NCBI GenBank assembly: GCA_963281155.1
Contig: CAUJLY010000003.1
Span: 5,332,001-5,396,000 of the forward strand
DNA length: 64,000 nt
From: Rhabditophanes sp. KR3021
Taxonomy: Eukaryota > Nematoda > Chromadorea > Rhabditida > Alloionematidae
Reading direction: 5' to 3'
Below, piece by piece: positions 1 through 64,000 of this stretch (positions within the stretch are counted from its first letter, which is position 1; each line of letters opens with the position of its first letter). Below the pieces are notes generated by a model, which was given only the letters and a program-made list of their open reading frames with translations, was not told the origin of the DNA and searched no databases. Made by a program: the position numbers and the translations under genes.

Positions 1-2
1 AT

Positions 3-1736
3 TTGAGGTCTCCGATGCTTACTCAGGACCTTGGCAATAATAGATCTATGCAGGGGACCCCTAACCATATTGTAGGTTCTCCTTACAATGACTTGCAAAG
101 TGGTGGGGGCAGAAATCAGCAAAATAGATTAGTTCAACAACAACCTCACACAGTTCAAATTCCAGCTACAATTCATGTCCCTGCCAATCAAATTAACCTT
201 CAAAATGTGATGCCACAGTCAAATAGTTCTTTCACGGCTTTGCCCGGGTCTACTCAAACAATAACTCTAGGGCATCTTCATTTCTGTCAAGATCCCAACG
301 ACCCTCAAAAATGGATTATTATGAATCCACTAGGCAATATCATCCCAACAGATGACCAAAACTACCAACAACAAAGTGGTATGAATCTCCAACCTACCGC
401 CAACGACTCAAACTCCACCAGTTCAACCCCCAACGCAACGATGAATTCAACAATCACCGAAGTTTCCGAAATGAGTCTCGACACCACTCACACAATGGCC
501 TCCTCCCGTAAACCATCCAAACGATGCGCGTGTATCTGCCCAAATTGCGTATCAAATGGCTCTCAACCCCGTGGTGAAAAACCTCGCATCCATGTGTGTC
601 ATATTTGCCAAAAAACGTATGGTGAGTGTAGTGAATGATAAAAAATGTCTTCATAAAAATGGATTTACTAAAAGGTTTCAAGTAGGTGGTTGTGTGCATA
701 ATAATATCTAAATCAAATTATGCACAAATAACATCTAAAATCAAATTATGCACACTCTTTAATATTAACATCCACTCATTTTATGGTTATTCTATGTAGT
801 TTCATTATTAATATTCAATTTGATGTATAATTGTTAAGGTTGTTAAAAAGGGCCTTCCGATTAAATAGTATTAAAAGTATAAAAATGATAAATTACTAAA
901 TGATAGAATGATTACATGATCAAATTATTAAATGATCATTTAATATGTTTCTGACCAGAATTCAGTCTCTATTTGACGCATTTCCAAAAATTATGGTTAT
1001 ATGGCGGTGTTTTTGAGGATAAGCCATTTTACAATACTTTCAAATATCATTTCTTGGAGTTAATAATAACATTTAATCTATGGGTGATAGTTAAATTGAT
1101 GACTTTTAAAAATTGAAAAGATTAATTCCCTTTACCATCCATTGGTTTTGATTTAAAGATAGATATAATTGAAAGTAACGATAATTATACTTGGAATAAT
1201 CACAATTTTACAACTTCGTTTTCAAATTAATATTAATTACCGTTGGCATTTAAGTAGAGTTAATTGGCTAGACGCTTTAAAATAAAATTTATTAGAAAGA
1301 ATGTTATTAGTTTGTGCGGTGAAGGTAGAAGTAATTGTAAAAAGGAATTTAGAAGTGAATTTCTAATAAATGAATATGCATAAAAAAGTATATATAATTC
1401 ATATTTTTAGGAAAAACCTCTCACCTCCGAGCTCACCTTCGCGGCCATGATGGAATAAAACCCTTTGCCTGTGACTGGGTCAACTGCAACAAGAAATTCA
1501 CCCGGTCAGATGAACTACAACGCCATCGTCGTATCCACGAAGGCATCAAGAAGTTCGTTTGCCAAATTTGCGAAAAAAAATTTATTCGTTCAGATCATTT
1601 GTCGAAGCATGTAAAAACTCACGGCAATGCTCGTACCAATCCTCGTTCCAAATCGGAGTCCCAAGAATTGTCTGCTCAAGTTAGTGCATCTATAGATAGT
1701 GTTCTCAATAATTCGGTTAACTGGAATAACAACTAG
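3..1736 (+). CDS. Sp-family C2H2 zinc-finger transcription factor A (5' partial)
   Basis: Nuclear DNA-binding factor of the Sp branch of the Sp/KLF superfamily. Exons 3-621 and 1411-1736, intron 622-1410 (gt-ag, phase 1); 314 codons are visible and the frame is open to the window edge, so the N-terminus is probably missing (an in-frame ATG at 15 is the first possible internal start). Seen: a Q/N/S-rich N-terminal region, the block QDPNDPQKW near 285-312, a buttonhead box CACICPNC, then three C2H2 fingers. The first finger is split by the intron. Helices read [24 protein letters not shown] and [12 protein letters not shown], the same contact residues as Sp1, so a GC/GT-box target is expected from the family. 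It is followed by a tandem paralogue on the same strand. Targets are unknown. Confidence 0.9.
692..755. repeat. short direct and inverted repeats in intron 1 of Sp factor A
   Basis: A near-identical segment of about 27 bases is repeated back to back. The 11-mer GTGTGCATAAT at 692-702 is the exact inverse of ATTATGCACAC at 745-755. No coding potential; it could fold into a hairpin in the pre-mRNA. Confidence 0.5.
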
Positions 1737-2997
1737 CTTTTTATTTCTATCTCTTTTGTTTTGCCTTTTTGTAAATTATTATTATTTTATAAAGGAACTG
1801 TTACCACTTGCAAGGTGTTTGTGTGTTGTCTGTGGTGTAAAAAGGATATATAAAAATAGATTATCATAATAAGGCTAAATATTACATCAATAAAGCAGTT
1901 TAACTACATAATCCAATACACTTTCATCTACATAATATGCATTATCTGTATGTATTTATAAGAACAATTAACTGACAATCCTTTTGGCGAGTGCAGCTGA
2001 AGCAAAAGGTGTCTTCAAATAACGTATCTGCTATTTAGCAATTTAAACGCATTACTTTTTGGATAAAATAATTAAGAAATACAAAAGCAGCTGTTTGACG
2101 ACGACTAAAAGGATCTTTGTGATTGCAGAGGGGTCTCAAAGGAAGCATACATATTTATTCGATTTTACAAAAGTCACATATCAATAAATATATTCACAGT
2201 CTGCATTATACAATAAAAGTGTTCTGACATTATTATTACCACCAGCACTATTGTGATTATTATGGTATCCCTTGATCAAAAAGTGTTAACCACTTCCTTC
2301 TTCGTTGTTAACACATAACAACCGCCCTTTTTAAAGTTATCACGAGAGGAACCTCTTACAGAAGAGATCAATGTTTTAAAGAATCTAAATAGCTATTGTT
2401 GCGTATTCTGATAGTAGTTTTTGCAGATGCAATTTACTGAGATCTCTCGTATTGAGCGCTTGACTATATTCAGATATTTTACCGCATCAATTATAAAAAA
2501 TGTTGACGCTTTATTTATTAGGATGTATTTATATTGGTACGTTTGTATTGACATTTATTGAAAACAACAACATACGTACATCTTTATTTTATACTTTCCA
2601 AAAAATACCTAGTTGTGTTGGATAGGCGTCACCAATATTTCCCGTCACGAAAAGATCGCATCTCCACCGAGTAGACAAAAAAATAGACCTAGTAATGCGC
2701 ATACACACTACTAAAGTAGTGGAAGGGCGTGTGTCTTCTATATATATTGCGTTAGAGGCAAAAAGAAAGCCGTGGCACAAGCACATATTTCTTCATATAG
2801 ATTAATATAAAAGAGTAGTATGTGTATAATATATTGTCTCGGGAGTAAAATGACTTGTCCTGCCTCTATTTTGTCGTTTCATTTAAATTTGTTATTATGC
2901 CCATCTTTTTGAATAGCTAATTAATTTTCGTTTTTTGTTTTTTAGATTAGTTTAAAGTGAAGGTTCCCTATATTTAGCTGAGGTACAATTATCAAGT
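1737..2997. other. intergenic, between the two Sp genes
   Basis: AT-rich, no convincing gene. It holds the 3' UTR of Sp factor A. A pyrimidine-rich acceptor ending at 2945 (tttttag) precedes Sp factor B and has no obvious paired donor, so it may be a trans-splice site or the end of a 5' UTR intron. Confidence 0.5.
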
Positions 2998-4347
2998 ATG
3001 TCTGGAAACGATAGCGGACAGCAACAAGGAGTGTCTCAGCCTCTCAACACATTCAACGGACAACAACAACAAATGGTCATACTCCAAGCACCTGTAGGAC
3101 AAGGCGGAAAATTTAATCAAGGCACGAGCGGCACTGGAGCCCCTATTAACTTGCAAAGAATAGAGAATGGCAATTTTATTAATTCTAATGGAATGACGCA
3201 GTGTTTTTATTTATTAAGACCAGCTAATGGAGGTAGTGGGTATTCCAATGTGGTGGCTATGAATCCCAATCAATTTGGCAGTATTTCGATGCCCGGAAAT
3301 GGTCCTTCTGTGGTTAAACATGACGTAGATGGGCAACGTCAACAAGTCCAGTTTCAGGCAAATCCGGTGATGATCCATGCACAACCAAAGATTATATCTA
3401 ATGCTCCTCCTGCTACCATCATTATTCAACAGCCACAGCAACAAATCATGAAGACAGAGCGTGCGGGTAGCATGCATAATCAAAACGGGAATAATGCGGA
3501 AAATGGGGGGAGGATAATAGTTCGGTGGTGAAATCGGAAAGCCGCGAATCAACCAGAATCACATTAGGTAAGTTGAAGGAAATTATATGATTTATTCATT
3601 TATTTAGGAAACCTTCAATTCGAGCAAGACCCTAATGACCCTCAAAAGTGGATTGTTATTCAAGAAGGTAATAATTCTGCCGAAACTGCAGTTCAGCCCG
3701 AGCAACAACAGCCACGTACTCCCCCGCAACAACAGCTCTCTTCTCCTGGGAACCAGCAAATTACAATTACAAACAACTTTGCACCTCCATTTAAAAGTGA
3801 CTCTTTTTCAAATGACAATTCTGGGTGTGATTCTCCCTTTGATGACAATAGTTACACTGCAAATACAAGCAATTTCGCAGCACAAGGAGCTTCTTCTAAT
3901 GGTGGTGGTGTTATTAAGAGATCTTCTGCGAAAAGGCAGCCATGTGAATGTGAAAATTGTACTAACAATCATGGAGTTTCAAGGGAGCAAAAAGTTAAAG
4001 GACACATTTGTTCTATTTGTAAGAAGTCGTATGGCAAGACTTCTCATTTGAGGTGAGTAAAATATAGTTTAGGATATTTAATAATTATTCTGTTTAGAGC
4101 CCATATTCGTGGACACAACAACGAAAGACCATTTGCTTGCGACCACCAAAACTGTCCAAAGGCATTCACCCGCTCTGATGAACTCCAACGGCACAGGAGA
4201 ATCCACAGTAATGTCAAAAACTTTGTATGTTCGGTCTGTAGCAAAGGATTCATCCGTTCCGATCATTTATCTAAACACCTAAAAACCCACTCGAAAAAAA
4301 TAGAATTAGATATGTTGTCTTCGACAAATTCTCCCACAGACAACTAA
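2998..4347 (+). CDS. Sp-family C2H2 zinc-finger transcription factor B, with an apparent one-base frameshift
   Basis: Tandem paralogue of the preceding factor. Exons 2998-3567, 3608-4052 and 4098-4347 with introns of 40 and 45 bases. It shares the order Q/N-rich region, ITLG then QDPNDPQKW, buttonhead-like box CECENC and three fingers ([36 protein letters not shown]). The frame starting at 2998 meets a stop at 3529-3531, while the frame that reaches the conserved exon 1/exon 2 junction is shifted by one. The switch point is a run of six G at 3505-3510; with seven G the frame would be continuous (421 residues). I infer a homopolymer sequencing error, but a real lesion or programmed shift is not excluded. 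The finger exons are intact, so DNA binding is expected if the frame is restored. Confidence 0.85.
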
Positions 4348-6311
4348 AATGTAACGTCTTCTCGCCAAACTCAACGATCCTCAAATCCAATCCATTATGT
4401 TCCTACTGAAAATTACAATTTCAACTGCCTTTACTTAATTTGGCTTAAGAGACCACCCTATATCCTATTTTCTTCCCAATTAATTATCTCCCTTCTTTTG
4501 TACCATATTGTCTTATTATTAAATTGTTCTTAATATATGTATATGTTGTTTATTTATGGAACTATTTTTAATGTCCTGTTTACTACAGAAGAAAGGGATT
4601 TACGTAGGATTAGTGTTTTCATTTACTATACCTATCTTAGCATGCTGTATAAAAGCACTGCCCTCTCTTTTATTATGGATATTGTGCTGTAGAAAATAAT
4701 GATGTTCGCGAGTTATGGCATACATTTACTCTAATAAAATAATATTACGAAATAGTTTTAATAACACGTAAATAAGTATAACAAAACGTTCATAAGTTAC
4801 GAATACAAATGTCGGTATGTTTATCCTGGCATATTTCCATATTCATAATTTATGAGCAAAAATTGTCTGAGTTGATTGTGATATAAAACATTTTTACAAA
4901 ATTAGATAAAAGTTTGCTCTTGGTTCACACTAAACAATATTTTTGATACATTTGCAAAAAAACCTCTGTTATCATCTAAAAATAGACTGTTTTGAAAGCT
5001 TCTTAAGACATCGGGTAAAAATGGAAACAGCTTTTAATAATGCCAATTATATTTTTTATAAACACTTGAGTGAAATAAGATGCTTACAACTCAAGGCAAT
5101 AATTATATTATGTAAATTTGTTCAAAGAGTAATTTGAACCTGAAAAAAAGATCCTACTTCAATATTATTAATTTAAAATGAGCGTATTTAAGTTTCTAAA
5201 TTCATTTATGATTAAAAGACTTATGAAAAATTTGGAGACAATTTTTTGGATGATAATAAATTATCCATGAATCGTTTATATTTGTTATAATATTCAAATA
5301 ATGTTTATAGTAATTAAAAAACAAATCAAACTAAAACAGAGTTTTCAGATATACTATTTTATCAATGAATATAAGGAAGAAATATTAAAAACTCAATATC
5401 AGATAAAGTACTACAATAATCAAAGTAATACAAGACAAGAGAAGATGTTTATTATAAATTTAAAAGTGTATTATACAATAAATTAAAAGATATAAATATT
5501 TATGATAAAATGGATTATTAATTGCCATTATTTCCTTCTATAATTTGCTAAGACTGCATCAAGCTTAAGAAAGATGACATGTATTGGGCACTTGAAGCTT
5601 CTTGGGCGAAAAGTCGAATTGTAGAATTGAGTGATAAACTGTAAAAATTTCAGCAAAATTTTCCTGATATTCTTTTTTTACGACTCAAAGTTTGAACTTA
5701 AATTGTGTTCTAAAGGCATTTATAAAGAATTTCAAATGTAAACTTTATCAGTCATGCAAATTGAGTATAAGAAACTACATAGACGCATAATTATTGAAAT
5801 AAAAGATTAATTCATTTGTCAGTTACCGATTAACTCATTAAAAAATCGAGTTTAATAACATTGTTTTTTATTAAAAAGAGTACATAAGTTATTTGTTGAA
5901 TCTATTTAAAAAAGTCGTGCCTGAATTTCATTCATACAAAATAATTAAGATTGAATAAAACCTTCAAATCATTATTCAGATAAATATTAATTCATCAAAA
6001 TGATTTGTATATTCAGCAAGCAAATAAAAAAGTATTTAATACAACTGTTAATGAGTAACCATAAATAAAGAAACAAATATGGAATCCACATTTGAGCGAG
6101 TTTGAGTTAATTTGGGAATTTGATTGCTAATTTTAGTTGTGACAAGAATGTAAGCGATCTTTCGTGAATGGCTTAGATACACAAGGCGTAAAATTTGACT
6201 TTAACGCGTTTAAAACCAAATTTGAATATCGGTAGATGCTTTATAAAGAACCATTTTTCATGATATTTTGATAGTATTTGCTGCTCAAATTCTATTGAAC
6301 TACTACTCAAC
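4348..6311. other. intergenic, about 2 kb
   Basis: Very AT-rich with only short random ORFs. The right end is the promoter of the major sperm protein gene, with a TATAAA-like box at 6242-6247, about 65 bases before the start codon. I see nothing else. Confidence 0.5.
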
Positions 6312-6692
6312 ATGGCCACCGTCACTCCAGGAGATATCGCTACTGCCCCAAATGCTAAGATCGTCTTCAACGCCCCTTACGATGACAAGCACACCTACCA
6401 CGTCAAGATCACCAACTCTGGTGGGAGAAGAATCGGATGGGCCATCAAGACCACCAACATGAAGAGACTCGCCGTCGACCCACCATGCGGAGTTCTTGAC
6501 CCAAAGGAAAGTTGCCTTATGGCCGTCTCCTGCGACACCTTCGTCTACGGACAAGAAGACACCAACAACGACCGCATCACCATCGAATGGACCAACACCC
6601 CAGATGGTGCCGCCAAGACCTTCAGACGTGAATGGTTCCAAGGAGATGGCATGGTCCGTAGAAAGAACCTCCCGATTGAATACAACCCATAA
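6312..6692 (+). CDS. msp: major sperm protein (MSP)
   Basis: Small cytosolic protein that polymerises into fibres driving nematode sperm crawling and is also released as a signal for oocyte maturation (family knowledge). Single exon, 126 residues, the normal family length. Hallmark segments seen: [58 protein letters not shown] and the invariant C-terminus [26 protein letters not shown] ending. Codons are much richer in C and G than neighbouring genes, as expected for a highly expressed sperm gene. It is intronless and preceded by a TATA-like box, with no splice acceptor near the ATG. A polyadenylation signal AATAAA lies at 6731. Confidence 0.98.
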
Positions 6693-7093
6693 ATATTTTT
6701 ATTGCTATTGTGACTATTATAGTGTTCTGAAATAAAAATTTGTATTTATTCCCTGTTCAATCTTTTACTCATTAAATTGTTTTAAACAGAACACATACAT
6801 TTTTGTTGTTCTTAAAAATATGAATATTAATAACATCGACACATCATACAATAAATCTTTTCCCATTTATTCCAACACATTTTCTATGAAGAAAGCATTC
6901 AAACACAAACATAAAGTATTGTATATCAAAAGTATACTCTCTGCCTCATGAGATTGATCAATCCAAGCCAGAACAGTCTATATTACAAATTTTTATTATT
7001 TTGAACTAATAAAACAAAAGAGGTTTTAAATAGATGATGAAGTCCTATTAAATACTATTGGAATTGGATTTTTGTGGTTGCTTATTACATACA

Positions 7094-7365
7094 TTAAGTA
7101 CGCTCACCTCTAATTCTTCTGGCTAATTGTAGATCCTTAGGCATTATGGTGACGCGTTTAGCGTGGATGGCGCAAAGGTTGGTGTCTTCAAACAAACCAA
7201 CGAGATAGGCTCCAACAGCTTCTTGAAGAGCACCTATAGCAGCAGATTGAAAGCGAAGACGTTCTTGAAGTCTTGGGCAATCTCTCTTACCAATCTTTGG
7301 AAAGGTAACTTTCTGATGAGGAGTTCGGTGAACTTTTGGTATCTGGTTTGCTTGGCACAAGCCAT
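7094..7365 (-). pseudogene. histone H3 pseudogene: tail deleted and frameshifted
   Basis: Read on the minus strand from 7365, the first codons give MACAKQT and then jump directly to [15 protein letters not shown], so most of the N-terminal tail and the residues up to the alpha-N helix are missing. The frame continues through [12 protein letters not shown], then a one-base loss puts the histone fold in the next frame: [34 protein letters not shown] and [18 protein letters not shown], ending with TAA at 7094. Total length 272 bases, not a multiple of three. No intron can explain either break. The high identity outside the breaks suggests a fairly recent duplicate of an H3 or H3.3 gene. A shortened functional H3 variant is unlikely because of the frameshift. 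Confidence 0.85.
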
Positions 7366-7524
7366 AATTTGAAATGCAAAAACTAAAAAGTACTTTTTAG
7401 ACAGAATCTAATTTCTATATTACTATTAACAGGAAGAGTTTAGTTAAAATCATATTGAGTGCTGTTTTATAACTATAGAATCTAATAAATAGTTGTTCAT
7501 TTGGATATTTTTTACCAACGCAAT

Positions 7525-8146
7525 TTATAATTTTTGCAGATACTTTATTGTTTTCATACGAGGGTGTAATTTCATTAGGTTTAAATAGTTTGCTTTTCGA
7601 ATTTTTATTGCATTAAGAAATTCCGTGTATTCAGAAATATTATCAAATTCGGCTTTTAGTAATATAATTTCTCCCAAGTGTTTATAATTTAATATGATTC
7701 TACTCTCGTTTATTTCATTGGATAATAAACTTATTGTTGTAATTATTCCACTATATGAGAAATAGATATTTTTTATTTTATCTGAAAACGTATAATATAA
7801 TATTTGAGTCTGCTTTTCGCTATAATTTGCATCATAAAATGGATAATTGTCATTATCTAATTCATAAAATTGATAGACATACCCAAAGTGCAAATACCAC
7901 TTCTACATATTATGTAAATTACTGACTTTTTTATTGATAATGAAAAAAGCCGCAGATTTGTCATCAACACATTCAATATCTTCACCAAAATATATATAAA
8001 TCACAGAATTTACAATTTGATAAAACCATTCCATAGGCATTTAATATACTGTAGAACTCATCTAGAGTATATAAACGAACGCCAAAGATCACCCCAGTAT
8101 ATCCGTCATTTTCTATAAATATTACATTTTTAAAATTGCTAAACAT
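7525..8146 (-). pseudogene. decayed protein-coding gene of unknown family
   Basis: Three consecutive minus-strand reading frames look coding but are out of register: from ATG 8146 (FKNVIFIENDGYTGVIFG, then LDEFYSILNAYG) to a stop near 7985; a second frame around 8000-7910 (FGEDIECVDDKSAAFF); and a third, 7893-7525 (FGYVYQFYELDNDNYPFYD, to the end). The composition is typical of a globular protein, but I recognise no domain. Single-base losses are the simplest explanation for the frame changes. Unannotated introns are less likely because no good donor/acceptor pairs fall at the joins. Function not assignable. Confidence 0.4.
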
Positions 8147-8474
8147 TATATCTCCTCTATATCCAACAAACTTATGAACATTTTTTGTTACATAAATTTA
8201 AACAATTTTGATTAGTATTTGATAAACTTATAGAGTTAAACTCGTCATTAAAACAAGCATTGTATTTCAATTTCAACACATCTCCTGTATAGCGATTGTT
8301 GTTTCATCTAAAAGTCGTCATAGCAATGAAACAAGGCTAGATAAAATTATGAGAAAGGACTTTTTCAATATTCATTCTTGCTTTGGTATAGATTATTAAG
8401 ATAAATGTTTTCACTATTACTATATTTTTGTTACTTATTATTAACATGAGTTTATTTCCTTATAATTAAAACAC

Positions 8475-8978
8475 AAATTCCGTCCGTAACATTTTTTTCG
8501 TCAAAAATTCAAATGTCTCCTCTGCCCAGCAAAAAAGAGATATTGAAGATCTGTTTAATCATTTAGATATAAAAATACAGTGGGTTTTAAACTGCTACAA
8601 CAGAATTTTTATAAAATATATATTGCTCCGGGGTTAAAAGAGCAAAACCTTGACTTTTCCCAGGCTTGCTTCGGGAATGAGCCTTAAACTGATGTTATGA
8701 ACAAACTGTTGCACCACTTTTTAGCCCTAGAAAACTGAGTCTATTGGCATATATATAAAATTAAGAGCTTAAGAGGTTTGCTTGCTAGGACGAATAATAA
8801 GGGAACACCACAAGTGGTAAAGAAATATTTTTTGTACTATGTTTATAAGAGTCAAAATAGATTTGCATTAATCAACGCTCTTATGTAGAAAGTTAAAATC
8901 TCATTTGGTTAAGGATAGGCCGTCTGCGAGGTAATGATAAAGAAAAGAAGTCTCGAAAAGGTGTATTCCGAATCTGGT
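8475..8978. repeat. dispersed repeat, copy 1 (full-length of the two seen)
   Basis: About 500 bases that align colinearly with 49836-50198. The most conserved stretch is about 200 bases starting at AAGAGGTTTGCTTGCTAGGA (8771). Other shared anchors are TCAACGCTCTTATGTAG and AAGTTAAAATCTCATTTGGT. A block of about 150 bases (roughly 8602-8749) has no counterpart in copy 2. Parts translate into coding-like strings (QKRDIEDLFNHLDIK; LKEQNLDFSQACFGNEP; KGTPQVVKKYFLYYVYKSQ) broken by stops. I could not assign a transposon class. Confidence 0.75.
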
Positions 8979-9468
8979 GTAGTTTAAAAGACTTTACAAA
9001 TTTAAGACAACAAAAAAATTTCATCTAAAGTTTATGTAAATCAAAAAATAGAAAATTGCAAGAATTTAAATCAAAATAATTTGTATCTATTATTAAACCG
9101 ATATAAGTTTATTAATTTCAAATGAATACAATAATAAAAAAATCTTCCCACGTAAATACAATCCATTTGCAAAACCTCTGCATACTTGATCATTACATAC
9201 AAACAATAAGTTAGCTTATTATGTTTAAAGTGAACAAAAGTGATCCCGGCCCATTTTTTATTGGCATACCTTCTTTGAATCCCAAAAATAAGTAAAACAT
9301 AATAAACAAAAAGAATGATTGATTATTATGGAACAAAGAAAAAGATGATTTTTTAAAATAATCAAAAATGTTAGCCTAAAGAGAAATATATGACTTTTGT
9401 CTTGCAGCTAATAAGAAAAAAGATTTATTTTTGGTTTGTTAAAAGGGAAGTGTGTCTTATCGATGACT
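8979..9468. other. intergenic, downstream of PIP5K
   Basis: AT-rich, includes the PIP5K 3' UTR on the minus strand. No further feature seen. Confidence 0.4.
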
Positions 9469-11053
9469 TCATACATTGCTATAACCGATATTCTTTGTTT
9501 TCTTATAAGTGGAAGCTTCACTCATCTCCTTCACACCTAGCCGGGGGGATTGTCGCATTGCTAGATAGCTTTGCACCAGAGATCGGAATTTATGGGAGTT
9601 TTTAAGGGTGGGGGCTTCAATGACGGTTCTTTTAAGGACGCTGCTAAACACATAGTTTTGGAAACGGAGTTGATAAAATTCTGGTCTATGTACGGAGATG
9701 GAGTCAGACTCGTGAAGGAGACTTTTCCAAGTATGTTCTAGTTTTTTCACTAGTTTGTATTGTTGCAGGATGTCGATCAAGCCCATAAACAAAAGCAGAT
9801 GTTCTCCTTTACTATTCATAGCTGGTATTCCTTGTTCTCTACAAATATCGAAAATAACACACTTTTAAAATAGTTTTACTTACGCCGAAGACACAGTTGT
9901 ATTAAATTTGGCTTGCAATTGCTTCCAAGATTCCAACCGTGCAAAACTAGTATGCGAACTAACTGTATCTTGATAATTAGCATAACTTTCACCCTCCCCA
10001 GGGGTCGTCTCATTAAACTCATACTCAAATTCTTCCTGAGTAGCTTTGTCTAAATTGTGAACGGCCAACAGAAGTGAATAATCCATGATATTGAAGGATC
10101 TCAGTACGAGGCAGTCTCTTTCAAGATTCTTAACGACACTGTCGTAGATGGCTGAGTCTAGGTAGATTCCTTCCGTGTAAATTTCATTGAAGTCTAAGTC
10201 TTTGAGGGTGGGAGAGTTCTTGGATCTTTCAGACTTCGAGGCTAGTCTCTTGTATGTTGATCCCTTTAAGTCAAATTTGTCGTGAAGTGTAATTGTCTGC
10301 GGAAGTAAATTATTCATCACCAGCATTCTGATGTTTTTTCCCAAACTCTAACAATTTAATTAAAATAACGCACCTCAATCAAACCCTTACCTGATAACAG
10401 AAAAGGCCAAAAAATTTGGGCAAAAAAGTCTTTGGATTTTGGCAAATATTCATATAATACCCTGGTAACAGTTTCCTCAAAAATTCAGCTTCTTTCGATT
10501 GCACTGTTTTGATGATGAATTTGTCGTCAAAAGACACATAAAATACTGATCCAGAGGCTCCGGGATTGGAAAGTTCACGAAGAGGTTGCGCGCATAAACT
10601 CCGCAAAAACTCAGCTGGCTTGATATTGAAGACATCTCTGAAGTACCGGAAGGCTATAGGTGCGTATGTTTTAAACCGGAAATCATTATACTGATGAGAG
10701 GGTGTTGTCGCTGAACCCTCAGACGGAAAAGGCACATTCAACAGTTCCTGAAAATCTTTCATAAGAATGTCACGTTCAGGTTTGGAAGCTAGGGATCCAA
10801 TAGAGTTTGTTATGCCTAGTTGAACAGCTCCCATCAACGCATTCGTCGGAACTTTTTTGTAAGAAACTTCACCCTGCTTGTCGATTCGCCTATGGCCTAG
10901 CTTTTCCTTCTCTTTCTTCTCTCCCAAACCAACATTTCCTCCATTTGAATTTGATGGCAGTGGAGCAAGATCTTCAGTAGGCTCTATGTCATAGACAGGA
11001 AATGTAGTAGTCATAGCCTTGCAATTAGTTGGTTCTCTCTGTAGACTTTGCAT
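9469..11053 (-). CDS. ppk-1: type I phosphatidylinositol 4-phosphate 5-kinase (PIP5K)
   Basis: Makes PI(4,5)P2 from PI4P at the plasma membrane. Exons (minus) 11053-10391, 10347-9884 and 9838-9469, introns of 43 and 45 bases, 498 residues. Start is the ATG at 11053; a GTG three codons upstream is not credible in a eukaryote. Seen in order: [16 protein letters not shown] and [12 protein letters not shown] of the N-lobe, the glycine-rich loop [29 protein letters not shown], then DLKGSTYKR, the signature [14 protein letters not shown], the metal-binding [12 protein letters not shown] and the activation loop [14 protein letters not shown] followed by SVHRPEFY. The activation loop sequence fits type I rather than type II enzymes. 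All key motifs appear intact. The insert between MDYSL and the metal-binding motif is short. The N-terminal 70 residues are poorly conserved. Confidence 0.95.
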
Positions 11054-13285
11054 TTTATTCACATTGGCAGCAAGTTGTTAATATTAGTAGTATTGCATAA
11101 AAGTTTAATAATCTTAAAAAAGAGTATAGGATTAGTACAAATTAGGGGCAAGTGATAACATATTTTACATAAGATTGCGGCACCATCATACATTTAGATC
11201 AATACACAAATTTTGTTAAAATCAATCACCGGACGCGCCTATCTATATTATGGAAAATCAGTGTATAATAAATATTTAAAATAAATTTATAATGTATTTT
11301 ATTCTCTCGCTGGTGATGACGAATAAACTTTAAGCTGTGCACAATTTGAAATGTATATGCATAATATTGTAACAATAAAAGAAGTTCCGATGAATGGTAG
11401 GAACATGATGTACTTCCAAATATGAAATTGATTGTCACTTAATGAAGTTTATCACATCAGTTTGTTCGTTTATATTAGCTTACATTAGTTCACATGAAAT
11501 AGGAATCTCAGTTACCTCTGCCTCTTTCTCGTGGCAACAACAACTCCTAGTCTAAATATATTAAATATAAAAGATGCTAGTAACAAAAAATAATATTGAA
11601 AACCAATTTTATATTTACAAACACATTCTCATAAAAGACATAAGTATTTAATAAATGACATAAGCCACCAAACAAAGTTGAAATTTGATAATAAAGAATT
11701 AATATATAAAAGGAAGGATACATTGACACTGACTTGATTAGTCATCTAAATTTAGATTGTTATAAGACGTAGTATTTTGTAAATAAATATAGTTAGTTGT
11801 GATAGTTGTCGATTATACATTTGAATATTAAAAAAGTAGTAGTAGACTAATGGTATCGTTGTCTTTATTAATAGTAGAAGGAAAGTGATTTTGAATATGT
11901 TACAACCTTTAGCAACAATATGAGAATATTGATTGGGAAATATAGATAAATTTAGCAAAAATGTCCGGCCATATAATAGACAAATTGGCTTGTCTGTGTG
12001 GGTTTAACTTAAAAAATAGTTAAGACTCAAATTGTTAAGACTTAAATTATAAAGTAGTACCATCATTTTACATAATACACAAATTGCTAAAACAGTTTGA
12101 TAAAAATAAATTTAGTTGTGCAAGGATAGAAGACGAGACGTGACAAATTTTTTGGACACACTACATATAGGAGACAACTAACAAAAAAGTTTAGACAAAC
12201 AAAGTATGTATATTTGCGTTTAACTTGTCCATCTCGTAGTTACGGCCATGGACAATACGAGGCTTATTCTATACTCATTTTGGTGCTCTCTACTTTTACC
12301 ATCCCAAAAAAGAAAAACCTTTGGCCCCACTATCTTTTTTATTCGCCAACGTCTTCTCTTCCTCCTCTATTCAAATAGCGACGGCACAAAAAGAAAAGGT
12401 TGTTTGTAGCATGCAATTACAACTCAATATTTAAATATCTAAAAAGACAACCAACTTCTTGTTGTGTTTGATTATTGTGGCATGCCAAAGAAGCTACTAA
12501 TACCAGTACTTTTTTTACTAAATTCGACTAAACGAGCTTTTTGATATGCTTCAAATGTACATCCAATCCACTTATCGTTTTGTCTTATTTGCCTTATTTG
12601 TGCATGTGTATTATTATTGTTTACTAGGGCTTACTCTTAAAATTTAATTTTGCAAAAATATTTGTAAATAAAAAGGAGAAACAAGTGTTAACGGGAATCT
12701 ACATATTATTACCCGTTATATATGTATATTTACTATGTATAATTATATCCTTCTTTATTATAAATATGTGTTGTACTCCTATAATAAACAGCGTTCATTT
12801 TAGCATGTGTTAGTGTATCTTATGTGTTCCTGTCCTTCGCATCATTGCATTCCATGTCTTACCATCCGGACCTGGTCAAACAAAGAAATAGAATTGGGTA
12901 ACAAATATCAGCCTATTAATGTGTACCAATCTCTCTTTTTTGCTTTTTGCCAATTCCAACGATTATCTTTGGAAGAATCTCTGTAGTGGAAGATCGCGTA
13001 CCTGCTTATTCCGACAAGTTGTCCCGACTTGATAGTTTAACTTCATTCAAAAGTACATATCTTTAAATATTTGGTCTAATTTAAAATTTGATTGCTTTAA
13101 CTTTGGCTACAAAATCGGGCTTTAATTTATTAATTAAATTTTTTAATTTTATTTTTCTCTAGCTCAAAAATGGAGGTTTGAAGAGGAGCTAGTTTTGGTT
13201 GAAACAACTGGTTGCAAATTTCGAATTTTCGTGTATACTATACTATTTGGTGTCAATTAATTTAAATTTATTTTTAGGTATAAAT
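11054..13285. other. intergenic between divergent PIP5K and ANP32
   Basis: About 2.2 kb of AT-rich DNA containing both 5' regions. A pyrimidine-rich stretch lies around 12340-12375. The acceptor AG at 13276-13277 sits 8 bases before the ANP32 start codon, as for a trans-spliced mRNA. No gene supported. Confidence 0.45.
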
Positions 13286-14359
13286 ATGTCTGACATTCCA
13301 GCTGAAGAAACCAAAGCTCAAACGATGCTCGAGAAAATTGAGGTCGAAATGCGTGGCCAGACCAAGGACAAAATTTTGGACCTCCACTTAGACAACTGCA
13401 TCGGAGAAAAAATTGAAGGTATTGACGAGGGCTTCGTTTCAATTGAAATGATTAGCATCATCAATTCTCAACTCAAATCTGCTCAAAATCTACCATCCCT
13501 TCCAACTCTCAAGATCTTGGATCTATCCGTCAACCAAATTGAAGGAAACTTAAAGGCTATTACAGTCTGTAGCAATCTCCATCACATTAACTTATCATCA
13601 AACCCAATTAAGAATATCGAGGATTTGGCCGATTTAAAAGATCTCCAACACCTCGTCTCATTGGATTTGTATTGCTGTCCCGTTACGTTAGTTGAGGATT
13701 ATCGTGACAAAGTATTTGAGCTTCTTCCTCAATTGAACTTCCTAGATGCCATTGATCGCGAGGGTAATGAAATGGGTAAGTTAAGGAAGTAAAAGAAAAT
13801 TTTATTTTAAAAATTATTAGATTCAAAAGGTTTAATTAAAGGATATTATTTAAGTACTGGCTATTTTGTGTAGACTCCGCCATAAAACTTTGAACATTTT
13901 TTGCCATAAGCTTTTGAGATTTGTTGAGGGATATCATCAATGCCACTATATCTCACCTTGATTTCCCCCAAAAGAACAATGAAATCGTTTCAAGATTTTA
14001 TTAGGTACCCTTATTATGCTCTAAAACAACAATTAAACCGTTCTTTTAATTAAGACCTTAATCCATTTAAAAAAGTAAAAATGTAACATTCATTGAGTTG
14101 TTGTGTATCAATAAATAATGTGATTTGATATTTCAGCAGATGATATGGAAGGAGAAGGTGAAGATAGCGGTGGATGGCCTGAGATTCACGTCCTAGAAAG
14201 TAGCGATGAGGAAGGTGAAGCCGTAAGTTAAATTAGTTGGTAAATGTATCATTAATCTACCCTTTCCAGGCCGGAGAAGAGGAAACCCCAGCAACAGAAA
14301 CTGCCCCATCTGCTCGCAAAGGAACAAAGAGAAAGCACACCGGAGAAGATACCGATTAA
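13286..14359 (+). CDS. ANP32-type acidic leucine-rich nuclear phosphoprotein
   Basis: Family members are histone chaperones and phosphatase-2A inhibitors in the nucleus. Exons 13286-13775, 14137-14222 and 14270-14359 (introns 361 and 47 bases). An LRR domain fills exon 1: DLHLDNCIGEKIEGI, LPTLKILDLSVNQIEGNL, LHHINLSSNPIKNIEDL and the LRR cap VFELLPQLNFLDAIDREG, which matches the ANP32 cap. Exons 2 and 3 give an acidic tail (GEGEDSGGWPEIH, ESSDEEGEA, GEEETPATE) ending in a basic nuclear-localisation-like KGTKRKHTGED. The acidic tail is much shorter than in vertebrate ANP32A. Intron 1 ends with a tandem acceptor (TTCAGCAG), so one residue may be alternatively included. ATG 13286 was chosen because it directly follows an unpaired splice acceptor and matches the start of the conserved domain. 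Confidence 0.9.
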
Positions 14360-14854
14360 ATCATAGTATATCTTCATCTTATTTACCATCCCATTGTTTG
14401 TTCTTTTTGTTTTTATTACCCGTTTTTATTAAGTATTCAATGTCGAGATTTGTTTCTTTTGTCAGTTTCTTTTATTAGAACTTGGAAGCCAGGTTTTTTT
14501 ATTCAAGCTTATCACTTCGAATTATTTAGTTAAACTTTAAATTGTTTCTTTATTATTTTGAATAAATTGTTAAAAATAATGTGTTGAACGTTTATTACAT
14601 GTTATTGTTTATCTTTTACACATATACTTAATACTCTCTTAGTATTGTATGTGGTTTATACTTTTTGGTCGGCATTTTATTTAGGGGCCGAGAATGCATC
14701 TACTTTCCGGTACAAAATTGGAATATCGTAGTTGTCATCGTTGTCTGGGTTGGAACGATTTTTGTGTGATCGAATTGCATCTTATTAACTTATATTATTG
14801 TTTACTATTTATAATCTGATTCTTAAACTTTATTCCAGACTTATATAAATAAAC
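14360..14854. other. intergenic, ANP32 to MBD2/3-like
   Basis: 3' UTR of ANP32 with AATAAA near 14562, then the short promoter of the next gene. An acceptor TTCCAG at 14833-14838 lies 16 bases before its start codon. Confidence 0.45.
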
Positions 14855-15478
14855 ATGGGTCGTTTAAGACAATCCGAGGCTGGGCTCCTAGGCATTCGCA
14901 GGCCTGTTCGTTGCAAAGTCGGGGCAATGAAGACAGGATTCGATGGGAACGTAACTTGCGCCAGTCGTAGTACAGTTTCAATATACGCTCATCCGATAAC
15001 TTTAGTCCACACCACCTCGAAGGGTACCAAAAAACCTACCACCGAACAATTAAAGAAAGCGTCAGCTAATGGAGAAATCAAAGGCACCAAACCATATCAA
15101 GTTTTCTGGGCTAAATGTTTCGAAAATCTGAAAGCTTCTGTCCCAGTACATGATGTCCTCAAATGCGATGCAAAAGACAACGAGTATATGGAGGAAAAAC
15201 TTGTATTAGCTTCCAAACATGTCCCAGCTTTTCCAAATATTATGGATGAAATCGCTACAGCTGCTAACTTGTGCTCTTCACTTCACGGAACTCCTAAAGT
15301 CTTGATTGGACAGAAACCGACTTCTGAAAGTGGTAAAAGTAATTCCCATATTACAGTTATTTGTGACCAGCCCTACATCGAAGCTGTCCAGTTGACTGAT
15401 GCCGATCTCCTCGAACAAGAAAAGAAAGTCTTAGAAGCAAGGAAGAATCTCACTGTTATGATAAATACACCCATATAA
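14855..15478 (+). CDS. mbd-2: MBD2/3-like NuRD-type protein without an MBD
   Basis: Expected to be a nuclear scaffold of the NuRD/Mi-2 deacetylase complex (family inference). Single exon, 207 residues. Three blocks align in order with the C-terminal half of MBD2/MBD3: the segment KPYQVFWAKCFENLKAS (compare the RQLFWEKRLQGL segment); FPNIMDEIATAANLCSSLHG followed by PKVLIGQ (compare the ASALHTSS..ITGQ segment); and QPYIEAVQLTDADLLEQEKK continuing VLEARKNL (compare the VTDEDIRKQEERVQQVRKKL coiled coil that binds GATAD2). The start codon is fixed by an in-frame stop 9 bases upstream, so the methyl-CpG-binding domain is genuinely absent from this gene model. C. elegans MBD-2 also lacks it. The N-terminal 60 residues are not recognisable. 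Confidence 0.75.
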   Translation: MGRLRQSEAGLLGIRRPVRCKVGAMKTGFDGNVTCASRSTVSIYAHPITLVHTTSKGTKKPTTEQLKKASANGEIKGTKPYQVFWAKCFENLKASVPVHDVLKCDAKDNEYMEEKLVLASKHVPAFPNIMDEIATAANLCSSLHGTPKVLIGQKPTSESGKSNSHITVICDQPYIEAVQLTDADLLEQEKKVLEARKNLTVMINTPI

Positions 15479-15546
15479 ATGAACAAATAAAAGGTGCTAA
15501 ATGAACAATAATTGTGAGCCCCATCTTTTTAACATTAACCAATTCG

Positions 15547-15672
15547 TTTTAATAAATATTTTTCGACAAACTTTCATTATCTTTTAAACACATTTAATAA
15601 ATACTCTTTTGTACGAAACTCTTATTATCTTTTAAATCACTTTTAATAAATACTATTTTTGACAAAACTCAT
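15547..15672. repeat. tandem repeat of about 48 bases with repeated AATAAA signals
   Basis: Two consecutive units starting ATTATCTTTTAAA (15576 and 15624) plus a partial unit before them. Each contains TTTAATAAATACT, so three plus-strand polyadenylation-type hexamers occur in about 120 bases. The repeat sits between the 3' ends of the convergent MBD2/3-like and CLN3 genes. Confidence 0.6.
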
Positions 15673-15772
15673 ATTTTGTATTCGAAGACTCTTTTTTGGA
15701 CATAACTTCCATTTTATACATATTTAAAGACTTGTATAGACTAAATTTTTATTTATTTAATAAACCCGTTAT

Positions 15773-17177
15773 CTATCCTCTTAAAGCACAAATATAATTA
15801 TGCAAAGGAATAGCCACGAAACCCGCCAGCACAATGCCAATTGAATCCGACATTGATACAAAACTAAGACTAAATTCTCTCTTTTCCTTTGGACTCCGAC
15901 AATGTATTTCTGTAAACGTGCTGACATATGACTTTCCTCCGATTAAGCCTTCAAACAAAATTAGTAACATAATTAAAGAGATATGTGGCATAAATCTGTG
16001 TACAAGGTCTTCGTAAATGAACAGTAGATTAACGAATTGAATCAGAGGTAAAATGAATAAATATTCATATGTGATTTGGCAAAAGTTTGAAGATGATCTG
16101 CTGATAAAGACTCCTGTTTGGTAGAGAACTTGGTACCATCTGTATTGAGCTGTTTCACTTAGACTGAAGCCTCTTGCACATGTGAATGTTAATAATTCGA
16201 GAAATCCTTGATTGATTAGATACTCAGCAAAGTAGACCAACACCAACGGAGCCATATAAGGCAATAGACCTCTAATAGTCTTTTTCTTAGCTTCCATGCT
16301 CAGCGGAGCGTAGTCTGAGGCTCTCACTACTTCCACCTCATCTCTGAATAGCAGATTCTCTTCTTCTACCATTACTTCCTCCTCCATCTGTTCTTCTTCC
16401 GATAGTTCGCGGTATTCAGGCTGGATGTTGCCAAAGAACCCCGTTTGATTTACTTGGTTTGAGGGAATCTTTATTATTTTCCAGAATGTGTAAAGGAAAA
16501 GAAATGAAACAGATGTCATAGAAATCAAAGTAATTTGAGGTGTTAAGTTGAATCCGCTTTTATCTGTCATTACTGCATAGGCTAAGGCACCGATTAGGCC
16601 TGCAGCTCCCGTGCCAGACGAATAAGCAGAGATGGCATAACTAAAATTGGTAAACAGACTAATTAAACAAATTGCAATTTAATTACCTCGGAAAATGCGA
16701 AGCCAGTGCCAAATACGTAATTTCACCTAACCCAGACCCAAAACTAGCACAAATTACTCCAACTAGGCCAACATTAATTGAAGTAGAAAAGGCCACAATC
16801 AAAAAAGACATGAGTTGGGATAAAACAATCACAATATGTCTCAAATCATAAGCGATACCAATTAATAAAAAAGGAGCGATTGCCTTGACGATTAAAGTAG
16901 GTAGAATATCAGCTAGAAGGACAGATCCTGTTGAAATGACAGAGCATTTGATATCAGATTCTTTTTGTGGACAGAGAGTCGTATTGCCGTGGAAGTTATC
17001 TTCAATAGTATCTTTTTCGAGGATGTCTTTAGCTGAACAGAGCATTATGACGAACCCAAAGTTGTTGCATATTCCTAATAACCTGTATTAACAAAAAGGG
17101 TATCAGTTGAGGTGGACAAGTAAGACCTACCAAAAGGCTATTTTATTTCTAGTTTTCGAGTTTGTTCGATAACTCAT
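15773..17177 (-). CDS. cln-3: CLN3/battenin lysosomal membrane protein
   Basis: Multi-pass lysosomal/endosomal membrane protein, the orthologue of the gene mutated in juvenile Batten disease. Exons (minus) 17177-17131, 17082-16687 and 16640-15773, introns of 48 and 46 bases, 436 residues, essentially the human length. Seen: FWLLGICNNFGFVIMLCSAK in the first membrane segment, STGSVLLADILPTLIVKAIA, SFGSGLGEITYLALASHFP, YSSGTGAAGLIGALAYAV, APLVLVYFAEYLINQGFLEL, YRWYQVLYQTGVFISRSS, LLILFEGLIGGKSYVSTF and the C-terminal SMSDSIGIVLAGFVAIPLHN. The acidic cytosolic loop (EELSEEEQMEEEV-type) carries a dileucine-like ENLLF, which may act in lysosomal sorting (inference). The human N-terminal extension is replaced by a short basic one (SYRTNSKTRNK). 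Confidence 0.95.
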
Positions 17178-17598
17178 CTTTTAGCTGAAATCACCTTAAC
17201 GCATTCAATCGAATATAGTGATATATGTGATTATAATGGTGTGTAGACTATAAAAAAGACTAAAATTAACACCACCTCAAAAGTTGTTTAAGAGTTATCA
17301 TGACAAAAAGAGAGTAAAAGTTAACAAGATAAACATTTGACGAATCATTTGGATCAATATAAACATCAAGAGAAAACAAAGTAGTTGATGGAAAGAATAT
17401 AATAAATAGTAGTTTTATTTTATTAAAAAGAAGTCACCATGCACAGACAAAAAGTAACAGGCGAATGTATCACCAATTGATATCACTATTCATTGTATTT
17501 TGAGATGAGACTGAAAAAAGGGAAAGTTAGGGTGATGTTGTAATTTCGACTATTGGTAAAGGGCGCATACGCACCATTAAAATTATGGTAATCTTAAC
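17178..17598. other. intergenic, CLN3 promoter side
   Basis: AT-rich, contains the CLN3 upstream region and the 3' UTR of the kappa-class GST. Nothing else seen. Confidence 0.4.
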
Positions 17599-18340
17599 TT
17601 AAAGATTACAAACTCTAGTGTTTAATTTAGCTTGTTGCAAGGTAATTTCTTTATCCAACAGTATCAAGGAATCAAAGTTTGTGTAAGAGTAGGTGCGATT
17701 TCTTGGACAATCCAAAATACACATTGGTATGTTTGAGATTTTGTGGTGGAGAGCGGAAGCGTTGTTGAGGGCGATGGCCAGAGTGTCATTGATGGTGTGG
17801 GTGGGCAAATCAAATTCTGCGGTTATCTTTTCTATTTCCGACACCACGTTGCCTCCTTCTAACCACATTACCTCCAAGAGGCGACTATTGAGGTTGGGGA
17901 AGATAGTGGATGGGCTGGTGTTGCAAAGATTGGCTAACAATGTCTGAACATCCTCCGTCTTACCATTAACCACCATCGAGACATAATCATGTGGAAGGTT
18001 TAAATTCACACCAAATAGTGTATTTATAAACTTTAAATCTTTTTCAATGGCTGTCGCTGTTGGTGCTTTCCATCTGCCTCCTGCAGCAATTTTAGTGGCT
18101 TGTATCGGTTTAAAGTTAAGACAAACACGATCCTTCCATCTTGTTACCTAAACCCAACAACATTTACACGATATCAAATGACGCGCCCAAGTCAATATAA
18201 ATAATATTAACCATAGCCAATTTAAATAATAATAAATACTAATATATTTTAAAGGCCGATCAAATTACCTGCTGGATGACAGGCCAAGTGTATGGTGAAA
18301 TCAAATCATAGTAGATCGTCAATTGTAGCTTATTCGCCAT
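17599..18340 (-). CDS. glutathione S-transferase kappa-like (DsbA-fold) protein
   Basis: Exons (minus) 18340-18269 and 18147-17599 with a 121-base intron; 206 residues. The N-terminus LTIYYDLISPYTWPVIQQ matches the kappa-class thioredoxin-fold start, where the Ser of SPY is the catalytic residue. Further matches are LNFKPIQATKIAAGGRWKAP, KDLKFINTLFGVNLNLPHDY, the helical region with WLEGGNVVSEIEKITAEFDL, and the closing segment IPMCILDCPRNRTYSYTNF followed by DSLILLDKE, which corresponds to the cis-Pro and second thioredoxin half. Kappa GSTs are mitochondrial or peroxisomal and conjugate glutathione. No clear targeting sequence is visible here. Sequence is divergent, so the substrate is uncertain; a DsbA-like 2-hydroxychromene-2-carboxylate isomerase relative is the main alternative. 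Confidence 0.75.
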
Positions 18341-18532
18341 GGATTATTATTTGACTACAAAACTATTGTACAAACTATGTAATATTTTGTTTAAGTTGCA
18401 CAAAAATATATAAATACAAGGTGTGATTAAAACACAATTAATAAAAAATGCACCACACATCTAAAATATATCTTTATTAAAGGTAACTCTTTGTTTATTT
18501 GTAAGTATGTTAGTAAGATCCCACTTTACGAA

Positions 18533-19049
18533 TCAGAATATTGTGCTCGACGTTTCATCAACAATGGTGGATAGAGTTTGCGTACACAGCTTATTTCCAA
18601 TTGTCTTTGAATCTCTTTCACTTTCCAAGATGTCAATGTACTTTTCCTCAGCAATCATTGAAATGATGGATGGTTTGAGTGTTTTGGGGTCGAACAAGGC
18701 AAATTCTTGTTTGGTAAATTGTGGTTGAGCCAGTGCTTTGATTCTCTCCGCAACAGCATTTAATTCAGCACAGACGGAAGGAATGGAAGCCTTGTCAAAG
18801 AGTAAAGGAATATCAACGTCAGTTGCTTCGAGAATCTACAATATAAAATGATATTAACCAAATTCGAATAACAACTACCTTGTGGTTCAACTTTATGATA
18901 GCATCGAATTCCAAGTGTCTATGATTGTCCACGAAGTTTCTTGTAAAAGTATCCAATTCATCCTTGAGGACACGTTTATGATTGAACAATTCATGGACAC
19001 CTAGAGAAGTTTCTTTTTCCAAGTCGCTAATAGATTTGACCTCGTTCAT
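18533..19049 (-). CDS. small unknown alpha-helical protein
   Basis: Exons (minus) 19049-18879 and 18835-18533, intron 43 bases, 157 residues. The start is the first ATG in the frame; the open frame extends slightly upstream without another ATG. The sequence is predicted by eye to be almost wholly helical, with amphipathic stretches such as HELFNHKRVLKDELDTFTRN and ICAELNAVAERIKAL-like heptads. It has no signal peptide, membrane segment or recognisable motif. I do not recognise the family. A small subunit of a coiled-coil complex is possible but unsupported. It lies 190 bases from the GST gene on the same strand, so a shared transcript is possible. Confidence 0.6.
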
Positions 19050-21081
19050 AGTAGAAGGTGTGTGCGTATCTCCGAAAAATAGCAAAATGTTTTGAAGAGG
19101 AGCGACGTCTGCTGAGTCTCTTTATACAATAATAATAAAGTCCATTGACTTTCTAAACCCAAACCCGATACTTTTTGGGGTGGCGTGTATTGGGTGTGTG
19201 GTAGGGGACAAAAAACGAGCTTTGTATTATTTTAATTTAATATTTATTTGAACATATTCTTACTCGCAATCCTCTTCTTTTATTTTTCAAGATCAGGACA
19301 CCCTAAGATGATACAAATCTTTTTATTTTAAATAACATATACAATAGTATGTGTGTCATAGTGTATAATAGTGTGTATTTGTATATATTTAAGTTTATTT
19401 ATATGGCTGGTCCTTTCCCTCGGACAATTATTTTAATGGCTAGATACCATAAAATGGTGCCTTTATCCTTTTTGTTTTAAATTTGGTTTAAAGGAGAAAG
19501 AAAGCTGTATCGTGGTGTATTTGGTACTTCTTTTTGTTTGTTACACTATTTTATAAAAAAGATACTAGGCTACATTTTCTTATGATCTTCGAAACAACTC
19601 AACTTTAGCTGTCAATCAGCTTGTAAAGTTTAAAATATTATTAGTTGCTAATCCTTTTCAATATTCATAATGAACAACTACTACTTTATTGGATTGTTTA
19701 TTTAATGCTACATGACTTGATTTAATAACTTGGTCTTGTTAATATGTACCAATAACTACAAATATGTATCTATATTATTTAGTTCTAATGGTATTAACAT
19801 AGTATTAAAAAAGTTGTGAGTCATGAAGACAGTGATGCATAGACGTCCTTATTATTATTGAACGAATAATAATATTCGAATTGTACAATTTCTTATTTAT
19901 AATTTCTTTATAATTCCTATTGTTACCTAATTAAATTTAACCCACCATTCATCGGACTGAGTCATCTCTATTTTTCCTTCATCAACCACCAATTCTTTTT
20001 ATTTCTTAATCAATATCAGTTTTCTATGACAATTCTTAATATTTATTGTATAATTAAATAAATAGACATATAATTTTAGAAAGAGACACACAAATAAATA
20101 ATTTAAGAAGATCTTGTCTTTATAATTAAAATTATATCCCCGATCATGTATGATTTAGAATGGATAAGTACTTCGGTATATTTTAGAATAATTAAGTAAA
20201 TTTCATTATATTTTAGAATGATTAAGCATATTTTGGTGTAATTTAGTATGATATATTATAATTTAGTATGATTTATCAGCTAGAGTTTTGTATAGTCTTA
20301 TTGAATTTATGGATACCACATATGGCCTTGTTTGACTTTGTTTAAAATAAAGAGAGTAGAGATTTTTATCCCACCAATTGATGTATATTCTCGTGTCTTT
20401 TCAATTTTAAACATATTGCCTTTGAAATAAAAGTAACTTGAAAAAGCACGTGAACCCTTAATGGTATAATATAGTTATTATCATGATTGTTTATTGTGGC
20501 CATGCTACTGTCAGCCAAACAAACCATTTAATTTATTAAAACAACCAGTTAAATTGCTTTTAAATTGCACTATTTTTGTTGAATTTATCTTTTTATGAAA
20601 ATTGTTTGGATACAATCAAAAACTCATAACATGACTAGCCTAATCAAGTATAAATATTTAGCTATTGACACCTTAATTTTTTGTGATCAGCGTTTATTCC
20701 CGATTCATCATACATTTTTGATTTGCCTATTGTACGTGTTGTTTAAGTTGACAAAAAAGGTAGAAGAAGGTCTCTTTACCTAATATATTTTATTTGGCTT
20801 ACTTTAACACCATTTGACGGTTTTTTACTTTTTGCGCACATCCAGTCTAAAAATCTTTTTTAGACTGTTATATTTTTTAGGGTAAACATATCACAAAATG
20901 TATATAAATAGTCGCACCATAAACTTTTCCTGTCGTCGATTTTTGTCGTTCATTCGACATAATCTCCAATATGGTTATTATTTTTGTTATTTTGCATATG
21001 ATTAATTTTGGGCGTTTAAATGTGATTAATTTTGAGCGTTTAACTATTACTAATTTGGATCGTTTTAGTTTTTGTGTGATA
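19050..21081. other. intergenic, about 2 kb, with degenerate repeats
   Basis: Very AT-rich. A degenerate tandem repeat of about 30 bases (core ATATTTTAGAATGATTAAG) runs from about 20175 to 20280. A second, coding-neutral series with the core ATTAATTTTGRGCGTTTAA lies at about 20999-21040, inside the 5' leader of the next gene. No gene seen. Confidence 0.45.
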
Positions 21082-22886
21082 ATGACAGGGGGAAAAGTAC
21101 AGGATTTAATACACAGAATGAGTCAACTAGAAACACACGAAGGTGGAAGTAGTAGAAACAATGCAGTGGGGTGGAAACATGGCGTAGAGGCTGAGTTTGT
21201 TCCATATAATGCGGTCGTCAGGTTTTCGTATATGCCAGTAGAAGCAGATGAGGTTGAGTTGACGACAGGAGCAATTGTCAAGGTTTTGAAGAAGGGGGAA
21301 GGTAAATTATTTGAATTATTGGTTCCTCATAAATATTATTGCTTTTTAAGATCAAGGATGGCTGTATGGAAATATCAATGGAATCAAAGGTGTCTTTCCA
21401 GACTCGTATGTGGAACGAATGGCCGACCCAACTCCGATATCACATGACGACGAGTCAAGAAAAAAGAGCAGCAATTTTGGAAGTGATTCTGAAATAGCAA
21501 ATATTAACGGAAATGTAAGCAACGATAATGAAATAATTGAAGGAGGTAAGTGTCAACAAAGAGAAAATAATAAATGTGTGTTTTATGAATGTTTCAGACA
21601 TTGCTGTCGTTGAATACGACTACCTACCACAACGAGAAGACGAGTTAGCACTTAAGAAAGGCGACAAAATTTTGATACTTGATCGGGAAAGCACGGAGGA
21701 GGTAAATTTGTTGTTTAATTAGCCAATTAATATTGTTTCTCGTTGAGGGATGGTTTTTCGGAAAACACTTAAAAAGTGAAGTAGAAGGATGTTTTCCAGC
21801 TAATTTTACAAAGTACCGTGAAACATCATTATGTGATCAGCTAGCTCATCACAAAGCACCAATTGCCTTGCCTAATAGTTCGTCAGGACACGTCCAGCCT
21901 CCAGAATTACCCAAAAAACCAAAATCAGTGTCGGCTCTAGCAGCAGCCCATCTAGCATCCACATCTTCTCGAGCCTCCTCGCCTTCCTCATCAACGCCTG
22001 CTCCAACGATTGTCGAAGGCAGCAGTGTACCCGTTCTCACACCACCAACACACACAACAGCGATTGACGCCAATATGCTCAGTCATAAATCAAATCATTC
22101 TACTACTACCGCTCATCATCATCATTTGCCAATGACAGACACAAACACAAGCAATAATCAAAGTAGTGGACAAGCAGAAAGTGTAGTCGTCACTAGAAAC
22201 ACTAATAACACCAGTCCCTCTTCAACGGCGGTTACCATGTCGCATCCCGCAAAAAATAATCGTATTTCATCGCCATTGGATGGTGTTTCGGTAGCTGATA
22301 GGAGAACTCTTATTGGAGCCAAATTAAAGTTTGATTTGCCTAATTGTAAGTTACCTAATTAATGACAACTTTGATCACCTTATTTTAGCAAGTAGATTTT
22401 CACTTGGTGGATCGATGCCACCATCAATGAGCACTTCTGTTATATCAGAAAGTGGAATTATTGACGGAGATGGCAGAGGCCAGAATGGCCATAGCGAATC
22501 CATAAATTTCGATGCACCCCCCCAACTATTATCCGGCAGTGTAAACCGTGTTAAGCCAGCTAACAAAAGACCACCCTCAACTATGTTTATCAAGAACCGG
22601 TACACGGTGAGCGATTTATAAATATAAATACTCATTTCACAAATACTTATAGGCTATCGAAGAAAACAATTGTCCCTCAAAGCCAGAAACAACGCTTCCT
22701 TCCCTACCCAGTCCTTCCTCAACTGCTAGAGTTACTTTACGTACTCAGTCACCAACTACACCAAAGGGAGATTCAGAATTCATTACACGCAAAGAACACA
22801 ATGATATCATCTTTGCCTTGAAGGAAGAATTAACTCAACTAAAAAATAAGGTACGGCAACTGGAAAGTGCCAAATCAACCAAATAA
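21082..22886 (+). CDS. CIN85/CD2AP-type SH3 adaptor
   Basis: Cytoplasmic adaptor family that links receptor ubiquitin ligases, endophilin and actin during endocytosis. Six exons: 21082-21301, 21351-21545, 21598-21701, 21748-22345, 22389-22606 and 22653-22886; introns 43-52 bases; 522 residues. Seen: SH3-1 (VVRFSYMPVEADEVELTTGA, then DQGWLYGNINGIKGVFPDSY), SH3-2 (VEYDYLPQREDELALKKGDK, then EGWFFGKHLKSEVEGCFPAN), a long Ser/Pro/Thr-rich linker with PPELPKKPKS and LPSLPSPSS, and a C-terminal coiled coil (KEHNDIIFALKEELTQLKNK) as in the family. The third SH3 of vertebrate members is absent. Intron 3 ends in the weak acceptor CGTTGAG. The frame is open upstream to an ATG at 20971, but that part looks like leader sequence with a repeat, and an acceptor (CGTTTTAG) precedes 21082. 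Confidence 0.85.
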
Positions 22887-23161
22887 TTTAAGGAGACAAA
22901 TTTGTAGTAATACTTTCAAATTCATATAAAGCACATCAATTCAGTTATTTTTGCTTAATGTGAATTGTTCTTTCAAACAATAAATGTTTTAATTATTTGC
23001 CATTCATTGAATATGAAACTGAATTGATGTCTAATTAGTTAAGATCTGTTTTAAAATAAAACTGAAACGTCTGGGTAGTGAGTTATTTATTTAAAATAAG
23101 AAATTAGGAGGTAGTAATTAGGATTTACAAAAGGATATTTAAATGGGATGATATCAAATAA

Positions 23162-24600
23162 TTACAAAATCGTCTCCAGTCTAAAAAAGATTATTATTAT
23201 AAATTGTAAAAGAACAAAACTTGCATCTCCTGGGTTAGAATCTTCTTCGAAGTAAGGTTTGAAAGCTTGATAAACCGTTTCCTTTAATTTACCTGCTAAT
23301 GGCAAGGATAGATGAATGTAATCATCTTTAGTCGTGGAATCCATCAAAAATTTACGTAATTGACTCAAATTGCCAAGAAATTGTGTGAATGATAACATTT
23401 CTTGTGGCACTCCAACTTTCAGACAAAGTAAAAGGATAACGTACTTTAATTTTAGGAAGGTTTCGTCAAAATCCTTTGTATTCCACATATCTTTAATGAT
23501 AATGTTGTGGATAGTTAACTGAAAAGCAAATATTAATCAACAACTAATTAAACACTTACTTCATAAGGCAAGACATAACCAATGCATTCACTAAGTTTTT
23601 CAACCATTTGAACGATATAATTAAGAGCAGCTAGTTGTTCAACAGCTTCCTTATGCATGCTTTGATTAACTTTCCCCAACTCACACTTTAAAAAGTCTAA
23701 ATTCTCTACTTCCGGAATAGTGCAGCAACAAATTCTGTACATGTCAGTGAATTGTAATCTCTTGACATCAAGCAAAACAGTATAATCAATAGGAATGTCT
23801 TTTCCTCCAGCTTCTCTGATAAGTCTTTGTTTTTCAAGTTCTTCAGGTGGAGGCCTGTTGACGATGGCTCTATCTAACTTTTCCATTGGGAAAACCTTAT
23901 TCATGACAACTAACATGCGTCTATATATTTCTTTAGACTGCCTTTTTTTAACTCGACAATATTCTTCATCTAGCATTGCGGTATTTTTTTGGTTTTTTGC
24001 TCTTTGGCCGATAACTACAGGAAGGTGGTCTTTTACACTTTTTGACACATTTGATTGTTCATTGATAGTCCTTTTGAGTCTTTCTTTGGCTTTAGCTAAT
24101 TTTCTGTTGCTTTGAATTTTGGCGCTTACTTCTTCTTCAAGATCATGAATGTTGCGACGAGTGGCGTTTGTCTCAAATGATAAAGTACAGAGCGGCTTTA
24201 ACAATGGTTCTAATTGAGTGCATATTTCAGTTTTTTCCTTAGACAAAAAGATATGGTCGGCCGCTAATGCTTTTGGCCGGGCACTAACACACCTCCAACA
24301 CTTTAGTTTTTTGCCTTTTTTACATCTCGGGCATTTTACCTTCTTGACGACAGTCTGAAAAGATTCTGTTTGTGAGTCCGGCATAAAGTTTTGAAGGTCT
24401 TTTTTTTGGATTATCCCTTCTTTATGGTCGTGCCCGCCAATAGTTCTATCCATTATTCCGTATTTGGGAGACTTCTCCAAGCAAAGTAATTTCAAATTTC
24501 CTGACAATAAATGTCCTTCTTAAAGTTTTTATTAATGTTAACCAAGTCTAAACATACCTTTAACTCCTGCATAGGATGTTTCCATCGCACTAGTATCCAT
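23162..24600 (-). CDS. epg-8: ATG14/EPG-8-like autophagy PI3K complex subunit
   Basis: Targets the Beclin-Vps34 PI 3-kinase to sites of autophagosome formation. Exons (minus) 24600-24558, 24500-23560 and 23518-23162; introns of 57 and 41 bases; 446 residues. Seen: an N-terminal paired-cysteine motif CPRCKKGKKLKCWRC, as at the N-terminus of ATG14/Barkor; a long coiled coil (HDLEEEVSAKIQSNRKLAKA onward); the conserved block VMNKVFPMEKL; then DMYRICCCTIPEVENL and a C-terminal helical domain with EQLAALNYIVQMVEKLSECI followed by GYVLPYE, matching the ATG14 core. The vertebrate C-terminal membrane-sensing BATS region is not evident. UVRAG is the alternative relative, but it has a C2 domain that is missing here. 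Confidence 0.75.
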
Positions 24601-25582
24601 GCCAGATATAACAAATTATTGAATTGGGCGTTATGTTATAGAGTCTTTGTCAATAGTCAGTTAGCTTTATGCTGTTTTGACGTGATAAAATGCTAGAGGT
24701 GCACAAATCGTTAGTAATATTTAGTACCGTCTAAAGTATGCTTATGATGTGAAAAACATAAATTAATAAATTGTCGCTTAGTCAATAGAAAGGAACAAAC
24801 ACAAATCTACTAGGTAATGGATCTTACTAATTATAGCCGAAACAAGTTTAAGTGGATTTGAGACGATCTATAAATGGGCAGAATACTTTATTACGAATTT
24901 GAAAGATTATTAAGCTACAATAGGTTATTCTCGATGTAAAAGTAGTAGATTATCTCTTGATTTGACTCCAAAGCGTTGCAATTAAAGTTTGTATTGTTTT
25001 GTTGTCTTATAACTAACATATGACTGACCTTTTCTTGGATCAGTTTACCACTAGTCGCGACAGGATGGAATGTTTAAAGGGAAATAGTAAGAAGGTAGAG
25101 TTATACCGATTAAACACCTTCTTATTAATCTTTGCTACGCATTTTTGTCTAGATGAAGTTGTGGTGTTTTTATTTTGAGAAAATTCAGTTCACCACCATA
25201 AAGGCTTGTCGTCTTGTTTTACCTGGTAAAAGTAAGCAAACATCATTGGTTATATTTAATGTTTTATTTTTAAGTGATGATATATTCTCCTGTAATTTTA
25301 TGAATGAAAGAGAACATTCTTTTTGTGTTTTAAAAATGGAAGTGTAACTGTGGAAAGGCGCGAAACTTTTTATTGTATGAACACTAAAACTACTACATTT
25401 GATAGTGCATTTTTTGTTGTCATTTTTTAGTTTCCTCTTTTATAATTGTTGTCTGATTGAAAAAGTGAGAGAAAGACAGACGTATTCGATTAATATTGTT
25501 TTTTGCGTGTTAAATTTGTCTAATATATCTATCAATTTGTGTTCATATCTTATTAATTTCAGCTTACAATTTTTAAATAACC
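24601..25582. other. intergenic between divergent EPG-8-like gene and next gene
   Basis: AT-rich with no supported gene. The acceptor ATTTCAG at 25561-25562 precedes the next start codon by 20 bases, fitting trans-splicing. A 64-codon ORF at 25153-25347 has no other coding signal. Confidence 0.4.
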
Positions 25583-26003
25583 ATGGAAGTAGATCCAAGT
25601 TACGAAGATTATTGTCGTGAACAAAACAACAATAATTTGCTGGTTGTCAAGATTGGAGAATTAGCAGATGCCTGTTCACCTGTAGATTTGATGTTTTTCT
25701 GCCATAACAATAACGTCCAGCCTGTATGTGTAGATGCCCTTGGAAATGGATTCGGAATTTTCGCCTTTTCTAATGCAAACTACTTGAACCATTTTCTTGA
25801 AATTTTACGGAGAACTGAATTTATTCAACTAGGAAATGTAAGTTAATGATTATTAAATCGTCTCTTTTAATTGGTATTATTTTCAGGGGACACAAACTCG
25901 CTTTCGAATTGTCAGCAGAGAACACATCCTTGTTACGAACAACAAAAGAAGAAGCAATATGCACGAAGATGCTGGGTTGAAGTTTTTCAAAGCAGATAAT
26001 TGA
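25583..26003 (+). CDS. small conserved-looking protein of unknown function
   Basis: Exons 25583-25837 and 25887-26003, intron 49 bases with good gt-ag signals, 123 residues. Start chosen because it is the first ATG after an unpaired acceptor. The protein is soluble by eye, with segments VKIGELADACSPVDLMFFCH, VCVDALGNGFGIFAFSNANY and, across the splice, LGN-GTQTRFRIVSREHILV, suggesting a mixed alpha/beta fold. No signal peptide or metal motif. I do not recognise the family. Confidence 0.6.
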
Positions 26004-26470
26004 TCAAGGAAATAAGAATGTGGGTGATGTCTGAGTGATCTTCCAAAACCAGAGTATTGGTTATCTTTAAAGGATGTATTTAGTTATATTTACCTATTTA
26101 TACCGATTTGTAATAGTAATGAACATATTGTGCTGATTAATAAATTATTGTTTTTAATTTACATGTGTGATGAGGTTTTTAAATTATCGTATAATAAATG
26201 TGACCACTAATTTTGATGACCATCTTTTAGAAAATGTATAGTGGTGATCTGTTTAAATATGTATTTGTTCAAATATCGGTTGGTGATAAGCCGTTAAAAA
26301 ATGTATGGTGATTATCTGTTTAAATGTGTATGATGTAGTTATTTAAGGTTTAAGATAAAAGAGAAAAATTGGTACGAATATATATTCATTAACAAACAAA
26401 TTTAACAAAACATTATTGAATGTAATGGTAATTTTTCACACCCCACAAATATCACAAAATTAAAAGTAAT
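26004..26470. repeat. intergenic with an imperfect duplicated segment
   Basis: Between two convergent genes. About 40 bases at 26234 (AAAATGTATAGTGGTGATCT onward) recur imperfectly at about 26298. No gene. Confidence 0.4.
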
Positions 26471-26919
26471 TTAGACGGCATTGGAGTTTGGTCCGCGTTT
26501 GCGGCCTGGACCAGAGAGAGCAACATTGACGAAGCGTCTGTTATATTGGATTCTTCTGAAAGCACGTCCAACCTTCTTCTTCTTCTTTCCTTCAGCCTTA
26601 GCGACCTTTGGGGTTTGGGCACGGACTTTACCGGCACGAGCTAAAGATCCATGGACCTTTCCTCCGAGAAGTCTTCCGTTGATGTTGAGGACTGATCCGT
26701 GGGCAAGGGAAAGTTCAGCGATTGAGCTGGTGTTGTTGTCAAGGATCTTTGATCCGTAAGAGAGCACGAATTCTCCGGCATTAAGTTGATTCTGAAAGGA
26801 GTTCATTACATTTTCAAATTATAGTAAGTAATACTTGCCTTAATTTGGGAGACAGTTGTTGAGGAGACAACTTCAAGAGTTGTAAGTTCTCCGTTGATTC
26901 CGCTAACGAATAATTGCAT
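26471..26919 (-). CDS. rps-30: FUBI-ribosomal protein S30 (eS30) fusion
   Basis: Precursor cleaved into a ubiquitin-like protein and ribosomal protein eS30 of the small subunit. Exons (minus) 26919-26839 and 26791-26471, 133 residues. The N-terminal domain begins [20 protein letters not shown] and ends GRLLGG, the processing site. S30 then starts [20 protein letters not shown] and contains [20 protein letters not shown]. The 47-base intron has a GC donor (AAG/GCAAGT) and ordinary CAG acceptor; no GT donor restores the frame. An acceptor (CTTTTTTATAG) lies 22 bases upstream of the ATG. Codon use is G/C-enriched, typical of ribosomal genes. Confidence 0.97.
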
Positions 26920-27902
26920 GTTGATAAGACCCACTAAGATTCTATAAAAAAGAAGGATTAGTAAGCAATTGTACTGCATTTTTAAGGGCATTTCAAAATC
27001 AAAAAATTGGCGTTAAAAATGGGTAAGTTTGAATAAAAATGGTGGGAAATAATTTTAGTAACCAATAAAAACAATAACATTATTAATTATAGTAAGGCCA
27101 ATGGCAAAAAAAGGGCTAAAGCAGAAAATATTGCGTAAAAGAGTTTTAAATATCAACAATTCAAGTCTTAACAAGATGTTGGAGCAAAATGTATATGACT
27201 CATTTTATGATGTGCAGGGTTTTCGTTGTTTGTTCACTTGATGGAAAGATAGTGATATGCATATAACCGAAAAATGGTTGAATATATTGAATATGAATTT
27301 AAATTACAAAACAACAAGCTCAATTTTCAATTAATTTAATATAATAATTTATTGGCGAATACTAATGCAATATTGGCACGATTCATTTTTATTTTGAACA
27401 TTAAATAAAAGATGTATAACTATGCGTTCACTTTAAAGATAATAATGCCAAAATTTGATTTAAACAGACAAATTCTATTTTTAAGTAATTGACATGTCTT
27501 ACTCAATATTCGATAATCATTATGTACATATTTAATGTGGTATTATAAAATTGACTCTTTCGAAAACCATCTTAATTATGCACAACATGATTTTTGAATC
27601 TTTAAAATATTCAAATTATGGCAAAATTCAAGAGATTATGCTTCGTATTAAAGAGTGTAATTATGTTGTGTTCCAAAACAAATATCTTTGCAGGTTTGCA
27701 AAATCATAATTTTTTAATAGTGTTAAATTTACAAGATTTAAATATATAAAATAAACGTGGCTATATGCTAATTCAAATTCAAGTTTCATGCCGTACCAAT
27801 CAGATGTCTATATTCCAACATCTTCCTTTCAATTCTACATATTTGGCAGTTTTCAGCTTACATTCACACCCTAACATACTTAATTATTTCAATTTTTAGA
27901 GC
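26920..27902. other. intergenic between divergent rps-30 and aph-1
   Basis: Very AT-rich. Trans-splice-like acceptors flank both genes (26942-26943 on minus; 27898-27899 on plus). No gene seen. Confidence 0.4.
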
Positions 27903-28638
27903 ATGAATCACCATCAGTTAACTTATGTTTGTCTTTTTGCGGGTTCTTTAATTCCTCATTTGTTTGGTAAAACATTTAACTCTCCCATTCAAATAATAGT
28001 AGCTTTTTTTGGAGCGTTTGCATGGGCTACTTCAATTGGAATTGCAGCTATTATATGGCGTGTTGGATCCTTAGTGTATGAGAATATATTATTGTATTCC
28101 ATTATTGCTGTAGTCATCCAAACAATTGCCAGAATTTGTTACTATTATTTGATCCATAAAGCCCAGAGAAGTATCGTTGATATGGAAGGTTATAAGGAGA
28201 TAAAAATTAGTAGATATACTCCTTTACAAGTTGACGTAGTTCATGTGGCCAAAGCAGCTGGATTTGGAATGGGATTTGTTGCTCAATGTAGTTTAACAAT
28301 TAATCGTGCCTCGGACAATGTGAAATATGGAATTCCGGACACAAATTATTTAGGTTCTCAGATACCGAATATTTACGTTTCAATTGCTGCTATGGTTTTG
28401 GCTTTTGTCAATCTTACTCTCCATCAATATTTGACTGTTATGACTTGGGAATCTTTAAATTCAATCAGAAATGAAGGAATGTCCATTGGAACTGTTTTGA
28501 AGGCTAAAGGAGTGTGGGGTTCAACTATTGTTCATCTTCTATTTGTTCTCTTCGTAAGTTAGACTAAATTGAACAAATTGATAAACTAAAATTTAGAGTT
28601 GTGGATTAGGACTATGTGCAAAAGCAGTTGAGAATTAA
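27903..28638 (+). CDS. aph-1: APH-1-like gamma-secretase subunit, short form
   Basis: Polytopic membrane scaffold of the presenilin protease complex. Exons 27903-28553 and 28597-28638, intron 43 bases, 230 residues. The first helices match APH-1 (IIVAFFGAFAWATSIGIAAI, then an R-rich CYYYLIHKA segment). The family GxxxG region appears as AAGFGMGFVAQCSLTINRAS. The two conserved membrane histidines appear in FVNLTLHQYLTVM and STIVHLLFVLF. The protein stops 13 residues after the sixth helix, so the seventh helix and the C-terminal tail of other APH-1 proteins (about 260-310 residues) are missing. An AATAAA follows within 50 bases, so the short end looks real unless an alternative exon is used. 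The ATG is 3 bases after an acceptor. Confidence 0.75.
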
Positions 28639-28898
28639 AAATAATCAATTTTTGTGTTTTATTTCAAATGGGTTCTTTTCAATTAATAAAGTATTTAGTG
28701 TATTTTATGTGATCACAGATTATACATGACTTTACCCAATACAATGAATGTACATTATATTAGTACTTGTTGTCATCCTTTTTTCCAGCATAGAAATTTA
28801 GTTTGCTTTATCCCAATTTCAAATACAAATTTTAGTAGCGTTTGCGTGTATTAAAAGGTGACTTTTCTTATTAATAAATAAATATATTGCTCACTATT

Positions 28899-29469
28899 AT
28901 GGACGACTTTAACGGCAATATTTTGGATCAACATGTTGATGACAATGCTCCCACTACTGAAACCAATGGGATAGCAAAGGTTGACTTCAAGACTAACGAA
29001 CGTTTGCGACAAATTGAAAGGGAAATTTCCCAATATGGGTACATCTACAATGAAATAAAGGACCCCAGGTATAGAACAAAGATAGCCGACCAAATTGTCC
29101 AGTTGACTCATGCTTTATATGTTGAGATTATGGAGTAAGTTAGTTAATTTTATGACACTTTTTACTTTTTTATTTAGTCATACTATTCCAGAATTCCCGC
29201 AAGCCAAACAAACTGCTTTGTGGAAAAGTCCTAACCTGTTTAAGACTAAAATTTGCAATTATTGGCTGAAGAATAATAATTGTCATTTTGGGAATAAGTG
29301 CTGGTTTGCACATGGCAGTGATGAATTAAAAAAGTATGACTGTAAGATGAAGTGTAATGAAAATAAAGATGTTGAAGTGGGAGATCAAATGGACCAAAGT
29401 TATGGCGATTCTGCTTCAGAAGGCTCCTTTAAAGGAAGTGTTTATACAAGCAGTTATTTTCCGAATTGA
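28899..29469 (+). CDS. single CCCH zinc-finger protein
   Basis: Exons 28899-29134 and 29178-29469, intron 43 bases, 175 residues to the first stop. One canonical C-x8-C-x5-C-x3-H finger preceded by the usual basic lead-in: LFKTKICNYWLKNNNCHFGN then KCWFAHGSDELK. Such fingers bind AU-rich RNA; TIS11 and germline CCCH proteins usually have two. The N-terminus is acidic and helical. The stop TGA at 29467-29469 overlaps another long ORF in the -1 frame (next entry), and the sequence after the stop also looks coding in the original frame for about 16 codons, so the true C-terminus is uncertain. Confidence 0.75.
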
Positions 29470-29885
29470 CGCAACCAGGATCAGTTTACTGGAGCAAGTT
29501 TTGCATCAGATCGCTTGATAATAAAGATAGAATGAGCTATAATGCAAGAATGAAAGAAGGTACTACTAGTTATGGTGCAACAACCTGTCTTAATCCTAAA
29601 CCTATAGGATTATACGAAGGTAAAGAAAGACAAAAGGACCCAATTACTCCTGAAAGCCTGCTTAAAGAGATCCAGCGCAAGATGAATGAGGAAACTAAAC
29701 GGAAAGATGCTGCTGAGTATGAAAAGTTGTTGGAAGCACAGTACGAATTATATTTAAAAGATGCTGCCAAAAACAAGCGACTTTCTAAGATTGAGTATGA
29801 AAAGGCAAATTACAGTGTTCAAGAATATGACCGCGATGTTTACGATGTTTTTGCTAACATGTACAAGTTTGATTCGAAAGCTTAA
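29466..29885 (+). CDS. ORF continuing the CCCH gene in another frame (probable C-terminal part)
   Basis: Open frame of 139 codons starting with the four bases that overlap the upstream stop. The first ATG is at 29532, giving 117 residues. The protein is highly charged and helical (SLLKEIQRKMNEETKRKDAA, KLLEAQYELYLKDAAKNKRL), ending DVFANMYKFDSKA, with AATAAA near 29950. There is no promoter-sized gap or splice signal separating it from the CCCH ORF. I infer it is the C-terminal part of the same protein, out of frame because of one or two base-level changes around 29466-29520. A separate downstream cistron is the alternative. Confidence 0.5.
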   Translation: MTQPGSVYWSKFCIRSLDNKDRMSYNARMKEGTTSYGATTCLNPKPIGLYEGKERQKDPITPESLLKEIQRKMNEETKRKDAAEYEKLLEAQYELYLKDAAKNKRLSKIEYEKANYSVQEYDRDVYDVFANMYKFDSKA

Positions 29886-30041
29886 ACACTAAACTTCTAG
29901 TATGTATTTTTAATGTTATTTTAATTGTAAAATTTTGTATATTTGTTTAATAAAGTTTTGGGTTATTGGAAGTTGAAAATGCATATAATATTTTTATTCT
30001 TTAATTAAGTCATGTCCACTAGGAGGAGCTGTTGTTACCAA

Positions 30042-30281
30042 TTAAACTTGACGCATTGCTAATAACAGATGGAGGCTTTTTAAGCAACCTTGTAAAATAA
30101 TTTTGATCTTCTTGAACTTTAAAAAGATATTTGAAATGCTAATATTTTCTTGTAAACCACAAGCCACAAGAAACTCAATCTTATTTAAGAGACCTGATGT
30201 TGCAATCATGCTTATATTCAATCCAAATGAACTTAATTTTAACATCTTTACTGATTCATACATATAGTATCTTTTTTCCAC
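30042..30281 (-). pseudogene. isolated coding-like fragment, unknown family
   Basis: About 79 open codons on the minus strand without a convincing start: LSSFGLNISMIATSGLLNKI, EFLVACGLQENISI and IKIILQGCLKSLHLLLAMRQ. Composition resembles a helical-repeat protein rather than random AT-rich sequence, but no flanking exon could be found. Probably a gene remnant; function unknown. Confidence 0.25.
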
Positions 30282-30959
30282 AATTTAGCACATCTTAAAT
30301 GCAATTAAAAGATCTAAGTTTGTATCTATTAAGAATAAAATTACCAGCTATAAATAAATATTTTGATAGATCAAAACTCTAAACATCAACTCCAAAAAAG
30401 CAGATTCAATTGGATCAAAGATTCATTCATTGAATAACCCTCAAATCAGACGAATCACTAATTCAAGTTTAGTTTCCTTTCTGTTATCAAATTGCACAAA
30501 TTTTACATAAGCCTAAGTGTTTTTGATGAACGGAGGCTACTTTGTATCAATGTATGCTTTATTTGTGTAACATTATGACAGGATAAAAATAGACAATCCC
30601 CAAACTGTATCTTAAAAAATGTAGCATTCTCAGATAATATTTCAAATGGATGTCATTAAACTAAGTGTGTTCTTTATAATTGCATAGAATCTACAACACA
30701 ACTTCATTGTAGTTATTCATAATTTTTTGGTTACACTAACTATTGAACTCATTTAGAGATTTCGGTCAGAAGTACTTGTTATCTGAAGACAATAGTTAAT
30801 GTAAAATTAATCATTACACAACCCTCTTCACGCCTTCTTATTAAAGGTCCTTAAGGTTGTGAGACTTGTTCGAGGTTCACGAACTCGGTTAATTGTTAAT
30901 CATTTCTCAATCATATCAAATAATTATATACTCATTTAGCTTAAAAGATAATTGTAATC
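30282..30959. other. intergenic
   Basis: AT-rich. A small imperfect hairpin, CGAGGTTC / GAACTCG, lies at about 30872-30888. It lacks the rest of a tRNA fold. No gene. Confidence 0.35.
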
Positions 30960-33024
30960 ATGTTCAAGAATCTTTCTCTTTTACTGGTATTATTAAGTTG
31001 TTTGGTCAATAAATTGATTTTGGCTCAAAATTATTATAGAGGATATGTTTGGGCTTGTCCGACGGCATTGAGGCCTTATTTAGGTAGTGGAGCTAATTCG
31101 TATGGTAAATTTTATTTTGTGTAAGACATTTTAATTTTATGTAGGATATTGGTTACCGGACAACACCGGGACTTGCCAAAAGCCACCTAGTGGGACTTTT
31201 CAAAATGCACTAAATGCATGTACTAATGGCGCAGCTTCTCTTTTAACAGTAGTTGGTGGCAATGGAGGCGCAAATAACATCCAAGTTTGTGGGTGTTGTT
31301 ATGATAATTTGCAAGATTATCAAAATGATCAAGTAAATATTGTATTTCCTACTACTCCAGGAGATGAAACTTTGGCAACACTTTTATGTGTAAACACAAA
31401 TGCAAAATGCTATGAATGGGCGACGGCTGGTAGATGCAATGACCCTTTGTTTTCGTAAGTCAATTTAATATCCCATTTCTGATATTTAATTATTCTTAGA
31501 ACATTTATGAATAATGTTTGTCCTCTGAGCTGCACGCAATGTACCAGAACAACTACTTGTCTAGACAGAAAAATAAACTGTCGTTCTTATGTTGATTATT
31601 GTGAAGTGGACGAATATTTACCGATTATGATGTTTGAATGTCCGAGGTAATTAAATAGATAACAAATTAAATAATTGCTTTAGAACTTGTGGATTTTGCA
31701 TTCAAAGGACAACGACAGTAGTGGCTCCGTGTATGGATTACGACGGCCTCTGTCCAACTAGATATTCACTTTGCAGTATTTGTAAGTTGAAACTTGATAT
31801 TCAAAAAATGTCTTTATTTTTTAGCAACATTAAGTACAGCTGTTCAAGCACTATGTCCACTTACCTGTGGCGTTTGTGTTTCGAATACTACAACAATTGC
31901 TACTCCAATTACAACAAAGTCATTGCCCCATTTAATACCAAATATTGAAACAATTGTTGAAGTTTGTCGAGATTATAGACGTGATTGCGCTTCATTTTTG
32001 TCCCTTTGTGATATGCCTGAGCATTTTCCTTGGTAAGTAAGACACACGTTAAACATAAATAATTGCATTTAAATAACTTTAATTACATAAAACTTGTAGG
32101 TTATCTACACAATGTGCTCTATCCTGTAGATTATGCGATGTCGAGCCGATTCCCGTAACATCTCCAAGACCTATCACGATTATTGCTCAGCCTATTATCC
32201 AAAGACCAATAATTCATGAAACTAAACTAATATTTGGTAATACCCCAAATAACTATCACAATAACAAGAATGTGAACATTAGAATTGAACACCAACGACG
32301 ATACGCAAATAATAATCCGCTTTGGCAACAGGAAAATCAAAAAAAACATAGAACTCCCACTAAAGATTCAAACGACAATAGCAAAGAAGAGTCGAGCGAC
32401 AACGAAAATTTAGAGAGTTTGAATTCAGAATACTTTAAACAACCAGAAATCAATTCTGTGAATAATAAGAAATATCATCAAGACAATTATTTTAAACATG
32501 TTGATAATTATAATCGGAACAATTTAAACAGTTATAATCAAGAATATTCAAATAATCATGATAAGACCGATTCAACTAATTATCGCCTTGAACATCCAAA
32601 TAATCATAATACGGAACATCCCACTAATTATAACCAGGAGCATTCTAATAATTATAATGAAAAACAGTCAAATAATTATAACCAACCTTCAAATCAAGCT
32701 CATTCTTTTGAGAAAACTAATAATTATGATAATAACTACAATCTAGATCTTTCGGAGCAAGAACGAAGCTTGAACCTCTTCAAGCAAGAGTTACAACAAG
32801 AGTACCAAAGAAAATTAATAAACAAACCGATGCATAATCACGATCCCGTCCAATTCAATACCGAACATCTTCGCACCGTAAATGAACACATCTTCAAAAT
32901 AAACGAACAAATGCAATTTAATAATGAACGCCAACAGCGAATTAAAGGATACCGCCAAATTCTTCACAGCACTCCAATTTCAATGAAAAATTACATGAAC
33001 CAACTTAAACAAGGAACATTATGA
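30960..33024 (+). CDS. secreted protein with four ShKT domains and an Asn-rich tail
   Basis: Six exons: 30960-31104, 31145-31454, 31500-31646, 31684-31781, 31825-32032 and 32100-33024, with introns of 37-67 bases and consistent phases. The N-terminus MFKNLSLLLVLLSCLVNKLI and following ILA form a signal peptide. After a Cys-containing N-terminal region come four six-cysteine ShKT units: CYEWATAGRC..CPLSCTQC, CLDRKINCRSY..CPRTCGFC, CMDYDGLC..CPLTCGVC and CRDYRRDCASF..CALSCRLC. ShKT modules are abundant in nematode secreted and cuticle proteins, where they act in extracellular binding; the name comes from a sea-anemone peptide and does not imply toxicity here. The last exon encodes about 270 residues rich in N, Q, Y, H and E with loose repeats of the NNYNQEHSNNYN type. 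Likely an extracellular matrix or secreted structural protein. Confidence 0.85.
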
Positions 33025-33299
33025 AAGTACACATAAATTATCATTACTTTATTCACATTGAATCACACATCTAAAATAAACACATACATTCACCTTGCAA
33101 AAGAGGCTACACACACCGATATCATAAAAATGAAAGTGTACACATGAATTTGTTTGCCAAATCAAATAGATTGTCAAAATATACCTATAGTGAATTTTCT
33201 GATCCCAGAAATAATAAAAAGACACATTTCTTAAACTACATTATAATAATTTGTGGCCGACAATAGTGTAGTGGTACAATTTATATGTAAATAGGGTGC

Positions 33300-34433
33300 T
33301 TAGGCTTTGACGGTCAATGGCACCATAATAGATGGGTATGGGGTGTCTTTCTTGAAATCAGCTTGAGCACTTTTCCCGTCGTCGGAGGCTTCGGTGGAAA
33401 GAACGACCAGTTTGTCGTTTTTGGCAGGAGCTTCGTTACGCACCACTTCAACATCCAAGGTTTTTCCGGCTTCGATGTAGGCAAAAACGGGGTTGACTTT
33501 GTAGGTGGTGTTGTCGGAGCACTTGATCTTGACGGAACGTTTTTTGCCAGTTTTGTTTTCAATGGTAAACTTTCCTTTACCAGCTGTGGCGGCAAATACG
33601 AGTTTTTCAATTGAGGCAGAGAGTTCGTTGGCTCCAGGTTTGGTGTTGGCTTCGGCTTCCGACACTTTAGATTTGATGTCATCTTCACTTTCCTTCTTTC
33701 TAGCCTTAGATTTAGCCTCGTCGCCTTCTTTTTCCTCACCTTCCTTCTTTTCATCTTTTTTTGGAGTCGTCTTAGAACCTTCTTCTTTCTTTTCAACATC
33801 CTTAGCTTTAGAATCGGCCTTTTCGTCTCCTTCCTTTTCTTCACTTTCTTTCTTTCCATCTCCTTCTTTCTTTTCTTCCTTCTTGTCATCGCTTTCCTTC
33901 TTATCGCCCTTCTTAGCAGATGTTTCACGCTTTTCGTCCTTCTTGGCATCTTTCTTTGAGGCCTCCTTCTTGTCATCCTTTTTCCCATCATCTTCCTTCT
34001 TCTCCTCATCCTTCTTGTCGTCAGATGGTTTGTCAGCCTTGTCCTTGCCATCCTTCTCGCCCTTTTCCTTAGCATCTTTTTTGTCAGACTTATTGGGTTC
34101 TTCCTCCTTCACCTTCTTTTCAGACTTTTTCTTGTCTTCTTTTGCCTTTTCTAGTGCAGCAGCTTCCTTCTTAGAAGAAACGTTGACTCCCGCTGGAGTA
34201 GCAGGGTTAACTGCTTGAGGTTTGGCTGGAGCTTTGGGGTCTTCTGCTTTCTTTGGATCAACGACAGGTCCTCCCACCTTAGAAGCAGGTTTGGCACCTC
34301 CTGGTACAGCAGAATTGTTGCCTGTGGCAGCGGTATCTGCCTTCTTTTTGTTCCCTCCTTTACAGGAAACACTTAAGAAGGTCAGTCCTAACATCAAAAG
34401 AGGCCAAATAGCGAAATCGGCGAGGAATATCAT
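33300..34433 (-). CDS. membrane-anchored Lys/Glu-rich protein with C-terminal MSP domain
   Basis: Single exon, 377 residues. Three parts: an N-terminal hydrophobic segment (FAIWPLLMLGLTFLSVS) that is a signal anchor or cleaved signal peptide; about 200 residues of low-complexity K/E/D/S sequence with repeats such as KKDDKKEASKKDAKKDE and EEKEGDEA; and a C-terminal MSP fold from about residue 270 (ASIEKLVFAATAGKGKFTIE, KRSVKIKCSDNTTYKVNPVF, AYIEAGKTLDVEVVRNE, PYPSIMVPLTV). The MSP domain resembles the short sperm-specific (SSP-type) proteins of nematodes more than MSP itself. Start codon lies 5 bases after the acceptor CTTTCTAG. A sperm role is inferred from the domain only. Codon use is G/C-enriched like the MSP gene. 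Confidence 0.85.
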   Translation of the reverse strand: MIFLADFAIWPLLMLGLTFLSVSCKGGNKKKADTAATGNNSAVPGGAKPASKVGGPVVDPKKAEDPKAPAKPQAVNPATPAGVNVSSKKEAAALEKAKEDKKKSEKKVKEEEPNKSDKKDAKEKGEKDGKDKADKPSDDKKDEEKKEDDGKKDDKKEASKKDAKKDEKRETSAKKGDKKESDDKKEEKKEGDGKKESEEKEGDEKADSKAKDVEKKEEGSKTTPKKDEKKEGEEKEGDEAKSKARKKESEDDIKSKVSEAEANTKPGANELSASIEKLVFAATAGKGKFTIENKTGKKRSVKIKCSDNTTYKVNPVFAYIEAGKTLDVEVVRNEAPAKNDKLVVLSTEASDDGKSAQADFKKDTPYPSIMVPLTVKA

Positions 34434-34989
34434 GGAAACTAGAAAGGAACGGTAATTGCAGTGATTGCAATGGTAACGTGTATTGGAAATTACTGAATTT
34501 ATACCTAATTCATTTGTCTTTATTAAATTTAAATTTCCATTCTTATTGAAATTTGGGGCTTAGACTAAGAACATACTACTATTTAAATTTTGTATGTACT
34601 CCTTATTTTATCTTTAAGCAAAGATTGTATTATATTTTAAATATAATCTTATCCATTAATACTGAGCTTTGTTTTTAGCCCAATATTTTGTCATTATTTA
34701 AATTACATTACTAAAGACATTTTTTTAATAAAATTTCTCCTCTAAATAACAATTTTATAATTTGGATTTGGTGCTGTTCAAAGTTTGCATTTGCTTTTAT
34801 ATGCATAAAATAAATGAATCTATAGCCTGGCATATATTCATTGACCCTATTTTGATTGGTGAAATGGACATAGCATTCCATTCAGACACATCCCATTAAC
34901 AATGACATATATAGTTTTCATTCCGTCATTGTTTATGTACCTCTGTTTATTTGCAGGAGTTTTTGTTTTGCTCTAGAATGCTTATTTTG

Positions 34990-35400
34990 CTATTTAAGGG
35001 ATGGTGAAGGAAAGTTTGTTTAATCTATAATAAAGACGCCGTTTAATTTATATATTTTGATGATTCCAACATTTATTTTTACACACCCGACTTTTTATTT
35101 CTTTTTTTGTCTCTTACTTTACAATAGTCTTTTGGTCATTTGAAGTTTGGACTGTTTCCCGTGACGACAACTATCAACCGTGTCAGTATTCTATTCTCCA
35201 AACTTTAAACGGTTGATTAATTTTGTGGAATTGGTCTCCTATTCTGGACCCAATCTAATTCGATATTCTTTTTGGACGAGACGACGACGGCACACACACA
35301 TTTATTTTTGGCGCCATCAACAGGAGAGATGCTCTACTCGGCTTACTAAGGAGGATCATTACGGACGGTTGTCTATGACAAGTCTTTAAATAGCCAACTC
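34990..35400 (+). mobile_element. possible LTR retrotransposon fragment (R/U5, primer-binding site and leader)
   Basis: Ordered signals: TATTTAAGG at 34991, AATAAA at 35029, a pyrimidine-rich stretch, then CACACACA and TGGCGCCATCAACAGG at 35309-35324. The TGGCGCC string followed by a purine-rich sequence is the usual form of a tRNA primer-binding site just after a 5' LTR. The following 400 bases are less AT-rich than the surroundings and include a repeated AGGATAAAGGAG (about 35550 and 35583). No gag or pol ORF and no second LTR were found, so this would be a truncated remnant. Low certainty. Confidence 0.3.
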
Positions 35401-35853
35401 AGTATTCATTAAATCATTATTCTTAAGCATCTTTTATTTTGATTGTAACTAGGTGGACCTATCGTACCCTTCTTTTATCTGTGTAAATCTGTTTCAACGA
35501 TTGTAAATATTCAGACCGATGTGCCAGGAGGATTGTGGACTTCTTAAAGTAGGATAAAGGAGGCACTTTCTGTTTGACAATTAGGATAAAGGAGACGCAC
35601 TCTACCTGTAGGATTGATTACCCGTTGGCCATAACATCTTCGCGAATTGGTGGATCAACAAAAATGACAACGGAGGATCTACGTCTATCTTCTGTTAAAA
35701 GTAAATTACACCAAAAAATATTGACACACTTTGATGGCACCTAGACTTTTTAAAACGCGCTACTAACTATCCAAATTATTTGTATCAATAACTATACTAA
35801 CTATACTGTTCGTCTAATTATATCTCAATAACCTCTTTTTGCCTTTTTAGAGA

Positions 35854-37592
35854 ATGCATCGCGATAACTGTAAAATTTATATTGGCAATTTGCCTGAAGA
35901 TTTCCGTGAGAGAGATGTCGATGATCTATTTTACAAGTTTGGAAAGATCAGAAACATTGAAGTCAAAGGAAAGAGAGGAGGTTCTGCTTTTGCTTTCGTT
36001 GAGTATGATGATCCAAGGTAAGAACACAGTCTAGACTAACAACTATTGTTTGTCTGTTTTTATCTCTTCCTTTTTTAATATTTGTTCTTTTTAGAGATGC
36101 TGATGACGCAATTCGCGGTAATTTTAAATGATAAAATCGAAAAATGGGGTTATCTATAATCTTTTCATTCATTCAAATGCTTTGCTTACTGCTCAATTAA
36201 AACTAATTGAGCTTTCTGTGAGTCAAGCTCCAATTATTCAGATAATTTTTAAGTAGGATTAGAGCTCTTTATTAAAATAATACACAAATTAAGATACGAT
36301 TATTGATGTTCTTTACAATGAAACTTTGTCAAGGACTCTAACCCCAGCAACCCATCTTTTTAGAACGTCTCCCATGATTGTTTTCATATCCCCAGCTTTA
36401 GAATGGGGGATTCTAGTGAGGTGGAGTCCTTTCTATTAACAGTACTTATTCTTTATTCCATCATAGCAGCATTGCCTCTCAAAATTGGCAGCTCCATTTT
36501 GAGGACTTCGTGGTTTGAGTTGATATCCATCATCAATTTCGACCAACAAATCTTCTCCATGTTGCTTTTGTTTCCAAATGACATTTTCAGGCTCTTCATC
36601 CTCACTCGATAGATCCATCACTTCTGCTCTCGTTTTTTTAATTGAAGAAGCTTGTTCCATTTGAGGTGAACCTTTTTTTAGACACGATGAAGCAGCAAAA
36701 AATTAAAATGATTTAATGGTGTCTTTGTACCCCTCATATGCTAACATTTGATGGTAGGGACACCTGTAATTTCGGTGTGGATTTTTTAAAAGCATCATCT
36801 TCGATCAAACACATCTTAAAAAGACGCTAAAAGGGAGGGTTGTTTAAAAAAATGATTATTTATGTTTTGCATATCAATAATGGGTCCATTTTAGATCGTG
36901 ATGGTTATCGTGTTGAAGGAGGCCGCATTCGTGTTGAAGCCATCAAAGGAGTAGGACCAAGAGGCCGTGGAGGCGAACCCGTCAAAGGAGATCGCAACGA
37001 CTTCCAAGACACCAGATCGAAGAGAAATCACAACCGCCAGCTTACTGGCTTTAGGATCGAGGTGTCTGGACTTCCTTCCTCTGGATCTTGGCAGGATCTA
37101 AAAGATCATATGAGAAAGGCCGGAGAAATTTCATTTGCAGATGTTTTCAAGGATGGAACTGGAATAGTCGAATTCCGCAGCGCTGACTCGGTAGATAAGG
37201 CCATTCGCGACCTTCACGACACCAAATTCAAGTCACATGAAGGTGAGACGGCGTATATTCGTGTCAAGAAGGGAAAGGCTGAGGGCAGTTCCCATGGCAA
37301 GTCTAGATCCCGTTCTAGATCCAATAGTGCCCATAGCGCTAGAAGTGTGAGTCCCCGTCGCTCCAGATCTCGCAGCCACTCTTCTGTTAGAAGCGGAGGT
37401 CCACGCCGATCACCTTCCCAAGATCGCATTGAAAAGTCACACTCCAAGTCTCCTCGTTCTAAAAGTCATTCCAAGTCCCGTTCTCCATCTGTAGATAGAA
37501 GAAGCGGAGGATCAAAGAGTGACAGCCCAGCCTACGACCGAGGAAATTCTCAAAGCCGTTCTCCATCCAAGAGCCCCAAGGCAGATGATTAA
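35854..37592 (+). CDS. rsp-3: SR splicing factor, SRSF1/RSP-3 type
   Basis: Nuclear pre-mRNA splicing factor. Exons 35854-36017, 36095-36117 and 36895-37592; the last intron is 777 bases, unusually long here, and hosts an antisense gene. Seen: RRM1 with RNP2 KIYIGNL and RNP1 [10 protein letters not shown]; the [15 protein letters not shown] end of RRM1; a Gly/Arg-rich linker; a pseudo-RRM2 with the diagnostic [13 protein letters not shown]; and an RS domain of about 90 residues with repeated [18 protein letters not shown] and [18 protein letters not shown] identifies the SRSF1 subgroup. The start codon is 3 bases after the acceptor TTTTTAG. About 240 residues in total. Confidence 0.95.
36313..36660 (-). 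CDS. antisense gene nested in the SR-factor intron, unknown product
   Basis: Exons (minus) 36660-36446 and 36412-36313, joined by a 33-base gt-ag intron; 104 residues. Coding character is clear in both exons: an acidic N-terminal part ([20 protein letters not shown]), then [20 protein letters not shown], and exon 2 with [20 protein letters not shown] then [10 protein letters not shown] before TAA. The two exons come into one frame only with this intron. A minus-strand AATAAA lies at about 36268-36273, inside the same host intron, so the gene has its own 3' end. No signal or membrane segment. Family not recognised. Confidence 0.6.
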
Positions 37593-38194
37593 GAGGACAG
37601 GACAACCTGAATTCTTATTCAAATATTTTCGTTAATTTTAACACCATTTTAAATACATCTTTTCATTTGTTTAACCATTTGTAATTTTTTTTGATTGTCA
37701 TAAAATGTTTAAGAGTGTCATTTCTAATTATTATAAAATGTCACCTCTACATTTCCTTTATCGAACCCCAAATATTTCTTGCTAACAAAGAAATAAGTAA
37801 AAAAGACTTTAAAGTAAATATTTTTGTTACTAAGTGATGTTATCCTGAACACTTCAAAAAACATCTAATTATATCGTGGTTTATAGCAATACTATATAAT
37901 AACATTTTAACAACAGTTCCTGGTTAAAGATGGGTGTTTAATTTAGGAAAGATAAAAATGTAAAAATCACACAAATTATACACTGAAATCGAACCTGAGA
38001 ACAACTAAATTTTTTCAAAAGGGTGTACGCGCATTAAAAGTATGTAAGACACCCACTATTACATAACAAAATAAGCCTTTATGTCTTTGATGAACAGAGT
38101 ATATTGGAATGGGTTAGTAAAGATAAGAATATCCTATAAAAGAACATTTTGTGTCAGTGCATTCTTTTATTTCAATTGTTATAGGTTATTCATA
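37593..38194. other. intergenic
   Basis: AT-rich 3' UTR and promoter sequence. The acceptor TTGTTATAG at 38183-38184 lies 10 bases before the next ATG. No other feature. Confidence 0.4.
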
Positions 38195-40358
38195 ATGTTT
38201 AAAGGTGGCGAGGTTGGTGATATTATTATTTATTCACGTATTGACATGGCATTGGCTACTGACTTGGAAAAGGACATCCTGGAGTCAGTTGCGAAGAATC
38301 TGAAGAACAATGATTTCCATTGTGGAATTATTAGTCAGCCCGGGTTCGTCATTGAAACTACCACAACATCTGACGGGGTAATAGAATGCAGTATTGAGAG
38401 TAGTGTTGTTAATTCGAAGTGTTGTCGTTACGACATTTACTTCGTCGACATCCCACTTGAAATTAAATTAAAGGCAGTTAAATGGGCAAGGGCGCAACTT
38501 GGCGTTCAGTATAACCATGTTTTTGATCCTCTTTCATGCTTTGAAAATAAATCAATCAAACTTTATTGTTCTCAATTAGTAGCAGAAGCATACAAGTTTG
38601 CTTCAAACGGAAGAGAAGTGTTTGTGTCAAAAGTTATGGAGTTTGGTGTTTTGGAGAACAGGGTAAATTTGTTATTAATCCTTATTTGTCTTACCATACT
38701 TGTATTTACTTAATTAGGGCTGGAGGAAATATTTCAAACAGCATGACAGACAAGTTCCCGTTAATACTTTAGGAACACACCCCCACGACTTTCGCCTATC
38801 CGAGCACACGAATGTTGTGTACAGCGAGTGTACTGACATTAACCTAAAAATGGCATCCAATAAACTATTAATTCCTAAAGATTTGTGTGCAAAATTGAAC
38901 TTTGTCTCCAACAAATTAGTCGAGCCCACCAATTGCATACTGTTAGCACCAAGCTTGTTATCTCCTCGCAATGGCGGCTCTTCCAACCAACCGATGCAAT
39001 TTGGTGATAAAAAGTTTGTAAGTGATACGGTGTGTGTCGCAAAAGAAGCGCATGCGACATATAAAAAAACGTCTCTCGATTTTAGAAAGACCATCTTTCT
39101 GAGAGTTGGGAGAAATTTGAGAGAAAGAGTGGCCGATATCGCAAAAATGGAGACGAAAGATAATGGAAAACCGATTACAGAGTCCATTGCCGACGTCTTG
39201 TCTGCCGCAGATTGCGTAGAGTTTTTCGCGTCTTCAGACATTTCGGGCAAGTCTTTTCCTTTGGATCCGGAAAATGGGCAAATCGCTTATACAGTTAGGG
39301 AATCTTTTGGTGTAGTTGGATGCATCGGGGCATGGAATTATCCTATTCAGACAGCGATGTGGAAAATTGCCCCAGCCTTGATTTGTGGCAATACTATTGT
39401 TTACAAGCCAAGTCCTTTGACTCCAATGACTTCAACTCTACTGGGCTTGATTTTTGCTCATTCGGGACTTCCAGCTGGAGTCTTAAATATAATTCAGGGA
39501 GATGCTGAAACGGCTGAACAAATTTGTCTCAATGAAGATGTCAAAAAAATTTCATTTACCGGAAGTCTCAAGACTGGCCGTCAGATTCTGCAATTATGTA
39601 GTTCGAAGATGATTAAGCCGGCAACTATGGAATTAGGAGGAAAGGGGTCATTGGTTATTTTTGAGGATGCAGATATTGAAAGTGCTACAAATTGTGCCTT
39701 GATGGCAAACTTTTACAGTCAAGGACAAGTTTGCTCGAATGCCTCAAAAGTGTTAGTTCATACTTCTATTTTGGAGGAATTCACTGAAATGGTTGTGAGT
39801 AAAACAAAGAAAATGGTTATTGGAGATCCATTAGATGAAAAAACTCACGTAGGAGCTTCCATCAGTGCTGAACATCTACAAAACGTCAAGAAATTCATTG
39901 ATGATGCCGTAACAGACGGGGCAAGAGTTTTGTGCGGAGGAGAATTTGTGATTCCAAGTGAGAAACTAAAGAATGGCTTTTATATTAGTCCTTGCATATT
40001 GACTGATGTAAACCCATCTTCTCGAGCGTACAAGGATGAAATATTTGGTCCAGTCATGCTAATTATTCCTTTCTCCACAAAAGAAGAGGCAATGGAGATT
40101 GCTAATGAATCAAAGTTTGGCCTGGCTCACGGAGTGTTTACAAACAAACTCGACATCGTCCATCAGTTCATTGACGCACTTGAAGCTGGAACAGTGTACG
40201 TCAACACTTTCAACAACACAAGTGTCCATGTTCCTTTTGGTGGGATAAATCAGTCAGGCTTTGGCAGGGAACAAGGTCATGCAGCAATTGAGGCTTGGTC
40301 TCAGCTTAAGTCTGTTTACATCAACACGACGGGTCAATTGAAGAATCCTTTCGAATAG
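38195..40358 (+). CDS. fusion of a YiiX-type papain-like amidase domain with an ALDH9-type aldehyde dehydrogenase
   Basis: Exons 38195-38662 and 38718-40358, intron 55 bases, phase 0, 702 residues. N-terminal domain (1-200): GDIIIYSR, DFHCGIISQPGFVIETTTTS, WARAQLGVQYNHVFDP and LYCSQLVAEAYK. This is the circularly permuted NlpC/P60-like fold of the YiiX/C92 amidases, with likely catalytic His42, Glu54 and Cys125. Exon 2 begins GWRKYFKQHDRQVPVNTLGT, the end of the same domain as judged by the paralogue at 41085. The frame then runs with no stop through ATG 38850 (residue 201) into a complete aldehyde dehydrogenase: GAWNYP (Asn363), SFTGS, MELGGKGS (Glu461), GQVCSN (Cys495), DEIFGPV and VPFGGINQSGFGRE. 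It is closest by eye to ALDH9/betaine-aldehyde enzymes. Internal initiation at 38850 would give a separate 502-residue ALDH, so fusion versus two products needs transcript evidence. Confidence 0.8.
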
Positions 40359-41084
40359 TTATCGTAACTTCGCTTTTTTTATTTATCTCTTAATACCATT
40401 CGTCTTTTTGGCTTACGTCATTTCGTGGAATTTAAAAATTTATTTTAAATAAAAGCTATCTAAATGTCCTTGATTATAATATAATCGTAATTACCAAAGT
40501 GTGACAGTTCTTTTTATTGGGAATATAAAATAAATGGCTAATAGAATTACTACTAGCACTTGATTATGTATGATTGTACTATCTCTGATACTACCATATC
40601 ATATGATGATGATACAACCTTTAATTGTTCGCAGCGCTTTCTGTAAAACAATTTGGTAGGAAGCACTATAAGACAACCATATAATGGGATAGATATCTAA
40701 GCATGTCAATCATGTTTTTTTAACGTTACAGAGATGGATAAAAGTATGATGGTTCTATGAGCTACGATAGATGTTTATTTAATCATTTTATTTATTCATG
40801 AGATGATACTAAAGCATGCTAAAAATTGCATTTAGTTAGGATTACAACTTCCACTGTCGTTGGTGAGAGATATGTGTGTGTAGTTTGAATTACAATCTTT
40901 AGTATCAAAGGTTTTGGGGAATTACACAAAAGTATTGTGTCATCAAAAAATGTAAACGAAACAGCAAAGAACACCTGTCATATCAAATGTAATGATAGTT
41001 GGAATAAAAATAATAAATATCGAATATAATCTTTTATTTAAGATAGCAATACCTACCATCATTCTTTAATTCTTTTCTTGCAAA
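40359..41084. other. intergenic
   Basis: AT-rich sequence between the fusion gene and its amidase paralogue. No ALDH remnant is visible here, which matters for the order of duplication. No gene. Confidence 0.45.
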
Positions 41085-41779
41085 ATGGTGTTTCTTGGTT
41101 TAGAAGGTGGAGATATTATTATCTACTCACGTACATATAAAAAGGATAAGAATTCTTCTGATTTTGGGGACTCTATTGCCTGTTCTTCGAGTACTTCCGG
41201 TGTCAAAAAGGATAATGATTATCATTGTGCGCTGGTTACTAAGTGTGGATACCTCATTGAAACAACAACTAATGAGAATGGTGTACACGAGGTTGGTTAT
41301 GATGAGGGGATATGTGCGAAAGATGTAGTTATAATTAGTTACTTCCACGTAGAGCTCCCGGTAGAAAAAAAGCGTAAAGCCGTAGAATGGGCTAGGGCAC
41401 AGATTGGAATCAAATACAATTATTGTTTTGATCCATTGTCGTGTTTTAATGACAAGGTAGTTCAACTTTACTGCTCGCAACTTATCGCGGAGGCTTACAA
41501 GCATGCTTACGAAGGAGAGGAGCCACCATTTCCTGAAAGCATCATGGCATTCAACTCTTCAACCGTTGGGGTAAAAAACAAATATTTTAATTGTCAGTAC
41601 TTAGAATTGTTTTTTAGTTTTGGGAGAAATACTATGGGGATTATAACAGACCTATTCCAGTAAATACACTTGGAACTCATCCAAATGATTTCAGGAAATC
41701 TGAACATGTTAAATTTATTGGCAAAGAAGAAAGTAATGGAGATATGCTTTGTATCACTGACGATGGGAAAGAAATCTAA
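41085..41779 (+). CDS. stand-alone YiiX-type papain-like amidase
   Basis: Exons 41085-41570 and 41618-41779, intron 47 bases, phase 0, 215 residues. Paralogue of the N-terminal domain of the preceding gene: EGGDIIIYSRTYKKDK, DNDYHCALVTKCGYLIETTT, AVEWARAQIGIKYNYCFDPL, VQLYCSQLIAEAYKHA and, after the same intron position, PIPVNTLGTHPNDFRKSEHV. Likely catalytic His47, Glu59 and Cys130. Unlike its neighbour it stops about 25 residues after this block, with no ALDH part. Proteins of this fold hydrolyse amide or ester bonds, and bacterial members act on peptidoglycan or lipids. The substrate here is unknown, and there is no signal peptide. Confidence 0.7.
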
Positions 41780-42147
41780 ATTAAATCACTAGTATGCTTA
41801 CTGAAAATATAAATTTTTTAGTATAATGTGTTCATTCACTTGTTTATGATTCTGTCTTCACTAGTCGCATCACAAAATGTTTTCATTTACTTTTTGCTTA
41901 AAATTGTTTATTGTTTTAGAAAGAACTAAATCTTATTAGACTTTAAATTATTTTTTTGTATAAAAGTTGTTTTGATTTAGTCACTAGTTTCAGCTTGATT
42001 ATTTGTATGCAGAAATATAAATGCAGTTTAAATTTTTATTTTTGATCAAAAAGGTCTTGATTCAAATTTTATAAAAGTATGAATCAAAATACACATAATA
42101 AATTAAAATATATTATTTAGGCTGAGTAAAAGTCTAGTAGTCGTTTT
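41780..42147. other. intergenic between convergent genes
   Basis: AT-rich 3' flanks. No feature seen. Confidence 0.4.
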
Positions 42148-43665
42148 TTACACATACGGCACAATTCCTTCTGTCAGGATTAAAAATTGGAGGAGCGTGT
42201 GTTGTTGTTGAGGTAGGGAAGGAATGATTCCGGAACAAAATACTGTTGGCGAGAAGATTGTCGAGATGTTCGCTACACTCATCTTGTTTTTGTCGGCGTT
42301 TTTGGCTACATTGCGGAGATGGCAGAGGAGAGCTTCTAGAGTGTAGCAGTTGCATTTATCAAGCATACCCAATGCTTTTCTCACATTCTTCCCTCTCTCT
42401 ATTGTATTTGAGGATCTTTCGTAAGCTTCGCAAAGGATTTGGAAATTTGAAAAAGGCACTAGTTGTTGGGGCAGGAGTCTTAGGTAGAGTTTTAGTAGGC
42501 CTGCTACAGTGTGGATATCATCTACTTCTTGCAAATTCACAGAAGTTGGATTTGTGTCAAATTGTTTCCGCAGCCTGTCCATCTGCTCATGGGACGCAGA
42601 AACTCGATAAATTCCTTCCATCTGAAGGCCTCTCCTTTCAACTTCAATTATACATTGCTTAAAAACAGGGGCTATCGTGACAGAATGTGCTATACACAAC
42701 GTTGTCAGGTCCACTGCAAACATTCGTTTAACATACTTGGCCTCTGGTCTACAATCTAATCTAGCTTTTTCACTGCACTTTTTATGTGCTGCAAAACTAC
42801 AATTCGTACATCGGTAACCATTTGAAATAATCCCCCACAAATAATTCCTGCAATAATCGCAATAATGGGGCATTTTGAAGGTAAAGGATTCAAAATTATG
42901 CGCTCTCTTCATTTCACTTCCTAACAACTCCATCAGATTATCACTATTTGTGGCATTTTTCTGATGTAACGAGTATGGAGATTGATCATACTCTGCCTCA
43001 TCAGCCATCTTTTTGATATAATCCGCAGCGTATTTCTCCATAAACATTGAAATTAGGCCGTCTGCTACCATGAGATCAAGGGATTCGAATCTTTTTCTCC
43101 CACATAGTGGTTTCCATCGTAATAGAGTTTAAAATGTAGGATTTGTTTGTCGAATAGAAAACATAGTGTATTTGCGTCTGCTGATCTTTTGGAGGTTCTT
43201 ACAAGGTAGGAACCCTCGCCTGCTTCTCTCAGAAGCTAAATTAAATAATTATTATCATTACTAAGAAATATGGGAGTAATATGTATTCATAAAACTAAAT
43301 AGCTGACATTAATTTCATCAATAGCTGACAGTAATTTCATCAATAACTAACATTAGTTTTATCAATAGCTGACAATAATTTCATCAATAACTAACATTAG
43401 TTTTATCAATAGCTAACATTATTTTTATCAATAGCTAACATTAATTTTAGCAATAACTAACCTTTTCAGCTTCCGTTCTCTCAATCAAACCATGGTACTC
43501 AGCCCCATACTGCTCCGGCCTATTTGCGATAAATTTGCGGCAAGGAATTTTAAAAGGTTTGGGTGCGCGATCCTGCAAAACTAGTAAATTATGTTTCCAA
43601 TAGCCATCCACAATGTTTGTATCATCTGTGTCGTTAAGTGTGCTCCGATTATAAGATTCAGACAT
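42148..43665 (-). CDS. chin-1: chimaerin-type RacGAP (SH2-C1-RhoGAP), with an apparent one-base frameshift
   Basis: Diacylglycerol-responsive GTPase-activating protein for Rac. Exons (minus) 43665-43462 and 43235-42148. Seen: an SH2 domain (YHGLIERTEAEK, GEGSYLVRTSK, LYYDGNHYVGEKRFESLDLM), a C1 domain (HNFESFTFKMPHYCDYCRNY, then NGYRCTNCSFAAHKKCSEKA) and a RhoGAP domain with the arginine finger in MEGIYRVSA and VDDIHTVAGLLKLYLRLLP. The SH2 frame breaks at a run of five A on the coding strand (43092-43096). One extra A restores the conserved GEKRFES and the whole downstream frame (430 residues). A homopolymer sequencing error is the likeliest cause. Intron 1 contains a 22-base minisatellite that supplies the splice donor. 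Confidence 0.88.
43298..43461. repeat. 22-base minisatellite, about 7.5 units, reaching the chimaerin 5' splice site
   Basis: Consecutive 22-base units starting at 43298, 43320, 43342, 43364, 43386, 43408 and 43430, with a partial unit at 43452-43461. Consensus AATAGCTGACATTAATTTCATC, with a variant AATAACTAACATTAGTTTTATC. On the coding (minus) strand the partial last unit is the actual donor GTTAGTTATT of chimaerin intron 1, so several units contain donor-like GTTAG sequences. Confidence 0.85.
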
Positions 43666-44823
43666 TACAAGGCATATGCATGTGTGTTGTTAAGAGATTA
43701 TCATGTACCTTTTTAATTAGCAGGAAATGATTCTTATACAAAATATCGTTTAATGGTTATTTGAGTAAACCTGGAAAGTAACAATTTATAAGTTGAGTCA
43801 AAATATATTATTAATAGATACGTCAAATTGTTAATATACATTAAATTACGAGGGTATGACAATTTGAAGAAGTTGGTGTTTTTAAAAGTTTGCACAAGTA
43901 TATAAAATGATGTAAAAGATAAGAAATCGTTAAAACAAACAAATGTATCTATCAAAATACTTAATGTCAAACAAACTTTTTGTAAAAATAAATGGTGTTG
44001 TTGTGAAGGAAATCTCTTAATTCACCTCCATTATATTGTTATATTTATTTAAAAAAAGAAAAGAGGTTGTTTTGGGAGCAAATAAAACACTCAAAACTAT
44101 GTTTGGTCTTTTGTTTCAAATTATAAGAGTATATCCTTGAACAGAATAGAGATATGTTTTAGTAGTAATATATAAATTGTCAATTGATTTATATTGGTAG
44201 TAGTGTATATAGTTTAAATAAAAGTTAAGTCAAATTAAACAATCGAACGCCTTTTTGTTTTTGGGTTGGGGAGGATGTTTCGTCATTGAGGCCTTTGTTG
44301 CGCGAGACAGAGGCTAACATCTAATACTTAACCTAGTAGTAGCAATGCCGATCCGCCATAAACTTGACACAGTTGCCAATGAAAGGTTTTGGGGATAGTG
44401 AAATGACAAAAGTGACAACAGCCAACTTAGTTTAAGTAAAAGGACGACAGCTGTCTCCAGTCTGGACATAATCTAACTTATAATATACGGCTTAAACTAA
44501 TAATAAATATGCCCAAATTTAGAAGTCTTTCTTACAAATATTAATATTTTCCCAAGATCCAAATATTTAGTATATCCATTTGGGAACGAAATTCCAAAAT
44601 GAGGAGGCTTGATTTACGATAAATCGGATGGCAGTTAATAATTACATTTATCAAAGGGCCATTACGTGAACACTTTGAAGGTGGTATTTTACTGATTAAG
44701 TGGATAGACCGCCTCTGTGTAGAAGACACTTCCTTCCAAAGGTTATCTTAAAAGGAAAATGATGTGAAGCAAGTCGCGGATCGTTTAAATTTGAATTATT
44801 TTTGTTTTTATTCCCTTGCTAAG
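43666..44823. other. intergenic between divergent chimaerin and RPA43-like gene
   Basis: About 1.1 kb. A less AT-rich block lies at about 44250-44400 (GTTGGGGAGGATGTTTCGTC), possibly promoter sequence. No coding or RNA gene supported. Confidence 0.4.
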
Positions 44824-45520
44824 ATGGGTGTTTCAGTTGACAAAAGGAAAGATGGCCTTGTGAGTATTAAGAAAATGAGTGTTGGAGAATTTAAGGAGTT
44901 TCGTAATTTAGACAAAAATTGCGGATTGGTTATTAGAAAGTATGAAAAGCATCTAACCTTCAAATGGAATTGCACCTCGGATCTGGAGAGATTTGCTGAG
45001 AAATACAGAACTTCGTTGACAGGCAAATGGGTTGGTGGGTTGAATGGCATCATCTTAGGAACAATCAAAACGGAAGTCAAATCAAAAAGCATCATCGTAG
45101 AGGATCAAAATGTGTTCCATTGTGATTTCATCTTTTACTATATTGTTTTTTCGTATGTTTAGTTAATTTTTGTCTAGTAATCAAATATTTAGGCCCAAAG
45201 TCAACAAATGCTATGATTGTGTTATTACAAAGGTTGACAAGAAGTACGTTTTAGGAAAGTTATTCAATATTATCCCTTGCATGATTAAAAATACTGCAAA
45301 TCAAACCATTACAGAAGACTCAATGGTTCGGCTGACTTATGTTAGATCTGAATTCAAAGGTCGCTTATCTATGATTGTTGGAAACTTTAAAGAAGTCCTA
45401 ATGTTAGCTAAAGTGAAAAAAGAAAATAATGTAACAACATTCGAAAGTGACGATGAAGATGAAAAGTTAGCTGACGAGATTAAAACCGTAGAAATTATTG
45501 ACATTGATTTGAATGAATGA
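44824..45520 (+). CDS. RPA43-like RNA polymerase I subunit (probable)
   Basis: Would be the nucleolar Pol I stalk subunit equivalent to Rpb7. Exons 44824-45152 and 45193-45520, intron 40 bases, 218 residues. The N-terminal half ends in a tip-domain-like region (DLERFAEKYRTSLTGKWVGG, GIILGTIKTEVKSKSIIVED, VFHCDFIFYYIVF). An OB-fold-like half follows: PKVNKCYDCVITKVDKKYVL, GKLFNIIPCMIKN, then MVRLTYVRSEFKGRLSMIVG, with an acidic C-terminus ESDDEDEKLADE. The order (tip domain, then an S1-like OB fold with a C-V-x-G-K-x-F-N-x-x-I pattern, then an acidic tail) fits RPA43, but sequence identity is low. ATG 44824 was chosen over an upstream GTG; it is immediately preceded by AAG. The next gene starts 91 bases downstream. 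Confidence 0.5.
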
Positions 45521-45611
45521 GACTTGTTAAATTTGAATTTTATTGTTGTTAATTTTACCCAGTTATTTTCTTTTATAATAAAGCTCTTTTTTAAATTCGT
45601 CAATTTGTGTG

Positions 45612-46051
45612 ATGCGTGGAACTTATGATGACGACATGAATGGAGTAAGTTCGTTTTAAATAAATTATAATATGATTTAGCTTTTGCATGCCGTTCAAAA
45701 AGCTACTCGTGTTCTGAGAAATATCAAGAACGAAGATAGTTTCCCGCACAAACCCAAACGCAACCTGAACAATTGTTACATTCACGGAGACCACAAAATC
45801 GACAAATCCTTCAGCACAAATCATCCACTATCTCGTAGGAAGAAAGAAGTCCTCTACGTATCTTCTATCTTCCCTTCCGCACCTTACAAATACACCCAAA
45901 GGTTGACACAGGAAATGAAAGATGAGGTCCAAAATGGCTATGTAAGTCTTCCTATTTTACACATTAATACTTTTTTAAGCTCATGAACAAAATCGTCATG
46001 AACGAGGTGGATTACATAAATAAAATTGGACAGAATGTACAGAAAAGTTAA
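45612..46051 (+). CDS. small basic protein, unknown
   Basis: Exons 45612-45644, 45681-45941 and 45980-46051; introns of 36 and 38 bases; 121 residues. Segments LLHAVQKATRVLRNIKNEDS, KPKRNLNNCYIHGDHKIDKS, HPLSRRKKEVLYVSSIFP and RLTQEMKDEVQNGY. The protein is basic and soluble by eye, with no motif I recognise. Only 91 bases separate it from the end of the RPA43-like gene, and the only AATAAA between them is close to its start, so the two may form an operon processed by trans-splicing. Confidence 0.6.
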
Positions 46052-46676
46052 TCATAAAAACTAAAACATAACTAACATCCATCCTTCACCAATAAACAAC
46101 AGAAGAAATGTAACAGGCAATGCTAATTAATTGGTTGTTTAAATACGTTCGTGTTTACATTTGTGTAAGGAAACAATTAAATTGATTCAATGAATCAGTA
46201 ACGTATGAATTTTTATCTTATCATGTATTGCGTTAAATGCCTCCAAGATGATTCATCTGTATTATTTGATAAATAAAAGTTTTTTCCGAGATTTTTGTTA
46301 TTGTCGAAATCACGTGTTTTTAGAGTTGCTAATGGGCTCGTTTAAGTATTTAATGAGGGTTTAGTTGGGTTTAATTTTAGTTGTTTATTTTTAGTTGCCT
46401 AATCTAACCTGCTACTTGCCTCTGTTTGTTCGTTGGAAAGGAATGTCTTGTTGTATATGAAAACTCATTGCAAGACTAGGTGGTGAAGGACAGTTTTCCA
46501 ATGTTTCATATAAATTAAAAGTCATAGCATAGATTATCAATAATGTTTATGTATGTTTTTGACATAACTGACAATAATAGAGTTTTCATTTTTAACAAAT
46601 GCTGAATATTACTTTTATTGCTTTATTTTTTTCCTTCTTTCTATTTATTTTTGTTTGTTATTTTAGCTGTTGAGTA
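46052..46676. other. intergenic
   Basis: AT-rich. A long T-rich tract ends at the acceptor TTATTTTAG (46665-46666), 10 bases before the NDUFB10 start. No gene. Confidence 0.4.
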
Positions 46677-47474
46677 ATGACTGAAACTGATAGTGGCTTG
46701 ACGCCTGTGCTTCGTCGACGCCTTCAAGACAGAAATGAATGGGCTGCCTACTGGAAGATTAGAAAAATCGAAGCCGATGGTTCTATCGTTCCTTCAATTC
46801 GGTACTATGTTCATCGCTTCGTCGATTTTCCTGCCACCTTCTTCAGAGAAAAGGTCGTTGAACCTCTTCATGACAAATACAAGAAGCCTTATTATCACCG
46901 TAACCTCGGACGTGTTCCTTACATTGATGAGTGTGGAGTCAACGACATGGCATGTTTTTTTGAAGCAAATGAACAATTCCGTTTAGACAAACTAGTTGAT
47001 GGATATATTCTAAATATCTTGAAAGGTCGTGTCGACCGTTGCATTAGTTTTAACGAGCAAAACCTTAATCCATGCGGACCAGTCATTGAAGATATGGAGG
47101 AAGCCGAGTTGAATTTCTTCATCAAGTATGGTGAACTTGGATCTGAGGCAGATGTCAGAGACGTATACATGAAACAGAAGCATCGTCTCATCTGGGAAAG
47201 AAGACACCCAGAAATCATGGCCGAAAGAGACAGACAGTACCTTGAACACAAAGAAAACCTGAAGAATGGCCAATTCGACTACAGTTTCTGGAAGAAGGGA
47301 ATGTTCTTCCAAGATAAAAAGAATTACGAGGCACCCTATGAGTTCCATCTCTCCAAATCTACATTGGAGGGAGACAAGCCATTGTCAAAGGATTGGCAAT
47401 ACTACAAGAAGGTCCAAGAAGATCCTGAATTCGACAAGGAACAAGGAAAGCAATCAACTTTCAAGCTTCTCTAG
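46677..47474 (+). CDS. mitochondrial complex I subunit NDUFB10
   Basis: Accessory subunit of NADH:ubiquinone oxidoreductase, intermembrane-space side of the inner membrane. Single exon, 265 residues. The diagnostic region is YYVHRFVDFPATFFREKVVE, then YKKPYYHRNLGRVPYIDECG, VNDMACFFEANEQFRLDKLV and DGYILNILKGRVDRCI, matching the RVP..EC...D..C.FEA.MQ.R.D..VD..IV.I pattern of NDUFB10 with its cysteine pairs. The C-terminal part (KQKHRLIWERRHPEIMAERD, SFWKKGMFFQDKKNYEAPYE) is longer than in mammals (about 170 residues). An in-frame stop overlaps the acceptor region upstream, so ATG 46677 is secure. Codon use is that of a highly expressed gene. Confidence 0.9.
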   Translation: MTETDSGLTPVLRRRLQDRNEWAAYWKIRKIEADGSIVPSIRYYVHRFVDFPATFFREKVVEPLHDKYKKPYYHRNLGRVPYIDECGVNDMACFFEANEQFRLDKLVDGYILNILKGRVDRCISFNEQNLNPCGPVIEDMEEAELNFFIKYGELGSEADVRDVYMKQKHRLIWERRHPEIMAERDRQYLEHKENLKNGQFDYSFWKKGMFFQDKKNYEAPYEFHLSKSTLEGDKPLSKDWQYYKKVQEDPEFDKEQGKQSTFKLL

Positions 47475-47684
47475 ACTTTTACAACACAATAATTATTAGG
47501 AAAAGATGGGTTGGGACAGTTTAAAATTAGTTGTTCGCCGGAAGAGTTTTTATAAAAATAACCATTTTCTAGTAAAATAATAATGCAGTTTCTTTAGCTT
47601 CATTGGTTTACATGGCCATGTACATATTTCTTCTGATTTTATGCTTCTTATTACGTGCTTAATTCATAACGTTTAGATTGGGTC

Positions 47685-49600
47685 ATGATTGTGAAAGAGT
47701 ACCGCGTAGTGCTGCCTATGTCAGTTGAAGAATATCAAGTCGGACAGCTGTGGTCTGTTGCCGAAGCATCGAAAGCAGAAACAGGAGGTGGTGAAGGCGT
47801 TGAAGTGTTAAAGAATGAACCTTTTTGCGATAAACCTCTACTAGAGGGGAAATTTGACAGAGGCTAGTTTGTTACTTAATTTTAAATAATACTCGCTTAT
47901 TTAGGATACTACACGAGCAAGATCTACCATTTGCAGTCCAAAGTACCAACTTTAATTAGAAAAATTGCTCCCAAAGGAAGCTTAGCAATCCACGAAGAAG
48001 CTTGGAATGCCTATCCCTATTGCCGTACAATTCTAACCAATCCCGACTATATGAAGGATAAATTTTATGTGAAGGTCGAGACAATTCACTTACCCGACAA
48101 TGGAACTACCGAAAATGCTCATGGCCTAACCACCGAAGAACTAGCCAAACGCGAAGTGGTAATGATCAACATTGCCAATGACAAGGAATTTTTGAATGCT
48201 GCAGATATCCAGGAAAATACAAGACCATCCACTTTTCAATCTCAAAAAACTGGGCGCGGACCACTAATAGGAAATTGGAAGGAAGAAGTTAAGCCTGTTA
48301 TGTGTGCATATAAGTTGGTAACTGTGTACTTCAAGTGGTTTGGCTTCCAAAGCATGGTCGAGAATTTTTCACATACTGTAAGTCTCCATCTGAATCAAAA
48401 ATTAAAAATATAGTCACAGAAGTAGTTTAGTTGAAAAAATTAAATTATAAAACAGAATACACATGTAGATTAATTCAAAACTTCTTTGGTACGAAAAAGA
48501 TAGTACAAAAGATGGTACAAAAAATAGCTTATTCAAATATTTTAAGTTTGAAGATGACTTCGAACAAGAGGTCGACGATATTTCACGCGTTTTGGAAATT
48601 CCAAAGGTAGACTTCTGGGTGAGTAGTTTCATAGTCACGATTGACAGCTGACCACTTAAAGTTTTCAGTAAAGAGATATTCCAAAGTCTTTGCAATTTTC
48701 TTGGATGGGACTGGAAGTTTGCAAACAAGAATGTTCTCAGGAGCTACCTGGTGCATTTTCCAATCTTTACGGTCAAAAAGATTGTGTCTTTGTTACTGCT
48801 CTTTTTTTGAAAATGAGTATCTAGGAAAATATACATGTAGCAAGTTTAGGGGTCTCGCATCCAGGATAAGTTATGACAATAATTTCTTAGCTCAAAATTA
48901 CTATTACACTTTTTCTCACCATCTCTTAACTCCTTACATTCTCTACTTTGAATGGTGAGAAGCCTATTGCGTTTCGAATTTCATGTAATTTGGAAGTGAA
49001 TTCAGATTTAAAGGTTGGATTGGTAGTAAGGCATGGCGATATCTAAAATCAAAGCTAGGAAGATGTATTGGTATCAACAGTCTTTAATTTCTCTTAAAGC
49101 TTGAAATAAGGTTACCATATCTGTGTGATAAATACTGAATTCGCCAAATAATGCCAGTAACGCTTGAAAATAAGTTTTAGATCTTGCTTTGTCAACTGAA
49201 CAACATATAGCCAAATTAACATAGAGAAAGTGCGTTAGTGATATCCTTTTCTCTTTGACAAAGTCACAATTACCGAATCTCGTGTTGAATAAACCTTTTC
49301 AAGAAATGGTGTATACTAAAACATTAATTAAATGAGGACAAACAACTAAATATGAACTTATCGGTCAAACTTGTTTTAAATTTTGTCTGCCATAATTAAT
49401 TTACAAGTTGTCATATATTAATTTGATCTTTTCAGCAATATCCTCGACTATTTTCAAAGTTCCATCGTGAAGTTTTCTGCTGGATCGACAACTGGATTGA
49501 ATTGACAATGGTTGACATTCGTCGCATCGAAGAAGAAGCCAGAAAGGAACTAGAAGAAGCTAGAAAGACTGGAAAGGTTCGTGGCATGACTTCAAATTAA
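47685..49600 (+). CDS. phosphatidylinositol transfer protein, class I
   Basis: Cytosolic lipid carrier exchanging PI and PC between membranes. Exons 47685-47862, 47905-48377 and 49436-49600; 271 residues, the normal size. Seen: [115 protein letters not shown] and the C-terminal lid region [20 protein letters not shown] ending VRGMTSN. Intron 1 (42 bases) needs a GC donor (GAG/GCTAGT), because every GT in the vicinity leaves an in-frame stop. Intron 2 is 1058 bases and contains coding-like sequence (separate entry). The last exon is far downstream but is required for the family C-terminus. Confidence 0.93.
48469..49085 (+). other. coding-like fragments inside PITP intron 2 (cassette exon or decayed gene)
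   Basis: 48469-48618 is exactly 50 open codons bounded by an AG acceptor (ACATGTAG) and a GTGAGT donor: [20 protein letters not shown], then [20 protein letters not shown]. Both edges are phase 0, like the PITP exons on either side, so it could be spliced in. Further coding-like pieces follow: 48669-48808 ([20 protein letters not shown]), 48809-48957 ([20 protein letters not shown]) and about 48995-49085 ([20 protein letters not shown]). The second and third change frame at a run of seven T. No family recognised. Confidence 0.4.
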
Positions 49601-49835
49601 AAAGAACAATTGAGATATATACTACTTTGGATATTATATAATTTAATATGGTCCTGTTGCACCATTACTATAAAATATAATATAATATGTTTGTTTTCTG
49701 ACTGGAAATAACGGCAATTTTTGTAATAATAAAGTGACTATATGCGTTTTTGTTCTTTATTAATTGGTGAATCTTTGACAAAATTACTAAAAAGAATAAA
49801 TTTCTTTGAATATTATAGTTAATATAATAATTCTT

Positions 49836-50198
49836 AAATTCCGTAAATCCGTAAATATGTCAGTAACAAATTTTTTGCAAAGTTTTCAAATGACTCCCCT
49901 GCCGAGCAGAAAAGAGATATCAAAATTTTTTTGATGATTTAGGTATAAAAATGCTGTGGCTTTCAAACTGCATTAACATATATAAAATCAAGAGGTTTGC
50001 TTGCTAGGATGAGTAATAAGGGAAGACCGCAAGTGGTAAAAAATATTTCCTTTGTACTATGTTTATAAGTGTCAGAATAGGTTTACATTAATCAACGCTC
50101 TTATGTAGGAAGTTAAAATCTCATTTGGTTAGGGATAGACCGCTTGCAAGGCAATGATAAAGGAAAGAAGTCTTGAAAAGATGTATTCCGAATCTGGT
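49836..50198. repeat. dispersed repeat, copy 2 (internally deleted)
   Basis: Colinear with 8475-8978. It lacks the block equivalent to about 8602-8749. The conserved core runs from AAGAGGTTTGCTTGCTAGGA-like sequence at 49989 to ATTCCGAATCTGGT at 50198, with about 10-12 percent substitutions by eye. Same orientation as copy 1. Confidence 0.75.
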
Positions 50199-50815
50199 TA
50201 TTTGTAATATTTATATATTTGGACAATTCAATCTATGTTTTGTAACTTTTTATGTATTTAATAAATATGATTTAAATGAAATATAAGTTTTTTATTTAAA
50301 AAAACAGTTGTCCAGTTTAAAGTCCAATAGTGAGTCATAGTTTTATGTAAGAAATGTATTACATTGAATCAACTTATCCAAATTTATTAAATAAAAACGA
50401 TAACACTTTGACAAAAAACCGACTTGTCTAATCATAAAATTACTAAATAATCGCTATTTCATGTAATAAATAGTACCCTCGCTAACACTATTAGTACGTA
50501 GTTGAGCATAAAATTCATGTGAACTGCTATACTTGTTCATCTTGTGACATGCCTAAAATATGATATCATAAAGAGGATATGTAATGTTGATAAAGTACAT
50601 TTTGACTAGTCAAATAAAAATACACATGATACGAATTTCATGTTTCATTTAACTTCTAACTGAATAATCTATTTGCATACAACGTTGACACACACTTTTC
50701 ATCGATTTTCTCTTATATTTAATGATCAACTTGAACAGTTACTTTATCATTTTTGTGTACTCGTGATATAGATGGTACATATTTTATTTTACTATATCTG
50801 AATTTATGTTTTGAC
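50199..50815. other. intergenic upstream of the nuclear receptor
   Basis: AT-rich, no feature seen other than the likely receptor promoter. Confidence 0.4.
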
Positions 50816-52272
50816 ATGGTTAAACGTAAAAATGGAGGTATTCTTAACAAACAAAGTGAAGATGAATGTTTGTGTTGTGGAGTTAAGGGAAGGAGTGTTG
50901 GAGTTCGTTTACAAGGTTTGTTTGTTTGAGATTTACCATCTTAATTGAGTTTATTCTAGTAAATTCATGCCGCGCATGTGTCTCGTTCTTTAGAAAATCA
51001 AGTAATTTAGGCCTCCAATTTAGATGTAGGAGAGGTGATTATAAGTGTATACTTAAATCAGGTAGATATTTTTTTATTACTTCTTTAGTCTTTTTAAGGA
51101 ACAAAGATGTGTAATTTTTGTCGCTTTGAAAGATGTACTAGAGCAGGTATGACTTTAAAGACTAAAATAGGAGAACGTAAAGCAAATTCAAGCAAAGAGG
51201 ATGTTATTATTCCAATGTCTGCTGCATTAAATACATGTGACAATAAATTTGACCATAATCATGCAACAGATATAGAAAATATTTGTGGCATTCAATATCC
51301 TTCATCTTCTTCAGAATCCTCTAGCAATATGAGTTTGTCTGATGATCAAATTCTATTAAAAGAAACCCAATTATTTTTAAAACACAAAAGTATATTAGAA
51401 GATGTTGAAACGATATTATCAGGTTCCTTGATAGCACGAAATAACATCTTCGACCCAATTTATAATCCAACTTGTTTGCAGAGAATGGCAATTTGCTTAC
51501 AACAATATTTTTCTAAATGGGGAATGAAGTCAAGGGAAGAAATGAAAATCAATAAACCTATTTCTTATATGGATTTCATTGAATTTAGAATGCAAACATT
51601 TAGAATGCAAGCTGAAATGTTGATGTCATTGCCAGAATTTAGGGGACTATGTCGTAGTGAAAGAACTCTGCTATACAGAATATTTTGGCCAAGATTTGAT
51701 GCATTTATTGTAAGTAAATTTGTAGTATTGATTAATAAATGTCTTAGAATATTGAATTAGCATTACAAACATTTGGATATGATGATGAAAATTGCATGTT
51801 TGTAGTTAAAAATGATGAAGCTCTTGAAATAGGTCCCGACAATAAATATCCAGATGAACTTTTTACAGATGACCCTTTTGACAGACGTAAAATTATGAGA
51901 TCCGGATTCGAATTATTCATGACTGAGTTATATAAGCCGATCAAAAAATTAAAACTAGATCAAGTTGAATTAAGCTATTTGGTTACACAGATTTTATGGT
52001 CTCATAAAAGTAGAGATCATTTATCTGAGAATACCTTATACATGAGAGAAAAAATATTAAAATCGGCATCCTCTGAATTACAAAATCATTACATTTATCA
52101 AAAACAAATAGACAATTATTCGTGGAGATTAGTGGAAATAACAAAAATCCTAGCGATAGTAACAAAATCTGTGGCGATGCTGATTGATAATTTTTTGATG
52201 GCAAAAATATTAAACCAATGCGGCCCCCATAAATGGTGTCCAAATGGTACTGTTCTTTGTCCTTTGGCCTAA
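50816..52272 (+). CDS. nuclear hormone receptor, nematode supplementary type
   Basis: Ligand-regulated transcription factor family. Exons 50816-50915, 50960-51061, 51099-51709 and 51748-52272; introns of 44, 37 and 38 bases; 445 residues. DNA-binding domain (about residues 16-70): CLCCGVKGRSVGVRLQVNSC with P-box CRACVSFFRKS, second finger FRCRRGDYKCIL, then MCNFCRFERCTRAGM. The CRAC..FF P-box is that of the expanded HNF4-derived nematode receptors, not the CEGCKGFF of conserved ones. A Ser-rich hinge precedes a helical ligand-binding domain (LLKETQLFLKHKSILEDVET; MAICLQQYFSKWGMKSREEM; LPEFRGLCRSERTLLYR, corresponding to helix 3-5; QVELSYLVTQILWSH). The C-terminus ends PHKWCPNGTVLCPLA. Target genes and ligand are unknown. 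Confidence 0.92.
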
Positions 52273-52600
52273 AAGTTCATGTATAAATTATGATAATCAT
52301 TCAAATTATTTTTCACAAAAATATAGCCCCTCTTTATTATTCATATGTGTACCATCATTTATATTATATATATTTCTATTTCTATTTCTATGTAATAAAC
52401 ATGTTATCTTTCTCTTGTCTCTACATCTTCTGTTGTCTGTTGTCAATCTGCTAGGTCCACTTTCTGGATCCGAAACAGTAATAAAGGATTTGATTTTAAT
52501 TAACATTTCCCAGCAATTGTAATAATAATAATTTTATGTGTGAGTAAATAGAATATCCTTATTTTATGAAACTCAAAATGATAATAATAAATAATGTTAT
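52273..52600. other. intergenic between convergent genes
   Basis: AT-rich 3' flanks of the receptor and the lectin. Nothing seen. Confidence 0.4.
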
Positions 52601-53637
52601 TTAATCGTGTCCTAAACGAGATCTAACAGCGTCAGAAAGTCTAGATCTGCGATTTTCAGATGAGTATTCAGTCTGAACAATTGTTTCAACTATACGTTCT
52701 CCGAGACGGGAGCGAACTGAATTATTAATTTCACAAATGGCATTGAATTTCATGTTATCACAATCATAATAATAAGCGTATCCGGAAGTAGGTGGCAAAT
52801 AATTCATATATCCCACGCATAGAACATTACTTGTCGAAGCAAACCCATTTCCCATGGAAGGAATTCCAGTTTTGGTTAGCCATGGGATTAATTCATTGTC
52901 TTGATGAGTAACGGGCCACTGATTCACCCATTTTAGAGTAGGGGCTAATTCAGATCCACTTCTTGTTGCTCTAGCTCCAATCCAGAAATGAGTGCCCGTA
53001 GGAGCAAACACCTTTATATTATCCTACAAATTAATTTCATTATTGTTTATAGAAGACAACAATCGAATCGTTAAAAAGTTACTGCACTCTCAAATTGTTA
53101 AAGGTGATGACGTATACATCTCAATATGTATATTTCATATGCCTTATTCGTTATATATGTAGTTATATTAGCACAATAAATCAGTTATCTTGTTGTCTTC
53201 CTTTGCCCACGTGTCTCTATCCTACTCGCCTATCAACCTCATGGGCTACCTTATGGTGGTCCGGGAACGCAAATATTTATGTAGATATTATGGCACTTCA
53301 AAAACTGTCTTATATTTATAACTTAATCAAAACATAATTCAGTTACTTTTCCAGAATTAAACATTATATTTTAAGCAATTAATTGAAAAGAGTGATAATT
53401 ATGGATTTTGTATTAATTTCAACTTACGAATATTTCTTTGGAAAGTGTCATAACGAGGTGTGAGTTCTTAGTAGCACAGGCATGTTCCGCACCATCAAAA
53501 CTTAATTTGTCTCTTAATACCAAAAAGCAGGAGTCTCCGTACTTGACCCAGCCATCTTGGCAACAAGAATTGGAGCCATATGATTCGACTTTACAGAGTA
53601 AGCCGAAAAGAAGAACGCTTTCAATTAAATATTTAAT
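52601..53637 (-). CDS. secreted C-type lectin domain protein (start not identified)
   Basis: Exons (minus) 53637-53428 and 53023-52601, intron 404 bases, phase 0, 211 codons. The upstream exon begins at an acceptor (TGTTTTAG) and reads IKYLIESVLLFGLLCKVESY, a probable signal peptide, but has no ATG. The start codon must lie in an unseen upstream exon, or the annotation is incomplete. CTLD features: CCQDGWVKYGDSCFLVLRDK, LSFDGAEHACATKNSHLV, THFWIGARA, LKWVNQWPV, NVLCVGYMN and YYYDCDNMKFNAICEI, giving the four canonical cysteines. The EPN/QPD and WND calcium/sugar motifs are absent, so carbohydrate binding is uncertain. The C-terminal tail is Arg/Ser-rich, with a repeated SRLG motif (VRSRLGE, VRSRLGHD). 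Nematode lectins of this type are often immune-related (family knowledge). Confidence 0.75.
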
Positions 53638-53697
53638 CTAAAACATTTTAGTCTATATTAAAATTGGATATACAGAATGAAAGGCTTATAAATCTTA

Positions 53698-53987
53698 ATG
53701 TACAAAAGTCACATCTCTATTTTATTTATTTCAGTCTACATATTTATAATTATTTTCTGCTGTCATGAAGACTTTATGTTCTTTTTTAAATGGCCTTCGA
53801 AAAATAGTATTAAAGTATGTGCTCAATTGCAAAACAATTTTGTGTGTAATGCATTTAAATCATTAGATAAAGGAGCGGAAGTTTCGGGTGTTATAGACGG
53901 TCTGACGGCACATAAACAGGTAATAAAACTTACCATAATGCTTGATTTGTTTAGGAGTTGTCAACAGCTGTATATATAGGGTTGTAG
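53698..53987 (+). CDS. small secreted protein candidate
   Basis: Exons 53698-53919 and 53955-53987 with a 35-base gt-ag intron give 84 residues. Without splicing the frame would run to 53979. The N-terminus (SILFISVYIFIIIFCC) is a strong signal peptide. The mature part has two cysteines (KVCAQLQNNFVCNAFKSLDK) and continues GAEVSGVIDGLTAHKQ. It is head-to-head with the lectin, 60 bases apart. Family unknown; the possibility of a chance ORF remains. Confidence 0.4.
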
Positions 53988-55881
53988 GCTTTATGTTTTC
54001 GACGTTAAAATTGCAACTTTTGCTGTTACACTGTGATGTGGAATGGCAAGTAAAGGGCATTTATATCAAATAAGATAAAGATCGTGTTATTATCTGATTT
54101 GCATAATTGGAACAAGTTCATAATAAGTATACAAACTTCACAAAATGTGAACACTTTTACAACTGAATTTGAAAATTTAATCTTTAAAAGACCATTTTAT
54201 TCGAAGAAAGTATTTATTTTTAATTAAAGTAAAACTATACGTATAAGGAGACAATAAAAGATTTATCATGATATTAATCATTAATAAGTTGTTATCTCAT
54301 TATAGATTACACTGAAAGTCCAATATGTAATTTATATTTTTCTGATTGACAAATTTGATTAGGTCAACGATGGGTTTCAGTTTGTATAAACGGCTAGTGG
54401 GAAATTCGTAGCAGTTTTATATGTTTGCTTATCACACGTTTCTTCGCATTGCCCGCAGAAATATTAGGGTGTGGATTCGCTTTAAAAGCGTAACAGTGCC
54501 AACATCAGTACCATATTATTAGACGAAGAGTTTCAGCTGCAACTTTAATCCAATGTTTAGGAATACATCATCATGCAGCTCCAGAATCAAGATTTCTCGC
54601 TTATTTGATCAACCGTAGCTTCTTTGGTTGTAGTGAAAATAGAATGCTACATTGATATTATACTGTGATTTTAAAATATTTATCAGTATAAACCAAATTT
54701 GACGTATATACTCATTTTGAAAACACTGCCTGCTTAAACAAATATAAATTTTTTCATTTAAATTCATAAAATCGTGTAAAGAGAATTTAAACGATGGATA
54801 AGCAATTTAACAATACTTTTACGACTTTGATTTTTTCACTGATTTGAATATGGGTAAATTGTAAAAGTTCATAATAAACTGTACCCAAATGTGAATATCC
54901 GGCATATGTCTTAAAGGTTTTTGGAAAACTTTCGCTATTGGTGGTTTATAGAAGCTTTATTATGTTGATTGTTTCCCTATTTCGTTGACTTTTTACATCA
55001 ACATATAATCTCCTTATTTATAATTGTTAGACTTCCTTCAACGATACGGAGAGTCTTCACATTGTTCAAAATATGTTCTGTTTTTGCCTAAATAATCAAT
55101 TGAAGGTTAAACAATATAAAATAATCTATTCATATGCAATAACACATACAAAAATATAATGAAGTGTTTATTTATTCGCAAGCACGTTTAACTAAAGTTA
55201 ACTAGATATCTTCCTTTCCTTATTTGAAGCTATTTCCATCGTAGAGGATAAGTGATCGTTAAAGTGAAATATTTTTTAGTAGCGTCTTGACTATATTCAT
55301 TACCGTTTCCGTTAAACTGTAAGCTATTGTCAAAGGCTGCAAGCTGTTTGGTTGTAGTTTTAGTCATACTACACAAAGCACTATTGATAAGAATGAGATA
55401 ACAAATTGGATATCTCTGTCATAGTGAAAAGATGTTGTAAGGAATAAATGTTAATGTACAAAAATGCTAAAGTATACGTGTTTTTGAATACTGAAATTGC
55501 TTATTAAATTCAAAAAAACGACTTGCTAAATGTTTGCTGCGCATTCATATCAAAATTAGCATTGTAATTTTACATGAATAGACGTACATTGAGTGAGATA
55601 TTGTAATTGTTATAGTGTAGACAATGCAATCTTCAAAATTGCGCTAATTAAGTACACAATCTTGATAATATTACCAGGAGTGTTAACTATATGATTGTAT
55701 ATACGATTTATAACAAATTGACATGAAAACTAGTTTCTTTTATAATCACATGTAATTTCCTTTAAAACACAAGTTGTAATATTGTGTAAAAGGTCCTGCT
55801 TGTCTACATATTAATAATTATCGTATGCTAATTTCGTCTATAATATTATATATTTATCTCTGTAATTATCAGCAATAAAGG
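53988..55881. other. intergenic, about 1.9 kb
   Basis: AT-rich. A 53-codon open stretch at about 54490-54655 (VSAATLIQCLGIHHHAAPES) in slightly GC-richer sequence may be a remnant of a gene or transposon. Otherwise nothing seen. The region ends with the acceptor TTATCAG at 55871-55872. Confidence 0.35.
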
Positions 55882-56016
55882 ATGGTTGTGATTCTAACTG
55901 TTGTCACTGTTATTGCCGTCGTAGGTTTCATCGTCTGGCGAACTACTGGTTTCCTGAACATCTTAAAAACAGGACCCGGATTTAAGCATATGAGTTTTGT
56001 GTGTTGTTTTAAATAA
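55882..56016 (+). CDS. 44-residue single-pass membrane microprotein candidate
   Basis: ATG at 55882, stop TAA at 56014-56016. The N-terminal half is one hydrophobic helix (VVILTVVTVIAVVGFIVW), followed by a basic/amphipathic tail (RTTGFLNILKTGPGFKHMSF). Codons are noticeably G/C-richer than the flanks. The start codon is 9 bases after an unpaired splice acceptor (TAATTATCAG), the arrangement seen at verified genes in this window, and an AATAAA overlaps the stop. Resembles the class of tiny membrane regulators, but no specific family is recognised. Confidence 0.5.
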   Translation: MVVILTVVTVIAVVGFIVWRTTGFLNILKTGPGFKHMSFVCCFK

Positions 56017-56428
56017 AATTCCGATGTTTGTTTGAATTTGAATGAACTTCAAAAACAATATCACTAAATGTTAATTAATCACAAGTATGTATTTATCTTA
56101 ATACGCTAATTTTTTATCTTTTTCTTTACCAAATATGTTTAGTTCTTAATGGAAATACTTCTACTCGGTGTACAGATTTTAAAGACAGCAATTTTGTATT
56201 TAACGATATTTTAACAAGTCAATGAAACTTAGTAAATATTGTTTTGTTAGTATATCGAATATAAAAAAGTAAACCACACAATTTTCTATATAAATTTTAT
56301 TTAAAATAAAAGTTTACACAAATTATTAAAAAGACGAATTAAAAAGACGATACATGCCACTTATTTAGAGTAGGTTGCCACGTACATTAAACACAAAAAT
56401 GGCACAATAAAATTAAAATAGGAAATGC
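56017..56428. other. intergenic
   Basis: AT-rich 3' flanks of the microprotein candidate and the Argonaute. Nothing seen. Confidence 0.4.
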
Positions 56429-59150
56429 TTAGGCAGTGAATCTTTGACCGTGAAGATTAGTTTCTCCGTAAGTTAAAAGTTTGTTCAAACTCTTCAAGTC
56501 GATTTGCCCTTCTTCCGTCATCTTCAGACGAGCTTGATCTTCCTTTCTCATGATGTTGAAGAGATAGTTTCCTCTTTTAGCTAATTCACCGGCTTGATAT
56601 ATTGGCTCTGGGAGAGAGACGGAGTTGGTAATGATTTGGTGAGAGTAGGCCAAACTCAAGATCAATCCTTGGCATTCGTCCAAATTCATGTCCACTTCAT
56701 TGACAATCATAGAGTACTGTGGAATTTTGGAGGTTCCGATGACGGGGCGATGAGCTTGAAGGTAGAATTCCGTGTAGTCCGCACGAGTACACCCACTGTC
56801 AATAACGACTCCTGTAACAAAGTTCGTGGAAATGAGATTTTCTTCGATGTTGAAGAAGCGCTTGTTGTGATGTTTGTTGACGACAATCATAACAAACCCA
56901 GGCTTGTATCCAGGTTCGAAATTTTCACAGGCACGACGAAGAGCAGAGAGCTCGAGTTCAATAGCAGTTTTGAATTGGACGTCAGTCAACCCATCACGAA
57001 GAATGATGATGTGAGCAGGAAGTTTGTTGTCCTTCGGGCGGTTTTGATTCCTTTTCTTTAAAAGGTTAGTGAAGGTGTCCTCTAGCATGACTGGATCAAT
57101 TTCGTGTTTCCTCCCAGTTTGGAAGAAGAAATCTCCAATGAACTGATGTGGATCAGAACCGAAGTTAGCACTGAAGCCAACGATCGAGGGGTCTCCGGTA
57201 CACTTAGGGTGGGAAAGAGAGTACCCTACCACCAAATTACTGTCCTTTGACATACAGAACTTTTCAGCGGCCTTCTCAGCTTCACAAATAATGTTGATAC
57301 CACCATTCTTGACATTCATCTTGTTGATCACATTGGCGAGAGATTGTCTTTGTCCTTTCTCCAAGATTCCTTTGCATAACTCAGTAGTGACTTGTTGAGT
57401 CAGGATGCAATATTTAGTTTCATAATACTTCAGCAATTCGTGGGACGTGATGACTTTTGGTTCGATGTGCATAACAAATCTGATTTTCTTGTTGGCGAGA
57501 TCCTTTATGGCTTCTTTCAAACTAGTGAAGTCTCCATTAAGTTCCCTGACTTCCATAGGCTTTTCGACTTTCATTCCTTTTTCACTACACATTCTCATTA
57601 GTTGGTCCAAAAACTGACTGGCGTCTCTTCCGAACTCTCTGTTGTAGATAAGAGCCCAGGATTCAATCTTAGCAGGGGAGTAAAATGGCTGACGGAAAGC
57701 ATCGCCGAAAGACCCTTTTTCATCAGGGAAGACTTCTCCCTTGCCAGACCTAAGGATTGGAGGGTGACGGATGCCCAGCTTGATGGTCACTGCATGTGGG
57801 TTCAAAGACATCTTAAACCCTTTCATGATCTTGTTTGACTCATTGAGAAGGCCAAGACCCATGAGGTGCTTGATTATCTCATTTTTACGGATGTAAGGCT
57901 TGACAGTATTATTGGATTGCTGAGAAGCGGAGGCATCACTATCCATCCTGTTCAAGGGTACGGTTTGCCCACTACAGATATTCATGTGACACATAGGATA
58001 GAAATTCTCCTGGCCTCTGGACTTGACGACCACAGCAGGGATCTTAGTTTCAGTGATTCTAATCTTGTAGGCGTCTTGGTAATAGTCTACGATTCTTGTT
58101 TCAGCCTGGTCATCTTTCCTCATAATCAAGGTACCAATATCGGCATCAGACAACTCTTTTAGCTTGTAACTTTCTCCTGCATTGCGATAGTTAGGAGTAA
58201 TGAGGACGTTTTCCAAGTGACACAAGACATCATTCCATTTAGCTTTGCTGAGCTTTGAAACATCGTTCGTTTCCGTCATGTCTCTAATGATATCCAACAA
58301 ATTTCCAGCCTTGTAGAAGACATTCTTAGACATATCCAAGAAAACAGCAGGTCTGACTTTGTCCTCATTAGAAGCGTCAATGAATCTTACACTCTTGCAT
58401 ACACCGGGCTTCAAGATCTTTCCATGGGAGATTGGCTCGTCAAATTTGGTGTCAGACATGTGGAAGGTCCGATTGTTATTTGAAAAGTACATGTTGTTGT
58501 TGATGGCGAACTGAGATGTAATCATCTCCAAGCAGTTATGAACTAACTTTTGCTTGTGACTCAAAGCTCCATTCAAAAAGATATCTTTGTTTCCGATGGG
58601 CACTTCGAAATCTTCGTCGCACTTGGCAATCTTGACAATAACGTCGCAGGACCTAATTAATCCACGGCATTCTTTAGTAAAGTTTTCCGCCTTTAGTTGA
58701 AGGTTTAGTTCATCGGTGGGCTTGTTGTTGTTGGCAGTGACTTTCTTGTTGGTAATCAGATTAGCGACTCCGTCGTACGCATAGACCAAACACTCGTCAC
58801 CACTTTCCTTGATCAAGAGTTCTACAGCCCGACAGCAAGTATCCTTTCTTGTCTGTTTTGATCCAATCAATTTTCTAAAGGAACAAATTATCATTTCCAT
58901 TGAAGACACAGATAACTTACACAGCAAAATCGTTAGTGGAGGTTAAAACCTTGTAGAATGACCCTTCGTTCTTAGTTAGCGCTACTTGGACAGTGTAGCG
59001 ATAAGCCTTGGCGTCATTTGAAATGGTGAGCGGGAAGGCAGAGGCTTGTCCGATCAGTGTGTTCTTGAAGATTTTGGCAGCAGGTAACTTTTTGCAGATG
59101 GAGGTTTCCTTCAAAGCATCTGTAATCTCGCTAATAAGATCGAGATCCAT
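56429..59150 (-). CDS. Argonaute, probably worm-specific (WAGO) type
   Basis: Small-RNA-guided silencing protein. Exons (minus) 59150-58921 and 58874-56429, a 46-base intron, 891 residues. The N-terminal, PAZ and MID regions are divergent (SRGQENFYPMCHMNICSGQT lies at the PAZ/linker end). The PIWI domain is clear: NLVVGYSLSHPKCTGDPSIV, HIIILRDGLTDVQFKTAIEL, GFVMIVVNKHHNKRFFNIEE, SGCTRADYTEFYLQAHRPVI, GTSKIPQYSMIVNE and LSLAYSHQIITNSVSLPEPI. The usual first catalytic Asp (G-x-D-V-x-HP) is Ser near residue 628, while the later Asp (RDG, about 704) and His (about 822) are kept, so slicing is probably lost. This, with the divergence outside PIWI, suggests a WAGO that binds secondary siRNAs. Almost intronless and G/C-richer than its neighbours, consistent with strong expression. 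Confidence 0.9.
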
Positions 59151-59729
59151 TATTAACTCTTAGTTATTAGCACTGAAATGGAGCAAATTAATGAGCCAAA
59201 TAAACGACGGTAATTCAAAGCAACGTCGAAGTAATTTGAAAACGCAAACAATGGATAACTTGACAGTCATCATAGAACTTGGAAATGTAAATTGTGAGTT
59301 GGAGATAAACATTTACACATAATTTAAGTGTCAAATGAGTTGTAGAGCAACCTGAGCATGAGACGTGTTTGAGCATAGTGAGTTGCCAAATGATGATGTC
59401 GAAACAGCGTCAGGCAATACTGTACAAAATGCAAGACTTCGTTATGAGATCGAAATCAAAATGATGACTGTCCGAGTTTTTCTTTATAAAAGATACTTGT
59501 GACGTCATATAAAGGTGTTAGATGCAAAACAGAGTTCAATTTTGTATTCTAAAGAGTAAAAAGATGATTGATGACCTTTCATGAATATAAAACTGCCTCC
59601 AAAACTAAACTAAATTATCCTGCAACGAACAATTAAAGTAAACATTGGAAGGTTGACACGGTTTATTTAAAATTGTAAAACTTTATTTTCTTACTTTTAT
59701 CAGCAATCAAATTGTTGTCATATAACTAA
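59151..59729. other. intergenic between divergent Argonaute and LAS1
   Basis: Shared promoter region with no gene. The acceptor TTTATCAG at 59702-59703 lies 26 bases before the LAS1 start. Confidence 0.4.
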
Positions 59730-61257
59730 ATGAAGAGAAGAGGTGATCCTGGGGAAAAATACAAGAACCTTGCCAAGAAAAAAAGAAGGGATGGATATCC
59801 TGATGCTGTATCCCCTAAATTACAGGCGCCTTGCCAAGAGCCCGACATTCTAATAGTAGATGACAGGAAGCAACTATCTACGACACCAGAACAACGAGTA
59901 AGCCACATTAGACCTAGAGTAACAGATAATAACTTCTCATTTTTCTTTACCTCAAAGTCGAAAGCAGATGAGGGATGTACCGAACGCTCAGGCACTTACA
60001 AGTGTGACAATGAGATTGTGCCTTTTAAGCGGTAATTTGTTTAATGATTGATCTTAATTAATACCTTTACTTTAGATCCGAATGGCTGCAAGTACGAGAC
60101 TGGATCAACATGCCCCCGACCCCTGAAAACGTCATCAAAATAGTAACAGTCTTAAAGGGCTTTAGAAGCAGAGACGCGCATGCTGAACGACTAGGACTCA
60201 CAATTACGGAGCAATGTTTTTCTGCCTATTTGAGTATCCACAAGCTGAACAAAAATGACGTCTACGAAGAGTCATGGATGAAGCAATCTATTGGGATGGC
60301 AATCAATCGAATTGTTGGGTGTTTTTCAGAGCTACATTTCCAAATGGACAAGAAAAGACCAGACAGTATTAAAGATTCGCTGCGTTTTTTCGATATCGAG
60401 CCGATTGGAGGTGACGTTCGAAATGACATTGCTCACGGAAGTTATCCTTCTTTTTATTCAATGTTTACTACCTTAGGACACTTTAGAGGAGCCATTATTG
60501 TAAGTGTCTTTGCCACTCATTCATTTAATTACTCTTCAGAAATATTACTGGAATAAATTTCCTTGTAATTTAGTGCCAGTTGTTGAAAATACAAACGAAC
60601 GCAGAAAGTTAAAGCAATTCGTAGATTACTTTTGCGAATCTGTTGAAGGCACGCAGCGCTTTGGTGAATACAACAATTATCTGACACAAGATTTAGCTTT
60701 AAATATTAAGGAATGTGTCGATGCCGGATTTGTTAATTTTTGTGAGAAGTTTTTCTCAAAGGATGTTTTACTTAATAGTGGGGAGAGATCCGAAGCATTT
60801 GCCAATTCGTGTGAAGGTAGTATCTTCGTTCCTTCCTCATTGATGGTTGTTGTAATGCGATTAATTACTCAACAATTGGCAGATGGGGGTTACATCTTAG
60901 ATTTAATCATTTATATGGGTCAATTAATAATTGATGCTTTTGATGATGAAGCAAAAGTACGTCTCAACTACTGGTTCAAATGGTTTATCAAACGGCATGC
61001 CAAAAGTAAGTTTTCAATTTAAATATTTACATTTTTTCTCAGACTTTGGAATGAACGGATGGAAAATTGTTGAACTTTTTAAGATTCTTGCTCTTATTAA
61101 AGATGATGTCGTAACACAATTGTTAGCAGAGAAGTATCCAGTTGAATATGAAGAATGTAATAAAATTTTAAACGAGCCACAAGATTCGAATTTAATTGAA
61201 GGTGATGGACTCATTTTAGTTTTAAACCCAACAAATCATGTTTGGGGCTCTAAATAA
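59730..61257 (+). CDS. LAS1-like ribosome-biogenesis endoribonuclease
   Basis: Nucleolar RNase that cuts ITS2 of pre-rRNA together with a polynucleotide kinase partner. Exons 59730-60031, 60076-60499, 60540-61005 and 61043-61257; introns of 44, 40 and 37 bases; 468 residues. The first 100 residues are basic and disordered. The LAS1/HEPN domain starts SEWLQVRDWINMPPTPENVI and continues QSIGMAINRIVGCFSE, then GGDVRNDIAHGSYPSF with the HEPN catalytic pattern R-x4-H (about Arg215/His220), and FRGAIIKYYWNKF, matching the W...YW end of the LAS1 domain. The C-terminal half is helical and weakly conserved. Sequence identity is moderate, but the motif order and the catalytic pattern fit well. Confidence 0.7.
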
Positions 61258-61679
61258 TCTTCAACAACACCCCTTAATAATGTTTAGTAAAATTTAATGT
61301 TATCTTTTAATTAATAAATATTTTGTTTACAAATAACCATTTATATTTGTTTATTACAATATGTTGAATGTTATACATCACATATATTGCACTATTAAAT
61401 TTGTCAAAATTGTTCATCGCATTAGTCCCGAGAAGTTTTTAAAACTATCAGTTGGGATGTCGTTACTGAGCACTATTCATTACATACTAAATTTTGAAAG
61501 TCATTTTAAATAAGAAACTGCCTTAAACTTACTTAAAATATATATAATTAAGATAGGAGCGTTAGTTCTGTACTGATTACTATTGGTTTTAGTATCTACA
61601 TGTATTTATTGTTTATGTTTTCAGTTGAAGTAATAAACCTACTTATTATTGCAATTCAAATTTAAAAATAAGCTGGTAA
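61258..61679. other. intergenic
   Basis: AT-rich; LAS1 3' UTR with AATAAA near 61314 and the ISWI upstream region. Nothing else seen. Confidence 0.4.
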
Positions 61680-64000
61680 ATGAACGACTCTATTTCCAGT
61701 TTCGATGATGATCAGATGGATGTCGATGATTCAGAACATGATTACTCTGTTCCTGGAAAACGTTACAAGCAGGATGACGCGGAAGGTAGCTTTGTTTTGA
61801 ATGAGTGTGAATTATTTAATTTTTAGAACGTTTACAACAATTACTGAGAGGGACTGAAATTATGTCAAAGACACTGGCTACCGGCCAAATGATTGAACCC
61901 AAAAAGAAGACAAAGACAGTTGTGGGAGACAACCGGCATCGGAAGACTGAAAAAGAAGAGGATGAAGAATTGTTGGCAGCTGAAGATTCGAATAGTGGAA
62001 CGTCTGCTTACATGTTCACTAAAAGTCCGCCTTTTATCCATGGAGAAATGAGGGACTACCAGATTCGTGGTCTAAATTGGCTTATCAATCTGAATTTCAA
62101 TAATTTGTCTGGTATTCTTGCTGACGAAATGGGTAAAGTTAATTTACTTTGAATCGAGTTAACAATTATTTTTAGGTTTGGGTAAAACTCTACAAACAAT
62201 TTCGCTATTAGGTTATATGAAGCATGTCAGGAAAATTAATGGGCCATTTCTTATTATCTTGCCCAAATCAGTATTACAGACATGGGAGAACGAAGTGAAT
62301 AAATTTTGCCCTACTTTGAAGATAGTTCCTCTTATCGGAGATGAATCTGCTCGAAGTCGAATTATAAATGGTGTGATTATGACAGGGAATTTCGACATCG
62401 TCGCAACAACATATGAAATGATTCTTAGAACTATTTCTCAATTAAGAAGAATTACCTGGGAATATGTTATCATAGATGAAGCTCATAGGATAAAAAACGA
62501 AAAGTCGAAGTTATCTGAAATGGTGCGATTGTTGAGATCCAAAAATAGACTCCTGATTACTGGTACGCCGCTGCAGAATAATCTGCATGAATTATGGGCT
62601 TTGCTTAATTTCCTGTTGCCTCAGACGTTTGGTAATTCAGAAGAATTCGATTCGTTCTTTTCCGCTGAAAGTTGTCTGGGGGATAATCAAGCTATTATTA
62701 CAAGATTGCATGATATTTTAAGGCCGTTTCTGTTGAGAAGAATCAAATCAGATGTGGAAACTTCCTTATTGCCAAAAATCGAACTGAAAGTATACGTAGG
62801 ACTATCTAGTATGCAGCGAGAACTCTACGCTCAGATCCTTCTTAAAGAAATTGACACGGTGAACAGTCGAGGAAAAGTAGAAAAATCAAGGCTTATGAAT
62901 ATCCTGATGCATCTTCGAAAATGTTGTAACCACCCGTACTTATTCCAAGGCTTGGAACCAGGACCGCCATATTACAATGGAGAGCATTTATTCAAAAATT
63001 GTGCGAAAATGATTTTTCTTGACAAATTACTAATAAAACTGCAAAACCAGGGTTCGAGAGTTTTGATTTTCTCCCAAATGTCTAGGATGCTTGATATCTT
63101 GCAAGATTATTGTTTTTACAGAGGATTTATTTGTGTCCGTTTAGATGGACAAACAAATTACGCAGATCGGCAAACTAATATTGATGCTTTCAATGCTCCA
63201 AACAGTCCGATTTTTATCTTTCTTGCTACGACACGCGCTGGGGGAGTTGGAGTAAACTTACAAACAGCTGATACCGTTATTCTGTATGATTCTGATTGGA
63301 ATCCTCAAATGGATTTACAAGCCCAAGATCGAGCTCATCGTTTAGGCCAAAAGAAGCAAGTTACTGTGTACAGATTAATTACAGAAGATTCTGTGGAAGA
63401 AAGAATTCAGGAAGCTTCCGAAATCAAATTAAGATTAGACAGCGTTGTCATCCAGCAAGGCCGTGCTCTACAGGCTAAAGGTACTATGAATAATGAAGTT
63501 CTGCTGGGGGCAATAAGGTGGGGAAGCACCAAAATTTGTTCTGACAAAGGAGCTTTGACTAGTGATGAAGATTTGGATATTGATACTATTTTGGTGAGAG
63601 CGGTCGAACGAACCAAGCAAATTAGACAAAAAGTGGAGACTATTGATGAGTCAAAGTTGTTAAAGTTTTCTTTGGATGGGGTTCCAACTAGAAGTCTTTA
63701 CAGCTTCGAAGGGCAAGATTATTCAGAAAAGAATAGAAAAGGATTTTTCTTGGAAATGCCAAAACGGGAGAGGAAAGGTAAAGTATACTCTAAGGTAGAT
63801 TACGCTACTAAAAAAACTAACAAAGTGGAGGAAATACCTTTGCCGAAGCAAGTCCAAACTAAAAACTACCAATTCTTTCCACTCCGTCTAATTGAACTCA
63901 ATGAAAAGGAAATGAATTTTTTCAAAAAGTCAAAAGGAATCAAAGCTGAAATGCCGAAGAATGCTAAAACAAAGAAAGAAGCTACCGCCAAACAAAAGAT
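61680..64000 (+). CDS. isw-1: ISWI-type chromatin-remodelling ATPase (3' partial)
   Basis: Nucleosome-sliding motor of the SNF2 family. Exons 61680-61785, 61827-62132 and 62176 to beyond the window; introns of 41 and 43 bases; 745 codons visible. Seen: acidic N-terminus, [18 protein letters not shown], Walker A split by intron 2 ([12 protein letters not shown]), the DEAH box [96 protein letters not shown] and motif [17 protein letters not shown]. After the motor come an ISWI-type HAND/SANT approach region ([29 protein letters not shown]) and [20 protein letters not shown]. The latter separate ISWI from CHD and SNF2 proper. The last exon has no intron for over 1.8 kb. The C-terminus (SANT/SLIDE end) lies outside the window. 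Confidence 0.95.

What the first reader, a model, noticed from the sequence alone, without database searches (positions are those of the whole stretch)
38195..40358. In-frame fusion of a YiiX-like papain-fold amidase and an ALDH9-type dehydrogenase
After a single phase-0 intron the reading frame passes from the amidase domain, through its conserved end block (PVNTLGTHPHDFR), directly into a complete aldehyde dehydrogenase without a stop. All expected catalytic residues of both halves are present (His42, Glu54, Cys125; Asn363, Glu461, Cys495). I know of no described enzyme with this architecture. A plausible but unproven idea is an amide/ester hydrolase releasing an amine or alcohol whose aldehyde is then oxidised.
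Basis: partly seen in the sequence, partly recalled or inferred. Interest (0 to 1): 0.85.

Follow-up and report, generated by a model that had tools for sequence, protein, structure and literature searches.

The report
Nematode ALH-11 amidase–aldehyde dehydrogenase fusion
The gene really does join a papain-fold lipid-amidase-like domain to an aldehyde dehydrogenase, but the same joined gene is found in many roundworms, including C. elegans (alh-11, needed for normal betaine levels); what the extra domain does is still unknown.

The parts
38195..38662 (+). Exon 1: start codon and most of the C92/YiiX papain-fold domain (aa 1-156), with H42, E54, Y106, C125
38663..38717 (+). Intron, 55 bp, phase 0, GT...AG
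   Evidence: same place and phase as the intron of the paralogue
38718..40358 (+). Exon 2: end block of the C92 domain, linker and whole aldehyde dehydrogenase, stop at 40356-40358
38718..38795 (+). C-terminal block of the C92 domain (aa 157-182, ...PVNTLGTHPHDFR)
38850..38852 (+). Internal ATG (Met201) between the domains, context CTAAAAATGG; a Met is present in the linker of 34 of 34 fusions; possible start of a dehydrogenase-only product of 502 aa
38997..40316 (+). Aldedh domain (aa 250-689) with N363, K386, E461, C495
41085..41570 (+). Exon 1 of a stand-alone C92 paralogue (P0002, 215 aa, about 45% identical, His, Glu, Tyr and Cys kept)
41571..41617 (+). Intron of the paralogue, 47 bp, same place and phase
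41618..41779 (+). Exon 2 of the paralogue: end block, then a stop near where the fusion runs into the dehydrogenase

Best explanation
The gene is the Rhabditophanes diutinus orthologue of C. elegans alh-11, a nematode gene in which an N-terminal circularly permuted papain-fold (C92/YiiX) thiol acyl-hydrolase domain is fused to an ALDH9-type dehydrogenase. Shown here: the fusion in the DNA, its conservation in other species' protein models, the kept catalytic residues of both halves, and one clade. Supported by orthology and literature: the dehydrogenase half oxidises betaine aldehyde to glycine betaine. Inferred: the C92 half uses Cys125 and His42 to form an acyl-thioester with a lipid-like substrate, making it a lipid amidase, esterase or acyltransferase. 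Also inferred: the gene yields a second, dehydrogenase-only product from the internal Met. The C92 half would then be an optional module on the betaine enzyme, either feeding it, anchoring it to lipid, or doing an independent job. A tandem copy in this species keeps the C92 domain alone, which fits an activity of its own.
Against: No transcript, protein or activity data for this gene were available. [quoted passage not shown]). The C92 half evolves about twice as fast as the dehydrogenase half (relative rates 1.51 and 0.77). Ten of the 44 clade rows are dehydrogenase-only or cut short. The dehydrogenase half does not reach the NCBIfam betaine-aldehyde dehydrogenase cut-offs. In C. elegans much betaine remains in the alh-11 mutant, ALH-9 may contribute, and the authors give ALH-11 only 27% identity to the human enzyme that they compare with, against 65% for ALH-9 (PMC9860315). 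Other simulation settings did reach 32 of 32: 2 of 2000 with one root Met at half the linker rate, and 2 and 82 of 2000 with three root Met at the linker rate and half of it. The simulations had no indels, and the Met was noticed before it was tested.
Confidence: 0.72

Rival explanations
1. Two adjacent genes wrongly read as one: an amidase gene and a dehydrogenase gene with its own trans-spliced 5' end, with no fusion protein made.
For: A-rich start context at 38850; several nematode models are dehydrogenase-only.
Against: The frame is open for 546 codons from the stop before exon 2 to the dehydrogenase stop, and the conserved end block of the amidase lies in the same exon as the dehydrogenase. 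Protein models from 29 named nematode species, this one included, hold the fused chain (names, alignment). The C. elegans mutation is numbered 351-353 in PMC9860315, close to 345-347 in the 687-aa chain P0028 and far from its place in a dehydrogenase-only chain.
Confidence: 0.05
2. The C92 half is a lipid-binding or membrane-targeting module, not a working enzyme in this protein.
For: [quoted passage not shown] the C92 half changes faster than the dehydrogenase; the third polar residue varies.
Against: Cys, His and Tyr of the active site are kept in 35 of 35 copies, including the stand-alone paralogue, which a mere binding module would not need.
Confidence: 0.25
3. One reading: the amidase/esterase half releases a choline-like alcohol or an amine whose aldehyde the other half oxidises (substrate hand-over).
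For: Same chain in many nematodes; lipid-type substrates are plausible for C92; a GMC-family oxidoreductase, candidate for choline to betaine aldehyde, is in the genome.
Against: Choline needs a dehydrogenase step between the two activities that is not on this chain. A possible dehydrogenase-only product and a C92-only paralogue suggest that the halves can work apart.
Confidence: 0.2

Closest known systems
C. elegans ALH-11 (P0028, 687 aa)
   Same: Same two domains in the same order, same clade, same kept residues, Met between the domains
   Different: 43% overall identity to P0001; C. elegans has Glu at the third triad place as here, whereas 25 of 35 copies have His
E. coli YiiX (2if6) and B. 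cereus BcPPNE (3kw0), Peptidase_C92
   Different: Those two are not fused to a dehydrogenase; about 19% identity to the paralogue's model
Human PLAAT/HRASLS phospholipase-acyltransferases (LRAT-like)
   Same: Permuted papain fold; His at the third triad place in 25 of 35 copies resembles their His-His-Cys set (that set is recalled, not from a call)
ALDH9A1 / betaine aldehyde dehydrogenase (6qak, 1a4s; organisms recalled)
   Same: Best PDB sequence matches, aa 54-492 and 57-492 of the dehydrogenase half; catalytic Asn, Lys, Glu, Cys kept
   Different: No N-terminal C92 domain; ALDH9A1-type rows lie outside the ALH-11 clade

Membership tests
ALH-11-type nematode fusion | N-terminal C92 followed by Aldedh in one chain of about 700 aa | tested here: met
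   Pfam on the spliced product; frame
ALH-11-type nematode fusion | Dehydrogenase half falls in the ALH-11 clade | tested here: met
   44-row clade, support 99, in a 120-row quick tree rooted at the midpoint, no outgroup
ALH-11-type nematode fusion | Met between the domains | tested here: met
   34 of 34 fusions (32, the other two)
ALH-11-type nematode fusion | Needed for betaine production | not testable with these tools
   Shown for C. elegans only (PMC9860315, passages)
Peptidase_C92 (YaeF/YiiX) | Profile match over the curated cut-off | tested here: met
   28.5 bits (fusion) and 32.8 bits (paralogue) against 27
Peptidase_C92 (YaeF/YiiX) | Permuted order His - polar - Tyr - Cys | tested here: met
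   H42, E54, Y106, C125; definition from PMC3142127 (passages); that Y106 is the catalytic Tyr is inferred from its conservation and place
Peptidase_C92 (YaeF/YiiX) | Permuted papain fold | tested here: met
   [not shown]
Peptidase_C92 (YaeF/YiiX) | Lipid amidase activity | not testable with these tools
   Needs an enzyme assay
ALDH9 / betaine aldehyde dehydrogenase | Aldedh family with catalytic Asn, Lys, Glu, Cys | tested here: met
Bacterial betaine-aldehyde dehydrogenase (NCBIfam TIGR01804, NF009725) | Score over the equivalog cut-off | tested here: not met
   453.6 against 668.6 and 492.8 against 593
LRAT/PLAAT | Fold match | tested here: inconclusive
   [not shown]

The most novel reading that the evidence does not exclude
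alh-11 is a two-product gene kept across nematodes: a long C92-dehydrogenase enzyme and a short betaine-aldehyde dehydrogenase started at a conserved internal Met. The papain-fold half would be a working lipid acyl-hydrolase or transferase that places or couples betaine synthesis at lipid membranes only in the long form. Rhabditophanes has since split off a stand-alone copy of that half.
Probability: 0.35. Interest if true: 0.6.

Novelty: new member of a known kind. Interest (0 to 1): 0.38.

Why it matters
Betaine is an osmolyte, and in C. elegans it acts as a neuromodulator made with the help of ALH-11 (PMC9860315, passages). The nematode enzyme carries a second domain with a conserved catalytic set, which that paper does not mention in the passages read. 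If that domain works, nematode betaine synthesis has a lipid-linked partner reaction in the same protein, and the internal start would give a way to make the enzyme with or without it. C. elegans makes this directly testable with separate mutations of each half.

Tried and rejected
A search with the amidase part of the 702-aa chain found only P0001, and a search with the two-sequence amidase alignment found only P0002. The dehydrogenase search then showed 33 more fusions, so these two searches were too insensitive to say that stand-alone C92 relatives are absent elsewhere. Pfam C92 in the own genome matches only the fusion and its tandem copy (only the best candidates are scored there).

Considered and rejected: a gene fusion special to this species (34 of 120 listed homologues share it); assembly or gene-model error (nearly identical protein in UniProt); a bacterial betaine-aldehyde dehydrogenase acquired whole (the named rows of the clade are all nematodes and it sits beside animal ALDH9; cut-offs not met). 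A trans-splice acceptor just upstream of Met201 was looked for by eye in 38700-38900; candidates looked weak, and nothing was concluded. An Rfam search of the window at gathering scores gave nothing. The full-length model (pLDDT 77.9, under 50 at 651-688) was not used for domain contacts. Anantharaman and Aravind 2003 is not held, so whether it already names this fusion is not known.

Full report
What is there. The gene at 38195-40358 has exon 1 at 38195-38662, a 55-bp phase-0 intron and exon 2 at 38718-40358. It reads as one chain of 702 aa. Pfam gives Peptidase_C92 at aa 50-181 and Aldedh at aa 250-689.

Which organism. The best match is a 702-aa UniProt protein of Rhabditophanes sp. KR3021, identical over aa 1-200 and with one difference further on (read). 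The taxonomy is Nematoda, Strongyloidoidea, Alloionematidae. KR3021 is Rhabditophanes diutinus (PMC7738172, passages). The own genome (44,845,725 bases, 6 contigs) fits the published KR3021 v.2 assembly of 44.8 Mb in 6 scaffolds (PMC10676810, passages).

Is the fusion special to this species? No. A search with the dehydrogenase half (7,995 matches, best 120 listed) brings many proteins with both Pfam domains, in most cases about 680-750 aa. Of the 46 proteins aligned (the first 45 listed and P0002), 35 hold more than 120 of the 200 C92 columns: 34 fusions and the stand-alone paralogue. The C92 motif was found in no other of the 121 proteins held. Of the 34 fusions, 30 show a species name; these are 29 species, all nematodes, such as C. 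elegans (ALH-11), Strongyloides stercoralis, Bursaphelenchus, Meloidogyne, Steinernema, Ascaris, Necator, Haemonchus and Pristionchus. Of the other four, three have no name and one name is cut off. In a tree of all 120 listed proteins, the 34 lie in one clade of 44 rows (support 99; quick method, midpoint root, no outgroup), beside other nematode ALDH9-like proteins and animal ALDH9A1. The window protein sits with Strongyloides and Parastrongyloides, as expected for the species. The other 10 rows of the clade are dehydrogenase-only or cut short (P0016, P0017, P0018, P0024, P0025, P0027, P0031, P0040, P0043, P0104). Whether these are losses, isoforms or truncated models could not be told.

What the orthologue does. 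In C. [quoted passage not shown] alh-11 under its own promoter rescues the food-search defects; expression in the RIM neurons alone rescues dispersal and food leaving; added betaine rescues forward speed (PMC9860315, passages). Against a simple reading, much betaine remains in the mutant, ALH-9 and bacteria may supply it, and the authors give ALH-11 27% identity to the human enzyme they compare with and ALH-9 65%. The mutated residues are numbered 351-353 there; the same AAI is at 345-347 of the 687-aa chain P0028. That fits a long chain and not a dehydrogenase-only one. Text searches of that paper for papain, amidase and fusion gave none, and the two hits for domain were in its reference list. 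alh-11 also rises with salinity in the marine nematode Litoditis marina (PMC9025465, passages), as an osmolyte-making enzyme might. Library searches for alh-11, F36H1.6 (gene name recalled), C92/YiiX terms, NlpC/LRAT/YaeF with aldehyde dehydrogenase and nematode and permuted papain with aldehyde dehydrogenase listed no paper whose title or abstract start describes the fused domain. Only open-licence papers are held, and of these I read passages of a few.

A conserved internal Met. Between the end block and the dehydrogenase every fusion has a Met: 32 of 32 in alignment A2, and both fusions left out of it, P0042 and P0046. The distance of the first such Met to the next conserved block varies from 34 to 45 residues in the 32. 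Of the 24-residue windows along the 702-aa reference from residue 6 on, only the ten starting at 180-189 have a Met in 32 of 32 rows, although that stretch is poorly conserved (mean identity 0.28-0.34). The linker evolves at 2.0 times the mean rate, the C92 half at 1.5 and the dehydrogenase at 0.77. I simulated 24 sites along the tree, without indels, 2000 runs a setting. From a root with one Met, 0 runs reached 32 of 32 at the linker rate and 2 at half of it. From a root with three Met, 2 and 82 did; from a root with none, 0 and 0. In the window this Met is codon 38850-38852 in the context CTAAAAATGG, better by the usual A-rich rule (recalled) than that of the first start. By eye, six dehydrogenase-only models begin at or near the matching place (P0017, P0018, P0024, P0025, P0027, P0040); P0031 and P0104 have other beginnings and P0043 is incomplete. 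The simplest reading is a second product that starts there. It is an inference, made after the pattern was seen, and there is no transcript behind it.

A split-off copy. At 41085-41779 lies a stand-alone C92 gene of 215 aa (UniProt P0002), about 45% identical, with the same intron place and phase, the same end block and the same active-site residues. It stops near where the fusion runs into the dehydrogenase. Within this genome only these two loci match the C92 profile. The stand-alone gene is best explained as a partial tandem copy of the fusion gene (inference). That it kept the active site argues for an activity of the C92 half without the dehydrogenase. The same genome holds a second ALDH9-type gene, closest to P0049 and Strongyloides ratti P0048 at 66% over 323 aa, and one match to the GMC oxidoreductase family, a candidate for the step from choline to betaine aldehyde.

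Verdict. The interpretation as an undescribed architecture is not: it is a conserved nematode gene with a tested orthologue. What is left of interest is the unexplained C92 half and the conserved internal Met.

Noticed in passing
36831-37592 (+): Open frame with an RRM-like part and an arginine/serine-rich tail, SR-protein-like by eye, just upstream on the same strand. The S. stercoralis fusion P0004 is labelled 'RRM domain-containing protein', which may mean that the same two genes are neighbours there and were merged in that model.
   Followed up: no
42148-43128 (-): Open frame resembling a chimaerin-type protein (cysteine-rich lipid-binding domain followed by a RhoGAP-like part), by eye only.
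   Followed up: no
[not shown]
   Followed up: no
56429-58942 (-): An 837-aa open frame that looks like an Argonaute/Piwi-type protein, by eye only.
   Followed up: no
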